A DNA stretch of 52,094 nt from a virus. Location of the stretch: positions 1 through 52,094 of IMG/VR virus record IMGVR_UViG_3300042923_000131. The stretch is one strand, 5' to 3'. Positions 1 to 52,094 of this stretch are shown here, piece by piece (position 1 is the first letter of the stretch; each line of letters begins with the position of its first letter). A program made the translations under genes and the position numbers. Under the pieces are notes generated by a model. The model was not told the DNA's origin. It ran no database searches and worked only from the letters and a program-made list of their open reading frames with translations.

Positions 1-207
1 AAAGCGTAATGGATTTACTAGGAGCTCTACCAGAGTACAATACAATGAACAAATTGAATAGTGCATTGAAAGAGGGAGTAGAAGAATCAGATTCAGAAGA
101 TGAAGCAGACGAAACTCCAAAAGAAACTAAGAAAGAGCAAAAAGTCAAAGCAAAAGATTCCGATGATGAATCAGTTGATATCGAAAGTATGACAGCGAAA
201 GCTATGT
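1..207. repeat. Terminal overlap, copy 1 (pairs with 51888-52094)
   Basis: Bases 1-207 match 51888-52094 except at 53/51940 (A/G) and 80/51967 (A/G). Both differences are silent third-position changes, in Lys and Val codons. The overlap joins one open frame across the contig ends, so the sequence is a circular or terminally redundant phage genome of about 51,887 bp. A true fixed terminal repeat and an assembly overlap cannot be told apart here, but an identical-read overlap would not normally contain silent differences. Confidence 0.95.
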
Positions 208-590
208 ATGAGTTTGGAAAAAGTAAAGGTGTTAAATTCACTTCTACAAAGAAAGCTGATATGATCGCTAAGCTACAAGAAGAAGGTTTTGGAACAGATG
301 CAAAACCAGCTAAGAAAGCTAAAAAAGAAGAAGTGGAAGAGGATGAAGCTGATGTTGATTACTCTGAAATGACTACAAAAGAATTATATCTGTTATGTAA
401 GAAAAACGGAATCAAAGTAGAACAAAAGAAGCCAGCTAAATATTACATCACAAAGTTAGAAGCAGCTGCAGAACCAGAAGAAGATGAAGAATGGGATGAA
501 GAAGAAGCTGATGAAGCTCCTAAAGCATCTAAGAAAGCAAAAACAAAAGCAAAAGAAGAACCAGAAGATGACGATGAATGGGATATCTAA
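1..590 (+). CDS. Acidic protein with two helix-extension-helix (SAP/HeH-like) modules, 3' part
   Basis: This is the 3' part of the gene that starts at 51758. The frame is open from base 3, and the ATG at 9 is only an internal Met. Joined across the contig ends the protein is about 239 residues. It has a helical N-terminal part, then long Asp/Glu and Ala/Lys linkers around two modules of about 35 residues: one after SVDIESMTAKAMYEFGKSKG and one after VDYSEMTTKELYLLCKKNG. It ends in an acidic tail (PEDDDEWDI). The second module, its linkers and the tail closely resemble the C-terminus of the SSB-like protein at 36464-37303. SAP/HeH/Rho-N folds often bind nucleic acid, so a DNA-binding or SSB-associated accessory role is plausible but not shown. 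A terminator follows at 608. Confidence 0.8.
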   Translation, partial: SVMDLLGALPEYNTMNKLNSALKEGVEESDSEDEADETPKETKKEQKVKAKDSDDESVDIESMTAKAMYEFGKSKGVKFTSTKKADMIAKLQEEGFGTDAKPAKKAKKEEVEEDEADVDYSEMTTKELYLLCKKNGIKVEQKKPAKYYITKLEAAAEPEEDEEWDEEEADEAPKASKKAKTKAKEEPEDDDEWDI

Positions 591-607
591 TCTCATAAAA
601 TAACAAT

Positions 608-646
608 ATAGCCTCTGCCGCATAAAGCATCAGAGGCTATTTTTTA
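608..646 (+). terminator. Rho-independent terminator
   Basis: A perfect 10-bp stem (ATAGCCTCTG 608-617 with CAGAGGCTAT 631-640) with a 13-nt loop is followed by a run of T. It closes the transcript of the acidic SAP/HeH-like gene. Confidence 0.9.
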
Positions 647-656
647 GAAAGAGGAG

Positions 657-1049
657 TTGAGTAAGATAAAAACAGAAGATATATTAATGCTAGACTATAG
701 GATGGAAAAGAACAAAGAAATTATAACCAAATGTCTTTACAAGATAAAACCATTTGATAAGTTTAAAGGCAAAGAGATTCCTCAAGAACTTTTAGAAAAG
801 TATATTAATAAGTTCATCCAAAAGTTTGCAGTAAGAATACAATGGATAAATCATTCTTGCTTTATAGGCGAAGTTACATATTGGACTTTAAGCCTTAAGA
901 CAGATACTAATCACGAATGGTTAGGCTCAGTACATGGGTATTTGATGTATGAAGTTATTGCTAAAACAGTAATAAAATTATTCAGTATGGCTAAGTCAGA
1001 TGATAGAGTAAATGAAAGAGTAGAAAAGGAAGAAGATGATGATAAATAA
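657..1049 (+). CDS. Hypothetical protein, 130 aa
   Basis: I do not recognise the family. The product is basic and helical at the N-terminus, with a mixed aromatic middle (WINHSCFIGEVTYWTLSLK), and overlaps the RNase H gene by 14 nt, so the two are probably translationally coupled. The start is uncertain. The TTG at 657 sits directly against the AGGAG at 652-656 with no spacer, so the in-frame ATG codons at 687 or 702 are alternatives. The C-terminus is charged (Glu/Asp-rich). Confidence 0.65.
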   Translation: MSKIKTEDILMLDYRMEKNKEIITKCLYKIKPFDKFKGKEIPQELLEKYINKFIQKFAVRIQWINHSCFIGEVTYWTLSLKTDTNHEWLGSVHGYLMYEVIAKTVIKLFSMAKSDDRVNERVEKEEDDDK

Positions 1050-1503
1050 AATAAGGATATTTACAGATGGAGCCTGTAGTTGTAATCCAGGCCCAGGGGG
1101 ATGGGGAGCTGTACTATTATTACCAGAAAGAAGAATTACGATAATAGGATATGCTACTCATACAACTAATAACAGAATGGAACTTTTAGCAGTTATAAAA
1201 GCTTTAAAGAAAGCAGATAGTTTAGGATTTGAAGAAGTAGAGATTTTCTCAGATAGTGCTTATGTTGTAGATGCAGTTAATAAAAAATGGTTAGATAACT
1301 GGAAAAAAAATAAATGGAAAACATCAAAATTGGAAGATGTTAAAAATAAAGACTTGTGGATACGCTTAGATGAATTGTTATCAGACACAAGCAAGACTAT
1401 AAGTATATTGAAAGTAAAAGGACACTCTGGAAATACATTCAATGATTTAGCAGACGCGGCAGCAACTAAAGGAGTTCAACAGGCTAAATTAATGAGTAAA
1501 TAA
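1036..1503 (+). CDS. rnhA: Ribonuclease HI
   Basis: RNase HI cuts the RNA strand of RNA-DNA hybrids, here probably removing primers or R-loops during phage replication. The 155-residue length is normal for a stand-alone enzyme. The metal-binding residues are in place: D11 in FTDGACSCNPGPGGWG, E49 in NNRMELL, D73 in FSDSAY, and H130 with D140 in VKGHSGNTFNDLADAAA. ATG codons at 1036 and 1039 are both possible after AAAGGAAG. It overlaps the preceding gene and is followed by a 466-bp hairpin-rich non-coding stretch. Confidence 0.96.
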   Translation: MMINKIRIFTDGACSCNPGPGGWGAVLLLPERRITIIGYATHTTNNRMELLAVIKALKKADSLGFEEVEIFSDSAYVVDAVNKKWLDNWKKNKWKTSKLEDVKNKDLWIRLDELLSDTSKTISILKVKGHSGNTFNDLADAAATKGVQQAKLMSK

Positions 1504-1581
1504 ATTTGAAAATAATATTGTATAACCTACAATGTAGTATACTTTATTATATATAAGCAGTTCTTATAACATTCCCTCAAG

Positions 1582-1590
1582 TGTTATAAT
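1582..1590 (+). promoter_or_regulatory. Probable extended -10 promoter
   Basis: TGTTATAAT is a perfect extended -10 (TGnTATAAT), but no good -35 lies 17 bp upstream. It overlaps the right arm of the TTATAACA inverted repeat, so it could be controlled by a protein binding that repeat. It would drive the leader and the genes from 1970. Confidence 0.5.
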
Positions 1591-1919
1591 GACTCAGTAC
1601 CAAAATACATATAGAAAGAGAGGTGAAAATTCTCTTCTTTATGGTTTAATCAAAAGGTAACATCAGAGCAGCAAGTAACAGCGATCAAAAACAGGAACAA
1701 AAAATATACTATAAAAGGAAGTGCTAAACTTCTTAGTATGTTGTTGGGCAAAGAGGTTAATCCTGTTCCTCAATAAAATAGGCAAACAAAAAAAATATAG
1801 AATTGAAAGGATGTGAAAATCTCCTTTGTTTAGATATTAATAATGTGTTCACTGCACAGAAAATACTTTTCAACAGTTTGGTCAACTGCTGGTAAAAAAG
1901 ATTAGTCAATATTTAGTTA

Positions 1920-1950
1920 AAGAGGGTTAAGCCTATCCCTCTTATTTTTA
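1920..1950 (+). terminator. Possible terminator or attenuator before 1970
   Basis: A 7-bp stem AAGAGGG/CCCTCTT with a 10-nt loop is followed by ATTTTTA and then, within a few bases, by the AAAGGAGA ribosome binding site of the next gene. The position suits attenuation of the 1970 operon, but the T-run is short. Confidence 0.45.
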
Positions 1951-1969
1951 TAAAAGGAGAACATAGCAA

Positions 1970-2365
1970 ATGAGAAAATTATTTGATAGTATAAAAGAAT
2001 TAATAGTAGAAATAGCTTATGGAATAATTTATGTAATTGAATATAATGTGTATAATGCAGCGATATTATTGCAAGTGTTAATACCTTATATAATGCTATA
2101 TATAGGAATAGAATTATTCAAAGTAAGAGGTAGTTTTCAAATTGGTGGAGAAATATTAATTCCATTCTTTTTAATGTTTATATCAGAAATTTTAAAGAAG
2201 TATGCTAACAAAAATGGTAATGGCTACTCAGTTCCTATTCCTTATAAAAGATTCACTGAGGAAAATGAAGATGGAGAAGTAACGATTAAGCAAGAAGAGA
2301 TTCAAGAAGTAATCTTATATTTGAGTGATGTGGAGAAATATTTAATTAAGAAAGGAAGGTTGTAA
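1970..2365 (+). CDS. Predicted membrane protein, 131 aa
   Basis: Two hydrophobic segments, at about residues 12-55 (which may be two helices) and 58-75, precede a soluble Glu/Lys-rich C-terminal half. The ribosome binding site AAAAGGAGA precedes ATG 1970, and the stop overlaps the start of the next gene (TAATG), so the two are coupled. The family is unrecognised. A host-membrane takeover or superinfection-exclusion role would be a guess from topology and early position only. Confidence 0.7.
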   Translation: MRKLFDSIKELIVEIAYGIIYVIEYNVYNAAILLQVLIPYIMLYIGIELFKVRGSFQIGGEILIPFFLMFISEILKKYANKNGNGYSVPIPYKRFTEENEDGEVTIKQEEIQEVILYLSDVEKYLIKKGRL

Positions 2366-2637
2366 TGGAGTTAGATTATTTAGAAGATTTAAAGAAAAGC
2401 AGAAAGATAGGAGATTATTCTAAACACTTCATGTTTGATAGATTTACAAAAACAGAAGATAAAGCTAAATTTTCTACGATAGGATTTGATGAACTAAAAA
2501 CAAATGCAGAGTTAAAAACAATATCAGAGCAAAATAATCAGCAGCTAGAATTATATCAAGAAATATTAAAATGTAAAAATGAAGGAGTACCATGTAGTTA
2601 CGGTATATGTAGTGAATGTGAAGAACGACAGGAATGA
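2365..2637 (+). CDS. Hypothetical protein with C-terminal Cys cluster, 90 aa
   Basis: ATG 2365 overlaps the preceding stop codon. Most of the protein is charged and helical. The last 25 residues hold four cysteines (CKNEGVPCSYGICSECEE), an arrangement that could bind one zinc ion. The family is unrecognised. It is coupled to the membrane protein upstream, so the pair may work together. Confidence 0.7.
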   Translation: MELDYLEDLKKSRKIGDYSKHFMFDRFTKTEDKAKFSTIGFDELKTNAELKTISEQNNQQLELYQEILKCKNEGVPCSYGICSECEERQE

Positions 2638-2660
2638 CGAGAATATCATATAAGAAGATT

Positions 2661-2710
2661 TAAGACGTTAACTAATACTAATATATACCTTAGTTTAATT
2701 AAATGTCTTA
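2661..2710 (+). other. Imperfect hairpin in intergenic region
   Basis: TAAGAC (2661-2666) pairs with GTCTTA (2705-2710), and TTAACTAA (2668-2675) can pair with TTAGTTTAA (2690-2698) with one bulge. No T-run follows. It lies between the 2365 gene and the small Cys-rich gene at 2767. It may be an mRNA-processing or weak termination element. Confidence 0.4.
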
Positions 2711-2766
2711 AAACAGCAATACGAGATAGCTATTCTGAGTATTTATAGAAAAAGGAGTGATATAAT

Positions 2767-2931
2767 TTGAAAAGTTGTGGGTTTGATTATGAATGTAGAG
2801 TTCATCCTGATGTTGGTAGTATATGCTGCTCAGATTGTAAATATAAAAAAGATTGTAAAGCTTATGAAATATGTAGTTGTTTAAATAGTGATAATGTATG
2901 TGAAGAAGGAAAACAAATGCTATTAAATTAA
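2767..2931 (+). CDS. Small Cys-rich protein, 54 aa (TTG start)
   Basis: A short frame opens with TTG eight bases after AAAAAGGAGTG and encodes a 54-residue product with ten cysteines, including a CRVHPDVGSICCSDCKYKKDC stretch. The dense Cys pattern argues for a real metal-binding mini-protein rather than chance. The strong ribosome binding site supports the TTG start. Similar Cys-rich mini-proteins occur at 44178 and in the C-terminal half of 2365-2637. The function is unknown. Confidence 0.72.
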   Translation: MKSCGFDYECRVHPDVGSICCSDCKYKKDCKAYEICSCLNSDNVCEEGKQMLLN

Positions 2932-2939
2932 TAAATAAC

Positions 2940-2968
2940 TGTACAAAGCGAGCTTTATATGATAGAAT
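2940..2968 (+). promoter_or_regulatory. Promoter P1 (TGTACA-N17-TAGAAT)
   Basis: The -35 is TGTACA 2940-2945, the spacer is 17 bp, and the -10 is TAGAAT 2963-2968, followed by G. It is one of twelve near-identical promoters in this genome and drives the 3017-3794 genes. Confidence 0.8.
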
Positions 2969-3016
2969 GTTATTAAGAAGTTAAATAAAACAAAAAAATA
3001 AAAAGGGAGTGTTAAA

Positions 3017-3358
3017 ATGACAAATCAAGAGTATTTGGAGGAACAGCTAAGTTTAGCAAAGGAAGCTTTAGAAGGAATAATAATTGATAACAAAATAAGA
3101 GAAGTGGTTTATAAGGTAGATAAGGATAATTATGAATCATTGATAGCATCGATTGAAACTCAGCTACAAAGTCAAGCAGAATTAATGAGTAAAGAAGAAA
3201 AAACAATTACAGATATAAGTGATGAAAAGGAAGTGCATAAGAAAAAGCTTAAAAGAACTCCAAGAAAGAAAATAGTTGGTGCTGCTAGAGATTGGCCAGA
3301 TGATTGTGATTGCCGTATACATTCAAGAGATACTTGTAATTTAGAATGTGAGGATTAA
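3017..3358 (+). CDS. Hypothetical protein, 113 aa
   Basis: The N-terminal 70 residues look like an alpha-helical coiled coil. A basic segment follows (KKKLKRTPRKKIVGAARDW), and a Cys/His tail (CDCRIHSRDTCNLEC) could bind metal. AAAGGGAGTG precedes ATG 3017. It is the first gene after promoter P1 and is followed at once by the 3361 gene. The family is unrecognised. Confidence 0.7.
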   Translation: MTNQEYLEEQLSLAKEALEGIIIDNKIREVVYKVDKDNYESLIASIETQLQSQAELMSKEEKTITDISDEKEVHKKKLKRTPRKKIVGAARDWPDDCDCRIHSRDTCNLECED

Positions 3359-3360
3359 CG

Positions 3361-3606
3361 ATGAAAAGAGAAAAAGTAATTAAAGCTTTATTGAATAAGT
3401 TTGATATGATGCAAGTTTATTATATTGAGCTAACTCTAAAGAATGGTTTTAAAGTATTTCTCAGAAGAAAAGAAGAAAACTTTGGTTGGGCTTATTCTTT
3501 ATATGACAAAATTACAAGAGCACCAATAAATGAAAATACATCAATAGAAAGCATAGCTGATACACTAATAGAATTAGTTAAGCAAAAATTGGAGGTAGCA
3601 AAATGA
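3361..3606 (+). CDS. Hypothetical protein, 81 aa
   Basis: A small, basic alpha/beta protein with no recognised motif. It starts two bases after the upstream stop and overlaps the next gene by 4 nt (ATGA), so it belongs to the P1 operon. Confidence 0.65.
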   Translation: MKREKVIKALLNKFDMMQVYYIELTLKNGFKVFLRRKEENFGWAYSLYDKITRAPINENTSIESIADTLIELVKQKLEVAK

Positions 3607-3794
3607 TAGTAAAGAAAACAGGGATGGAAAATATGCCAAGCAATTGTTTAGATTGTACAGATGTATTTTGTAATCTACCGTTAAAGAAAGGTTATAATAA
3701 CAACGATGTAATTTTAAAAAGATACACAAAGAAAAGACATGAAAATTGTAGCTTAATAGATATTAAGGAAGATAAGATAGACCCTAGAGATTAA
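3603..3794 (+). CDS. Small zinc-binding protein of the MPxNCxxC type, 63 aa
   Basis: It contains MPSNCLDCTDVFCNLPL, then a basic stretch and a late Cys in RHENCSLI. The same pattern recurs in the C-terminal half of the 49207 protein (LPNNCVACKEMGCTLG and RHEDCPLR). This small family is common in Bacillota phages and is presumed to bind zinc, but no function is established. ATG 3603 overlaps the preceding gene by 4 nt. Confidence 0.75.
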   Translation: MIVKKTGMENMPSNCLDCTDVFCNLPLKKGYNNNDVILKRYTKKRHENCSLIDIKEDKIDPRD

Positions 3795-3833
3795 ATAAAA
3801 GCAGATAAAAAAGCAATAATTTTGATTAAACTA

Positions 3834-3862
3834 TGTACAAAAACATCATTATGTGATAGAAT
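3834..3862 (+). promoter_or_regulatory. Promoter P2 (TGTACA-N17-TAGAAT)
   Basis: The -35 is TGTACA 3834-3839, the spacer is 17 bp, and the -10 is TAGAAT 3857-3862. The transcript leader carries the recurrent ACACTTAGGAGAGT ribosome-binding box just before ATG 3904. Confidence 0.8.
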
Positions 3863-3903
3863 GAGTATATAGAAATACAAAATAAACACTTAGGAGAGTA
3901 GAT

Positions 3904-4119
3904 ATGAAAGCGATAATAAAAGTAAAAGAAATTGGAGCTCATGGAGAAATTCATGCAGAAGATGGAAGTGAGTTTATCTGTAACTACGATGTAAATGGAG
4001 ATATTGGCTTAGGAGTTCTTGAATCAGTAACAAGTGAAGAGAAAGCTACAATAGTAGATATAACTTATGATATATTTGGAAACGGAGAAGTTACAGAATT
4101 TGAGGTGAGAGAGATATGA
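3904..4119 (+). CDS. Hypothetical protein, 71 aa
   Basis: A small acidic, mostly beta protein, first gene after P2. ATG 3904 follows CACTTAGGAGAGTAGAT. It overlaps the DUF488-like gene by 4 nt. The family is unrecognised. Confidence 0.65.
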   Translation: MKAIIKVKEIGAHGEIHAEDGSEFICNYDVNGDIGLGVLESVTSEEKATIVDITYDIFGNGEVTEFEVREI

Positions 4120-4544
4120 AGACAAGCTATTTTGCAAGATTAAACAGTAATAATTTTAAAGGTAGAGATTTGAATGGAGTTAGTGTCGCTAGAAGTAGTA
4201 GATATTGGAGCGGAAGAAAATATCCACCTTTATTCCCTACATGGGAAATGATTAAAATAGAAAATCAACAAGAATATGAAGAAGTTTATAGAAACCAAAT
4301 ATTAGACCAATTAGACCCTCTAAAGGTATATAATGATTTAGGAGAAGATGCGATATTATTATGTCATGAGAGTGAAGCTAAAATCAATAGTGGAGAAGAG
4401 TTTTGCCACAGACATATGATTGCTAATTGGTTGGAAGAAGAGTTGTTAAAGCAGTACAATATAGATATAGTGATACCAGAGCTATTAGATGATAAAGCAG
4501 ATTTAAAGAAGATATTGAAGCAAACTAAGATGAAAATAAAATAA
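4116..4544 (+). CDS. DUF488-like protein
   Basis: The core AILLCHESEAKINSGEEFCHR followed by HMIANWLEEE matches the DUF488 signature, in which a Cys-containing loop after a beta strand is followed by Cys-His-Arg and a WL helix. The region before it (SSRYWSGRKYPPLFPTWEMI) is also typical. The family occurs in bacteria and phages with no settled biochemical role, and the conserved Cys suggests ligand binding or catalysis. It overlaps the preceding gene, and a hairpin follows the stop. Confidence 0.75.
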   Translation: MKTSYFARLNSNNFKGRDLNGVSVARSSRYWSGRKYPPLFPTWEMIKIENQQEYEEVYRNQILDQLDPLKVYNDLGEDAILLCHESEAKINSGEEFCHRHMIANWLEEELLKQYNIDIVIPELLDDKADLKKILKQTKMKIK

Positions 4545-4545
4545 A

Positions 4546-4570
4546 AGAGAGGCAGTTTATCTGCCTTCTT
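4546..4570 (+). terminator. Weak intrinsic terminator
   Basis: The stem AGGCAG/CTGCCT (4550-4555/4561-4566) has the loop TTTAT and is extended by AAGA/TCTT past a bulged G. The T-run is poor. It lies between the DUF488-like gene and the secreted-protein gene. Confidence 0.5.
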
Positions 4571-4587
4571 ATAAAAGGATGATACTA

Positions 4588-4956
4588 ATGAAAATAAAAA
4601 ATAAGGTAATTGCAATATTAATAACAATTACAATGTCAAGCACAATAACGTATGCAGCTACAAATAACTATTACTCAGAATTATTGAGTGGTCAAGAAGA
4701 CCAAATAAAAACAGATATATTAAATTTATATAATGAAAAAGAACAAGAAGCAGGGAAAAGAAATCACAATGATTTAGTTCTTAAAGTGGAAAATGAAAAA
4801 CAGGAAATAGTATCTGAAATGAATAAATATTTAGAAGATAGAATAAGAGAAGAAGCTAATATAAGGTTAAATGATAGCACAAAAGAAATCGAAGCTAAGT
4901 CAGAAGAAATGAAGATAAGTACAAAAGCTTACATTGATAGCCTATTTGATAATTAA
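4588..4956 (+). CDS. Secreted coiled-coil protein with signal peptide
   Basis: The N-terminus is a classic signal peptide: MKIKNK, a hydrophobic run (VIAILITITMSSTI), and a cleavage-like TYAA. The mature part is a charged, almost uninterrupted helical or coiled-coil segment of about 95 residues. The ATG at 4579 lies inside the ribosome binding site (AAAAGGATG), so ATG 4588 is the sensible start. An early phage protein exported across the membrane could act in superinfection exclusion, lysis timing or host surface change; this is inference. Confidence 0.7.
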   Translation: MKIKNKVIAILITITMSSTITYAATNNYYSELLSGQEDQIKTDILNLYNEKEQEAGKRNHNDLVLKVENEKQEIVSEMNKYLEDRIREEANIRLNDSTKEIEAKSEEMKISTKAYIDSLFDN

Positions 4957-4970
4957 GAAAGAGGTGCAAA

Positions 4971-6320
4971 ATGTTTCAAGGAAGTATACCGGCTAGTGGA
5001 TTAAAGGTAATGGCAAATGTTATAAAAGATTGGAAATGTGAAAAGATTTATGTAGGTTGTTCAGGTAATTTTACAGTAGAAAGATGCATAAGCAAATTTT
5101 TTGAAGGAACTATATTAAGCAATGATGTAACAATATATAGTGCAAACTTAGGTAAGTATTTCGCAGGAGAAGAATTAGTAGATTTTGAAGTGCGAGAAGA
5201 CTATGAAGGTTACTGCCAATATTTCAGAGATTATATGAATACTAATACAGAGAAGATGGCTACAATGATATTGGCTACAGATATATTACCTTATGAAAAA
5301 AAGAATATTCCTTATTTTAAAAGGATGTTAAAAGCGTATGAAGAACAATGGCCTGAAATGCACAAGACTATGTGTATAAAATTAGAAAATATAGAGACGA
5401 AGATAGAGAACTTTTATTATGGTGATGTAATGAATATGCTAGATGAAATAGATGAAGATACAGGTTTTGTAAGCTTCCCACCATTCTTTAAAGGTGGATA
5501 TGAAAAAATGTGGAAAGACTTAGAAACAACTTTTACGTATGAACCTCCAAGTTATGTAGAGTTTGACCCAGATAAGCATATTGCTATATTTTGTGAGAAA
5601 GTTAAAAAAGCTAAAAACTTTATTATAGGGACAGAGAGAATAGTACCAGAGTTACAAGAGTTCTATTCAGGAATGGCTTTAACAGCTAAGAATAAACCTA
5701 TATACTTTTACTCAAGAACAGATAAGCGAGTATTTATAAGACCTCTAACTAAGCACTCTTTACTAAAAGTAGAAAGAATAAAGAAAAATGATAAGATAAA
5801 TAATGTAGAGATAAAGAAATTAAGTCATGAACAATTTGATGAACTTAGAGCAGTTTATTTGAGTAAGATGATTACACCAGCTAGAGAATCAGCTGCGTTT
5901 GGATTATTTACAGATAATAAACTTTTTGGAGTATTTGCATTTAGTACATCAATGACTTTAGTTAATAGCTTTGAGAATATGATATCAGGACCAACTATAT
6001 ATTTGATGACAGATTTCGCTATAAGTCCAACAAGTGAAACTCATCTGAGCAAATTAGTTCTGAATTGTATATTAAGTAAAGAAGTAAAACAGATAGCTGA
6101 GAATTTAATGAATAAAAGAGTAAGGTCTGTATGTACTAATGCATTTAGTAAGAATCCAATCTCTATGAAATATAGAAGTGTTTTCGAGCAATTAAATCGT
6201 AGAGAAATGGACGTAGATAAAGCAACTGGAAAGGTTACGAAATATAATCTTACTTATGGAGCATTGATGGGTCAATGGACTCTGCAGGAGGGGTATGAAA
6301 AATGGAAACAAAAATCATAA
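4971..6320 (+). CDS. Adenine-methylase-like / Mom-like DNA modification protein
   Basis: The 449-residue protein appears to join two parts. Residues 25-200 resemble a D12-type adenine methyltransferase, with YVGCSGNFTVERC (27-39, like a SAM-binding motif I) and a variant catalytic motif SFPPFF (168-173) where active enzymes have DPPY/F. Residues 300-410 resemble the GNAT-fold Mom family (AFGLFTDNKLFGVFAFS and CTNAFSKNPISMKYR), whose phage Mu member modifies adenine to evade restriction. Phage proteins of this layout are often labelled antirestriction adenine methyltransferase. It overlaps the ParB-domain gene, its likely partner. The Ser in place of Asp in the PP motif suggests the methylase half may be non-catalytic. 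Confidence 0.65.
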   Translation: MFQGSIPASGLKVMANVIKDWKCEKIYVGCSGNFTVERCISKFFEGTILSNDVTIYSANLGKYFAGEELVDFEVREDYEGYCQYFRDYMNTNTEKMATMILATDILPYEKKNIPYFKRMLKAYEEQWPEMHKTMCIKLENIETKIENFYYGDVMNMLDEIDEDTGFVSFPPFFKGGYEKMWKDLETTFTYEPPSYVEFDPDKHIAIFCEKVKKAKNFIIGTERIVPELQEFYSGMALTAKNKPIYFYSRTDKRVFIRPLTKHSLLKVERIKKNDKINNVEIKKLSHEQFDELRAVYLSKMITPARESAAFGLFTDNKLFGVFAFSTSMTLVNSFENMISGPTIYLMTDFAISPTSETHLSKLVLNCILSKEVKQIAENLMNKRVRSVCTNAFSKNPISMKYRSVFEQLNRREMDVDKATGKVTKYNLTYGALMGQWTLQEGYEKWKQKS

Positions 6321-7225
6321 GAATAAATCCGAGAGAGATTAAACTCTTAGAAGTAAATGCAAGATATATGAAAGCAGCTGAATATCAGCAATTAGTGCAA
6401 AATATTAAAAATGATGGTAAGCTTACATCAGTTCCGTTTTGCTGTTTAGATGAAAATTGGGATTGGGAAGTATTATCAGGAAATCATAGAGTACAAGCTG
6501 CTATAGAGGCAGGATTACAAGAAATAGATATTATGTGTACAGAAGAAGAGCTGACTCAGAATCAAAAATTAGGGATTCAAATTAGTCATAACAGTATAAC
6601 TGGTCAAGATGATTTAGCCATACTAAAACAGCTATATGAGAGTATAGATGATATAGCCTATAAGAGTTATTCTGGATTAGATGATGATACTCTGCAGCTT
6701 TTAGATAAAGTAGGAAATCAATCTATGTCAGCAATAGGTTTAGAATATCAGGTTATGAATATGGTTATTCTACCTACAGAGCTTAATATGGTACGTAAAA
6801 TAATGGACAAGGTTAAAGAAGAAGTAAAAAAGAATAAAGCATTAACTCTGAGGTATTCTGAGTACGACAAATATTTAGATACACTAGAAGATGTAGGTAG
6901 TGCTACGGGAATAAAGAACACTGCGACTGCTTTTTTAATGATGCTAGATATTGTAGATAATCATATGGATGAGTTAAAAGACGTATGGATTGAGGAAGAA
7001 GGAAATGATAAAGTATGGATTCCGATAAGCACATTAACAGGAAGACCTAAAGTTAGAGCTGTTGATGGCAGAGTAATAGATAAAGCAATTCAAAAGCTTA
7101 TTGATAAAGGAGAAGTCAAAAAGAATAAGAAAGAAGAAGCTTTAGCAATATTAGCACAAAAGTATTTGGATAATGAAAAGAGTGAGAAGAAAAATAATAA
7201 GAAAAATAAAGATAAAAAAAGCTAA
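6302..7225 (+). CDS. ParB-like nuclease-domain protein
   Basis: Residues 5-100 form a ParB/Srx-fold domain: INPREIKLLEVNARYM, then WEVLSGNHRVQAAIEAGL with the diagnostic GNHRVQAA box (60-67). The rest is helical with a Lys-rich tail. ATG 6302 follows AGGAGGGG and overlaps the Mom-like gene by 19 nt, so expression is coupled. There is no ParA and no partition site, so a plasmid-style role is unlikely. ParB-fold proteins next to DNA-modification genes are thought to guide or accompany modification, or to hydrolyse CTP. Confidence 0.82.
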   Translation: METKIIRINPREIKLLEVNARYMKAAEYQQLVQNIKNDGKLTSVPFCCLDENWDWEVLSGNHRVQAAIEAGLQEIDIMCTEEELTQNQKLGIQISHNSITGQDDLAILKQLYESIDDIAYKSYSGLDDDTLQLLDKVGNQSMSAIGLEYQVMNMVILPTELNMVRKIMDKVKEEVKKNKALTLRYSEYDKYLDTLEDVGSATGIKNTATAFLMMLDIVDNHMDELKDVWIEEEGNDKVWIPISTLTGRPKVRAVDGRVIDKAIQKLIDKGEVKKNKKEEALAILAQKYLDNEKSEKKNNKKNKDKKS

Positions 7226-7231
7226 TAATAC

Positions 7232-7260
7232 TTGACATAAGCTCACTTAAATGATAGAAT
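7232..7260 (+). promoter_or_regulatory. Promoter P3 (TTGACA-N17-TAGAAT)
   Basis: A consensus -35 TTGACA (7232-7237) is followed by a 17-bp spacer and TAGAAT (7255-7260). The leader ends in CGCTTAGGAGAGTGGAG before ATG 7314. Confidence 0.85.
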
Positions 7261-7313
7261 AAAGATAACAACAAGAACAAAAATAAAATATATCGCTTAG
7301 GAGAGTGGAGAAA

Positions 7314-7505
7314 ATGCAAAAGAAAATTTATCAAGATTACAGCAAAGATTTATACAAAATGGTAAAAAGAAGTCTTAAGACAGTAAGTGAAGCAATTGAC
7401 AATTATACAGGATATTTAAGAGCTTTAGTTGATTTGAATTTAATAGATAAAGAAGAGAAAAGCAAAGAGCTAGAAAAGTTTGTAGAGAAGTTATTTTGGA
7501 TTTAA
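7314..7505 (+). CDS. Hypothetical helical protein, 63 aa
   Basis: A small, charged, all-helical product. GTG 7305 is in frame, but it forms part of the conserved AGGAGAGTGG leader box that precedes ATG starts elsewhere in the genome, so I take ATG 7314. The family is unrecognised. Confidence 0.65.
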   Translation: MQKKIYQDYSKDLYKMVKRSLKTVSEAIDNYTGYLRALVDLNLIDKEEKSKELEKFVEKLFWI

Positions 7506-7509
7506 CATT

Positions 7510-7535
7510 AAGAGCCTTCGGGCTCTATCTTTATA
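7510..7535 (+). terminator. UUCG-loop hairpin, likely terminator
   Basis: AGAGCC/GGCTCT (7511-7516/7521-7526) closes a stable UUCG tetraloop and is followed by ATCTTTATA. The T-run is weak, so read-through into the 7548 gene is likely. Confidence 0.6.
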
Positions 7536-7547
7536 AGAGGTGATAAT

Positions 7548-7841
7548 ATGAATGAAGAAGTTTATAAGTATTTAACCAACTTAGGAATTGACGCAGATAG
7601 ATTTGATGAGTTTATAAAAGCGATATGTAAAATAACAAAGAATCTTTATGATACCGTATCTAATATATGGAATGAGATTAAGAAGTTTTTAAGCTTAAGT
7701 GAAGCAGATAATATGGATAGCTTATTAGATAACAGAATGATATTTAAACCAGTGTTTACTAAGAACGAAAAGTATTTAGCTTATATTTATAACAATAAAA
7801 TAAGTAAAAAAATATTAATTAATTGTAGAAATAATATATAA
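7548..7841 (+). CDS. Hypothetical protein, 97 aa
   Basis: A mixed helical protein with a basic C-terminus, preceded by AAGAGGTG. The family is unrecognised. It lies between the UUCG hairpin and promoter P4 and may form a unit with 7314-7505. Confidence 0.6.
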   Translation: MNEEVYKYLTNLGIDADRFDEFIKAICKITKNLYDTVSNIWNEIKKFLSLSEADNMDSLLDNRMIFKPVFTKNEKYLAYIYNNKISKKILINCRNNI

Positions 7842-7846
7842 AATAG

Positions 7847-7875
7847 TTGACTTAAAGTACATAAAGTGATATAAT
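7847..7875 (+). promoter_or_regulatory. Promoter P4 (TTGACT-N17-TATAAT)
   Basis: The -35 is TTGACT 7847-7852, the spacer is 17 bp, and the -10 is TATAAT 7870-7875 preceded by GTGA. TGTAAG four bases after the -10 is a variant of the TGTACA seen at the same place in other promoters. Confidence 0.85.
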
Positions 7876-7923
7876 GAATGTAAGAAGAAAAACAAATATA
7901 AACACTCAGAGGAGAGATTGAAT

Positions 7924-8202
7924 ATGAAAATAACAGCGAAGAATAAAGAAGTTATGTTTACAGAAAAATACTTAGAGGAAAATACTTATGAGTATAACGT
8001 AATTAATGTTAAACCTACAAACAAAGCAGTAATTTTGCAAGCAGATTGTGAAGAGTGTTCACCAGTAGGAAAAATAACAAAATTTAATTTAATTGTAATC
8101 GAGAAAGATAATATATTGTATTTAGTAAATCAAGATTTTACAACTTGTGCCAGCTATAATTTATTAACAGATGAATATAAAAACTTATTTAACGAAATAT
8201 AA
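7924..8202 (+). CDS. Hypothetical protein, 92 aa
   Basis: A small beta-rich protein with a Cys pair (DCEEC). ATG 7924 is preferred over TTG 7918, which leaves too little space after AGAGGAGAG. It is expressed from P4 with the conserved ACACTCAGAGGAG leader. The family is unrecognised. Confidence 0.65.
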   Translation: MKITAKNKEVMFTEKYLEENTYEYNVINVKPTNKAVILQADCEECSPVGKITKFNLIVIEKDNILYLVNQDFTTCASYNLLTDEYKNLFNEI

Positions 8203-8209
8203 AACAAAA

Positions 8210-8238
8210 CATATGAGGGAGAAATCCCTCAACATATG
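8210..8238 (+). other. Hairpin just upstream of the tRNA
   Basis: GAGGG/CCCTC (8215-8219/8226-8230) is extended by CATAT/ATATG (8210-8214/8234-8238) across a small bulge. Its 3' arm reaches the first base of the tRNA acceptor stem, so it may be a 5' processing signal or a terminator of the 7924 gene. Confidence 0.5.
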
Positions 8239-8311
8239 CAAGTGTAGTTCAATAGCAGAACAATGGCTTTCCAAGTCGCAGACGGTAGTTCGATTCTATC
8301 CACTTGCTCCA
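8238..8311 (+). tRNA. tRNA-Gly (anticodon UCC)
   Basis: The acceptor GCAAGTG (8238-8244) pairs with CACTTGC (8301-8307). The discriminator is T8308, usual for bacterial Gly, and CCA (8309-8311) is encoded. The D stem is GTTC/GAAC, the anticodon TCC (8270-8272) sits in a TTTCCAA loop, and the T arm GGTAG-TTCGATT-CTATC is normal. Two oddities are the 7-nt D loop (AATAGCA) without the usual GG and an A-C mismatch at the base of the anticodon stem. It reads GGA/GGG codons, which suits the Gly-rich phage structural proteins. Confidence 0.93.
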
Positions 8312-8342
8312 ATAAATAATTTAAAAATAAAAGCAAAAACAC

Positions 8343-8371
8343 TTTACAAAGCAAAGCATTCGTGATATAAT
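8343..8371 (+). promoter_or_regulatory. Promoter P5 (TTTACA-N17-TATAAT)
   Basis: The -35 is TTTACA 8343-8348, the spacer is 17 bp, and the -10 is TATAAT 8366-8371 with GTGA before it. TGTACA lies at 8375-8380, four bases after the -10. The leader ends in AACACTTAGGAGAGTGG. Confidence 0.87.
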
Positions 8372-8415
8372 GATTGTACAGAAACAAACAAATAACACTT
8401 AGGAGAGTGGAGAAT

Positions 8416-8574
8416 ATGAAATTAACAAGAGAAGAAAGAATAAAAGCAGTATTAGAAGAAACATTGGCTCAAATAGTTGTAATGGTTGAAATGGAAGCAG
8501 ATAATGAAGCTATAACATTTTATAACAATACACAATTACAAGCTATAATGTTAATAGCTCAGGAGGGCGAATAA
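8416..8574 (+). CDS. Hypothetical helical protein, 52 aa
   Basis: A very short acidic helical product. ATG 8416 follows the conserved CACTTAGGAGAGTGGAGAAT leader; the longer frame from 8374 would run through that leader and is rejected. The stop overlaps the next start (ATAATGAG). The family is unrecognised. Confidence 0.65.
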   Translation: MKLTREERIKAVLEETLAQIVVMVEMEADNEAITFYNNTQLQAIMLIAQEGE

Positions 8575-8849
8575 TGAGCAAGATGTTAGTATGGAATAAA
8601 GATAAGAATGGATTTGAAATAAAAGAGCAAGAAGAAGTATATGGCGATAAAACTAAAGTATTTAAAATAGTAGAAGGCTTTTGGATGAGTGAAGAAGAAT
8701 TGATATCAGCTTTTAATAAAGAAGGATATGAAGTTTTACTTGTAGAAGATGAAAGAATAGTAGTTTGTGGAAATGAAGAAGAAGATACGGATTTTGAATT
8801 GGAATTTGAATTAGTAAGAGCAAATAAAACAATAACAGTAAAATACTAA
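8574..8849 (+). CDS. Hypothetical acidic protein, 91 aa
   Basis: A small acidic alpha/beta protein, coupled to the upstream gene and preceded by CAGGAGGGCGA. It has no recognised motif. The 8862 gene follows in the same unit. Confidence 0.62.
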   Translation: MSKMLVWNKDKNGFEIKEQEEVYGDKTKVFKIVEGFWMSEEELISAFNKEGYEVLLVEDERIVVCGNEEEDTDFELEFELVRANKTITVKY

Positions 8850-8861
8850 GGAGAGTGTATA

Positions 8862-9530
8862 ATGAGAAAATTTATAAATACAACTACTGGAATAATAAAA
8901 ACAGAAGAAGAACTTAAAAAAGAATTTGCAGAAGAAGTGGAAATAGAAATAACAGAAAGCGAAGACCCTATATTATTTAAAAAAGAACTTGAAGCACATA
9001 TACAGACAATGATTATGCTAGATATAATTACAGAAGTAACAAGAAGATTCTTAGCAGCAGATGATGAAGTATATAGTTTAGAAGAATTAAAAGAAGAACA
9101 ATTTGAAAGTGAGTATAATGAGTATAAACATTTAGGATTTGAGAAGTGGATTATAGAAGCTACAAAGCAAGAGTTCATAATAGAAATAACAGATATGATT
9201 GCTTTGCAAAATGAAATACTAAAAGAATTTAAGAAAAGAGGTTATAAACCTTTAGACGATAATGAAGACGCAATGACAGTATATCTAAAACAAAGTTTAG
9301 AAGCTGATTCAAGTTATACTATACAACAATATGTTATAGATACGATAGACAATTTTCCAGATGATATAGAATTAATAGCAGAAGTAGTAGAACCAATAGA
9401 ACTAGATGAAACAGATATACAAGCAGAAAGATATGAAGTAGAGGAAGAAGAAATAGATTATGATGAGATAATAAAGCAATACAGTGATGAAGATTTATTA
9501 AATGAAATACAAAGAAGAATAAACAATTAA
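8862..9530 (+). CDS. Hypothetical acidic protein, 222 aa
   Basis: Strongly acidic and helical, with many Glu clusters and an EEEEIDYDEIIKQYSDEDLL tail. AAGGAGAGTG precedes ATG 8862. The acidity would suit a DNA mimic or a protein-sequestering early gene, but no motif supports this. It is the last gene before the packaging module, and a strong terminator follows at 9597. Confidence 0.62.
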   Translation: MRKFINTTTGIIKTEEELKKEFAEEVEIEITESEDPILFKKELEAHIQTMIMLDIITEVTRRFLAADDEVYSLEELKEEQFESEYNEYKHLGFEKWIIEATKQEFIIEITDMIALQNEILKEFKKRGYKPLDDNEDAMTVYLKQSLEADSSYTIQQYVIDTIDNFPDDIELIAEVVEPIELDETDIQAERYEVEEEEIDYDEIIKQYSDEDLLNEIQRRINN

Positions 9531-9540
9531 AATAAAAAAA

Positions 9541-9572
9541 GGAATCTTGAATAACTTATAGCAAGTAGTTCC
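9541..9572 (+). other. Intergenic hairpin
   Basis: GGAA-T-CTTG (9541-9549) pairs with CAAG-TAG-TTCC (9562-9572), two four-pair stacks around a small internal loop. No T-run follows. It lies just before the strong terminator at 9597. Confidence 0.45.
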
Positions 9573-9596
9573 TTAACAAAAATAAGAAAAGGGAAT

Positions 9597-9620
9597 CCTA
9601 GTCAGTAGACTGGGTTTTTC
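9597..9620 (+). terminator. Rho-independent terminator before the packaging genes
   Basis: CCTAGTC/GACTGGG (7 bp, one G-U pair) with an AGTA loop is followed directly by TTTTTC. It separates the early accessory block from the terminase operon. Confidence 0.88.
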
Positions 9621-9683
9621 TTGGTTTAAAGGAATGTGATAATATGAAAAGCAATCGATAAAGTAAAAGAAGGTGGACAGAAA

Positions 9684-10265
9684 GTGGGTAAGAAAAATAA
9701 TTCAAAAGTAGATGAATGGTTAGAGGAAGAGAAGCTTTTATTATTACAATGTTGGGCTAGAGATTATACCAACGAAGACATAGCAGATAAGATTGGAATA
9801 GGAACACCAACATTATGGAAATGGAGAAAAGAGTTTCCACAGATTGAAGAAGCCTTAAAGATAGGCAGAGAGATAGTAGATTATAAAGTAGAGAATGCAT
9901 TATTAAAAATAGCTCTAGGATTTAAAACCACAGAAGTAAAGACAATCATTAACGGTGACCAAGATGAGAAAGGTAATAGGAAAGTAAGAATAGAAAAGAC
10001 AGAGAAAGAGATTACTCCTAATGTAACTGCAATACTTGCTTGGCTTAATAACAGAAAATCAGATGATTGGAAAAGAAACAGAGATAACGTTATGGAGTTG
10101 AACGATAATGATTCTAACATAACAGTAAATATAGTAAGACATAATGATGAAGTAGCAAAGCAAAAGGTACTGGATAATAATGTAAAAGATAAAAAAGGAA
10201 AAACTAAAAAGGCTGATATAGATATAGAAGCTGATTGGGATGCAGACGATTGGGATAAGGAATAA
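9684..10265 (+). CDS. terS: Terminase small subunit
   Basis: TerS recognises the phage packaging site and loads TerL. Residues 10-55 hold a helix-turn-helix of the phage TerS/Helix_turn_helix type (CWARDYTNEDIADKIGIGTP), then a helical core (EALKIGREIVDYKVENALLKIALG) for oligomerisation and a charged tail. Start is GTG 9684 after AAGGTGG. It ends five bases before TerL. A five-codon frame just upstream (ATG 9644) is too short to trust. Confidence 0.9.
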   Translation: MGKKNNSKVDEWLEEEKLLLLQCWARDYTNEDIADKIGIGTPTLWKWRKEFPQIEEALKIGREIVDYKVENALLKIALGFKTTEVKTIINGDQDEKGNRKVRIEKTEKEITPNVTAILAWLNNRKSDDWKRNRDNVMELNDNDSNITVNIVRHNDEVAKQKVLDNNVKDKKGKTKKADIDIEADWDADDWDKE

Positions 10266-10270
10266 AGCTT

Positions 10271-11623
10271 ATGGAAATAAAGAAAGAAGTAACCGATAGG
10301 TTTGCAGACTTTATATTCGACTTTGATTATGAGCAGTATATGCTAGTAGGTGGTTATGGTTCAGGTAAATCATATCAAGTAGGATTAAAGCTTATATTAA
10401 AATGTCTACAAGAGAAACGTAAAGTATTAGTAGTAAGAGAAGTATATAGCACAATCAAAGAAAGCTGTTATGACTTACTATTAGAGATACTAACTGATAT
10501 GGATTTATTAGCTAACATGGAATCACGTAAAGATAGAAAGACAAAAGTACAAAGTAGAAAAGCACCATTAGAATTTATATTTCCAAATGGTAGTAGAATA
10601 ATATTTAGAGGTATGGATGAGCCTGCCAAAGTAAAGTCAATCAATGACGTATCTATAGTATGGTTAGAGGAATGCTCAGAAATAAAATATGATGCTTATA
10701 AAGAATTACTTGGTAGAATAAGAACTCCTAATATAAGCTTACATTTTATACTATCATGTAATCCAGTAGGAAAAGATAATTGGGTATATCAACATTTCTT
10801 TAAACGTTTAGATAACGAAGGCAATGAAGACGTAATATTAGATGATGAAAAACTATATGTGAAGAAAACCATAATAGTTAATGGAGTATACTATCATCAC
10901 TCAACACCAGACGATAATCCATTCTTGCCTAAAGAATACTTAGCTAGATTAGATGATATACAGAATTATGACTATCCATTATATAGAGTAGCTCGTCATG
11001 GTAGATTTGGAGCTAACGGTACTAGAGTATTACCACAGTTCACAGTTGCTTTAAATGCTAAAAGATTTAGAAACGATGTTAAAGCTATTCCTCAGCAACA
11101 TCATTATTATGGTTTTGACTTTGGATTCGAATCATCATATAATGCAGTAGTAAGTATGGCAGTAGATACAAAGAATAAGTATTTATACATATACGATGAA
11201 ATCTATGTAAACCATATAACAGATGATAAAATGGTAGAGAGAAAAGATATGAAAGATTTTAAAAAGAAACAAGAATCAACTGAGAATATAAACTATCTAG
11301 TAGCAGATAATGAAGACCCTAAAGCTATTAGTTATTATAGACAATCAGGCTTTAAGATAAGAGGTTGCAGAAACAAGTTCGCAGGCTCAAGACTCAGTAA
11401 TACAAGGAAGATAAAAAGATTCAAGAAGATTATATGTAGTCCTAAATGCAAGAATGTAATAAGAGAACTAAGAGACTTAACATATAAGAAGGATAAACAA
11501 GGTAGAGTAATATATGACGATTTCAATATTGACCCTCATACATTCAGTGCAATATGGTATGGGTTAGATACTTATATAGTAGCAGACTTAAAAGATAGAA
11601 AGATTAACAGTAAAGCAGGTTAA
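10271..11623 (+). CDS. terL: Terminase large subunit
   Basis: This is the DNA-packaging ATPase and headful nuclease. Walker A is GGYGSGKS (27-34), Walker B is VSIVWLEE (127-134), and the coupling motif SCNP follows at 162-165. The RNase-H-like nuclease has D283 (YYGFDFGFE), D346 (LVADNEDP) and D421/H423 (NIDPHTF). The length (450 residues) and layout match PBSX/SPP1-type terminases, consistent with headful (pac) packaging and a circularly permuted genome. The usual late DA motif reads SA here. Confidence 0.96.
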   Translation: MEIKKEVTDRFADFIFDFDYEQYMLVGGYGSGKSYQVGLKLILKCLQEKRKVLVVREVYSTIKESCYDLLLEILTDMDLLANMESRKDRKTKVQSRKAPLEFIFPNGSRIIFRGMDEPAKVKSINDVSIVWLEECSEIKYDAYKELLGRIRTPNISLHFILSCNPVGKDNWVYQHFFKRLDNEGNEDVILDDEKLYVKKTIIVNGVYYHHSTPDDNPFLPKEYLARLDDIQNYDYPLYRVARHGRFGANGTRVLPQFTVALNAKRFRNDVKAIPQQHHYYGFDFGFESSYNAVVSMAVDTKNKYLYIYDEIYVNHITDDKMVERKDMKDFKKKQESTENINYLVADNEDPKAISYYRQSGFKIRGCRNKFAGSRLSNTRKIKRFKKIICSPKCKNVIRELRDLTYKKDKQGRVIYDDFNIDPHTFSAIWYGLDTYIVADLKDRKINSKAG

Positions 11624-11624
11624 C

Positions 11625-11694
11625 TATAATCTTTATAAGGAAGTGGTCAATATCTCCCTGTGAGCTTGGGTTAAAGCTCAACAAATAGATTATA
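11625..11694 (+). promoter_or_regulatory. Structured leader of the holin gene
   Basis: An 8-bp outer stem TATAATCT/AGATTATA (11625-11632/11687-11694) encloses a 7-bp hairpin TGAGCTT/AAGCTCA (11661-11667/11674-11680). The holin ribosome binding site (AAGGAG) follows directly after the outer stem. A six-codon frame (GTG GTC AAT ATC TCC CTG, then TGA) lies inside it after AAGGAA. This looks like translational timing control of lysis; it is inferred from pairing only. Confidence 0.5.
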
Positions 11695-11709
11695 AGGAGA
11701 ATGATATAA

Positions 11710-12006
11710 ATGGCAAGTAAAGATATAAACGCAAATGTAACAGTAACTACAACTGTAAAGAAGAAAGTAGATTGGGTTGGTAAATTAACAAGTAGAAAGT
11801 TCTGGGGTGCAGTAACTGGATTTACTACAAGTCTTATGTATTTATTGAATGTAGCAGACACAGAAGCAACTAAGATTACAGCATTGATTATGGCAGGAGC
11901 ATCACTGATAGCTTATATGATAGGTGAGGGTTTAGCAGACTCAAATAAACAGAACTTAAATACAGGAATAGTAGAGCTAGAACAAACAGAAGAAGGTGAA
12001 GAATAA
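11710..12006 (+). CDS. Holin
   Basis: A small membrane protein of 98 residues. The core SRKFWGAVTGFTTSLMYLL and a second hydrophobic stretch (TALIMAGASLIAYMIGEGLA) form the two-helix pattern of phage holins that let endolysin through the membrane. The C-terminus is acidic. It overlaps the amidase start by 1 nt (ATAATG), giving a classic holin-endolysin pair. The location between TerL and portal is unusual. Confidence 0.88.
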   Translation: MASKDINANVTVTTTVKKKVDWVGKLTSRKFWGAVTGFTTSLMYLLNVADTEATKITALIMAGASLIAYMIGEGLADSNKQNLNTGIVELEQTEEGEE

Positions 12007-12953
12007 TGTTAAAGCTATTATCATACGCAGGTCATGGTGGTAAAGATGGTGGCTCGTCTTCTAATGGAGTATTAGAGAAAAACCTAACATTAGATTTAGA
12101 TGCAAGATTCTCAGAGTTAATGAGTAGGCAAGCTAATGTAAGTGTTATTAGAGGTAGAACAACAGATGTATATACAGAGTCTAATGCTAGAGCAGCTAAA
12201 GTAAAGAGCTCAGGAGTTGATATATGTATAGACCATCATGTTAATAGTAACGCAGGTACGCCGGGTAAAGGAGCAGAAGTTCTAGTGTCTGTAAAAAGTA
12301 AAGGTGTTCTAGGAAAGCTTATATTAGAAGAATTAGTTAAACTTGATGGTATGGTTTCAAGAGGTATTAAACAAAAATATAATAGTAGTGGTGGAGATTA
12401 TTATTATATGCATAGACAGACAGGCTCAGTAGAAACAGTAATCATTGAGTATGGCTTCATTAATAATGATGAAGATAGAAATAGACTCTTACAAGAAGAC
12501 TACAGACAACAGTGTGCACAAGCCGTAGTCAACGCTGTATTGAGATATAAGAACTTAAGTAGTACAGAAACTAATCAAACAATAGAGACTCCTATATCTA
12601 ATCCTACTCAGTCTCAGCCAACTATAGATAAGCCAACTATAGCTGATATTCAGTCAAGATTCAATATGTTGTTAAGAGGTAAAGTAACTGCGTTAGATGT
12701 AGATGGAAAACCTGGGCCACTTACAAGAGTATCAGCTAAGAAAGTAATATTGAAAGACTATACAAATAATATAGCAGTAACATGGGTACAAAGAGTTCTC
12801 AAATACTTAGGCTTATATAATGGAGACATAGATGCTAAATATGGACCTAAGACAGCAAGTGCAATAAGACAATTCCAAACGAATTATAATTTATTAGTAG
12901 ATGGCAAAACAGGTTCTCAAACTTGGGGTAAGCTATTCGATTTAATGTCTTAA
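12006..12953 (+). CDS. Endolysin: N-acetylmuramoyl-L-alanine amidase with peptidoglycan-binding domain
   Basis: This enzyme cuts the amide bond between MurNAc and L-Ala to release phage. The N-terminal Amidase_3 domain (1-175) has the zinc ligands H10 (YAGHGGKDGG), E24 and H77 (DICIDHHVNSN), and catalytic E148 (VIIEYGFINN). A Thr/Ser/Pro linker leads to a PG_binding_1 domain (about 245-315: VQRVLKYLGLYNGDIDAKYG and TASAIRQFQ). The wall type implied is Gram-positive. It starts within the holin stop. Confidence 0.95.
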   Translation: MLKLLSYAGHGGKDGGSSSNGVLEKNLTLDLDARFSELMSRQANVSVIRGRTTDVYTESNARAAKVKSSGVDICIDHHVNSNAGTPGKGAEVLVSVKSKGVLGKLILEELVKLDGMVSRGIKQKYNSSGGDYYYMHRQTGSVETVIIEYGFINNDEDRNRLLQEDYRQQCAQAVVNAVLRYKNLSSTETNQTIETPISNPTQSQPTIDKPTIADIQSRFNMLLRGKVTALDVDGKPGPLTRVSAKKVILKDYTNNIAVTWVQRVLKYLGLYNGDIDAKYGPKTASAIRQFQTNYNLLVDGKTGSQTWGKLFDLMS

Positions 12954-12971
12954 TAGAAAGATGGTGTAAAC

Positions 12972-14627
12972 ATGGCAAATGAAACAAATCCAACGATACA
13001 AAATAATAAAGGTAATGTAACTGTATTCTCAGCATATAACAAGATACCGTATGCTATACTTAACTCAGAAGTGGATGGTTCAGCAACAGAAGTATTAAGA
13101 GAAATGGGTGAGATACAAAAACTCTACAGTGTATATAAAAAAGGTATGGCGTTTACACCAGAAGGAAGTGGTGGACATTATTTGCCGGCTGACTTAAGAT
13201 ATAAGAAGACTGCAACTTTGATAAATAAAGAAGCAAGATTCTTATTCTGTGAAATGCCAGATATTAAAATAAAGCCTCAAGGTAATGTAGAGAAGACAAC
13301 AGATGATGCAAAAGATAATGTACAAAGAATGCAAAGTTTAGTGAATAAAATTCTTAAAGAGAATAAGTTTGAAAGTATTCTTTTAAAAGCAGCAAGAGAT
13401 TGTTTCATAGGCAAGAGAGTTGCTTTAGTAGCTAATTTTAATGAAGAGTTTGGAGTTACTGTAAGCTTCTTGCCTAGTCTTAATTTTGTATATGAGACTA
13501 GAATGGATAACACAGAAATATTAACAAAGTTTGTATGCTTTACTACTGTGAAGAATAAAGTTGCTTTAGATGAAAGACGAATCTTTAAAAAGAAGTATAT
13601 ATTACTTTATGAAAAAGATGAAGAAACTGGTGATGAATCAGCTAAACCAGTATGCTACATTGAAGAAGGACTTTATGACGGTAGAGGAGTATTAGTAGAA
13701 GAGGTAACACCTTTGCAGCCAACTCTTTTAGATAGAATACCGGTATCTATTATAGTTAATGATGGATTAACTGGTGAAGTTAAAGGAGAGTCAGAAGTAG
13801 AACTTTTAAGTGACTATGAAAAGTGGTTTAGTAGACTCAGTAATGCAGATATAGATAGTGAACGTAAGAATATGAATCCAGTAAAATATACAGTAGACAT
13901 GGACACAAACTCTACTAAGTCGTTAAGCACATCACCGGGTTCTTTTTGGGATTTACTATCAGACCAAAATCTTGACCATGGAAATCCATCAGCAGGAATC
14001 TTGGAAAGTAGTATGTCTTATAGTCAAGCTTTATCAACTACTCTACAGAGAATAAAAGCTTCAATGCATGAAGAAGTAGATATACCAGATATAAGTCTTG
14101 AAAGTATGGCGGGAGTAATAACGTCAGGTAAAGCACTCAAAGCTATATACTGGCCATTAATAGTAAGATGTAAAGAGAAGATGAAAGTATGGGGCCCAGC
14201 TATAGAATATATAATTAAGATAATTATAGAAGGTGCTATGTTATATCCAGATACTATTAAAAAGTATACAGAGGAAGTATTTTTCCCATCAGATTATGAA
14301 ATAAATATTGAAGTTAATTATCCATTACCAGAAGATGAAATAGAAGAGAAAGAAATTGATTTAGCAGAAGTATCAGCACAAACTCTATCTAAGAAATCTT
14401 ATATGAAGAAATGGAGATTGTTGACAGACTCAGAAGCAGATGAAGAACTTGAGCAGATTGCTTTAGAGTTGTCTATGCTTGAAATGGGTACAAGTGGTTT
14501 AGGTGGAGAAACAGAAGTTCAGATGGATGATGATTTGAGTACTCCTGTGGAGACTATAGATGATGAGCAACAGATAGATGAACCAGAAGATATAGAAGAA
14601 GACACAAAAAAAGAAGTCATTGAATAG
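12972..14627 (+). CDS. Portal protein (SPP1 gp6-like)
   Basis: The dodecameric portal forms the DNA channel at one capsid vertex. The 551-residue length, the position after terminase and lysis genes, and features such as LNSEVDGSATEVLREMG, the conserved YEKWFSRLSNADIDSERKN and the long C-terminal helices ending in an acidic tail fit the SPP1-type portal family. AAAGATGGTG precedes ATG 12972. The minor head protein follows, as in SPP1. Confidence 0.88.
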   Translation: MANETNPTIQNNKGNVTVFSAYNKIPYAILNSEVDGSATEVLREMGEIQKLYSVYKKGMAFTPEGSGGHYLPADLRYKKTATLINKEARFLFCEMPDIKIKPQGNVEKTTDDAKDNVQRMQSLVNKILKENKFESILLKAARDCFIGKRVALVANFNEEFGVTVSFLPSLNFVYETRMDNTEILTKFVCFTTVKNKVALDERRIFKKKYILLYEKDEETGDESAKPVCYIEEGLYDGRGVLVEEVTPLQPTLLDRIPVSIIVNDGLTGEVKGESEVELLSDYEKWFSRLSNADIDSERKNMNPVKYTVDMDTNSTKSLSTSPGSFWDLLSDQNLDHGNPSAGILESSMSYSQALSTTLQRIKASMHEEVDIPDISLESMAGVITSGKALKAIYWPLIVRCKEKMKVWGPAIEYIIKIIIEGAMLYPDTIKKYTEEVFFPSDYEINIEVNYPLPEDEIEEKEIDLAEVSAQTLSKKSYMKKWRLLTDSEADEELEQIALELSMLEMGTSGLGGETEVQMDDDLSTPVETIDDEQQIDEPEDIEEDTKKEVIE

Positions 14628-14639
14628 GCGGTGTTTTGA

Positions 14640-15548
14640 GTGGCTGAGTTGAATCTAAAAAAAGCTGAAAAGATGAAAGATGAACTTACAAAGAAGCAGC
14701 AGATTAAGATAAGAAATTTATACAAAGAAGCAGCAAGAGAAGTAGGTAAAGAAGCAAGAGCATTGAAGAATATTAAGTCTGGTTCAAAAGTTATAGAAAG
14801 AGCTAGACTTTATGATTTAGAGAGAAAGATAAGAAAGCAAATAAAAATCATATCATGGGAAATAGAGACAGGAATTAAGAGTGATATGTATGGATTATCA
14901 AGAGTAATAGCGGAAGAGAATGAAGGTTTTATTAATAAGATTGGTATAAAAGAAACTGGCTTATTCTCAGGAGTTCCAGACTCAGTAGTTAAAGCTATCT
15001 CATCAGGTAAAGTGTATAATAGTGGATGGAGTTTATCAAGTAGAATATGGTCAATAGAAGAAAAGACTTTAAAAGATATTCACTCAGTAATAGCTAAAGG
15101 ACTTATAGAGAATAAAAGTTCTTATGATATAGCCAAAGATTTAGAAAAATATGTAGACCCAAAAGCTAAGAAAGATTGGTCATGGAGTAAAGTATATCCG
15201 AACACTAACAAAGTAGTTGATTTCAATGCACAAAGATTAGCAAGAACATTAATTCAACATTCATATCAACAAGCTTTTGTAGAGACAACTTATTATAATC
15301 CGTTCATCACAGGATATCAATGGATAAGTGAATTGATACATGATAGAACTTGTGACGTATGTAGACAAAGACATTTAGAGATATTTGATAAAGATAGTTT
15401 ACCACTTGACCATCCAATGGGATTATGTAACGTAATAGCAGTCATTCCTGATTCTCTACAAAATATAGCTAGTAAGATAGGAGATTGGAGTAATAGTCCA
15501 ACAGGAACATATCCAGATATAGATATTTGGAGTAAACATATGAGATAA
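14640..15548 (+). CDS. Minor capsid / head morphogenesis protein (SPP1 gp7, Mu F-like)
   Basis: An N-terminal helical region is followed by the Mu-F domain: FNAQRLARTLIQHSYQQAFV, then ISELIHDRTCDVCRQRH and LPLDHPMGLC, the usual Cys/His signature. The protein binds the portal and is packaged in the procapsid in few copies. GTG 14640 follows AGGCGGTG. The gene order matches SPP1-type phages. Confidence 0.9.
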   Translation: MAELNLKKAEKMKDELTKKQQIKIRNLYKEAAREVGKEARALKNIKSGSKVIERARLYDLERKIRKQIKIISWEIETGIKSDMYGLSRVIAEENEGFINKIGIKETGLFSGVPDSVVKAISSGKVYNSGWSLSSRIWSIEEKTLKDIHSVIAKGLIENKSSYDIAKDLEKYVDPKAKKDWSWSKVYPNTNKVVDFNAQRLARTLIQHSYQQAFVETTYYNPFITGYQWISELIHDRTCDVCRQRHLEIFDKDSLPLDHPMGLCNVIAVIPDSLQNIASKIGDWSNSPTGTYPDIDIWSKHMR

Positions 15549-15577
15549 AAATAAATAGTAAATAATTAAAATAAAAG

Positions 15578-15606
15578 TTGTACTATTTATATATATATGT
15601 TATAAT
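15578..15606 (+). promoter_or_regulatory. Promoter P6 (TTGTAC-N17-TATAAT)
   Basis: The -35 is TTGTAC 15578-15583, the spacer is 17 bp, and the -10 is TATAAT 15601-15606 with TG at the extended position. It lies inside the head operon and boosts the zinc-ribbon, scaffold and capsid genes. The leader carries the TTACTTAGGAGAGTGG box. Confidence 0.82.
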
Positions 15607-15646
15607 AATAGTAGATACAAAAACAAATTACTTAGGAGAGTGGATA

Positions 15647-16048
15647 ATGAAATTAAAAGTAAGCTGCACAAACTGTAGTAAATTATTTAGTGTCTCATCT
15701 GACAATGTCAATGTTACAAAATGCTATACTGCAAAATATGGAGAATCTTTAACGATTACAAGTTATGATTGTGAAACGTGTGGATTTAAACATATAGTGC
15801 AAATAGACAATAAAGTAACATCAGAACTTTTCGCTAAAACAGTAGTGATGATGAAACAAAAATTAACATTAAGCAAACTCGGACGAGACGTTTCTACTAA
15901 GCAAAAACAAGAGTTCAAAGATTTAAGAAATATCTTAACAGCTATCAGAACAGAATTAATGATAAAGTTTAACGGAACAGATGTGAGAAGAGAGGATGGC
16001 ACAGTGTTCAAGCTTAAATGTCAAATGGGTTTTGTAGATGAAAAATAA
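15647..16048 (+). CDS. Zinc-ribbon protein A, 133 aa
   Basis: Two Cys pairs, CTNCSKLF (8-11) and CETCG (about 43-46), form a likely zinc ribbon, followed by a helical C-terminal half. ATG 15647 follows the conserved AGGAGAGTGGATA box; a longer frame from TTG 15578 would run over promoter P6 and is rejected. The next gene is a paralogue. Both sit between the minor head protein and the scaffold, so an assembly or host-interaction role is possible but unknown. Confidence 0.72.
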   Translation: MKLKVSCTNCSKLFSVSSDNVNVTKCYTAKYGESLTITSYDCETCGFKHIVQIDNKVTSELFAKTVVMMKQKLTLSKLGRDVSTKQKQEFKDLRNILTAIRTELMIKFNGTDVRREDGTVFKLKCQMGFVDEK

Positions 16049-16424
16049 AAGCAAGAATAAAAAAACAGACATGAAGAAATACCAACAAGCTAAAGACTCA
16101 ATAAAAATAATAGTTTGTGATGAATGCAAACATGAGTTTGAAGCAGATTCTGTAAAGATTAAAAAGTATCACATACAAACAGAAGAAGTATTATCGGTAG
16201 CAAGTTTTAATTGTCCAGAATGTGATAAAGAATATTTAGTAAGTGTAAATAATGAGCAAACAGAATCTTTGATAGAAGAGCTAAGTGTTTTATCTGATAG
16301 CTTAGGAAAAGAAAAGAATGAGATTATTTATAAAGTAAAATACGAAAAAAGAAATAGACTTGTTAAAAGAATCATACAAGAGCAAAATGCTTTAAAGAAA
16401 GTCGTTGACCGATTGCGACAATAA
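16038..16424 (+). CDS. Zinc-ribbon protein B, 128 aa (paralogue of A)
   Basis: It shares the layout of its neighbour: CDECKHEFEA, a KKYHIQTEEVLSVASFNCPEC second Cys pair, then helices ending in long basic coils. It overlaps gene A by 11 nt, so the pair arose by tandem duplication and is co-translated. A hairpin follows. Confidence 0.72.
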   Translation: MKNKSKNKKTDMKKYQQAKDSIKIIVCDECKHEFEADSVKIKKYHIQTEEVLSVASFNCPECDKEYLVSVNNEQTESLIEELSVLSDSLGKEKNEIIYKVKYEKRNRLVKRIIQEQNALKKVVDRLRQ

Positions 16425-16452
16425 ATAATAATGAGGATATCGAACAAACTAT

Positions 16453-16475
16453 AGACCGAGATTTTCGGTCTTATA
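16453..16475 (+). terminator. Weak terminator or processing hairpin
   Basis: AGACCGA/TCGGTCT (16453-16459/16465-16471) with the loop GATTT is followed by TATACTATT. The stem is strong but the T-run is poor, so read-through to the scaffold gene is likely. Confidence 0.5.
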
Positions 16476-16517
16476 CTATTACCAAATATAAAATGGATAT
16501 AAAAGGAGAATTAGAAA

Positions 16518-17201
16518 ATGAATGATGAAATGCTAAAAATGAATTTACAGATGTTTGCAGAAGACAAAGTAGAAGACAAGACAGAAGATAAGGTAGAAGA
16601 TAAGACAGATGCTAAAGTAGATGGTAAGCCAGAAGATAAAAAAACAGATGCCAAAACTTTTACTCAAGATGAAGTAAGTAGAATGATGTCAAAAGAAAAG
16701 AAACAAGGTAGAAATTCTATTCTAAACGATTTAGGAATAGATGAAAAGAATGCAGACAAAGCATTTGGACAGTTTAAAGCATTTTTACAAGCTCAAAAAA
16801 CTGATGAAGAAAAAGTAGTAGATGAACAAAATTTAGCTAATCAAAAAGTAGTAGAAGCAGAACAGAGAGCTATAAAAGCAGAGATTAAAGCAGAGTCCAT
16901 GGTACTTGGTGCTAAAGCTGATATGGTAGACGATGTAATAGTTTTAGTTGCAGCAAAGATGACAGATGATGCAGATATTAAAACTATAGTTAGTGAAATA
17001 AAGAAAAAATATCCATCTTTTTTCTCAGACTCTAAAATAATCGAAGACCCAAATGAAAAGAAAAAGAAAGTTGGTCAAAAAGGAACAGGAAATAGTATTA
17101 AGAATTTAAAAGATGACAAGAAAGAAGAATCAGATTCTATGGGTTCAAGATTAGCAGCTCAAAGAAAAGGACAAACAAAGAAAACAAAGTATTTCAAATA
17201 A
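16518..17201 (+). CDS. Scaffolding protein
   Basis: The N-terminus (MLKMNLQMFAEDK) is typical of phage scaffolds upstream of HK97-fold capsids. A long acidic/Lys repeat region (EDKVEDKTEDK-like) leads to DEVSRMMSKEKKQGRNSIL, a coiled coil (residues 80-140), and a basic C-terminal tail that would bind the capsid. It guides procapsid assembly and then leaves. AAAAGGAGAA precedes ATG 16518. Confidence 0.88.
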   Translation: MNDEMLKMNLQMFAEDKVEDKTEDKVEDKTDAKVDGKPEDKKTDAKTFTQDEVSRMMSKEKKQGRNSILNDLGIDEKNADKAFGQFKAFLQAQKTDEEKVVDEQNLANQKVVEAEQRAIKAEIKAESMVLGAKADMVDDVIVLVAAKMTDDADIKTIVSEIKKKYPSFFSDSKIIEDPNEKKKKVGQKGTGNSIKNLKDDKKEESDSMGSRLAAQRKGQTKKTKYFK

Positions 17202-17213
17202 GGGAGGATATAA

Positions 17214-17606
17214 ATGTTTAATCAATCAGGTATAAAGAAAACAACAAGCACAGGCCCAGTTCAAATTCTTGCTAATGTTCAGATTCAATATTCTTTAGGA
17301 GTAGTAGTATCAGGAGCAGGAGTTACAGCAGTTGATGGTAGAAAGATAATTAAAGCAGGTACTCCAATCTCAGGAGATATAGATGCAAGAACTACAGCTT
17401 TTACACAAGCAGCTATAGTAGAATTAGAATCAAATGCTGTAGGAGTTTTATTGCATGATATTGATGTAACAGATGGTAACGCAAATGGCACTATGTTAAT
17501 CTTTGGCTTTGTAAACACTAATAGATTAGATACAGTAACAAAGGCGTTGATAACTGCTGAAGTAAAAGAAGCATTAAAAGCAAAAGTAACATTCATTGCA
17601 TGCTAA
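17214..17606 (+). CDS. Capsid decoration-like protein
   Basis: A beta-rich 130-residue protein between scaffold and capsid, the usual place for a head decoration or stabilising protein. It has repeated Ala/Val/Gly beta segments (LGVVVSGAGVTAVDGRKIIKAGTPI) similar to lambda gpD-like proteins. GGGAGGATATAA precedes ATG 17214. The assignment rests mainly on position. Confidence 0.7.
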   Translation: MFNQSGIKKTTSTGPVQILANVQIQYSLGVVVSGAGVTAVDGRKIIKAGTPISGDIDARTTAFTQAAIVELESNAVGVLLHDIDVTDGNANGTMLIFGFVNTNRLDTVTKALITAEVKEALKAKVTFIAC

Positions 17607-17640
17607 TAAAAGAAATTAAAAACTAGGAGGATAAATATTA

Positions 17641-18687
17641 ATGAGTATATTTGATTTAATAACAAGTCAAGAACTGTCAGCTTATTGGTTAGAGCTTACA
17701 CAAGATAAAGAATCTTTTATCGGTGAAGAATTATTTCCAGATAACCAAAAAAGAGGTATAGACCTTAAATGGATTAAAGGTGTAAAAGGATTACCAGTAG
17801 TATTAAAGACAAGTGCTTTTGATGTAGCAGCTATTCCAAGAACAAGAATAGGGTTCGATAAATTAATGACCTCTATGCCATTCTTTAAAGAGTCAATTTA
17901 TGTTGATGAGGAATTAAGACAAGAACTTAATTTAGTTTTGGAAACAGGAAATCAAGCTTACATAGATTCTGTTATGACAAAAGTATTTGATGATGAAATT
18001 AGATTGATTGAGTCAGCGGCAGTTTCAAGAGAGAGAATGAGAATGCAATGTATTACAACTGGTATTGTTGCTATGTCAGCAAATGGACAAGCTTTTGTTT
18101 ATGATTATGGTGTTCCAGAATCTCACAAAGGTAATCCTGTAGTTGCTTGGGCAGACTATGCAAATGCAGACCCATTAGAAGATATCAGAGTTGCTAGAGA
18201 TTTAATTTATGATGAAACAGGAACAACTGTAACAAGAGCGATCTGTAACACTTTTACTTGGAGAAAGCTTAGGAATAATGATTTTATTAAGAAAGCAATA
18301 TTTGTGTTAACAAACGGTGTAGGAGCTCTGACAGATTCTCAACTAGCTGAATACATTTCTAATCAAGTGGATATAGATATTGTTATTAATGATAAACGAT
18401 ATGTAGACGAAACAGGAGCTACTAATAGATATGTAGGTGATGATATCTTTGTATTACTTCCACCACAAACTCTAGGTAATACTTGGTTTGGAACTACACC
18501 AGAACAATCAGATTTAATGACGAGTGCGATCGCAAACGTATCAATAGTAGACACAGGAGTTGCAATTACTACTATTGAAGAGTCAGACCCAGTAAATGTA
18601 CAAACAAAAGTTACTCAAGTTTGTTTGCCTTCTTTTGAAGCGGCAGATGAAATCTATATTATGGATGTATCAGTAGCTGCCGTATAG
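17641..18687 (+). CDS. Major capsid protein (lambda E / PF03864-like)
   Basis: The HK97-fold shell subunit. At 348 residues the length fits the lambda E family. The N-terminus IFDLITSQELSAYWLELTQD is typical, as is the conserved LPPQTLGNTWFGTTPEQ region near the C-terminus. A strong AGGAGG ribosome binding site suits high expression. A hairpin is embedded over its stop codon. Confidence 0.93.
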   Translation: MSIFDLITSQELSAYWLELTQDKESFIGEELFPDNQKRGIDLKWIKGVKGLPVVLKTSAFDVAAIPRTRIGFDKLMTSMPFFKESIYVDEELRQELNLVLETGNQAYIDSVMTKVFDDEIRLIESAAVSRERMRMQCITTGIVAMSANGQAFVYDYGVPESHKGNPVVAWADYANADPLEDIRVARDLIYDETGTTVTRAICNTFTWRKLRNNDFIKKAIFVLTNGVGALTDSQLAEYISNQVDIDIVINDKRYVDETGATNRYVGDDIFVLLPPQTLGNTWFGTTPEQSDLMTSAIANVSIVDTGVAITTIEESDPVNVQTKVTQVCLPSFEAADEIYIMDVSVAAV

Positions 18688-18705
18688 GCAGCTTTAACTC
18701 TTTAA
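18675..18705 (+). terminator. Stop-codon-overlapping hairpin after the capsid gene
   Basis: AGCTGCC/GGCAGCT (18675-18681/18687-18693) with the loop GTATA contains the capsid stop TAG at 18685-18687. TTTAACTCTTTAAT follows. It is likely to raise capsid mRNA stability or partly end transcription. Confidence 0.62.
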
Positions 18706-18729
18706 TAAAATAAAATGGAGGTAAGTAAA

Positions 18730-19041
18730 ATGTCTTTAGTTAAAATGAAAAATTTATTAGGTAATGAGATATCAATTCCTAGAGGAGCAGTAAAATCTTA
18801 TGAGAGTCTAGGATTTGAAGAAGTAATTGTAGTAGTAGAAGAAGTAGATACGCAAGAAGATACAAGAGAAGAAGATTTACTTTTAGCTCAAATTATAGAG
18901 ATAGAAGAAAAACCAATAAGTAATTGGAGTAAAGAAGAAGTTAAGCTTTACGCAGACCATTATGAAATTGAATTGACAGGAACTAAAAATGTAAATGAAG
19001 CAAAAGAAAGAATCAAAAATTTCATGTCAGCAAAAAAGTAG
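18730..19041 (+). CDS. Head protein with C-terminal SAP/Rho-N-like module
   Basis: A 103-residue protein just after the capsid gene. It starts SLVKMKNLLGNEISIPRGAV and carries a Glu-rich linker to a C-terminal helix-extension-helix of the SAP/Rho-N type (SNWSKEEVKLYADHYEI). GGAGGT precedes ATG 18730; the frame from 18715 overlaps the ribosome binding site. Small proteins of this layout often sit beside connector genes, perhaps binding DNA at the head-tail junction. Confidence 0.68.
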   Translation: MSLVKMKNLLGNEISIPRGAVKSYESLGFEEVIVVVEEVDTQEDTREEDLLLAQIIEIEEKPISNWSKEEVKLYADHYEIELTGTKNVNEAKERIKNFMSAKK

Positions 19042-19050
19042 GTGTAATTT

Positions 19051-19317
19051 ATGGCCTTAACAGATATACAAAGAATGAGAAAAATTCTTAGAGACGAAGA
19101 AGCTGGTTTAAGTATGTTCTCTGATGATGATTTACAGTTTTATATAGATGAAAATGATGGTGATATAAATAAGGCTATATATCAATGTTTGATAATTAAA
19201 TCAGAAAATGGTAGTATTTCTATTACAGGATTATCTATGGCAGAAACATCAAGTTACTATAAGAGATTAGCTTCAACATATAGACCTAATAACTCTGGTA
19301 TTCTAGGAGGTAACTAA
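19051..19317 (+). CDS. Head-tail connector (SPP1 gp15-like adaptor)
   Basis: A helical 88-residue protein in the adaptor position after the capsid genes. The ALTDIQRMRKILRDEE start and the DDDLQFYIDENDGDINKAIYQ helix resemble gp15/gp6-type connector proteins that bind the portal ring. It is closely followed by the stopper-like gene. Confidence 0.8.
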   Translation: MALTDIQRMRKILRDEEAGLSMFSDDDLQFYIDENDGDINKAIYQCLIIKSENGSISITGLSMAETSSYYKRLASTYRPNNSGILGGN

Positions 19318-19318
19318 T

Positions 19319-19729
19319 ATGGATATAGCTGCTTTGAGCTCACAGAATTTAAAAAAAGTTAGAAGTAGGATTGATTTAGAAGTTAGAAGATTAGGCAAAG
19401 ATATATCATACAAAAGACCTTTATGGGAACAAGATAAAATGAAAGGTACTAAGTTAAAAAGTCAAGATGATTTAGGAACTTTTAAATCTCTATTAATAAA
19501 TGCTTCTGGAAAAGTACAAATAAAAGAAGTAGAAGGAGGCAAGAAATTTGAAATCACAAATACTTGCATTGTTCCTTATACTGAACAAGCCAATTTTAAA
19601 ATCTATGATTGGTTTGAAGATGAGTTAAAAAGATATACAGTAGTAGATGCAAATAATATAAATGATATGAATATATATTGGTTGTTAACTCTTTCTGCTG
19701 AATTGAAAGAAGTTCAAAAATATGGGTGA
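19319..19729 (+). CDS. Head closure/stopper protein (gp16-like)
   Basis: This position between adaptor and HK97 gp10-like protein is the stopper position in siphoviruses. The protein is beta-rich with a middle insertion and ends LLTLSAELKEVQKYG. CTAGGAGG precedes ATG 19319. It overlaps the next gene by 8 nt. The call is from synteny and general fold features. Confidence 0.72.
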   Translation: MDIAALSSQNLKKVRSRIDLEVRRLGKDISYKRPLWEQDKMKGTKLKSQDDLGTFKSLLINASGKVQIKEVEGGKKFEITNTCIVPYTEQANFKIYDWFEDELKRYTVVDANNINDMNIYWLLTLSAELKEVQKYG

Positions 19730-20099
19730 TTTTAAAATACAATTTGATGCTAAAGATTTATCTAAAAAAATAAAAGATATCGATTATAAGTTTAGTTCTA
19801 AAGATTATACTGGGTTAACTATGATTCTCCAAATAGCAGCTACTAAGATGGCTGGCTGGGCTAAAGTAAATAAACCTTGGACAACAAGAACTGGAGACGC
19901 TCAGAGAAGATTAACTGGTAGAGCTTACTGGGAAGATTCAAAAACTGTCACAGCTGTAGTTGAGCATCAAGTACATTATGGCGTATGGTTAGAACTTGCA
20001 CGTCAAGGTAAATATGCTATATTAGAAAAATCAATAGAAGAACATAAAATTGAAATTTTAGAATCAGTTGCTATCTATCTTGAGAAAGTAATAAAATAG
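19722..20099 (+). CDS. HK97 gp10-like tail completion protein
   Basis: The motif KPWTTRTGDAQRRLTGRAYW followed by VEHQVHYGVWLELARQGKYAIL is the HK97 gp10 family signature (RTGxLR, then Y...lEfG). It joins the tail to the head neck. It overlaps the stopper gene. Confidence 0.88.
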   Translation: MGDFKIQFDAKDLSKKIKDIDYKFSSKDYTGLTMILQIAATKMAGWAKVNKPWTTRTGDAQRRLTGRAYWEDSKTVTAVVEHQVHYGVWLELARQGKYAILEKSIEEHKIEILESVAIYLEKVIK

Positions 20100-20114
20100 A
20101 GGTGAGATATAGCT

Positions 20115-20459
20115 ATGAAAAGATGGAATAGAGAAATATTATTTACATATCTTGATAGTATTTTTGATACTTATAGCATAGGACAAAAATATCAATATAG
20201 CGAAACTCCTTATATAGTTTTAAAAGGAATGAGTCAAAGTGTAGGTAATAACATAATAGGTGGTTGGCAATATTATAGAATAATGTGTTATGTTCCTGAT
20301 ACTTCTATTTCAGAATTAGACGGAATGATTGAAATAATTAAAAGTAATTTAAAAGGAACAAACTTAGAGATAACAGGAACTTTAAGTGAAGATTATAAAG
20401 ATACAGAAATTAGCATGTATATGAGATATGTAGATATTAGAATACCAAAGGAGGTATAA
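20115..20459 (+). CDS. Tail terminator-like protein (gp17-like)
   Basis: A 114-residue alpha/beta protein directly before the major tail protein, the place of the tail terminator that caps the tail tube. AGGTGAGATATAG precedes ATG 20115. Identification is by position and size. Confidence 0.72.
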   Translation: MKRWNREILFTYLDSIFDTYSIGQKYQYSETPYIVLKGMSQSVGNNIIGGWQYYRIMCYVPDTSISELDGMIEIIKSNLKGTNLEITGTLSEDYKDTEISMYMRYVDIRIPKEV

Positions 20460-20460
20460 A

Positions 20461-21276
20461 ATGAAAGATGTTCTTTATGGAATAAAATTAGTAGTATTGG
20501 AAGAACTTGATAAAGTTACACAACTACCAAAGGAAGGCGGAATCGTTTGTAATATTGAGACTGCTGAATCTGCTGAAATGGAATCAGTAGTAAGTGAAGG
20601 TGAAGAAGAGAACAAAAGAACTGATGATAGAATATTAGCTGTAGTTAGAACTCCTGATTTACTTTATGGATATGATATTAAGCTTACAGATAATACTTTT
20701 GACCCAGAGATCGCTTCATTAATTGAAGGTGGAGTTTTAAAATTAAACGAAACAGGAGAAGTTATAGGCTATAGAGCTCCAATGATTGCAGAAGGTTCAA
20801 CTAATATGAAACACTTTAGAGCTACAATCTATGTAGCTAATTATGAAGGTGATAGTATTAAGAATTATGTAAAAGTTATCTGTAACAATTGTTCAGGAAC
20901 TGCTCCGGGTTTTAAAGCAGGAAAAGAGTTCTATGCTCCAGAAATGACAATAAGAGCTAGAGAAGCAACAAAAGCAGGGTTGCCAGTTAAAGAGATTGAT
21001 TATGCTTTAGAGTTACCAATCAAGATAGCTCCGATAGTCACGTCAACTACGATTGGTACACTTAATAGTTTTGACGAAACGATAACAGATATTCCTGCTG
21101 CTACTACAGTTTCTAGTTTCTTATTAGGAATATCAACAAGTTACATTTGCAGTAAGAAAATTAACACTACGCTAGGAGTACAGAAAACGTCAGGAGACTT
21201 AGTCACAGGAGATATCTTAGTAGTATTTGATTTAGAAAGTGGTCTCAATACAGAGTATGTTTTAACAGTAGTATAA
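20461..21276 (+). CDS. Major tail tube protein
   Basis: The 271-residue beta-rich protein matches siphovirus major tail proteins: IETAESAEMESVVSEGEEE, YGYDIKLTDNTFDPEIASLI and FRATIYVANYEGDSIKNY. A C-terminal extension of about 75 residues may be a surface domain. AAAGGAGGTATAAA gives a strong ribosome binding site. It supports long-tailed, non-contractile morphology, since no sheath gene is present. Confidence 0.9.
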   Translation: MKDVLYGIKLVVLEELDKVTQLPKEGGIVCNIETAESAEMESVVSEGEEENKRTDDRILAVVRTPDLLYGYDIKLTDNTFDPEIASLIEGGVLKLNETGEVIGYRAPMIAEGSTNMKHFRATIYVANYEGDSIKNYVKVICNNCSGTAPGFKAGKEFYAPEMTIRAREATKAGLPVKEIDYALELPIKIAPIVTSTTIGTLNSFDETITDIPAATTVSSFLLGISTSYICSKKINTTLGVQKTSGDLVTGDILVVFDLESGLNTEYVLTVV

Positions 21277-21307
21277 GTATCTATTAAACAATAAAGGAGA
21301 ATTTAAA

Positions 21308-21787
21308 ATGAGCGTTATAACAATAGAGCAAATGAAAAACAAAAGTACAACAGAAGTAAATATTATTGGTTTTGAAAAAGGTGAGCAGATTACTTTAAGA
21401 TTAAAAAGAATAAGTCTTTTAGGTTTAGTTAAAAGTGGAAAGATACCAAATAAGCTTTTAACTGATGCTACTGAATTATTTGAAACAGTTAAAAATAAAG
21501 AAAATAAAGAAGATAAAGAAGATAAAGCAAAAGATGTACTAGGCTCTTTAGATGGTGTTTCAAATATAAGCAAGATATTAGAAGTAGTTTGTGAAGAAGC
21601 TATGATTGAGCCAAAATATCAAGAAGTATCTGAGTACTTAACAGATGACCAAAAGATGGAAATATTCAATTGGACACAAGGTGGTGTAGCAGATTTAGAA
21701 ACGTTTCGTGAAAAGCCGAGAGATATTGGACTTACTATCGATGAGCAAGATGTACAAAGTACGCCCGAGTCAGTTAATAGGTATTGA
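21308..21787 (+). CDS. Tail assembly chaperone, frame 1 (gpG-like)
   Basis: The 159-residue protein has a helical core (LLGLVKSGKIPNKLLTDATE), a charged linker and a C-terminal helix, and lies between the tail tube and tape measure genes. Such proteins coat the tape measure during tail assembly. Its 3' end overlaps the 21708 frame, which lies one base forward; the in-frame CCC at 21764-21766 is a likely +1 slip site. Confidence 0.86.
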   Translation: MSVITIEQMKNKSTTEVNIIGFEKGEQITLRLKRISLLGLVKSGKIPNKLLTDATELFETVKNKENKEDKEDKAKDVLGSLDGVSNISKILEVVCEEAMIEPKYQEVSEYLTDDQKMEIFNWTQGGVADLETFREKPRDIGLTIDEQDVQSTPESVNRY

Positions 21788-21926
21788 AGAAGTATATGAT
21801 GCTTATTGTTTTGATGAAGCTTGTGTCTATATAATAAATCAGATAGACAACAAAAAAGTTCCTCATTTTCCAGAGGATGTAAAAGAAAATCCATTACTTA
21901 AAAAATTAGAGGCTGGGACTTTTTAG
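21708..21926 (+). CDS. Tail assembly chaperone, frame 2 (gpT-like, probably made by frameshift)
   Basis: It encodes RPSQLIGIEEVYDAYCFDEA, the usual second-frame tail chaperone pattern. The GTG at 21708 opens the frame, but independent translation is doubtful because no ribosome binding site precedes it. A +1 slip from CCC GAG (21764) would join SerThrPro of frame 1 to SQLIGIEE here. A terminator starts at 21910 within its last codons. Confidence 0.8.
   Translation: MKSREILDLLSMSKMYKVRPSQLIGIEEVYDAYCFDEACVYIINQIDNKKVPHFPEDVKENPLLKKLEAGTF
21764..21767 (+). promoter_or_regulatory. Candidate +1 ribosomal frameshift site
   Basis: Frame 1 reads ACG CCC GAG. A one-base forward slip lets tRNA-Pro move from CCC to CCG and continue in the 21708 frame. 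SPP1 uses a +1 slip on CCC for the same pair of proteins. The inference rests on frame geometry and the family pattern. Confidence 0.6.
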
Positions 21927-21950
21927 AGATAAAGAATCCTAGCCTTTTTT
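21910..21950 (+). terminator. Rho-independent terminator before the tape measure gene
   Basis: AGGCTGGGA/TCCTAGCCT (9 bp, one G-U) is followed by TTTTTT. The chaperone stop codon lies in its loop. It likely lowers transcription into the tape measure gene relative to the tail tube. Confidence 0.88.
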
Positions 21951-21992
21951 ATCAAGTATTAGCAAAATTTCAGAATATGGAGGTGATAATTA

Positions 21993-24900
21993 ATGTCGAA
22001 TGTAGTTGGTTCTATAATGGCTAAGATGATGTTGAATATAGATAATTTTAGTAGTAATTTATCTAAAGTACAAAGTAGTATAGAAATGACAGGTAAAAAA
22101 TTAGAAGGATTAGATAAGTTTGGTGCAGGTTTAATATCTGTCGGAGGAGCGTTAACGAAAGGTGTAACACTTCCTATTTTAGCGATAGGAGCAGCAGCAG
22201 TCAAAACATCATCAGATTTTAACGCAAGTATGTCGAAAGTTCAAGCCATATCTGGAGCAACAGGAGAACAGTTAGCATCTCTAAAAGATAAAGCTATAGA
22301 GATGGGTGCTAAGACTAAATTTAGCGCAAGTGAGTCAGCGGAAGCATTTCAATACATGGCAATGGCTGGTTGGAAAACAGAAGATATGCTACAAGGTATA
22401 AGTGGTATTATGAATCTTGCAGCTGCTGATGGATTAGATTTAGCAACTACGTCAGATATAGTAACAGATGCTCTGACTGCATTTGGATTAAAAGCTTCAG
22501 ATTCTGGAAGGTTTGCAGATGTGTTAGCAGCAGCTTCTAGTAACGCAAATACTAATGTATCAATGTTAGGAGAATCATTTAAGTATGTGGCTCCAGTAGC
22601 TGGTGCTTTAGGTTTCTCAGTAGAAGATACAAGTATAGCTTTAGGTTTAATGGCGAATGCTGGTATAAAAGCAAGTCAATCAGGAACTTCTCTTAGAGGA
22701 GCTTTTACTAGAATGATTAAACCAACTGATAAAGCAGCAGCGTTGATGGATAAATATCACTTATCAATGACTAATTCAGATGGTAGTATGAAATCATTAA
22801 GTGAAGTAATGGGAGACTTGAGAAGTAATTTAGGAAACTTAACTGAAGCTCAACAAGCGGAAGTTGCAGCTACAATATTTGGTCAAGAAGCAATGTCTGG
22901 TATGCTAGCTATAATTAATGCTTCACCTGAGGATTATGAAAAACTATCAAGTGCAATTTACAATTCAGAAGGTGTAGCTACAGAAATGGCCGAAACAATG
23001 CAAGATAACCTTAAAGGTTCTTTAGAACAAACAGGTGGAGCAATAGAGACTCTTGCTATAAAAATAGGAGATATACTTGAACCTAAGATTAGAGCCATAG
23101 TTGATAAAGTAGGTGAATTTGTAGACAAGCTAAATGAAATGGATAGTGAAACTTTAGAGTCTATAATTTCTTTTGCATTGATGGCAGCAGCTATAGGGCC
23201 GATATTGTTAGTTATAGGTAATCTTATAAAAATTTTCGTAAAAGTATCTGAAGCAGTTGCGGCAGTTAAAGAGTCGTTTGCCTTATTTAAAATAGCGACA
23301 GGTTTAGCTACTGGACCAATAATTTTAATCGTTGCAGCCGTAGTTGCTTTTATTGCTATATTAGTTCATCTTTGGAAAACGAATGAAGAGTTTAGAAATA
23401 AAATAATAGATTCTTTTAATCAGATGAAAGAAACAGTTACTCCTATTTTTGAAAAAATAGGAAGTATGTTATCTGATTTATGGAACAATATTTTAGTTCC
23501 TTTTGGAAGTTTTATGCTTGATGTATTTGCTCCGATATTTGCTGCAGCTATAGGAATAATCATGGATTTATTTACTGGATTAATTCAAATAATTGGTGGA
23601 GTTATAGATTTCTTAACAGGAGTATTTACAGGAAATTGGCAACTAGCTTGGGATGGAATAAAACAAATATTCGAAGGTGTATGGACTATGATTTCTGGTA
23701 TATTTACAGGAATATGGGATGCTATATTAGGAGTACTACAAGTAGTCTGGGGAGTAATTGGTGAGACTATAACTAATGCTTGGAATAGTGTAGTTGAATA
23801 TCTTGTAGGAGCTTGGAATAATTTAACTTTAATGATAACAGAAATATTTACAAATATAGGCTTATTTTTACAAGGCTCAGGAGAAAGTATAAGTAATATA
23901 TTTACTACAGTATGGAATGCGATTTATGAATTTTTATCAGGAGTAGTAAGTGGAATTTTAGATTTCATAAATGAACACTTTGGAGCTTTTTTCGAAAACA
24001 TAAGTAATATAATGACAGCTGTTTGGACTATTATAACAACTATTTGGGATTCAATAAAAGTAGTAGTGCTAGGCTTAGTAGCAGTATTTTTAGATTTGAT
24101 AGCTGGAAATTTTGAAGGTGCTAAAGAAACAATAAATAATATTATGGAAAGATTAAGAGAAAATTTTGATAAGATATGGAACGCAATAAAAACAGTAGTG
24201 TCAAATGTAGTTGATGGAATTAGGAATTATAGTGAAGGCGTTTTATCTTCTATGAAAGATATAATATTGAATATATTGAAAGCAATTGCAACTTTGTTTA
24301 CTAATATTTTTGATGCTATATGGAACTTTTTAAAGGGAGTTTGGGAAGGTATCAAGAAAACTTTTACAGATTCTTTAAATTCTATAAAAACTTGGGTAGA
24401 TAAGACATTTAATAGTTTGAAAGATGGAATACCTAACGCAATGGCTAACATGAAGACAGCAGTAGTAAACGGTTTTAATAATGCAATAGATTGGATAAAA
24501 GGATTACCTAAACAAGCTCTTACTTGGGGTAAAGATATGATAGATGGTTTCATAGATGGTGTTAATAAAAAACTATCAGCTTTAGGAGATGCTGCAAAGG
24601 GAGCAGCTAATAAGATTAAAAGTTATTTAGGCTTCTCAGTTCCAGAAGATGGGCCACTTCATGATTATGAAAGTTACATGCCTCATATGATTCAAGGGTT
24701 AACTTCTACTTTGAAAAGAGAAATGCCAACATTGATGAATGTAGTAAAAAGTATTACTGATAATATGTCTAGTATGTTACAAGCTCAACCTGATTTAGCT
24801 ATGGCAGGTATTGGAAGTGAAATAGATGCAGAGACTGGTATTTTTAATAGGTCTATAAATGTAGAGTATAATAGGAAGAAAAAAGAATATGAAGAAAAAA

Positions 24901-33595: not shown

Positions 33596-33652
33596 AGTCG
33601 AAACTAGGGAAACCTAGTCCGTTGGAATTAGCCTACCAACGCTGAAGAGATT
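33596..33652 (+). ncRNA. Type II hammerhead ribozyme
   Basis: All hammerhead parts are present in circularly permuted order with stem II open. G12A13A14 is 33600-33602. Stem III (33603-33608/33613-33618, ACTAGG/CCTAGT) is closed by a GAAA tetraloop. C17 is C33619, so cleavage is expected between 33619 and 33620. Stem I is CGTTGG/CCAACG (33620-33625/33636-33641) with a 10-nt loop. The core CTGAAGA (33642-33648) matches CUGANGA. Stem II is AGTC/GATT (33596-33599/33649-33652) with the expected G10.1-C11.1 pair. TGG 33580-33582 and CCA 33655-33657 may extend stem II beyond an internal loop. It self-cleaves between the 33399 and 33676 genes. Confidence 0.9.
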
Positions 33653-33675
33653 GGCCAAGAAGGAGAAAATTAAAA

Positions 33676-34272
33676 ATGGAAAAAACACTAAAAGAAAAAA
33701 GGGATATCAATTTAGTAATGATAGACCAAGAAAAAAACCTATTATTAAATAAAAAAATGGGTGAGCACATCGAAGAGATTTTCGCTAGAGATATTTTTAG
33801 TACATATGATAGAACAAAAAGTACTCCTTTAGAAATTTCATTAGATGATATTTCTGAACTATTAAAAGGATATCCAAAGAGAGTAGGAGGAATTGAAGAA
33901 TTTGAAAGACAAGGAATTTTAATATGGGTAAAAGATGCTAAGCAAGATGATGACAAAGTTACTTTAATATTAACTGCAGAGATTAAAAATAATCAATTCA
34001 TGTCTATGCTAATGTCTGTTGCTGATTTTTATGGAAATATAGTTTTTACATCAAAGAATTATAATAAAGATACAAAACAATTTATTAATTGTGGATTATC
34101 TACTGAGCAGATGATTTATATTAAAAGAAACATAGAAAAAATGGCAGGTAAGGGAACTGGAGAAAATATTTTTGAAAACGAGAAAGCGAAAGAGTTTGCA
34201 AATACTTATGTTTTAAAAACTAAAATACCAGATGATTTGAAAGAAGAAATAGACAATATATTTAATTTATAA
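33676..34272 (+). CDS. Hypothetical early protein downstream of the ribozyme, 198 aa
   Basis: The family is unrecognised. The product is a mixed alpha/beta protein with a long N-terminal helix, a central beta part (VTLILTAEIKNNQFMSMLMS) and C-terminal helices. AGAAGGAG (33659-33665) lies just past the ribozyme, so cleavage at 33619 would give an mRNA with 5'-OH about 57 bases before ATG 33676. It sits between promoters P7 and P8. Confidence 0.7.
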   Translation: MEKTLKEKRDINLVMIDQEKNLLLNKKMGEHIEEIFARDIFSTYDRTKSTPLEISLDDISELLKGYPKRVGGIEEFERQGILIWVKDAKQDDDKVTLILTAEIKNNQFMSMLMSVADFYGNIVFTSKNYNKDTKQFINCGLSTEQMIYIKRNIEKMAGKGTGENIFENEKAKEFANTYVLKTKIPDDLKEEIDNIFNL

Positions 34273-34287
34273 TTAATAAATAAAAAG

Positions 34288-34316
34288 TGTACAAACTATC
34301 AGTTTTATGATATAAT
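34288..34316 (+). promoter_or_regulatory. Promoter P8 (TGTACA-N17-TATAAT)
   Basis: The -35 is TGTACA 34288-34293, the spacer is 17 bp, and the -10 is TATAAT 34311-34316. A second TGTACA lies at 34320-34325. TGTACA is its own reverse complement, so the two copies could be an operator pair. Confidence 0.87.
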
Positions 34317-34360
34317 GAATGTACAAACAAAGATATACTAGAATCGTAAGATAAACTAGA

Positions 34361-34386
34361 ATGCAGAGTTTTAATCGACTCTGCAT
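34361..34386 (+). other. 5' leader hairpin before the 34412 gene
   Basis: A perfect 9-bp stem ATGCAGAGT/ACTCTGCAT with an 8-nt loop lies between P8 and the AAAGGAGG ribosome binding site. It probably stabilises the 5' end of the P8 transcript. Confidence 0.65.
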
Positions 34387-34411
34387 AAAATACAAAAGGA
34401 GGCATAAGGAT

Positions 34412-34951
34412 ATGCTAGCAAACAAAACTGTTAAAGAATTAAGAGATATGGCTAAAGAGCTAGGAATTAAAGGTAGATGGGAAATGATTAAACCAGTATT
34501 GATTATGAAAATAATTGATGCGACAGAATCAATCAATAATACAACTTTGAGAGTAAACGGTGAGGAAACCAAAACTGAAACAGATACTAAGGTAAAAGAA
34601 GTTGAACTTATTAGTAAAGATACGGTAATTAAAGAAGAGAAACAAACCGAAAATACTAAGATTGATAACTATGATGTAGAGAATAGACTACATTACGTAG
34701 ACAAAGCACCTATTGGAACTCTTGTAGCTTTTAAAATTAAAGAAGAGAAAGACAAATATTGTTCTGCTAAGATAGTGAATAAATCAACAAAAAAGCAAGT
34801 TTTAAAAGTAGAGACTAAAAGAGGATTTATTTATATCATACCCTACACAGATATAGTTTGGGTAAAAACTGGTAAGCGTTGGCCAAGTGGAGTATTCGAT
34901 ATGCTAACTGGGGGTAAAAGATATGGCAAAAGTATTTCATCTAGGAAATAA
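34412..34951 (+). CDS. SAP/Rho-N-like N-terminal domain protein, 179 aa
   Basis: Residues 1-40 (MLANKTVKELRDMAKELGIK then a short extension and a helix) form a SAP/Rho-N-like helix-extension-helix. A Lys/Glu linker leads to a C-terminal beta domain (VDKAPIGTLVAFKIKEEKDK to YTDIVWVKTGKRW). It opens the replication operon from P8. The layout fits a DNA-binding replication accessory protein, but the C-terminal domain is unrecognised. ATG 34412 follows AAAGGAGG. Confidence 0.7.
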   Translation: MLANKTVKELRDMAKELGIKGRWEMIKPVLIMKIIDATESINNTTLRVNGEETKTETDTKVKEVELISKDTVIKEEKQTENTKIDNYDVENRLHYVDKAPIGTLVAFKIKEEKDKYCSAKIVNKSTKKQVLKVETKRGFIYIIPYTDIVWVKTGKRWPSGVFDMLTGGKRYGKSISSRK

Positions 34952-35501
34952 AGATACAGATATGAAAGAACTTGTTTCACTTTTACATAAGAAAGCAGTT
35001 AAGAACAAGTTTTTAAATAAAGAATTTAAAGTAGAAAAAGAAGTTATGAGTGAAAAGATTTTAAAATATATGGATAATAAAAAAGTTGATGCCATATTAT
35101 TTAAGCAAAATATAATGTCAGAGAAACGTGATAAAGTAGGTGCTTTGCAATCTACTGTACAAGCTCAAACTTTAAAGTGTGCTAAGATAACAAAAAATAG
35201 AGTAATATTTAATCCTTATAAAGTTGAAGACAGTTTAGGTAAAAAAGCAAGTAAAGAAGTGATACTAAAAAAGTATTCAATTAATAACTGGGATGGAATG
35301 GTAGCTCTTTTAAAGAAAAAAGGTATAGAGCCTAAAGAGTTTATAAAATATGTAACTGTAGAAAAAACAGTTGACAGCGATAAGCTAAATCAGTTAGAAA
35401 GCTTAGGCAAAATAACAATGGACGATTTAGAAGGTACATATGAAGTAGAAGAAATATCATCTTATATACAAATTAGTGAAGTTAAAGAAGGTAATCAATA
35501 A
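34923..35501 (+). CDS. Hypothetical replication-block protein, 192 aa
   Basis: A basic, mostly helical protein that overlaps the upstream gene by 29 nt and precedes the primase. The family is unrecognised. It has no Walker motifs, so it is not a hidden helicase. It may be a primase or SSB partner by position. Confidence 0.65.
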   Translation: MAKVFHLGNKDTDMKELVSLLHKKAVKNKFLNKEFKVEKEVMSEKILKYMDNKKVDAILFKQNIMSEKRDKVGALQSTVQAQTLKCAKITKNRVIFNPYKVEDSLGKKASKEVILKKYSINNWDGMVALLKKKGIEPKEFIKYVTVEKTVDSDKLNQLESLGKITMDDLEGTYEVEEISSYIQISEVKEGNQ

Positions 35502-35522
35502 GCAAAGTAAGGTGTGTCCTAA

Positions 35523-36461
35523 ATGGAGAATACCAAAGGAAATGAACTTGCAAAAGTTTTATACTATTACGGTTTTATATCTAATGCTAATACATCAGAG
35601 CAGAAGATAGTATGTCCTTTTCATAATGATATAAATCCAAGTATGAAAGTAGATTTGATAAAAAACTCATGGATTTGTTTTGGTTGTGGATTAAATGGAG
35701 ACGCTATAAAGTTTGTTCGATATGCAGAAAAAGAATTAAGCGAAATGGAGTCTCTAAAAAAATATTATAAAATATTGAAGTCAAAAAAAACAGCTCATAT
35801 TAAATTAGGAATGAGAATAAAAGAAAGAAAGAAAAATATACAACAAGATTTAATAGAGGCTAAAGATTATTATTATTGTTTAAGTAAAATAGATTGGAAG
35901 AACAATGATACTCAAGAAGTTATCGAAGCTAGAGACTATATGAAAAAAAGAGGATTTACAGAAAACGCTTTAAATTCGTGTAAAGCTAAAATAACATATA
36001 ATGAGCATTATGGTTTGATATTTCCTATGTTAGATAATGGAGAGTTTAAAGGTTGGGTTTGTAGAACAATGCTACCTAGCATAGAAAAGAAAAGAAAATA
36101 TTTATATAATACTGGTTTTAGTAGAGCTACAACTTTAGTAGGAACATATAATGATAAATCTGATTTGTATTTAGTAGAAGGTTATATGGATATGCTAAAG
36201 TTTAAACAATTTGGAATTAGAAATGTAGCAGCTCTTTTAGGATGGAAGATATCAAATGAACAAATATTAAAGCTTAAAGCTAAAGGAATTAAAAGAATAA
36301 TTTCAGCATTAGATAACGATGAATGTGGTAAAAAAGGAAGTGCAGAATTAAGCAAACATTTTGAAGTAAAAAGATTTTGCTATTTAAGAAAAGTAAAAGA
36401 CCCAGGTGATATGACTAAAGAGCTATTTGAAAAGATGAATAAAAAAACAAAAGGGGAATAA
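35523..36461 (+). CDS. DnaG-like DNA primase
   Basis: It makes RNA primers for phage DNA synthesis. An N-terminal CHC2 zinc finger is visible (C31 and H34 in CPFHND; C52 and C55 in ICFGCG), as is a Toprim domain with E219 (LVEGYMD), D264 and D266 (SALDNDECG). At 312 residues it is shorter than host DnaG and lacks the C-terminal helicase-binding domain. It is one base upstream of the SSB-like gene. Confidence 0.9.
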   Translation: MENTKGNELAKVLYYYGFISNANTSEQKIVCPFHNDINPSMKVDLIKNSWICFGCGLNGDAIKFVRYAEKELSEMESLKKYYKILKSKKTAHIKLGMRIKERKKNIQQDLIEAKDYYYCLSKIDWKNNDTQEVIEARDYMKKRGFTENALNSCKAKITYNEHYGLIFPMLDNGEFKGWVCRTMLPSIEKKRKYLYNTGFSRATTLVGTYNDKSDLYLVEGYMDMLKFKQFGIRNVAALLGWKISNEQILKLKAKGIKRIISALDNDECGKKGSAELSKHFEVKRFCYLRKVKDPGDMTKELFEKMNKKTKGE

Positions 36462-36463
36462 AT

Positions 36464-37303
36464 ATGGGATTGATAAGTAAGATAAAAAATGATGTAAAAA
36501 AATCAGGTACTAACAAAGGTAAACTCGCTTATTTAAAAGATGGAGACAAAAAGAGATATAGATTTTTAACAGATATGGACGATGGGTTAGAAGTAGTTTT
36601 TCATGATAGCTTTGCAGCTGGTATTAATGTTCCATGCCAAGAAAACTTTGGACTACCTTGTGATTTTTGCGAAGACTCAGATTTAAGAACAAGAAGTTTA
36701 TATTGCTGGAGTGTATGGGATTATGACTTGAAAGAAGTTAAGCTGTTTTTATTTGCAGTTAACAATTGTTCACCAGTTCCTGCTCTTATGGCTTTATATG
36801 AAACTTATGGAACTTTGATTGATAGAGATATGGTAGTGTCAGTTAATGGTAAAGCTCAAAATAAAACTTTTAATGTAGTTCCTATGGATAAGCAAAAGTT
36901 CAGAAATGAAAAAGCAAAACCATTATCTGAGAAAGCGATATTAAAAATAATTAATAAAGCGTTTCCTACGGATGACTCAGAAGATGACGACGATGATGAT
37001 ATTGAAGAAACTAAAAAAACAAAAACTAAAGCTAAGTCAAAAGCTAAAACAAAACCTGCTAAAAAGTCTAAACCTAAAGAAGACGAATGGGACGAAGAAG
37101 AAGACGAGGATGAAGAAGAAGACGAAATCGATTATTCAGATATGACTCCGAAAGAATTATATGCTATGTGCAAAGAAAAAGATATAGATTGTCAAATTAG
37201 AAAGCCAGCTAAATACTATGCAAAACTTTTAGAAGAATTTGATAAAGCTACTGATGATTGGGAAGACGATGAGGAAGAAGACGATGACGAGTGGGAAGAT
37301 TAA
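36464..37303 (+). CDS. Single-stranded DNA-binding protein (gp32-like) with HeH-like tail
   Basis: The core (KLAYLKDGDKKRYRFLTDMD, with a zinc-type Cys group in PCDFCEDSDLRTRS and YCWSVWDYDLKEVKLFLFAV) resembles phage gp32-like SSBs. After residue 170 come acidic and Lys/Ala/Thr linkers, a helix-extension-helix module (IDYSDMTPKELYAMCKEKD) and an acidic tail (EEDDDEWED). The tail would recruit polymerase, primase and recombination proteins. The module is nearly copied in the 51758/1-590 protein. The next gene starts inside its 3' end. Confidence 0.8.
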   Translation: MGLISKIKNDVKKSGTNKGKLAYLKDGDKKRYRFLTDMDDGLEVVFHDSFAAGINVPCQENFGLPCDFCEDSDLRTRSLYCWSVWDYDLKEVKLFLFAVNNCSPVPALMALYETYGTLIDRDMVVSVNGKAQNKTFNVVPMDKQKFRNEKAKPLSEKAILKIINKAFPTDDSEDDDDDDIEETKKTKTKAKSKAKTKPAKKSKPKEDEWDEEEDEDEEEDEIDYSDMTPKELYAMCKEKDIDCQIRKPAKYYAKLLEEFDKATDDWEDDEEEDDDEWED

Positions 37304-37637
37304 AAATCTAACATTCCAATCATGCTATACTCAGCAAATGGAGTATCAAGAAGAAGTTACAGAGGTAAAAGATTTACCAAAAGATAATTTAGAACATTTC
37401 AGTTATCATATACAAGCTATGGTAGAAGAATTGGGTGAAGTAATGAAAGCTGATAAACGTTGGAAAACTCACAGAAACAGTTCTTATAATTCAGCTGAAA
37501 AGTTAGAAGAAATAGCCGATGTTTTTATAACTGCTATGAATATAGCTATACATTCTGGATATACATCTGATGAAGTTCTAAAAGAAATATCTGATAAAAT
37601 AAATAAAAATTACAAAATATTAGGTGCTGAGGAATAA
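37284..37637 (+). CDS. MazG-like NTP pyrophosphohydrolase
   Basis: The motif HIQAMVEELGEVMKADKRWK followed by EKLEEIADVFITAMNIAI carries the EExGE and EExxD acidic pairs of all-alpha NTP-PPases (MazG/dUTPase-like). It would remove non-canonical or unwanted dNTPs. ATG 37284 overlaps the SSB gene by 20 nt in another frame. A terminator is embedded over its stop. Confidence 0.82.
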   Translation: MTSGKIKNLTFQSCYTQQMEYQEEVTEVKDLPKDNLEHFSYHIQAMVEELGEVMKADKRWKTHRNSSYNSAEKLEEIADVFITAMNIAIHSGYTSDEVLKEISDKINKNYKILGAEE

Positions 37638-37648
37638 TCCTCAGTTTC
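37627..37648 (+). terminator. Stop-codon-overlapping terminator
   Basis: CTGAGGA/TCCTCAG (37627-37633/37638-37644) with an ATAA loop is followed by TTTC. The loop holds the stop codon of the MazG-like gene. Confidence 0.7.
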
Positions 37649-37673
37649 ACTTATATACTAAAGGAGCGAGTAA

Positions 37674-38165
37674 ATGATAGTTATAGTAGAAGGTATAGAT
37701 AGAGTAGGAAAAACAACATTATGTAATAAGTTAAAAAGTGACTTAGGCTTTAAAATTCTTAAAGATGAAGTTTTTAAGCCAGAACATTTCACGGAAGAAA
37801 TAATTGCAGAAAAATTCCTTACAACAGTTAATATGCTAAAACTCTTAAATAAAGATATTGATATAGTTATTGATAGATTTTATTTATCAGAAGCAGTGTA
37901 TGGTTTGATGGAAAGAAAGTATGATAGCAAGTATTTGAAAAAGATAGAGTTAGAACTGCTTAAGCTTGACGCTATTATTATATTAGTAAATCCAACAGAT
38001 ATTGAAGAATCAAGTAAAAAGCATGGAAAAGATTTAACTATACATAGTATTTTATTTAATCTAAGATTTGAAAAAATAATCTTAAGAAAAATTCTATGTA
38101 AATATGATAATTTTAAATTTGTTGTAGAGCATTTAAAAGACTTGAAAGTAAGTGAAAAACTATGA
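37674..38165 (+). CDS. Deoxynucleoside monophosphate kinase (thymidylate-kinase-like)
   Basis: The P-loop EGIDRVGKTTL (6-16) and DRFYLSEAVYG (67-77) are the TMK-type substrate and lid signatures. It turns a (possibly modified) dNMP into dNDP. It opens a run of tightly overlapping nucleotide genes (FAD protein, HAD, ThyX-like, methyltransferase). Confidence 0.87.
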   Translation: MIVIVEGIDRVGKTTLCNKLKSDLGFKILKDEVFKPEHFTEEIIAEKFLTTVNMLKLLNKDIDIVIDRFYLSEAVYGLMERKYDSKYLKKIELELLKLDAIIILVNPTDIEESSKKHGKDLTIHSILFNLRFEKIILRKILCKYDNFKFVVEHLKDLKVSEKL

Positions 38166-39061
38166 ATATGAAAGTGATATTAGGAGCAGGTTTATCAGGA
38201 CTAACTTTGGCTACTTGTTTTAAAAATAACTCAGCCATGATTCCAGTTTTATTCAGTAAAGATTATGGTGGACAGATGAAATCACCTTTTCCTTTAGGAC
38301 CTAGAATTTTACATAATAGTTCAAATAAAGTAATTGAGTTTTTAGATTATTTAGGAATAAAAGATAAGCCTAGAGATTTTAAAATAGGATATTACAAATC
38401 GTGTCAAATAAAAGGTGAAGCAACTGAAAGAGAAAGAATAGAGTATATTTTAAAAACAAGAGGAAACTCTAATATAATTGAAAGTTCAATGTCAGCAAAA
38501 GCTAGTACAATTAATGGTTGGGATATGAATGAAATAAATCTATTAAATAAAATGCTAGTAAAGATAAAGATAGTTAAAAGGCCAATTCATAGAGAACTGA
38601 TTGATGGATTAATAAGAATGGGTGGCAATGATATTTATTCAACTATAGATTATTTTGACTTAGCTAAAATGCTATCAGGTAGACCTTATAGAAGAGCTAG
38701 TATAGCTAAAGAAAAAGATGAAAGTTTTGTAGAGCAGTGTTTTTATTGTATAAAAGTAGATGATGATTCTTTTAAAGGGTATGATTATATTTATAATTTA
38801 GACCCAGAAGATAGCGTAAAAAGAATGACTAAGTTTATTTATGAAGGAGAAACCTATTGTATTTATGAAAGTATGAGACCAGAAAGTTTATTGAATGAAA
38901 TGTCTCATACATTCAGACCGATAAAAAAGCAGATACAAATAGTGCAAAATTTGAATGTAAATAATATTAAAGGAGTAACTTTAGTAGGAAGATATGCTCA
39001 AGTTGACCACTCAGTAAGAATAGATACAATAATAAATAAGTACTGGGAGAGTAAAGTATGA
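38162..39061 (+). CDS. FAD-dependent oxidoreductase / amine-oxidase-like
   Basis: The N-terminal Rossmann motif GAGLSGLTLAT (8-18) and a C-terminal GRYAQVDHSVRIDTIINKYW segment are the ends of a bipartite FAD-binding domain like UDP-galactopyranose mutases and amine oxidases. The middle is unlike any family I know. It overlaps both neighbours by 4 nt and lies next to a divergent ThyX, so it may act on a nucleotide or a DNA base. The substrate is unknown. Confidence 0.7.
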   Translation: MNMKVILGAGLSGLTLATCFKNNSAMIPVLFSKDYGGQMKSPFPLGPRILHNSSNKVIEFLDYLGIKDKPRDFKIGYYKSCQIKGEATERERIEYILKTRGNSNIIESSMSAKASTINGWDMNEINLLNKMLVKIKIVKRPIHRELIDGLIRMGGNDIYSTIDYFDLAKMLSGRPYRRASIAKEKDESFVEQCFYCIKVDDDSFKGYDYIYNLDPEDSVKRMTKFIYEGETYCIYESMRPESLLNEMSHTFRPIKKQIQIVQNLNVNNIKGVTLVGRYAQVDHSVRIDTIINKYWESKV

Positions 39062-39615
39062 ATAAAAGTTGCGTAATAGATATTGATGGTGTACTGAATT
39101 ATTATCCTGAAACATGGTTGGATTTTGTAGCCGATAAGACAGGATTTTTTTATAACAATTTGCATGATATGAAAAATGAAATAAGTTATAATGAATACAC
39201 TAAATTAAAAGAAGAGTATCGAAATTGTGGAATTAAAGAGAATTTAAAAGTAAGAGAAGGAGCTGTAGAATTACTGGATTATTTAAAATCAATAGGATAT
39301 TACATAATTATTACAACAGCTAGACCAGTAAATTTACATCAAAATTTAATGTCTCAAACATCTAATTGGCTAAAAAAGAATAAGCTAGATTATGATAATT
39401 TATTCTTCTCTTTTAAGAAACATCTAACTATAGTAGAATATTTTAAAAGTATAGATTTTGCTATTGAAGATAATAGATATTATATAAACGATATAGCTGA
39501 AATGGGGTACAAAGGTTATTTAGTAGATAATATTTATAATCAAGGAGACGTGGAAGAAAAAGTAGTAAGAGTGAAAAATCTAAAAGAAATTGAGGATGAT
39601 TTAAAATGCCGATAA
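39058..39615 (+). CDS. HAD-family nucleotidase/phosphatase
   Basis: Motif I is VIDIDGVLNYYP (6-17), motif II is IITTARPVN, and FAIEDNRYYINDIAEMG is motif IV-like. This is close to 5'(3')-deoxyribonucleotidases. It could dephosphorylate host dNMPs so that a phage-specific nucleotide dominates. It overlaps the genes on both sides. Confidence 0.8.
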   Translation: MNKSCVIDIDGVLNYYPETWLDFVADKTGFFYNNLHDMKNEISYNEYTKLKEEYRNCGIKENLKVREGAVELLDYLKSIGYYIIITTARPVNLHQNLMSQTSNWLKKNKLDYDNLFFSFKKHLTIVEYFKSIDFAIEDNRYYINDIAEMGYKGYLVDNIYNQGDVEEKVVRVKNLKEIEDDLKCR

Positions 39616-40640
39616 ATAATAACCTTAAGAAAAAAGATTTTCCAATGCGGTTGAAATTTGATAAAAGTCCATATACTTATTATCAAAATAATTTAGAATC
39701 AATAGATGTAAAGTTGATAATGGCTCCTAAATATGAAGATGTAAGAACTGGATGTATTGCTTTTGCTAACGCTACATGGGCTGACAGACCTTGGAATAAA
39801 AATGAAATTAATAAATATATGAGTGAAAAAACACAAGATAAATTTATGTATCATATATTTAGTAAAAAGATATTGCCGACAACTATGGAAACTATTCAGT
39901 TGACTTTTAAAATATCAGGAATAAGCTTACAAGAAGTAACTCATATTCTCAGATATAGAAATGCAACGTTTTCAGCAGAATGTTCTGGTGATAAATTTTT
40001 ACATGATAAAGGGTTTTTAATCCCAACGTCAATAGAGAACTCCAAAGAATTTGATGAAAGATATGTAAAAATATGCGAAGATGCTAAAGCGTTATATTGT
40101 GATATGGTAGAAACAAAAGAAATAAATATACACGATGCTAGATATATAATGCCAAGATGCTTAGAAACTTTTTATTTTATGAGTATGGATTTAAAAACAG
40201 CTTTACAATTTATATATGATAGAGTAGATAAACAGATTCAGCCACAAACTGATAATGTTTTAGCTTATCAAATGATTTCAGCCTTATGTATACAATATCC
40301 TATTTTAGTTAAAATTATAGGTAAAGATTTTATACACAGAAAGGCTGATTTTTATATAAATACAGCTAGACAATTTAGAAGTACAAACTGGTATTGTCCA
40401 GATAAAGACTCTGATGTATTTGAATATAACGAAGAAGATTTTATTTACGGTGATAAAAGACGTGATGAAATGCTAGGTTTGTGTGATGTATTATATCCAT
40501 CAAATGTATTCAAATTTATATTAGAAGATTTAGAAAAATTCTTAGTTAATTTAGAAAAGCATATTGATTCAAAATATGGTAAAGATTTTTTCAAAGAAGA
40601 TTTAACAAAAGAAGATATAGGATGGTGCTATAATATATGA
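39606..40640 (+). CDS. Divergent ThyX-like flavin-dependent thymidylate synthase
   Basis: The ThyX fold is suggested by THILRYRNATFSAECSGDKF (113-131) in place of RHRxxSxNExSxR, and ARYIMPRCLETFYFMSMDLK followed by LQFIYDRVDKQIQPQTD. RYR replaces RHR, and the dUMP-binding Arg after the Ser appears to be Asp or missing; the AQWEI motif is also lost. At 344 residues it is longer than usual. It may make thymidylate or a modified pyrimidine such as a hydroxymethyl form. It neighbours a dNMP kinase, HAD enzyme, FAD protein and methyltransferase. Confidence 0.72.
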   Translation: MPINNNLKKKDFPMRLKFDKSPYTYYQNNLESIDVKLIMAPKYEDVRTGCIAFANATWADRPWNKNEINKYMSEKTQDKFMYHIFSKKILPTTMETIQLTFKISGISLQEVTHILRYRNATFSAECSGDKFLHDKGFLIPTSIENSKEFDERYVKICEDAKALYCDMVETKEINIHDARYIMPRCLETFYFMSMDLKTALQFIYDRVDKQIQPQTDNVLAYQMISALCIQYPILVKIIGKDFIHRKADFYINTARQFRSTNWYCPDKDSDVFEYNEEDFIYGDKRRDEMLGLCDVLYPSNVFKFILEDLEKFLVNLEKHIDSKYGKDFFKEDLTKEDIGWCYNI

Positions 40641-41407
40641 ATGTGAATAATTCAAATAGTGAGTTTCAAAACTTTAGTGAATGTGATTTAACAAAGCACT
40701 GGTCTTATTCTAATTACAATAGAAATTTAATGATGGCTAATATTATTAAAGATTTAGCTGATAAAAGAAGATATAATTTACCAAATATGATATTAGAAAT
40801 AGGAGCAGGAGATAGTCCTTTGGAATATATGAGCGTAGCAAATTTTAATACATATTGTACTGAATGGATTAAAATAGATGGTGATGCTAAGAGATATAAG
40901 GATGATGCTAGCATAAAGTTATTTGATATTGAAAGTAAAGACTTCTATAATTTTATACAGACTCTTAGATGTAAACCTAACGTTGTGGTAATGTCAGAAG
41001 TAATTGAGCATATGAGTTCAAAAGAATCAGCTAAAAAAGTTATAGAAAATTTGTATCATGTTATGGAAGAAGAAAGTTATCTTTTATTAACAACTCCTAC
41101 TCCACCTTTAGATGGTATATATGAAGAAAGAGTTTGGCCAGATGACCATGAATTTGAGTTTACATATGACGAGATATATGATATACTAAATATATACTTT
41201 AAAATAGAAAAAAAGATTGGATGGAGCTTAGAAGAGCGAGAGTATAATGATTTACTTAAGAATGATGAGTTTATTGGAAAAACCTATTTGAATTTAAAAG
41301 GTTTAATGCCAGAAGGATATATTAGAAGTTTGATATCTTTATTAGCGTATCCAGAAATGAATAGGCAAGTATTATTAGTATGTAGGAAAAGAAGGGTTAT
41401 TTTATGA
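40637..41407 (+). CDS. Class I SAM-dependent methyltransferase
   Basis: Motif I is ILEIGAGDSPLEYM (about 52-65); motif IV-like is VVVMSEVIEHMSS; the substrate loop is LLTTPTPPLDG. The pattern suits small-molecule, sugar or nucleotide methylation rather than DNA methylation (no DPPY). It overlaps both neighbours by 4 nt in the nucleotide operon. Confidence 0.8.
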   Translation: MNVNNSNSEFQNFSECDLTKHWSYSNYNRNLMMANIIKDLADKRRYNLPNMILEIGAGDSPLEYMSVANFNTYCTEWIKIDGDAKRYKDDASIKLFDIESKDFYNFIQTLRCKPNVVVMSEVIEHMSSKESAKKVIENLYHVMEEESYLLLTTPTPPLDGIYEERVWPDDHEFEFTYDEIYDILNIYFKIEKKIGWSLEEREYNDLLKNDEFIGKTYLNLKGLMPEGYIRSLISLLAYPEMNRQVLLVCRKRRVIL

Positions 41408-44160
41408 TTGATTTACATAGACATGATGAGTATTCGACATTTGATGGATTTGGAAAAGCTAAGGAAATAGCTAAGATAGCAAAAGAATTAGGACATACTT
41501 CTTTAGGGATTGCTAATCATGGTAATACTAATGGATTGATTCAACATTATTATGATTGTAATGAACAAGGTATCAAACCAGTTCTAGGAGTAGAATGTTA
41601 CTTTCAGCCAGTATTTAATAAAGAAAAGCCAAGATATCATTTATGTTTATTTGCTAAAGATTTAGTAGGTTATGGAAACATAAATAGGATATTATATGCA
41701 GCTGAACAACATAAATATTATACACCTTTAGTACTGTTTGAAGATTTAGAAAAACACAGTGAAGGTGTAATATGTACATCGGCTTGTATAGCAGGAATAG
41801 TATCACAAGCTATTGAAAAAGGTAACATAGATTTAGCTGAAAAAGCTATGAAGAAATTTAAAAAGATATTTGGAGAAGATTATTATATAGAGATACAACC
41901 TTATAAAATTGATGAAATGAGAACACAGGAAAAAGTAAATGTAGAACTAATAAAACTAGCTGTGAAATTAAAGATAAAATGTATACTTACATCGGATAGC
42001 CATTATGGCTCGAGAGAAGATTTTGAAACGTATAAAGTAATGCATGAAATAGCTAAACATAATTATGATATAGAGGCAACTTATGGTGAAAGATTCATGC
42101 CAACAGAAAAAGAATTAAAAGTAAGATTTTATAAAATGCATAAGAAAGATTTTGGAGAAGAGCAAGCGAAGAAAATGTCTTTATCTATGATTAGAAATTT
42201 AGAACAAATAGAAGATAAAGTAGAAGATAATATTTTAGAAGGATTAGAGCTAAAGTTGCCTCAAATGTTTGAAGGTCATGATAGCTATGAGGTTCTTGAA
42301 AAAGAAGTTAGAAAAGGGTTAAAAGAAAAAGGCTTTGGGAAAAACAAAGTATATATAGATAGATGTAAAGCAGAGCTTGAAGTAATTAAGTTTCATGGTT
42401 ACTCTGATTATTTTCTTATAGTTCAAGATTATGTTGATTGGGCTATGAAAAGAGGAATTAACATTGGACCGGGTAGAGGCTCAATTTGTAATTGTGAAGT
42501 AGCTTATATTATAGGTATTACAACAGTTGATAGTATAAAGTTCAATTTAGAGTTTAGAAGATTTATGAGGATGGATAAGAAAAGCATGCCTGATATTGAT
42601 TTAGATTTTGAAACGAGCAGAAGACAAGAAGTAATAGATTATATGGTAGATAAGTATAAAGGACATGCAGCTCAAATATGTAATTACGGTTTGTATAAGA
42701 TAGATAATTTAATAAACGATTTGGCAAAAGTAAGTGGTTTAGTTGTCTCAGGTAAAGATGTGAGTGATGAAGAAAAGAAGTCAAGGAAGATAGAAATAGC
42801 GGCCATTAAAAAACATATAAGAAAATATGATGATGAAAATGGGATAGATTTTAAATCTTTAAAAGCAACGAAAGAGTTTAAATATTATGATAAAGAGTAT
42901 TACAATATAATGACTCATTTTTCTAAGCTTTATCAAAAAGTAAGATTCATAGGAACTCATGCTGCAGGAGTAGCTATAACTGGTGGTAATCTACTTGATT
43001 ATGTTACATTAAGGATAGATTCTAAAACAGGAAAGACGTTCTCAAATTATGATTTAGGTGATTTAGACAGAATCAAAATAATAAAGTTTGATTTCTTAGG
43101 ACTTAAAACTATGGAAGAGCTAGGAGAATTAAGAGTACTTGCGGGGAAAGATAATTATTTTGATATCTCAGAACATATCGAAGACGAAAAGATTAATGAG
43201 AGATTCAATAAAGGAGATACAACTGGTATATTTCAATTTGGTGCAGCTACTGCTAAGAACATTTTAATAGATATAGATTCAGATTGCTTTGAAGACATAA
43301 CAGCAGCATCGGCTATGAACAGACCAGGGCCATTAAGTTTAAAGATGCCTTTAACTTACTCAGAGAACAAATTTAATAAAGAGGAATCAATGGGAAGTAA
43401 GTATTGGGATTATACTAAAGAGACTTACGGAACGATAGTATATCAAGAACAACTTATGGCGATATGTACGAATATAGGTCAGATGACTTGGGGTGAAGCA
43501 GATAAAGTCATGAAGATTCAAAAGAGAAGTGGTCAGAATGCTGCAGCTCTTACAGGAGCTAATGCTAAAGTTTTAGAAGTAAAAGACGAATTGATAGAGA
43601 AGTTTGTTAAAGGTGCTATGAATAATGGCTATAAAGAAAAAGAAGCTTACGACTTTTTTCAAAATCTGTTAGTATATACTTTTAATAAAGGCCATGCAGT
43701 AGGCTACACTTTGATAAGTTTTGAAGCTATGTATTATAAAGTTTATTATCCAACAGAGTTTTGGTATACTAAAATTAAGTACGCTAAAGATGATGAAGAG
43801 ATATCAAGATTTTGTGTAAACGCAGTTGGAGACGAAGCCGTTGTTTTTTTACCACATTGTAATTATTCTCAAGCTAGAACGAGTATTAGGAGAACAGAGG
43901 GAGAAAACGTTATTCAACAAGGATTTACTAATTTAAAAGGAGTAGGAGAAAAAGCAGCAGAATATATAGTAGCTGAAAGAGATAAGAATGGTATATTCAA
44001 ATCGTATGATGATTTTTACGATAGATGTAAAAGCAGAACGGTTACGTCAAGAGTTATAGATATAATGAAAGACCAAGGTACATTAGAATTTAATAAGAAA
44101 ATATACATAAGTAGAGTAACTAAGTTTAATAGTGCTTTATATACAAGAGTTTCTAAATAA
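41404..44160 (+). CDS. DNA polymerase III alpha-like (C-family) replicative polymerase
   Basis: The N-terminal PHP domain has DLHRHDEYSTFDGFG (3-17) and TSDSHYGSRED (196-206). GPGRGSI is at 355-361, and the catalytic acid pair is in MPDIDLDF (395-402). A FIGTHAAGVAIT and NRPGPL region and a C-terminal helix-hairpin-helix (LKGVGEKAAEYI) follow. At 918 residues it lacks the long C-terminal OB and tau-binding parts of host DnaE. It is probably the phage replicase. It overlaps the methyltransferase. Confidence 0.95.
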   Translation: MIDLHRHDEYSTFDGFGKAKEIAKIAKELGHTSLGIANHGNTNGLIQHYYDCNEQGIKPVLGVECYFQPVFNKEKPRYHLCLFAKDLVGYGNINRILYAAEQHKYYTPLVLFEDLEKHSEGVICTSACIAGIVSQAIEKGNIDLAEKAMKKFKKIFGEDYYIEIQPYKIDEMRTQEKVNVELIKLAVKLKIKCILTSDSHYGSREDFETYKVMHEIAKHNYDIEATYGERFMPTEKELKVRFYKMHKKDFGEEQAKKMSLSMIRNLEQIEDKVEDNILEGLELKLPQMFEGHDSYEVLEKEVRKGLKEKGFGKNKVYIDRCKAELEVIKFHGYSDYFLIVQDYVDWAMKRGINIGPGRGSICNCEVAYIIGITTVDSIKFNLEFRRFMRMDKKSMPDIDLDFETSRRQEVIDYMVDKYKGHAAQICNYGLYKIDNLINDLAKVSGLVVSGKDVSDEEKKSRKIEIAAIKKHIRKYDDENGIDFKSLKATKEFKYYDKEYYNIMTHFSKLYQKVRFIGTHAAGVAITGGNLLDYVTLRIDSKTGKTFSNYDLGDLDRIKIIKFDFLGLKTMEELGELRVLAGKDNYFDISEHIEDEKINERFNKGDTTGIFQFGAATAKNILIDIDSDCFEDITAASAMNRPGPLSLKMPLTYSENKFNKEESMGSKYWDYTKETYGTIVYQEQLMAICTNIGQMTWGEADKVMKIQKRSGQNAAALTGANAKVLEVKDELIEKFVKGAMNNGYKEKEAYDFFQNLLVYTFNKGHAVGYTLISFEAMYYKVYYPTEFWYTKIKYAKDDEEISRFCVNAVGDEAVVFLPHCNYSQARTSIRRTEGENVIQQGFTNLKGVGEKAAEYIVAERDKNGIFKSYDDFYDRCKSRTVTSRVIDIMKDQGTLEFNKKIYISRVTKFNSALYTRVSK

Positions 44161-44177
44161 AAAGGGAGAGTGTTCAG

Positions 44178-44378
44178 ATGAATAAATGTAGACATAGTGA
44201 TATTAATAATATGTGTATGCTTAAAATAAAGAATGAACAATGTATGTTTATTACACCAGATGAAAATAGATGCAGTGATGAACATGGTGGTGTTATATGG
44301 TATTTTAAAGCTATAAGAGCGTATGAAGACGTAAGAGAAAATCCTAAATATCAAGGAGATACTAATGGCCAAAACTAA
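44178..44378 (+). CDS. Small Cys-rich protein, 66 aa
   Basis: Cys residues lie at positions 4, 13, 22 and 32 (CRHSDINNMCMLKIKNEQC region), perhaps a zinc site. AAAGGGAGAGTGTTCAG precedes ATG 44178. It overlaps the RecA gene by 14 nt. The family is unrecognised but resembles other small Cys-rich phage proteins. Confidence 0.65.
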   Translation: MNKCRHSDINNMCMLKIKNEQCMFITPDENRCSDEHGGVIWYFKAIRAYEDVRENPKYQGDTNGQN

Positions 44379-45330
44379 TAAGGAAATGATAATGAAATTA
44401 TGTGCTAAGATTAATGCTAAAGAGGGTAAAGGTACTGTATATTCTTTGGGCTCTAAAGGTGCTGATTTAGACATTAAGCGTTGGTCAACAGGTATTGAGG
44501 ATTTAGATAATATAACTGGGGGTGGAATGCCTGAAGGAAGAGTCGTTGAGATATTTGGCCCAGAGGGTTCGGGTAAAACAACTCTATTATATCATTTATG
44601 TGGGTTACATAATTTGTGTTTAGATATTCCAGTAGAGGGTACCTTTGATGCAATGAGAGCAAGAGTGTTTGGTAACAGACCTAAACAAATGTTAATATTT
44701 AGAGCTAAGTATGGAGAGGATGCTTTTAATAAAACAATACAATTTTCAAGAGCGGGTATTCCTTTAATTGGAATAGATTCAGTTCCAAGTTTGTTACCTC
44801 GTGATGATGTTGAGAAAGTTTTAAAAGCGGCAGATAAAGATACAGTAGAAGAGCAGCGAATAGGGGGAACTGCTAGATTAATTAATAAGTATTTACCTAT
44901 AGTAGAAGAAATAATAGAAACTACGGGAACGACTTTAGTATTTATTAATCAAGTCAGAGATAAAATGAATGCTATGATGTTTGGAGAGAAAACAGATACA
45001 CCGGGTGGAAGAAAATTAAAACATGCTTGTTCTATGAGAATACAAGTTGCTCGTAGAGGTTGGATAGAGATACCAAATAAAGACCCTAAAAATTCAGCCA
45101 AGACCGAGAAGGTTGGAATGATTATGAAGTGTAAGGTAGTGAAGTCAAAGATATGTAATCCATATGGAGAGTGTGAGATTCCTTTATTTTTTGATAGAGG
45201 TTTTGTTAGCTTCTCAGAAGTAGCTAGCATAAGAACAGAGTTAATGAAAGCTAGTGCAGCCAAACATGGTAAAAGAGTTCCTAAAGGTTTTGATAACGAT
45301 GGTGAAGAAATAGAAAGTGAGGATTATTAA
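44365..45330 (+). CDS. RecA/UvsX-like recombinase
   Basis: It promotes strand exchange in phage recombination and repair. Walker A is GPEGSGKTT (65-73), the RecA-type acid region is CLDIPVEGTFDAMRA, Walker B is IPLIGIDSVPSLLP (131-144), and loop regions include INQVRDKMNAMMFGEKTDTP. At 321 residues it is a short phage-type RecA. Its stop overlaps the next start (TTAATGG). Confidence 0.93.
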   Translation: MAKTNKEMIMKLCAKINAKEGKGTVYSLGSKGADLDIKRWSTGIEDLDNITGGGMPEGRVVEIFGPEGSGKTTLLYHLCGLHNLCLDIPVEGTFDAMRARVFGNRPKQMLIFRAKYGEDAFNKTIQFSRAGIPLIGIDSVPSLLPRDDVEKVLKAADKDTVEEQRIGGTARLINKYLPIVEEIIETTGTTLVFINQVRDKMNAMMFGEKTDTPGGRKLKHACSMRIQVARRGWIEIPNKDPKNSAKTEKVGMIMKCKVVKSKICNPYGECEIPLFFDRGFVSFSEVASIRTELMKASAAKHGKRVPKGFDNDGEEIESEDY

Positions 45331-46163
45331 TGGCAAGCTTAATGGATAGTATAAAGAAACAAGCTGGCAAGAACGGAACTAAAATCCAAACGTCACAAGA
45401 TGCTGAACTAGAAAAAATATTAAATAGATTATTCTATTTAGATAAAAATGTAGAAGAAGAAACGAAGTTCGTTAAGCATGTTATGACAAGAGGGTTAGAA
45501 ACTCAAGAGAGAGTAGGTCTTCACGCTTCTGCTTTTATAGTGAGTGACAAAGAGTTCTGTATACGTAAACAAGTACTAAGTTTGATATATAAACAAGAAC
45601 AAGGACATGAAGTCCCAGTAGGTTTAAAACGTATATTTGAAGAAGGTAATTGTGTTCATGAGAAATGGCAAAGGTTATTTATTAGAGGTGGGTATTCAAA
45701 AACAGAAGATTTAGATTTTACAAGAATGAATGAAGAATATCATATAAGTTTTACACCAGATATAATTTGTAGGATTCCAGAGTTCCATGATGGTTTAATG
45801 ATAAGTGAAGTAAAATCAGTTAATACGTTTCAGTTCAAAAAGATGGACAAACATCCATCAGGATTTAAACAACTACAATGGTATATGTATCTTACAGGTA
45901 TTCATAAGGGGTTTACATTATGTGATGATAAGAACTGTCAAGACTTTAAAGCTATGGTCTATGACTATGACCCTAAAGAAGTAGCTACATATATAGAGAG
46001 AGCAGATGCTATCAATTACTATTATGATAAAGTTTACTTAGAAGGTAGAATGGTTAAACGTCATAAAGAAGCCACCTCTCCAAATTGTAAAAAGTGTAAT
46101 GATTGTGTAATGAAAGATGCATGTTGGAACGTAGGTAAAGGTAAAATAAAGTTAGGCTCTTAG
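45330..46163 (+). CDS. Cas4-like PD-(D/E)XK exonuclease with Fe-S cluster
   Basis: C77 (KEFCIRKQ) and C253, C256, C259/C265 (NCKKCNDCVMKDAC) are the Fe-S cysteines of Cas4/AddB-type nucleases. The nuclease acids are D144 (FTPDIIC), E160 and K162 (ISEVKSV); LQWYMYLTG is the Q-x3-Y motif. It would trim DNA ends for RecA-driven recombination. No cas1, cas2 or CRISPR array is present, so it is not a CRISPR adaptation gene. Confidence 0.88.
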   Translation: MASLMDSIKKQAGKNGTKIQTSQDAELEKILNRLFYLDKNVEEETKFVKHVMTRGLETQERVGLHASAFIVSDKEFCIRKQVLSLIYKQEQGHEVPVGLKRIFEEGNCVHEKWQRLFIRGGYSKTEDLDFTRMNEEYHISFTPDIICRIPEFHDGLMISEVKSVNTFQFKKMDKHPSGFKQLQWYMYLTGIHKGFTLCDDKNCQDFKAMVYDYDPKEVATYIERADAINYYYDKVYLEGRMVKRHKEATSPNCKKCNDCVMKDACWNVGKGKIKLGS

Positions 46164-46176
46164 TATTCTGAGAGTC
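46155..46176 (+). other. Weak hairpin at the end of the nuclease gene
   Basis: GGCTCT/AGAGTC (46155-46160/46171-46176, one G-U) overlaps the stop codon of the Cas4-like gene; ATATCTCTTTATT follows. It may be a weak terminator. Confidence 0.4.
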
Positions 46177-46203
46177 TATATCTCTTTATTTAAAAGACTT
46201 TAT

Positions 46204-46809
46204 ATGTATAAGAAGATAATTATAGGGGTAGACCAATCATATCAAAATACAGGTATCTCAGTTGTTGTAGATGGACATATCAAAAATATAGGAAGTATAA
46301 ATTTGTCAAAAGTTGAGAACAATTCTGATAAAAGGATTATAATTAGTCAGAGACTAGAAAGACTTATAATCAATATGCTAGAAAAGAAACCAGATGAACT
46401 ATATATATTTTGTGAGAAAATAAGATTACGCTCTCAAGGTTTTATCAATATAGATTATATAAAATCAATAGGAGCTCTAAACGCTACAATAGTAGATATA
46501 GCTCATAAATACAATATACAAGTTTACTCAGCAGATACAAGGTCATGGAAAGCACAAGTTGTAGGAACAGCAAAACCTAAAAGTAATAATATTGGTGTAG
46601 ACCCGAATAAATGGCCAACAATTCAGTATTTAGTTAAATTGGGGTATCAGCATAAAATACTGGTGCCAGCTTCAAAGCAAAAGAAAAAAGGTGTATTTGA
46701 GATTGATGGAAAAAGGTATACGTATAATGACGATGCTGCAGATTCAGCATGTATAGCTTTGTATGGATTTATTCCAAAGAATAAACAGTTATTAAGCTTA
46801 GAACATTAA
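46204..46809 (+). CDS. RuvC-like Holliday junction resolvase
   Basis: The RNase-H fold acids are D10 (IIGVDQSYQNTGIS), E71 (FCEKIRL) and D177/D180 (NDDAADSACIALYG), the RuvC/CrfC phage pattern. It cuts branched DNA before packaging. No ribosome binding site is visible before ATG 46204 (TTTAAAAGACTTTAT), unlike its neighbours, so expression may be low or start elsewhere. Confidence 0.88.
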   Translation: MYKKIIIGVDQSYQNTGISVVVDGHIKNIGSINLSKVENNSDKRIIISQRLERLIINMLEKKPDELYIFCEKIRLRSQGFINIDYIKSIGALNATIVDIAHKYNIQVYSADTRSWKAQVVGTAKPKSNNIGVDPNKWPTIQYLVKLGYQHKILVPASKQKKKGVFEIDGKRYTYNDDAADSACIALYGFIPKNKQLLSLEH

Positions 46810-46823
46810 AGGGAGGAATAGCT

Positions 46824-46988
46824 ATGTTAGATAGAAAAGTCAAAATATTAGAGCCATGTTTAAGAGGTTTTATGTATGGCTTTGCATATGTTTTAATAGT
46901 AAGCTTAATCTATAATTTATATATTTCAATAGTGTCAGCTTTAAACTTTATTATTGCTATTTTGATAGTAGCAACTATGTGGCGATAA
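46824..46988 (+). CDS. Small membrane protein, 54 aa
   Basis: A short frame after GGGAGGAATAGCT encodes MLDRKVKILEP, then two hydrophobic segments (FMYGFAYVLIVSLIYNLYI and ALNFIIAILIVATMW) and ends WR. The strong ribosome binding site and two-helix topology make it credible. It could be an antiholin or membrane-targeting early protein; no family is recognised. Confidence 0.72.
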   Translation: MLDRKVKILEPCLRGFMYGFAYVLIVSLIYNLYISIVSALNFIIAILIVATMWR

Positions 46989-47067
46989 CAGATAAAATCT
47001 CCTATATATATTATTATTATATTATTATAGTATTAGTATTATATTTTTCACTTAATGAAAATAATAC
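46989..47067 (+). other. AT-only intergenic stretch with hairpin
   Basis: Between the small membrane gene and P9 is an almost pure A/T run (TATATATTATTATTATATTA-like) ending in AGTATT..ATTTTT / AAAAT.AATACT, a hairpin that reaches the -35 of P9. No gene fits. It could be an easily melted site such as a replication origin, or a terminator. Confidence 0.4.
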
Positions 47068-47096
47068 TTTACACTTATGCAGATATATGATATAAT
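47068..47096 (+). promoter_or_regulatory. Promoter P9 (TTTACA-N17-TATAAT)
   Basis: The -35 is TTTACA 47068-47073, the spacer is 17 bp, and the -10 is TATAAT 47091-47096 after ATGA. It drives the 47182 gene. Confidence 0.85.
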
Positions 47097-47181
47097 GATA
47101 TTAACAGCAAGATAGAAATTACTTAATGTGAAGAACACAAATACAGCGATATAGAATATCGAATATATGGGAGTGAAACAA

Positions 47182-47991
47182 ATGAAAAGAGAAACTTTAT
47201 ACGGAAGAGATAAAGCAGACATATTTGAGTTCAAAACAATTAATGAGTTTTATAATTATATAAGTGAGACAGAATACAATTATGTTTTTAAAGACGCTAA
47301 CAAACAATCAATGTCAGGAACTTATAGTTTTACACGAACTCATGATTTTAAAGAAGCCACAGAGTTATTACAAAATGGGTGGAACAGTATGTCAGCTAAG
47401 TTAGTACAGAAATTGAATGTTATTAAAAATCAAATTCAGCCAAACACAAAACAAAAAACAATATATGATGTTGTAGGATATCAGCCATCAGTGAGTAGAT
47501 ACTTACAAGGTATTCCAACTAACATGATGTCAAAAAAGAATGTTCCGATAAAGCAGAAGATAATAACATTGAATAAAGCAATCAGTTACAGTTGGTCGGT
47601 AGGAACTGATGTAATAATAGAGCAGAGTACAAAAGCATTACAAATAGTGAAGAAGTTAGAAGCTCAAGGTTACAGAGTTAACTTGAATGTAATAATGGGA
47701 GTAACCTCAGAACAAGAAGTATATTGTAAAGTGAGAATAAAGAATGCTAATGAGAGATTAAACTTAAGCAAGCTTGCTTATCCGTTAGTTCACCCTAGTA
47801 TGTTTAGAAGATTGTTTTTCAGATTCATGGAAGTAAACCCAGCTACAACGTTAGGATTTAGAAGAGCTTATGGTTTTCCAATAGAAAGTGAAAACATTAG
47901 AAGAGTGGTAGGAAAAGAATATTTGTTGCCTCCGTTTATAAATAAAGATATATCGCAAATAAATAATATAGAAGATTTAGAAAATTTATAA
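47182..47991 (+). CDS. Possible vWA-like/DUF7192-like partner of the AAA+ ATPase
   Basis: The 269-residue protein has no certain family. The part WSVGTDVIIEQSTKALQIVK with KKLEAQGYRVNLNVIMGVTS looks like a beta-alpha-beta vWA-style core. VGYQPSVSRYLQGIPTNMM is a conserved-looking loop. ATG 47182 follows GGGAG; ATG 47167 is part of that site. It lies just upstream of a MoxR/CobS-like AAA+ gene, and MoxR-type ATPases commonly pair with vWA proteins. The link is inferred. Confidence 0.55.
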   Translation: MKRETLYGRDKADIFEFKTINEFYNYISETEYNYVFKDANKQSMSGTYSFTRTHDFKEATELLQNGWNSMSAKLVQKLNVIKNQIQPNTKQKTIYDVVGYQPSVSRYLQGIPTNMMSKKNVPIKQKIITLNKAISYSWSVGTDVIIEQSTKALQIVKKLEAQGYRVNLNVIMGVTSEQEVYCKVRIKNANERLNLSKLAYPLVHPSMFRRLFFRFMEVNPATTLGFRRAYGFPIESENIRRVVGKEYLLPPFINKDISQINNIEDLENL

Positions 47992-47999
47992 AATATAAG

Positions 48000-48028
48000 T
48001 GTACAAACCTAGTAGCTTATGATATAAT
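48000..48028 (+). promoter_or_regulatory. Promoter P10 (TGTACA-N17-TATAAT)
   Basis: The -35 is TGTACA 48000-48005, the spacer is 17 bp, and the -10 is TATAAT 48023-48028, with TGTAAG just past it. It drives the AAA+ ATPase. Confidence 0.86.
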
Positions 48029-48077
48029 GAATGTAAGTTAATAAACAAACTAAAACACTCAATGGAGGTAAACACGA

Positions 48078-49175
48078 ATGAAAAATGAATTTAAAATTGC
48101 ATTGGTTGAGAAATGCTTAACTGGTCCACAAGAAGATGAACAAGTAATAGTAACTACAGTATCAACGATAGGTAAGAAGGTTAAACCGAAAGAGCACAAA
48201 CGTAAAGTGTACAAAGAGGATGGCTTAGAAGTATTCGTTTTAAATAATCAAGTATTCAAATACGTGTTAGATGAAAATAATAAATATGCAGTATCAGTTG
48301 ATTTCAAAAGAATGCTAAAAAAGTCAACAAAGAAAGAAGCAGATATTAAAACAGATATTGTAATACCAGAAGTACAAAAGGAAGAAGTACAAAATGAGTT
48401 CAAGGAAGACGAACAAGTTAGACATGAAAAATATGAAGAGATAAAGATATGTATAGATGAGCAAATTCCTATCTATCTTGTTGGACCTGCAGGGTCAGGT
48501 AAAAACTTCACACTTGAACAGATTGCTAAAGACTTAGATATGAACTTCTATTTTGCGAATAGTATTCAGCAAGAACATAAGTTAACTGGATTTATAGATG
48601 CAGGTGGAGAATATCATGAAACAGAATTTTTCAAAGCATGCAACGATGATAAGCCTTGCATATTCTTCTTAGATGAAATGGATGCAAGTATTCCAGAAGT
48701 ATTAGTTTTATTGAATGCAGCAATTGCTAATGGTTACTTTGAGTTTCCTCTAGGAAAGTTAGATTTGAATCATGTACATTTTGTAGCGGCAGGAAATACA
48801 ACTGGAAATGGAGCAGACGAACAATACTCAGGGAGAATGGTAATTGACCAAGCTACACTTGATAGATTCGCAATTATAGAGTTTGATTATAGTAGAGTAG
48901 TAGAAGTCAATTTAGCTAAAGGTGATGTTGAGCTAGTAGAGTTTATACATCAGTTAAGAAAGTTATCAGAACAACAAGGAATAAGAACAACGTTCAGTTA
49001 CAGATGCATAACTATGGTAGTAAAGCTAGTAGATAAAATGGACTTGAATAAAATTATAAAGATAGCAGTTGTTAAAGGTTTAGATTTAGATACAGTTAGA
49101 AGCTTAAGACCAGAAGGTTATACAAAATATCATAAAGCTTTGAAAGAAGTACAAAGAGACTACAAAGTGGGGTAA
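48078..49175 (+). CDS. AAA+ ATPase, MoxR/CobS-like
   Basis: An N-terminal region of about 120 residues (possibly partner-binding) precedes an AAA+ core: Walker A GPAGSGKN (136-143), Walker B CIFFLDEMDA (194-203), sensor 1 N240 (VAAGNTTG), Arg finger R263 (LDRFAIIEFD). The Asn after the Walker A Lys replaces the usual Ser/Thr, an unusual change. MoxR/CobS relatives remodel proteins or insert metals. In phages they appear next to vWA-like genes. It may also serve as a replication remodeller, since no helicase is found. Confidence 0.85.
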   Translation: MKNEFKIALVEKCLTGPQEDEQVIVTTVSTIGKKVKPKEHKRKVYKEDGLEVFVLNNQVFKYVLDENNKYAVSVDFKRMLKKSTKKEADIKTDIVIPEVQKEEVQNEFKEDEQVRHEKYEEIKICIDEQIPIYLVGPAGSGKNFTLEQIAKDLDMNFYFANSIQQEHKLTGFIDAGGEYHETEFFKACNDDKPCIFFLDEMDASIPEVLVLLNAAIANGYFEFPLGKLDLNHVHFVAAGNTTGNGADEQYSGRMVIDQATLDRFAIIEFDYSRVVEVNLAKGDVELVEFIHQLRKLSEQQGIRTTFSYRCITMVVKLVDKMDLNKIIKIAVVKGLDLDTVRSLRPEGYTKYHKALKEVQRDYKVG

Positions 49176-49193
49176 TCCCCACTTGTTTGTTTA
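49165..49193 (+). terminator. Stop-codon-overlapping terminator after the AAA+ gene
   Basis: AAGTGGGG/CCCCACTT (49165-49172/49177-49184) with a TAAT loop holds the AAA+ stop codon at 49173-49175 and is followed by GTTTGTTTATT. Confidence 0.8.
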
Positions 49194-49206
49194 TTGGAGG
49201 AACGAT

Positions 49207-49593
49207 ATGCAAGAAGAAGATAAATTAAAGTTTGATAGAGTGACAAGAACCGAAAGCAAAGAATGTGAAATCTGTAATACAATTAAAAGTGAAAAGTTTT
49301 ATAAGATACATTTAAAGCGAGGGGAAATTAAGTCAGAAATAGTAATGTGCAAATTCTGCTTTATAAAGTATGTTAGAAACATGCAAAGGAAATATGAAGT
49401 GGAGGAAAACAAAGTGAGAGCCGTAATCAAAATAACTAATATGAAAAAACTGCCAAATAATTGTGTAGCTTGTAAAGAAATGGGATGTACTCTTGGAACA
49501 CTTAAAAATAATCAAGATAAGGTGAAAGAGAAGTATCAGAAAACAAGACATGAAGATTGTCCATTAAGGGTAGAATCGATATGGAAGAGATAA
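49207..49593 (+). CDS. Two-part zinc-finger protein
   Basis: The N-terminal half has CEICNTIKSEKFYKI and a CKFCFIKY pair, a likely zinc finger. The C-terminal half (from VRAVIKI, about 49414) is the MPxNCxxC mini-protein also found alone at 3603. A GTGGAGG ribosome binding site and GTG at 49414 allow the second half to be made alone. ATG 49207 follows TTGGAGGAACGAT. Confidence 0.72.
   Translation: MQEEDKLKFDRVTRTESKECEICNTIKSEKFYKIHLKRGEIKSEIVMCKFCFIKYVRNMQRKYEVEENKVRAVIKITNMKKLPNNCVACKEMGCTLGTLKNNQDKVKEKYQKTRHEDCPLRVESIWKR
49414..49593 (+). CDS. Internal in-frame start: MPxNCxxC-type mini-protein
   Basis: GTG 49414 lies seven bases after GTGGAGGAAAACAAA, in frame with the longer gene. The resulting product is a 59-residue stand-alone copy of the zinc mini-protein at 3603-3794. 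Two products from one frame are likely but unproven. Confidence 0.5.
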   Translation: MRAVIKITNMKKLPNNCVACKEMGCTLGTLKNNQDKVKEKYQKTRHEDCPLRVESIWKR

Positions 49594-49928
49594 CATTTGA
49601 TAATCCTTATTGGAGTGAAAAGCAGAAGATAAGTTATTTGCAGAGAAGAATTATTGTACATAGTGTATTATATTATGAGCTAGATTCATCAATTATCACT
49701 GACGCTAGATTTGATGATTTATGCAAACAATTAGTTAACTTACAAAAGCTTTCAAAAGAAAGTGAATTTAAAAGGTCAACTTATTATTATGCTATGTATG
49801 ACTTTGATGGCTCAACTGGATTTAACTTATACAGTAGGTTAAAAGATAATGATAGAAGATATTTAATGATTATAGCTCATCAATTATTATATACATTAGA
49901 AAAAAGCATAAGGGGAAAAGATATATGA
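49581..49928 (+). CDS. NAD-ligase domain-Ia-like small protein
   Basis: The 115-residue protein has YLQRRIIVHSVLYYELDSSI, then ITDARFDDLCKQLVNLQK, the same pattern as the first domain (Ia, which binds NMN) of bacterial NAD-dependent DNA ligases. No adenylation domain follows. It could be a regulator or a free accessory domain for host LigA. It overlaps the 49207 gene by 13 nt and the next gene by 4. Confidence 0.68.
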   Translation: MEEITFDNPYWSEKQKISYLQRRIIVHSVLYYELDSSIITDARFDDLCKQLVNLQKLSKESEFKRSTYYYAMYDFDGSTGFNLYSRLKDNDRRYLMIIAHQLLYTLEKSIRGKDI

Positions 49929-50404
49929 GAAGAAGTGGTAAATTCTACAGAACAAATGAGAAAGAAGTAATGAAAAGCCTAGGACTACAGCCGACACCAA
50001 ATTCAGGGTCAGGTTGGATAGTTAAAGAAGATGGACAAAATGAACAAATAATTTGTCAGCTAAAATCTACAGACGCTCAGAGCATAAGCATATCTCAGAA
50101 GGATATAAGAATACTAGAGGATAACGCACTTACTACTCATAAGTTGCCAATGTTCGCTATTCAGTTCTTAAATACTAATGAAGTATTTTTATTAGTAAGA
50201 CCAGAGCATATAACATCAGTAGGAAATTATATAGAAACTGGTGAAGTTATAGATAACGATATTATAACTGGTGGAATAGATTGGAGCAGCACTGAAAGTA
50301 TATCAACAGTTAATAGTAAAATAATCAAATCAAGCGAGGACGCTAGAGAACAGTTCCATAAAGAAAGAGAAAATAAATATAAGAAGGAGAAGAAAGCATG
50401 GTAA
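49925..50404 (+). CDS. PD-(D/E)XK-like nuclease (Hjc-type)
   Basis: MRRSGKFYRTNEKEVMKSLG followed by TPNSGSGWIVKEDGQNEQII and CQLKSTDAQSI resembles Hjc/restriction-like endonucleases, with a Q-x-K in place of the usual E-x-K. The C-terminal half (KLPMFAIQFLNTNEVFLLV) completes the core beta sheet. It may resolve branched DNA or cut host DNA. The function is unproven because of the Q in the active site. Confidence 0.68.
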   Translation: MRRSGKFYRTNEKEVMKSLGLQPTPNSGSGWIVKEDGQNEQIICQLKSTDAQSISISQKDIRILEDNALTTHKLPMFAIQFLNTNEVFLLVRPEHITSVGNYIETGEVIDNDIITGGIDWSSTESISTVNSKIIKSSEDAREQFHKERENKYKKEKKAW

Positions 50405-50775
50405 AAGCAAAAGTACAAACTATATGTAAATATGGTGGACATAGTATCACGAATAACGGTTCTGTCAATCTAACAATGAAAGCTAGATACGATGAACTGT
50501 CTCAGTATATACAGTTGATTCAAATGCTTAACAACGATGTGAGTATCGTAGTAAAACACGAAAATGATAAAGCATTCAAACTAGGTGTATTCAGGATTAA
50601 AGAGATTAAAGTAGACCATGATGGAGAAGGGATATTAAAATTTAATAGCCAATCTGATTTTGTGGAAGTTGATAACTTGAATTTATTAGTAGGAGAAAAA
50701 GACGCTTTATTTAAAGTGAAGTATGAGAGTGAAATTGAAGTAGAAGGAGATTCAGAAGATGAAAGTGAAATATGA
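50398..50775 (+). CDS. Hypothetical protein, 125 aa
   Basis: A beta-rich protein (VQTICKYGGHSITNNGSVNL) with an acidic tail, overlapping the genes on each side. No family recognised. Confidence 0.62.
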   Translation: MVKAKVQTICKYGGHSITNNGSVNLTMKARYDELSQYIQLIQMLNNDVSIVVKHENDKAFKLGVFRIKEIKVDHDGEGILKFNSQSDFVEVDNLNLLVGEKDALFKVKYESEIEVEGDSEDESEI

Positions 50776-50968
50776 TTTTCCAGAAGTTGTTAGAATAAAT
50801 GAATGTAAACAAGAACCTGAAATTAAGTTTAGTTCAGAATCAGGGATATTGTTAAAAATTACATCTGATGGAAGAATAATATTTGGAGATTTTGTAAAGA
50901 ATAATAATGTAGAAGATTTAGCTCAAGAGTTTATAAGAATAGTTGAAGAATCAATAATAAAAACATAG
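50759..50968 (+). CDS. Hypothetical protein, 69 aa
   Basis: A small alpha/beta protein overlapping the preceding gene by 17 nt. ATG 50759 follows GGAGATTCAGAAG. No family recognised. Confidence 0.6.
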   Translation: MKVKYDFPEVVRINECKQEPEIKFSSESGILLKITSDGRIIFGDFVKNNNVEDLAQEFIRIVEESIIKT

Positions 50969-50979
50969 GAGGATTATGA

Positions 50980-51282
50980 ATGGGTGATATTAATTATATA
51001 GAGCTGGCTAAAGCAAAAGTTCAGCCAAAAAGAAACATAGTTATCAGTAAAGCATCTAAGGGTGGATTTACAATAGCTCAACAGTTAGAAGTAGATGAAG
51101 GAAATAGGGTAACAAATATTTTCTTGAAAGGAAGTTTTATCGCAGATAATATATCTTCTCTTTACAATATTAGAGACGCAATGAATGTTGCTATTAAAAA
51201 AGCAGAAGAAATTGAAGAACTAGAAAAAGAAGAATTGATAAGTACAGAAGTAAAAGAAGAAGAGGAAGATTGGGATTCTTAA
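50980..51282 (+). CDS. Hypothetical protein with acidic tail, 100 aa
   Basis: Basic N-terminal half and an acidic coiled C-terminus ending EEEEDWDS, similar in style to the tails of the SSB-like and 51758 proteins. TAGGAGGATTATGA precedes ATG 50980. No family recognised. Confidence 0.62.
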   Translation: MGDINYIELAKAKVQPKRNIVISKASKGGFTIAQQLEVDEGNRVTNIFLKGSFIADNISSLYNIRDAMNVAIKKAEEIEELEKEELISTEVKEEEEDWDS

Positions 51283-51318
51283 TAGTAAAAAAAAATAAAA
51301 TAAATTTAATAAAAAAAC

Positions 51319-51347
51319 TGTACAAAGTAAGCTAAATGTGATAGAAT
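51319..51347 (+). promoter_or_regulatory. Promoter P11 (TGTACA-N17-TAGAAT)
   Basis: The -35 is TGTACA 51319-51324, the spacer is 17 bp, and the -10 is TAGAAT 51342-51347. It drives the small 51394 gene. Confidence 0.83.
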
Positions 51348-51393
51348 GATATTAACAAATAAAACAAAACAAAAATTTAAGGAGAGTGTTCAG

Positions 51394-51585
51394 ATGAACG
51401 AAAGAAATTATTTATTAAGCAAGGTTGAAGAATTACAACAAAGTTTAGGAATTTTTAAAAAACTAGCAGAGAATGAAGATACAGAATTATTGAACATGAA
51501 TGATGTACTAAGAAACATAGATATGCTAACAGAGTCAGTTGACAACGTAATAGAAGAATATGAAGTAAATGAAGAAATAGAGTAA
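51394..51585 (+). CDS. Hypothetical coiled-coil protein, 63 aa
   Basis: A small acidic, fully helical protein. ATG 51394 follows AAGGAGAGTGTTCAG; the ATA/ATG frame from 51346 lies within promoter P11's start region. No family recognised. Confidence 0.62.
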   Translation: MNERNYLLSKVEELQQSLGIFKKLAENEDTELLNMNDVLRNIDMLTESVDNVIEEYEVNEEIE

Positions 51586-51600
51586 TAAAAATAAGTTCTA

Positions 51601-51632
51601 GTGATTAAAAGTATACAGAGATATACAATCAC
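51601..51632 (+). other. Intergenic hairpin between 51394 gene and P12
   Basis: GTGATT/AATCAC (51601-51606/51627-51632) with an inner GTATA/TATAC (51611-51615/51622-51626) and a four-base bulge. No T-run follows. Possible processing site. Confidence 0.45.
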
Positions 51633-51670
51633 AAGAGTTAAAATAAAAAGCAAATAAATTCAATAAAAAC

Positions 51671-51699
51671 TGTACAAAGCATAGTATTCATGATATAAT
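51671..51699 (+). promoter_or_regulatory. Promoter P12 (TGTACA-N17-TATAAT)
   Basis: The -35 is TGTACA 51671-51676, the spacer is 17 bp, and the -10 is TATAAT 51694-51699 after CATGA. AGTACA lies just past the -10. It drives the SAP/HeH-like gene that crosses the contig ends. Confidence 0.86.
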
Positions 51700-51757
51700 G
51701 AGTACAAGAAGAAAAACAAAACTATAAAATAAAGAAAGAAAAAGGAGAGATTTAGAA

Positions 51758-52094
51758 ATGGCGAAGAATTGGACAATAGCTGAGGCTGCAAAGGAAATTA
51801 AGAAAAATAGTTTAGAGGAAATACTAGACTTCGGAAAGAGATATCCGTTAGCAACAAATGTATTAACAAGAGCGATAACAGAATCTAAAAGCGTAATGGA
51901 TTTACTAGGAGCTCTACCAGAGTACAATACAATGAACAAGTTGAATAGTGCATTGAAAGAGGGAGTGGAAGAATCAGATTCAGAAGATGAAGCAGACGAA
52001 ACTCCAAAAGAAACTAAGAAAGAGCAAAAAGTCAAAGCAAAAGATTCCGATGATGAATCAGTTGATATCGAAAGTATGACAGCGAAAGCTATGT
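51758..52094 (+). CDS. Acidic SAP/HeH-like protein, 5' part (continues at 1-590)
   Basis: ATG 51758 follows AAAAGGAGAGATTTAGAA. The first 46 residues (AKNWTIAEAAKEIKKNSLEE and on) are absent from the copy at the window start, showing that the two ends join. See the entry at 1-590 for the rest. Two silent differences between the ends lie in this gene. Confidence 0.85.
   Translation, partial: MAKNWTIAEAAKEIKKNSLEEILDFGKRYPLATNVLTRAITESKSVMDLLGALPEYNTMNKLNSALKEGVEESDSEDEADETPKETKKEQKVKAKDSDDESVDIESMTAKAM
51888..52094. repeat. Terminal overlap, copy 2 (pairs with 1-207)
   Basis: Same 207-base segment as 1-207, with G at 51940 and 51967 where copy 1 has A. Confidence 0.95.

What the first reader, a model, noticed from the sequence alone, without database searches (positions are those of the whole stretch)
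33596..33652. Complete type II hammerhead ribozyme between two early phage genes
Seen: CUGANGA and GAAA cores, a GNRA-closed stem III, a 6-bp stem I, the G10.1-C11.1 pair and C at position 17 all occur in the right order for a hammerhead with stem II open. Known: hammerheads exist in bacterial and phage genomes and self-cleave. Inference: the phage cuts the transcript between the 33399 and 33676 genes, leaving a 5'-OH, ribosome-binding-site-proximal mRNA for the 33676 protein. This could separate expression of the two genes or protect the second message. Stem II is only 4 bp, so loop contacts or the TGG/CCA extension may matter.
Basis: partly seen in the sequence, partly recalled or inferred. 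Interest (0 to 1): 0.88.

Follow-up and report, generated by a model that had tools for sequence, protein, structure and literature searches.

The report
Type II hammerhead ribozyme in phage
A phage genome carries, between two adjacent genes, a complete self-cutting RNA of a known kind (a type II hammerhead ribozyme) that probably cuts the shared messenger RNA in two; the kind is known and common in phages, but its very tight placement between one gene's stop codon and the next gene's ribosome-binding site is worth testing.

Summary
Window 33591-33661 (+) reads as a full type II hammerhead: invariant core, 5-bp GNRA-capped stem III plus A15.1-U16.1, 6-bp stem I, open stem II, C17 at 33619. Nothing as good turned up in 300 dinucleotide shuffles. 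Rfam's Hammerhead_II model misses it, but it barely reaches cut-off on this ribozyme's own subfamily. A covariance model built from 24 other viral-contig ribozymes, without this one, finds it at 70.8 bits (E ~6e-19). Stem II is the family's 3 bp plus a possible A-U, not a TGG/CCA extension. The predicted cut is 33619|33620, leaving a hairpin on each new end and the downstream RBS free. Across 98 distinct type II hammerheads from viral contigs, 79 lie -1 to +6 nt from the upstream stop codon and most have a start codon 12-38 nt downstream; the window (6 and 24) is typical. Closest phage relatives lack this cassette. It is a new member of a known kind; cleavage and function are untested.

The parts
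33320..33348 (+). sigma-70-type promoter-like site TTTACA-17-TATAAT with extended -10, upstream of the 33399 gene
   Evidence: 11 of 12 matches; simple consensus scan in which such sites are no commoner than chance; the same -10 block TGATATAATGANTGTACAAAC recurs exactly at 34308
33399..33590 (+). upstream gene, 63 aa, unknown function; stop codon TAA 33588-33590
   Evidence: no family
33597..33599 (+). stem II 5' strand GUC (33599 = C11.1); preceded by A33596, invariant in the subfamily
33600..33603 (+). catalytic core GAAA (G12 A13 A14 A15.1)
33604..33618 (+). stem III CUAGG-GAAA-CCUAG with GNRA loop, then U16.1
   Evidence: 5 of 6 pairs change on both sides across the subfamily, 100% of cells paired; the A15.1-U16.1 pair never varies
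33619..33619 (+). C17; predicted cleavage between 33619 and 33620
   Evidence: position in alignment to R1; cleavage itself not tested
33620..33641 (+). stem I CGUUGG/CCAACG with 10-nt loop AAUUAGCCUA
   Evidence: all 6 pairs covary; 98.6% of cells paired
33628..33633 (+). pseudoknot 5' strand UUAGCC in loop I
   Evidence: 5 of 6 pairs with 33653-33658; one A.C mismatch (33630/33656)
33642..33648 (+). catalytic core CUGAAGA (C3 to A9, N7 = A)
33649..33651 (+). stem II 3' strand GAU (33649 = G10.1; 33651 makes a U.G third pair)
33653..33658 (+). pseudoknot 3' strand GGCCAA
33660..33665 (+). Shine-Dalgarno AAGGAG of the downstream gene
33676..34272 (+). downstream gene, 198 aa, no detectable relatives in the collections searched

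Best explanation
It is a type II (stem-II-open) hammerhead ribozyme of the pseudoknotted 22-nt stem-I subfamily common in phages. It is transcribed with the 33399 and 33676 genes and folds co-transcriptionally; the loop I/3'-tail pseudoknot aligns stems I and II, and the RNA cuts itself between C33619 and C33620. This splits the message into an upstream RNA that ends in the stem III hairpin 29 nt after its stop codon, with a 2',3'-cyclic phosphate, and a downstream RNA that starts 5'-OH at the stem I hairpin just before the Shine-Dalgarno sequence. Because both new ends are hairpins, the two messages would be separately stable and separately expressed. Shown here: anatomy, homology, covariation, placement. 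Inferred: co-transcription, cleavage of this sequence, end protection, uncoupled expression.
For: Core and stems complete; no equal in 300 shuffles. Held-out CM R1 scores 70.8 bits, E 6e-19, against 10.3 bits for L012, a pattern match without stems. 136 of 140 pattern matches (one of them the window) have stems I and III. The structure with pseudoknot shows 94.2% of cells paired and 16 of 21 pairs with two-sided changes, far above slid versions. Rfam calls subfamily mates Hammerhead_II. Stop codon 6 nt before stem II and ATG 24 nt after it, within the family's usual range. Type II hammerheads with a loop I/3'-tail pseudoknot, and processing of phage transcripts, were described with in vitro activity in PMC3088659.
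Against: No assay of this RNA. Three departures from the subfamily norm: U.G third pair in stem II, U at 33652 where nearly all other members have A, and an A.C mismatch in the pseudoknot. The possible fourth stem II pair could slow it; PMC3088659 reports that adding a stem II pair lowered activity in one construct. Without pseudoknot energy, an alternative helix GUCGA/UUGGC is favoured (-15.9 against -13.1 to -14.2 kcal/mol), though minimum-energy folds also miss stem II in many relatives. Closest phage relatives lack it, so conservation at this locus cannot be shown.
Confidence: 0.9

Rival explanations
1. A degenerate or very slow hammerhead: homologous to type II ribozymes but, through the pseudoknot mismatch, U33652 and the competing helix, cuts little in the cell.
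For: One pseudoknot mismatch and a U at the near-invariant A position; competing helix favoured without pseudoknot.
Against: Core perfectly kept and all core stems paired in an AT-rich phage where drift would erase them; 2 of 22 other members also lack a pair at the mismatched position, and L086 also has U there.
Confidence: 0.12
2. A regulated ribozyme: the competing GUCGA/UUGGC helix, or ribosomes terminating at the adjacent stop codon, keep it uncut until a signal or a fall in translation allows folding.
For: Strong alternative helix in this sequence; in 79 of 98 family members the upstream stop codon lies within -1 to +6 nt of stem II, inside a terminating ribosome's footprint (established knowledge).
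Against: No ligand-binding domain in the short gap; the alternative is extended by the same bases that depart from consensus and is not a subfamily feature; tight packing may just reflect genome compaction.
Confidence: 0.12
3. A plain three-way-junction leader or attenuator without catalysis.
For: The minimum-energy fold is such a junction.
Against: Would not explain the invariant unpaired core or the covariation of the hammerhead pairing and pseudoknot.
Confidence: 0.02
4. Chance arrangement of short stems and core words.
For: None beyond the absence of an Rfam hit.
Confidence: 0.005

Closest known systems
Hammerhead ribozyme type II (Rfam RF02276; Perreault et al. 2011, PMC3088659), pseudoknotted subfamily with 22-nt stem-loop I
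   Same: Circular permutation with stem II open, full core, GNRA-capped stem III, loop I/3'-tail pseudoknot, phage intergenic location.
   Different: Below detection by the Rfam model; AT-rich stems; U.G third stem II pair, U spacer, one pseudoknot mismatch. Single copy, not an array.
HHphage hammerhead variant of haloviruses HF1/HF2 (PMC3088659)
   Same: Lies a few nt upstream of a start codon in the early, replication-linked part of a phage genome.
   Different: A structural/core variant from archaeal viruses; the window's core is canonical.
Clustered hammerheads of prophages (Clostridium scindens, Azorhizobium, Agrobacterium; PMC3088659)
   Same: Hammerheads at gene junctions proposed to cut phage polycistronic RNA into single-gene messages.
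   Different: The window has only one copy; arrays occur in other contigs such as L003.

Membership tests
Hammerhead ribozyme | Core C3U4G5A6N7G8A9 ... G12A13A14 with A15.1-U16.1, G10.1-C11.1 and H17 | tested here: met
Hammerhead ribozyme | Three stems meeting at the core, supported by covariation | tested here: met
   stem III 100%, stem I 98.6%, stem II 100% of cells paired; stems I and III covary; stem II nearly invariant, so uninformative
Hammerhead ribozyme type II | Stems I and III closed by loops, stem II open | tested here: met
Hammerhead ribozyme type II | Loop I/3'-tail pseudoknot, common but not universal | tested here: met
   5 of 6 pairs in the window, one A.C mismatch
Hammerhead ribozyme type II (Rfam RF02276) | Score at or above Rfam gathering score 37 | tested here: not met
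   a curation threshold rather than a biological feature: the model gives only 37.0-46.9 bits to seven checked subfamily mates, and a held-out subfamily model gives the window 70.8 bits
Hammerhead ribozyme | Mg2+-dependent self-cleavage 3' of residue 17 | not testable with these tools
   needs in vitro transcription

The most novel reading that the evidence does not exclude
Type II hammerheads act as gene-junction punctuation in many phages, their folding tied to translation: the upstream stop codon is held within a few nt of stem II so that ribosomes finishing the upstream gene control whether the message is cut, and the type II permutation is favoured because it alone leaves a hairpin on both new ends. 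The window would be one single-copy case.
Probability: 0.2. Interest if true: 0.6.

Novelty: new member of a known kind. Interest (0 to 1): 0.36.

Why it matters
What bacterial and phage hammerheads do in the cell is still unproven. This locus is a clean single-copy test case: one ribozyme between two small genes, with a promoter-like site in front and another behind. The family-wide finding that these ribozymes sit almost exactly between a stop codon and a ribosome-binding site gives a concrete, testable hypothesis of per-gene mRNA processing, possibly coupled to translation. It also shows that the Rfam type II model misses AT-rich members.

Tried and rejected
Rfam scan of the window at gathering and permissive thresholds gave no hammerhead; treated as a sensitivity limit after checking subfamily mates. 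The weak preQ1-II and SNORD19B matches (15.7 and 14.9 bits against cut-offs of 47 and 50) were rejected. Search for the same gap in relatives by the 33676 protein failed in viral contigs, phages and GTDB genomes. The route through the primase gave seven viral-contig relatives (53-59% identical) plus three phage records, none with a hammerhead in front of the shared replication genes. Single-sequence folding does not favour the hammerhead fold, nor does it reliably do so for relatives, so it was not used as evidence either way. No type I or III hammerhead was seen in the window with a simple descriptor.

Full report
WHAT IS THERE. The + strand of 33591-33661 reads AAUAGA GUC GAAA CUAGG GAAA CCUAG UC CGUUGG AAUUAGCCUA CCAACG CUGAAGA GAU U GGCCAA GAA. 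That is a circularly permuted hammerhead with stems I and III closed and stem II open. The generic descriptor finds it once in the window and almost never in shuffles: 1 lenient and 0 equally good sites in 300 shuffles of both strands.

RFAM. cmscan gives no hammerhead at gathering level, permissively on 151 or 86 bases, or with RF02276 on the record. As a control, nine loci found by pattern were scanned. Seven members with the same layout are called Hammerhead_II by Rfam, but with only 37.0-46.9 bits against a cut-off of 37, and two AT-rich members (L013, L039) are missed as well. So the model has little margin for this subfamily.

RELATIVES. Of 140 matches in the sequences then held (one of them the window itself), 136 have paired stems I and III, which the pattern did not ask for. 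Twenty-four with the window's 22-nt stem-loop I were aligned without the window and a covariance model R1 was built. R1 finds the window at 70.8 bits, E 6e-19. The scoring is partly circular because the training set was fetched with the window's core, but pattern matches lacking the stems score 10.3 bits (L012) or nothing (L038), and given the core the window's other pairings have a chance probability near 1e-6.

COVARIATION AND PSEUDOKNOT. On 23 sequences, 94.2% of cells pair and 16 of 21 pairs change on both sides, against 30-40% of cells when the partners are slid. The pseudoknot between loop I and the tail just after stem II is part of this: 5 of its 6 pairs show two-sided changes, with 81% of cells paired. 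In the window it is UUAGCC/GGCCAA with one A.C mismatch. A33596, just before stem II, is invariant in the set although it was not in the search pattern.

PLACE AND ARRANGEMENT. The upstream gene (33399-33590, 63 aa) has a promoter-like site in front (33320-33348), whose -10 block recurs exactly at 34308, in front of the replication genes. Downstream is 33676-34272 (198 aa, orphan). The stop codon ends 6 nt before stem II; AAGGAG starts 1 nt after the pseudoknot strand; ATG is 24 nt after stem II. In 98 distinct type II hammerheads from the fetched loci (window included), the distance from stop codon to stem II is -1 to +6 nt in 79, and most start codons are 12-38 nt after stem II. The ORF calls were mechanical (longest open frame, simple SD match), and the controls were random positions and ends of long ORFs, so this is a strong tendency rather than a calibrated statistic.

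HOW IT WORKS. From established hammerhead chemistry the cut is 3' of C17 (33619). The left RNA ends with the stem III hairpin and a cyclic phosphate; the right RNA starts 5'-OH with the stem I hairpin, then the SD. Only the type II permutation leaves closed hairpins on both new ends. I infer separate, end-protected messages. Perreault et al. (PMC3088659) proposed cutting of phage transcripts into operon- or gene-length messages and showed activity of type II ribozymes in vitro, and of the Agrobacterium triple arrangement in E. coli; they state that functions remain unproven.

DOUBTS. Stem II has a U.G third pair, U33652 replaces a near-invariant A, and a competing GUCGA/UUGGC helix is favoured when the pseudoknot is ignored. 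The ribozyme might therefore be slow, or regulated. Seven viral-contig relatives found through the primase (53-59% identical) share the replication genes but not the 33399/33676 genes or the ribozyme. A more distant relative, Agathobaculum phage AB434P3, has a weaker hammerhead-like match (28.7 bits) at another junction. So the ribozyme cassette is accessory in this lineage.

VERDICT. The novelty lies in context and testability, not in the motif.

Noticed in passing
L003 8119-11327: Eight type II hammerheads in 3.2 kb of a viral contig, on the same strand and apparently one at each successive gene junction, with the ribozyme filling the gap from stop codon to next RBS.
   Followed up: partly
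98 type II hammerheads in the fetched loci and the window: Upstream stop codon within -1 to +6 nt of stem II in 79 of 98; in the 18 at -1 the UAG overlapping stem II (UAGUC) would itself be the stop codon.
   Followed up: partly
window 33340-33360 and 34308-34328 (weaker 8363-8383, 7867-7887): Repeated promoter/operator-like block TGATATAATGANTGTACAAAC, two exact copies; chance expectation 0.02 for matches with up to 3 mismatches.
   Followed up: partly
window 34361-34412: ORF 34361 probably starts at 34412 (SD AAAGGAGG); its first ATG lies in a hairpin ATGCAGAG...CTCTGCAT of the leader.
   Followed up: no
L131 1501-1573 (OP172634.1 34839-34911): Hammerhead-like variant in Agathobaculum phage AB434P3 with an extra base between CUGAUGA and stem II and a possible pseudoknot, just after a small ORF.
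   Followed up: partly
window 8238-8308: tRNA-like gene, 58.3 bits by Rfam.
   Followed up: no

What the first reader, a model, noticed from the sequence alone, without database searches (positions are those of the whole stretch)
37284..41407. Overlapping nucleotide cluster with divergent ThyX and a FAD oxidoreductase
MazG-like PPase, dNMP kinase, FAD oxidoreductase, HAD nucleotidase, ThyX-like enzyme and SAM methyltransferase run together, most with 4-10 nt overlaps. The ThyX motif is changed (RYR for RHR, dUMP-binding Arg lost). This is the kind of set that makes an altered pyrimidine nucleotide and clears the normal one.
Basis: partly seen in the sequence, partly recalled or inferred. Interest (0 to 1): 0.62.

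Follow-up and report, generated by a model that had tools for sequence, protein, structure and literature searches.

The report
Phage cassette around a divergent ThyX
This virus carries a tight block of nucleotide-handling genes around an unusual relative of a DNA-building-block enzyme, of the kind that would let it make a non-standard DNA letter while destroying the standard one; versions of the block recur in many viruses, but the product has not been shown.

Summary
The cluster is real. Its ThyX-like protein belongs to a separate, well-conserved subfamily ("ThyX2"): 96 of 96 members carry R[HY]Rx7C[TS][GA]D[RK], none the canonical RHRx7SxR. ThyX2 often shares a genome with another ThyX (27 of 69 records) or ThyA (2 of 69). 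Ordinary phage ThyX genes lack its neighbours: NDT 37 of 43 versus 0 of 32, MazG/dUTPase_2 39 of 43 versus 0 of 32, and a 5'-nucleotidase of HD or HAD type, never both. This copies the logic of the 2-aminoadenine and T4 cassettes: make one odd dNMP, clear the normal one. A half-size ThyA-like partner (16 of 43 loci) has the dCMP-type Asp in every covered copy, favouring cytosine. The window lacks that partner; its lineage replaced NDT plus HD by the FAD-like protein plus HAD. RYR is a minor clade trait. Against a protective base change here: GATC is almost absent (5 sites, 158.6 expected). Best reading: a ThyX-derived synthase of a C5-substituted pyrimidine dNMP, probably from dCMP; unproven.

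The parts
37284..37637 (+). MazG/dimeric-dUTPase-like dNTP pyrophosphohydrolase
   Evidence: PF08761 23.3 bits, cut-off 22.9; the family HMM of its relatives matches T4 gp56 dCTPase/dUTPase at E 2.7e-13 in a two-protein search
37674..38165 (+). P-loop dNMP kinase, thymidylate-kinase-like
   Evidence: PF02223 37.6 bits; present in 21 of 43 dereplicated ThyX2 loci, fused to NDT in several
38162..39061 (+). FAD/NAD-binding-like oxidoreductase of an uncharacterised family, standing where relatives have NDT
   Evidence: GxGxxG-like N-terminus; homologues only in L051, L052, L132 and L133, all in ThyX-like cassettes without NDT; structure model failed, pLDDT 31.7
39058..39615 (+). HAD-family 5'-deoxynucleotidase (NT5C-like)
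   Evidence: PF06941 25.4 bits; HAD and HD(YfbR) never occur together in 96 loci
39606..40640 (+). ThyX2: divergent flavin-dependent thymidylate-synthase-like enzyme
   Evidence: PF02511 69.4 bits; subfamily motif 96 of 96; AlphaFold2 pLDDT 90.8; best PDB matches are ThyX structures, Z 16.4, rmsd 3.2, 214 residues
40637..41407 (+). SAM-dependent methyltransferase-like protein; not conserved with the cassette
   Evidence: PF13489 23.5 bits, below its cut-off; relatives near ThyX2 in 4 of 43 loci, the window included
41404..44160 (+). PHP-domain DNA polymerase III alpha-like polymerase, the usual downstream neighbour
   Evidence: Named from its sequence and from annotated homologues in GR1 and pBS32; its protein cluster is near ThyX2 in 31 of 43 loci

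Best explanation
The cluster is one lineage's version of a conserved phage cassette built around ThyX2, a neofunctionalised ThyX. Most likely ThyX2 transfers a one-carbon unit from methylene-tetrahydrofolate, through its flavin, to C5 of a deoxypyrimidine monophosphate for something other than plain dTMP synthesis. The likeliest substrate is dCMP, giving 5-methyl- or 5-hydroxymethyl-dCMP. The kinase lifts the product towards the triphosphate. The MazG/dUTPase_2-like enzyme cuts the normal dNTP to dNMP, which both feeds ThyX2 and removes the competitor. The HAD nucleotidase (HD in relatives) removes leftover normal dNMP. NDT in relatives, and perhaps the FAD-like protein here, complete the removal or tailor the base. 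SHOWN here: the distinct subfamily, ThyX fold, changed dUMP-site residues, coexistence with canonical thymidylate synthases, the specific and mutually substitutable neighbours, and a ThyA-like partner with the dCMP-type Asp in relatives. INFERRED: substrate, product, direction of each neighbour's activity, and use in DNA. UNKNOWN: the role of the FAD-like protein and the methyltransferase.
For: Subfamily: 96 members score 410-497 bits against a ThyX2 HMM built from 34 of them, the canonical ThyX genes in the same loci 21-40; one side of a 100/100 branch against 10 canonical ThyX. Motif R[HY]Rx7C[TS][GA]D[RK] 96 of 96, canonical RHRx7SxR 0 of 96, against 10 of 10 in canonical copies from the same loci. 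PMC3498832 (passages) lists Arg78, Arg80, Ser88 and Arg90 as dUMP-binding; ThyX2 keeps the first two. Coexistence: a second PF02511 gene in 8 of 20 and 19 of 49 records; 13 of those 19 carry RHRx7SxR and the other 6 keep the S-x-R-Y part on inspection. L051, nearest to the window in architecture, has both. Two of 20 records have a canonical ThyA. Control: NDT 37 of 43 v 0 of 32, MazG 39 v 0, HAD 22 v 0, HD 17 v 0, kinase 21 v 0, mini-ThyA 16 v 0 around ThyX2 v canonical phage ThyX. HD and HAD: overlap 0 of 96 loci. dCMP: the mini-ThyA residue aligned with T4 gp42 Asp179 is Asp in the 31 covered of 34 copies, Asn in two canonical ThyA; Asp179/Asn177 sets dCMP v dUMP choice (PMC6400193; PMC8670742; passages). 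Precedent for cassette logic: PurZ phages with NDT-family, YfbR-like and MazG-like partners that converge independently (PMC12884076, passages; PMC8342488, abstract).
Against: The window phage has one PF02511 gene and no PF00303 gene, so ThyX2 could be its only thymidylate synthase. It lacks the mini-ThyA. GATC is depleted to 5 of 158.6 expected, GAATTC 0 of 11.5 and TCTAGA 0 of 9.7 (half of the both-strand counts); PMC7653180 (passages) reports that 5hmC and 5mC phage DNAs resist 82-90% of type II enzymes, so full C replacement should relax such avoidance, although MboI cuts 5hmdU DNA. A conserved Lys/Arg two residues after the lost Arg90 may still hold a phosphate. ThyX R90A and S88C variants are deposited as structures, R90A with dUMP bound (titles only). 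The kinase and dUTPase-type enzymes would also suit ordinary dTMP synthesis. The neighbour HMMs were trained on ThyX2 loci, which favours finding them there.
Confidence: 0.48

Rival explanations
1. ThyX2 is a flavin-dependent dUMP hydroxymethylase: it makes 5-hydroxymethyl-dUMP, and the cassette replaces thymine as in SPO1 or SP-15.
For: 5-hydroxymethyl-dUMP is the acid-trapped intermediate of ThyX (PMC3498832, PMC4913046, passages). The PF02511 protein gp130 of SP-15, a phage with hypermodified thymine, was proposed as the hydroxymethyluridylate synthase (PMC5977210, passages), and SP-15 also holds an NDT and a YfbR-like nucleotidase. MboI (GATC) cuts 5hmdU DNA fully, so GATC avoidance is compatible.
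Against: 27 of 69 records carry a second ThyX-family gene that would make dTMP. The mini-ThyA partner has the dCMP-type Asp. SPO1 and SP-15 avoid T-free sites (GGCC 1 of 54.0 and 0 of 17.6 expected), while the window avoids GATC and keeps GGCC (23 against 18.5). SP-15 gp130 is not matched by the ThyX2 HMM.
Confidence: 0.2
2. ThyX2 is a divergent but ordinary dTMP synthase in a dNTP-pool operon (dUTPase, dTMP kinase, nucleotidase); no altered base exists.
For: PF02511 fold, with the Glu58, Arg78, Arg80, Arg147 and Arg174 equivalents kept in 96 of 96 (numbering partly recalled); dUTPase_2 and thymidylate-kinase families; no other synthase in the window; strong GATC avoidance.
Against: Coexistence with canonical ThyX or ThyA; dNMP-destroying neighbours specific to ThyX2 and absent around canonical phage ThyX; the thyX equivalog model of NCBIfam is missed by far, 31.6 against 87.9 bits.
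Confidence: 0.22
3. The cassette acts on free nucleotides for another end, such as starving the host or recycling host DNA, with ThyX2 acting on a nucleotide that never enters DNA.
For: Nucleotidase, NDT and MazG families degrade or exchange nucleotides; the ThyX-family PolB methylates UMP/dUMP (PDB title of 4p5b; its antibiotic pathway is recalled).
Against: A kinase (21 of 43) and a replicative polymerase (31 of 43) are frequent companions.
Confidence: 0.1

Closest known systems
2-aminoadenine (Z) cassettes of S-2L and relatives: PurZ, DatZ (YfbR-like HD), MazZ, NDT-family DmtZ
   Same: One synthase of an odd nucleotide plus YfbR-like, MazG-like and NDT-like pool enzymes, which are acquired independently and converge in function (PMC12884076, PMC8342488)
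   Different: The synthase is ThyX-derived; no PF00709 gene in the window, and one in only 3 of 50 records, the window's included
T4 hydroxymethylcytosine pathway (gp42 dCMP hydroxymethylase, gp56 dCTPase, gp1 kinase, td)
   Same: gp56-like pyrophosphohydrolase family, a ThyA-like protein with the dCMP Asp in relatives, and a separate thymidylate synthase in many relatives
   Different: No full-size gp42; the candidate synthase is a flavin-enzyme relative; the nucleotidase and NDT have no T4 counterpart that I know of (recalled)
Bacillus phage SP-15 gp130 (PF02511 protein proposed as hydroxymethyluridylate synthase)
   Same: A second, odd ThyX-family protein in a phage that also has NDT and YfbR genes
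   Different: 413 aa; not matched by the ThyX2 HMM; hypothesis only in PMC5977210
Canonical ThyX (T. maritima, M. tuberculosis)
   Same: Fold (Z 15-16) and several flavin/nucleotide residues
   Different: Ser88-x-Arg90, His53 and Ser30 regions changed in 96 of 96 (His53 and Ser30 labels recalled)
PolB, UMP/dUMP methylase of the ThyX family (PDB 4p5a/4p5b)
   Same: Precedent for a ThyX-family enzyme with another substrate; Z 15.5
   Different: 15% identical over the structural alignment; a Streptomyces gene

Membership tests
ThyX (FAD-dependent thymidylate synthase) | PF02511 match and ThyX fold | tested here: met
   69.4 bits, cut-off 24.8; Z 16.4, rmsd 3.2, 214 aligned to 3gwc_B
ThyX (FAD-dependent thymidylate synthase) | RHRx7S-x-R dUMP/FAD motif | tested here: not met
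   0 of 96 ThyX2 proteins, 10 of 10 canonical copies from the same loci
ThyX (FAD-dependent thymidylate synthase) | NCBIfam equivalog TIGR02170 cut-off | tested here: not met
   31.6 bits against 87.9
ThyX (FAD-dependent thymidylate synthase) | Makes dTMP from dUMP | not testable with these tools
   needs an assay
Z (2-aminoadenine) cassette | PurZ, an adenylosuccinate-synthetase homologue | tested here: not met
   no PF00709 match in the window
Z (2-aminoadenine) cassette | MazG-like and deoxynucleotide-clearing enzymes beside the synthase | tested here: met
   the window has dUTPase_2/MazG-like and HAD families; relatives have YfbR-like HD and NDT; activities untested
T4-type dCMP hydroxymethylation | ThyA-family hydroxymethylase with catalytic Cys and dCMP Asp | tested here: not met
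   absent from the window; a half-size form with both residues in relatives
T4-type dCMP hydroxymethylation | dCTPase of the gp56 family | tested here: met
   family HMM v T4 gp56 E 2.7e-13 in a two-protein search; activity untested
SPO1-type dUMP hydroxymethylation | ThyA-family dUMP hydroxymethylase | tested here: not met
   no PF00303 match in the window
NT5C-type 5'-deoxynucleotidase | PF06941 cut-off | tested here: met
   25.4 bits, cut-off 24.8
FAD-dependent oxidoreductase | Curated dinucleotide-binding domain score | tested here: not met
   NAD_binding_8 17.0 bits, cut-off 21.9; profile search of PDB sequences best E 0.06, thiamine thiazole synthase; a GxGxxG-like motif is present

The most novel reading that the evidence does not exclude
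ThyX2 is a flavin-dependent dCMP C5-(hydroxy)methylase, a second and independent evolutionary origin of base-substituted cytosine DNA, carried by a widespread pyrimidine counterpart of the 2-aminoadenine cassette; in the window's lineage a new flavoprotein has taken over from NDT and alters or clears the base in a further way.
Probability: 0.3. Interest if true: 0.85.

Novelty: new variant of a known kind. Interest (0 to 1): 0.6.

Why it matters
If true, dozens of unstudied phages, the plasmid pBS32 of Bacillus subtilis NCIB 3610 and the cultured Geobacillus phage GR1 may make a non-standard pyrimidine by flavin chemistry that has not been looked for. GR1 and pBS32 make it testable in laboratory strains. 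ThyX2 genes are now annotated as thymidylate synthase, which may be wrong. If false, the result still says that a phage can keep two ThyX-family enzymes with different company, which needs an explanation.

Tried and rejected
RYR as the key change: rejected, it is a clade trait (11 of 96). A decayed or inactive ThyX: unlikely, many core residues are invariant in 96 sequences. The cassette as general phage ThyX company: rejected by the control. Z-DNA: no PF00709 in the window. Defence system: no PADLOC match for 7 of the 8 proteins given; the kinase hit PDC-M51B at E 6.4e-8. FAD-like protein function: the first pattern scan found no relative; no phage record matched from three family members; the structure model failed; the PDB sequence profile gave E 0.06; no function assigned. 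Restriction-site avoidance as a test of base change: evidence against a protective change, not decisive. A paper on pBS32 and thymidylate synthase: 0 hits for pBS32 + NCIB 3610 + thymidylate synthase. On print: searches with ThyX + 5-methylcytosine + phage + dCMP, ThyX + hydroxymethyl + phage + flavin-dependent + modified and ThyX + bacteriophage + modified base + hydroxymethylcytosine (listing of 12 of 120 seen) showed no report of this subfamily; the library lacks most subscription papers. Rows dropped before counts: L001 (a copy of the window), L021 (truncated) and L004 (57.9 bits) from the ThyX2 set; L114 and L021 from the control, and 26 of 78 control loci because they hold ThyX2; 53 of 96 loci by 85% dereplication. 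The second-synthase records were 20 and 49: the 49 are those of 75 with contigs over about 33 kb, because the tool takes 50.
Full report
What is there. The window is a 52,094-base virus record whose last 207 bases repeat its start at 99%, so it is probably complete. Between a DnaG-like primase (35523-36461), an acidic protein in the place of an SSB, and a PHP-domain DNA polymerase III (41404-44160) lie six genes on the + strand: MazG/dUTPase_2-like, dNMP kinase, FAD-like oxidoreductase, HAD nucleotidase, ThyX-like enzyme and methyltransferase-like protein. Junctions were computed, families. The FAD protein has only a sub-threshold domain hit.

A distinct subfamily. tblastn against 50,697 phage records gave one relative, in Geobacillus phage GR1; against plasmids it gave 48 records, 36 of them Bacillus (the listed rows are the 84-kb B. 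subtilis plasmid type, including that of NCIB 3610) at 39% and 12 C. difficile at 26%. Profile-guided scans added IMG/VR contigs and two metagenome-assembled contigs, then 232 encoded relatives of which 80 were kept. In all 96 full-length members were held. Their HMM scores are 410-497 bits; canonical ThyX genes in the same loci score 21-40 and the Xanthomonas phage XcP1 protein 58. On a tree of 43 dereplicated members and 10 canonical copies the subfamily is one side of a 100/100 branch. I call it ThyX2.

What changed in the active site. PMC3498832 (passages) names Arg78, Arg80, Ser88 and Arg90 of T. maritima ThyX as residues that hydrogen-bond dUMP. ThyX2 keeps both first arginines in 96 of 96. 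After them it reads x7-C-[TS]-[GA]-D-[RK] in 96 of 96, where canonical copies read x7-S-x-R in 10 of 10. The mixed alignment misplaced the loop of the canonical copies, so the count was made by pattern on each sequence. The His53 and Ser30 regions are also changed in 96 of 96 (labels recalled). RYR is found in 11 of 96. The model of the window protein (pLDDT 90.8) matches ThyX structures best. A conserved Lys or Arg two positions on could take over from Arg90; this was not tested.

Company in the genome. A second PF02511 gene occurs in 8 of 20 records and 19 of 49. Of the 19, 13 carry RHRx7SxR; the other 6 keep the S-x-R-Y part (five after KHR, one without RHR, by eye). Two of 20 records have a full ThyA; the one PF00303 hit of 49 is a mini-ThyA-like protein. 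The window record has one PF02511 and no PF00303 gene. Records may be fragments and many are related, so these are not independent counts. L051, which shares the kinase, FAD-like, HAD, RYR-ThyX2 order with the window, also has a canonical ThyX (G018).

Company in the neighbourhood. Within 6 kb of ThyX2 in 43 dereplicated loci: MazG/dUTPase_2 39, NDT 37, HAD 22, kinase 21, HD (YfbR-like) 17, mini-ThyA 16, dCMP deaminase 5, methyltransferase 4, FAD-like 3 (one search gave 37 for MazG with a stricter gene caller). The same HMMs around 32 dereplicated canonical phage ThyX genes without ThyX2 nearby gave 0 for all of these except dCMP deaminase, 4 of 32. The HMMs were trained on ThyX2 loci, a bias; but they also find the NDT and YfbR genes of the unrelated phage SP-15 at E 2.9e-27 and 3.5e-21. 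HD and HAD never occur together (0 of 96; 17 and 22 of 43; 9 of 96 have neither), and the tree needs 6 changes for HAD and 5 for HD. The window (HAD plus FAD-like) and its sister L022 (HD plus NDT, with two FkbM-type methyltransferases) are joined at 100/99. So two nucleotidase types seem to fill one role, and the FAD-like protein sits in the NDT slot.

The FAD-like protein. Relatives were found only in L051, L052, L132 and L133. All have the kinase, HAD and MazG-like families of the cassette, except that MazG was not found by the HMM in L051, and none has NDT. L132 pairs it with a more distant ThyX-like protein (69 bits), a mini-ThyA and a dCMP deaminase (L133 ends before the ThyX-like gene). 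Its function is open.

Which pyrimidine. The mini-ThyA is the C-terminal half of the ThyA fold, directly after ThyX2 or fused to a P-loop kinase further downstream. Its Cys is kept in 33 of 34 copies, the other being truncated, and the residue aligned with T4 gp42 Asp179 is Asp in the 31 covered copies, Asn in the two canonical ThyA from GR1-like phages. PMC6400193 (passages) and PMC8670742 (passages) describe this residue as the dCMP/dUMP determinant. That, and the coexistence with a dTMP-making enzyme, favours dCMP. But the window has no mini-ThyA.

Evidence against a protective base change here. The window holds 5 GATC sites against 158.6 expected, and GAATTC and TCTAGA are absent. Seven of 42 other ThyX2 loci are depleted in GATC below 0.2, all in the window's 13-row clade; the median is 0.86. 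As yardsticks, SPO1 and SP-15, whose thymine is replaced or modified, avoid the T-free sites GGCC and CGCG or CCGG. PMC7653180 (passages): 5hmC and 5mC DNAs resist 82% and 90% of tested enzymes, 5hmdU DNA about 8%, and MboI cuts 5hmdU DNA. So a bulky or full cytosine change in this phage is disfavoured, a small or partial one is not, and an ordinary genome is possible.

Reading. The set repeats the logic of the 2-aminoadenine cassettes, in which NDT-family, YfbR-like and MazG-like enzymes were recruited repeatedly around PurZ (PMC12884076, passages; PMC8342488, abstract), with a ThyX-derived enzyme in the place of PurZ. ThyX itself passes through an intermediate trapped as 5-hydroxymethyl-dUMP (PMC3498832, PMC4913046, passages), so a small change could yield a hydroxymethylase. 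The nearest published idea is the proposal for SP-15 gp130 (PMC5977210, passages), a different protein. I hold the altered-pyrimidine reading at about two in three for the family (cytosine first), lower for this phage, and an ordinary synthase at about one in five.

Noticed in passing
4971-6320 and 6302-7225: Phage DAM-like domain (PF22555, E 1.2e-71) fused to a phage GNAT-like domain (PF22559, E 3.6e-44), followed by a ParB-like protein: perhaps an adenine-modifying enzyme.
   Followed up: partly
whole window: GATC 5 sites against 158.6 expected; GAATTC and TCTAGA absent.
   Followed up: yes
51888-52094 and 1-207: Ends repeat at 99% over 207 bases, so the record is probably a complete, terminally redundant or circular map.
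   Followed up: partly
36464-37303 and 51758-590 across the ends: Two acidic proteins share a motif like MTxKELYxLCKxxxIxxxxxKPAKYYxxxLE (read by eye).
   Followed up: no
8238-8311: One tRNA-Gly (tcc).
   Followed up: no
L103:15690-16595, L070:14040-14948 and others: P-loop kinase-like domain fused to a half-size ThyA-like domain with the dCMP-type Asp.
   Followed up: partly
records G029, G045, G048 (loci L075, L099, L102): PurZ-sized PF00709 proteins in 3 of 50 records: possible combination with 2-aminoadenine DNA.
   Followed up: no
L132:5942-14544: A more distant cassette: dCMP deaminase, MazG, FAD-like, MazG-HAD fusion, mini-ThyA, kinase, polymerase III, ThyX-like.
   Followed up: partly
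L126 (Mycobacterium phage Onyinye): Oxidoreductase, HAD phosphatase, DnaE-like polymerase and a ThyX-like protein lie within 8 kb; the oxidoreductase was not shown to be related to the window's.
   Followed up: no
L004 (XcP1) and L129 (SP-15): A 3-oxoacyl-ACP-reductase-like gene lies next to or near a ThyX-family gene in both.
   Followed up: no
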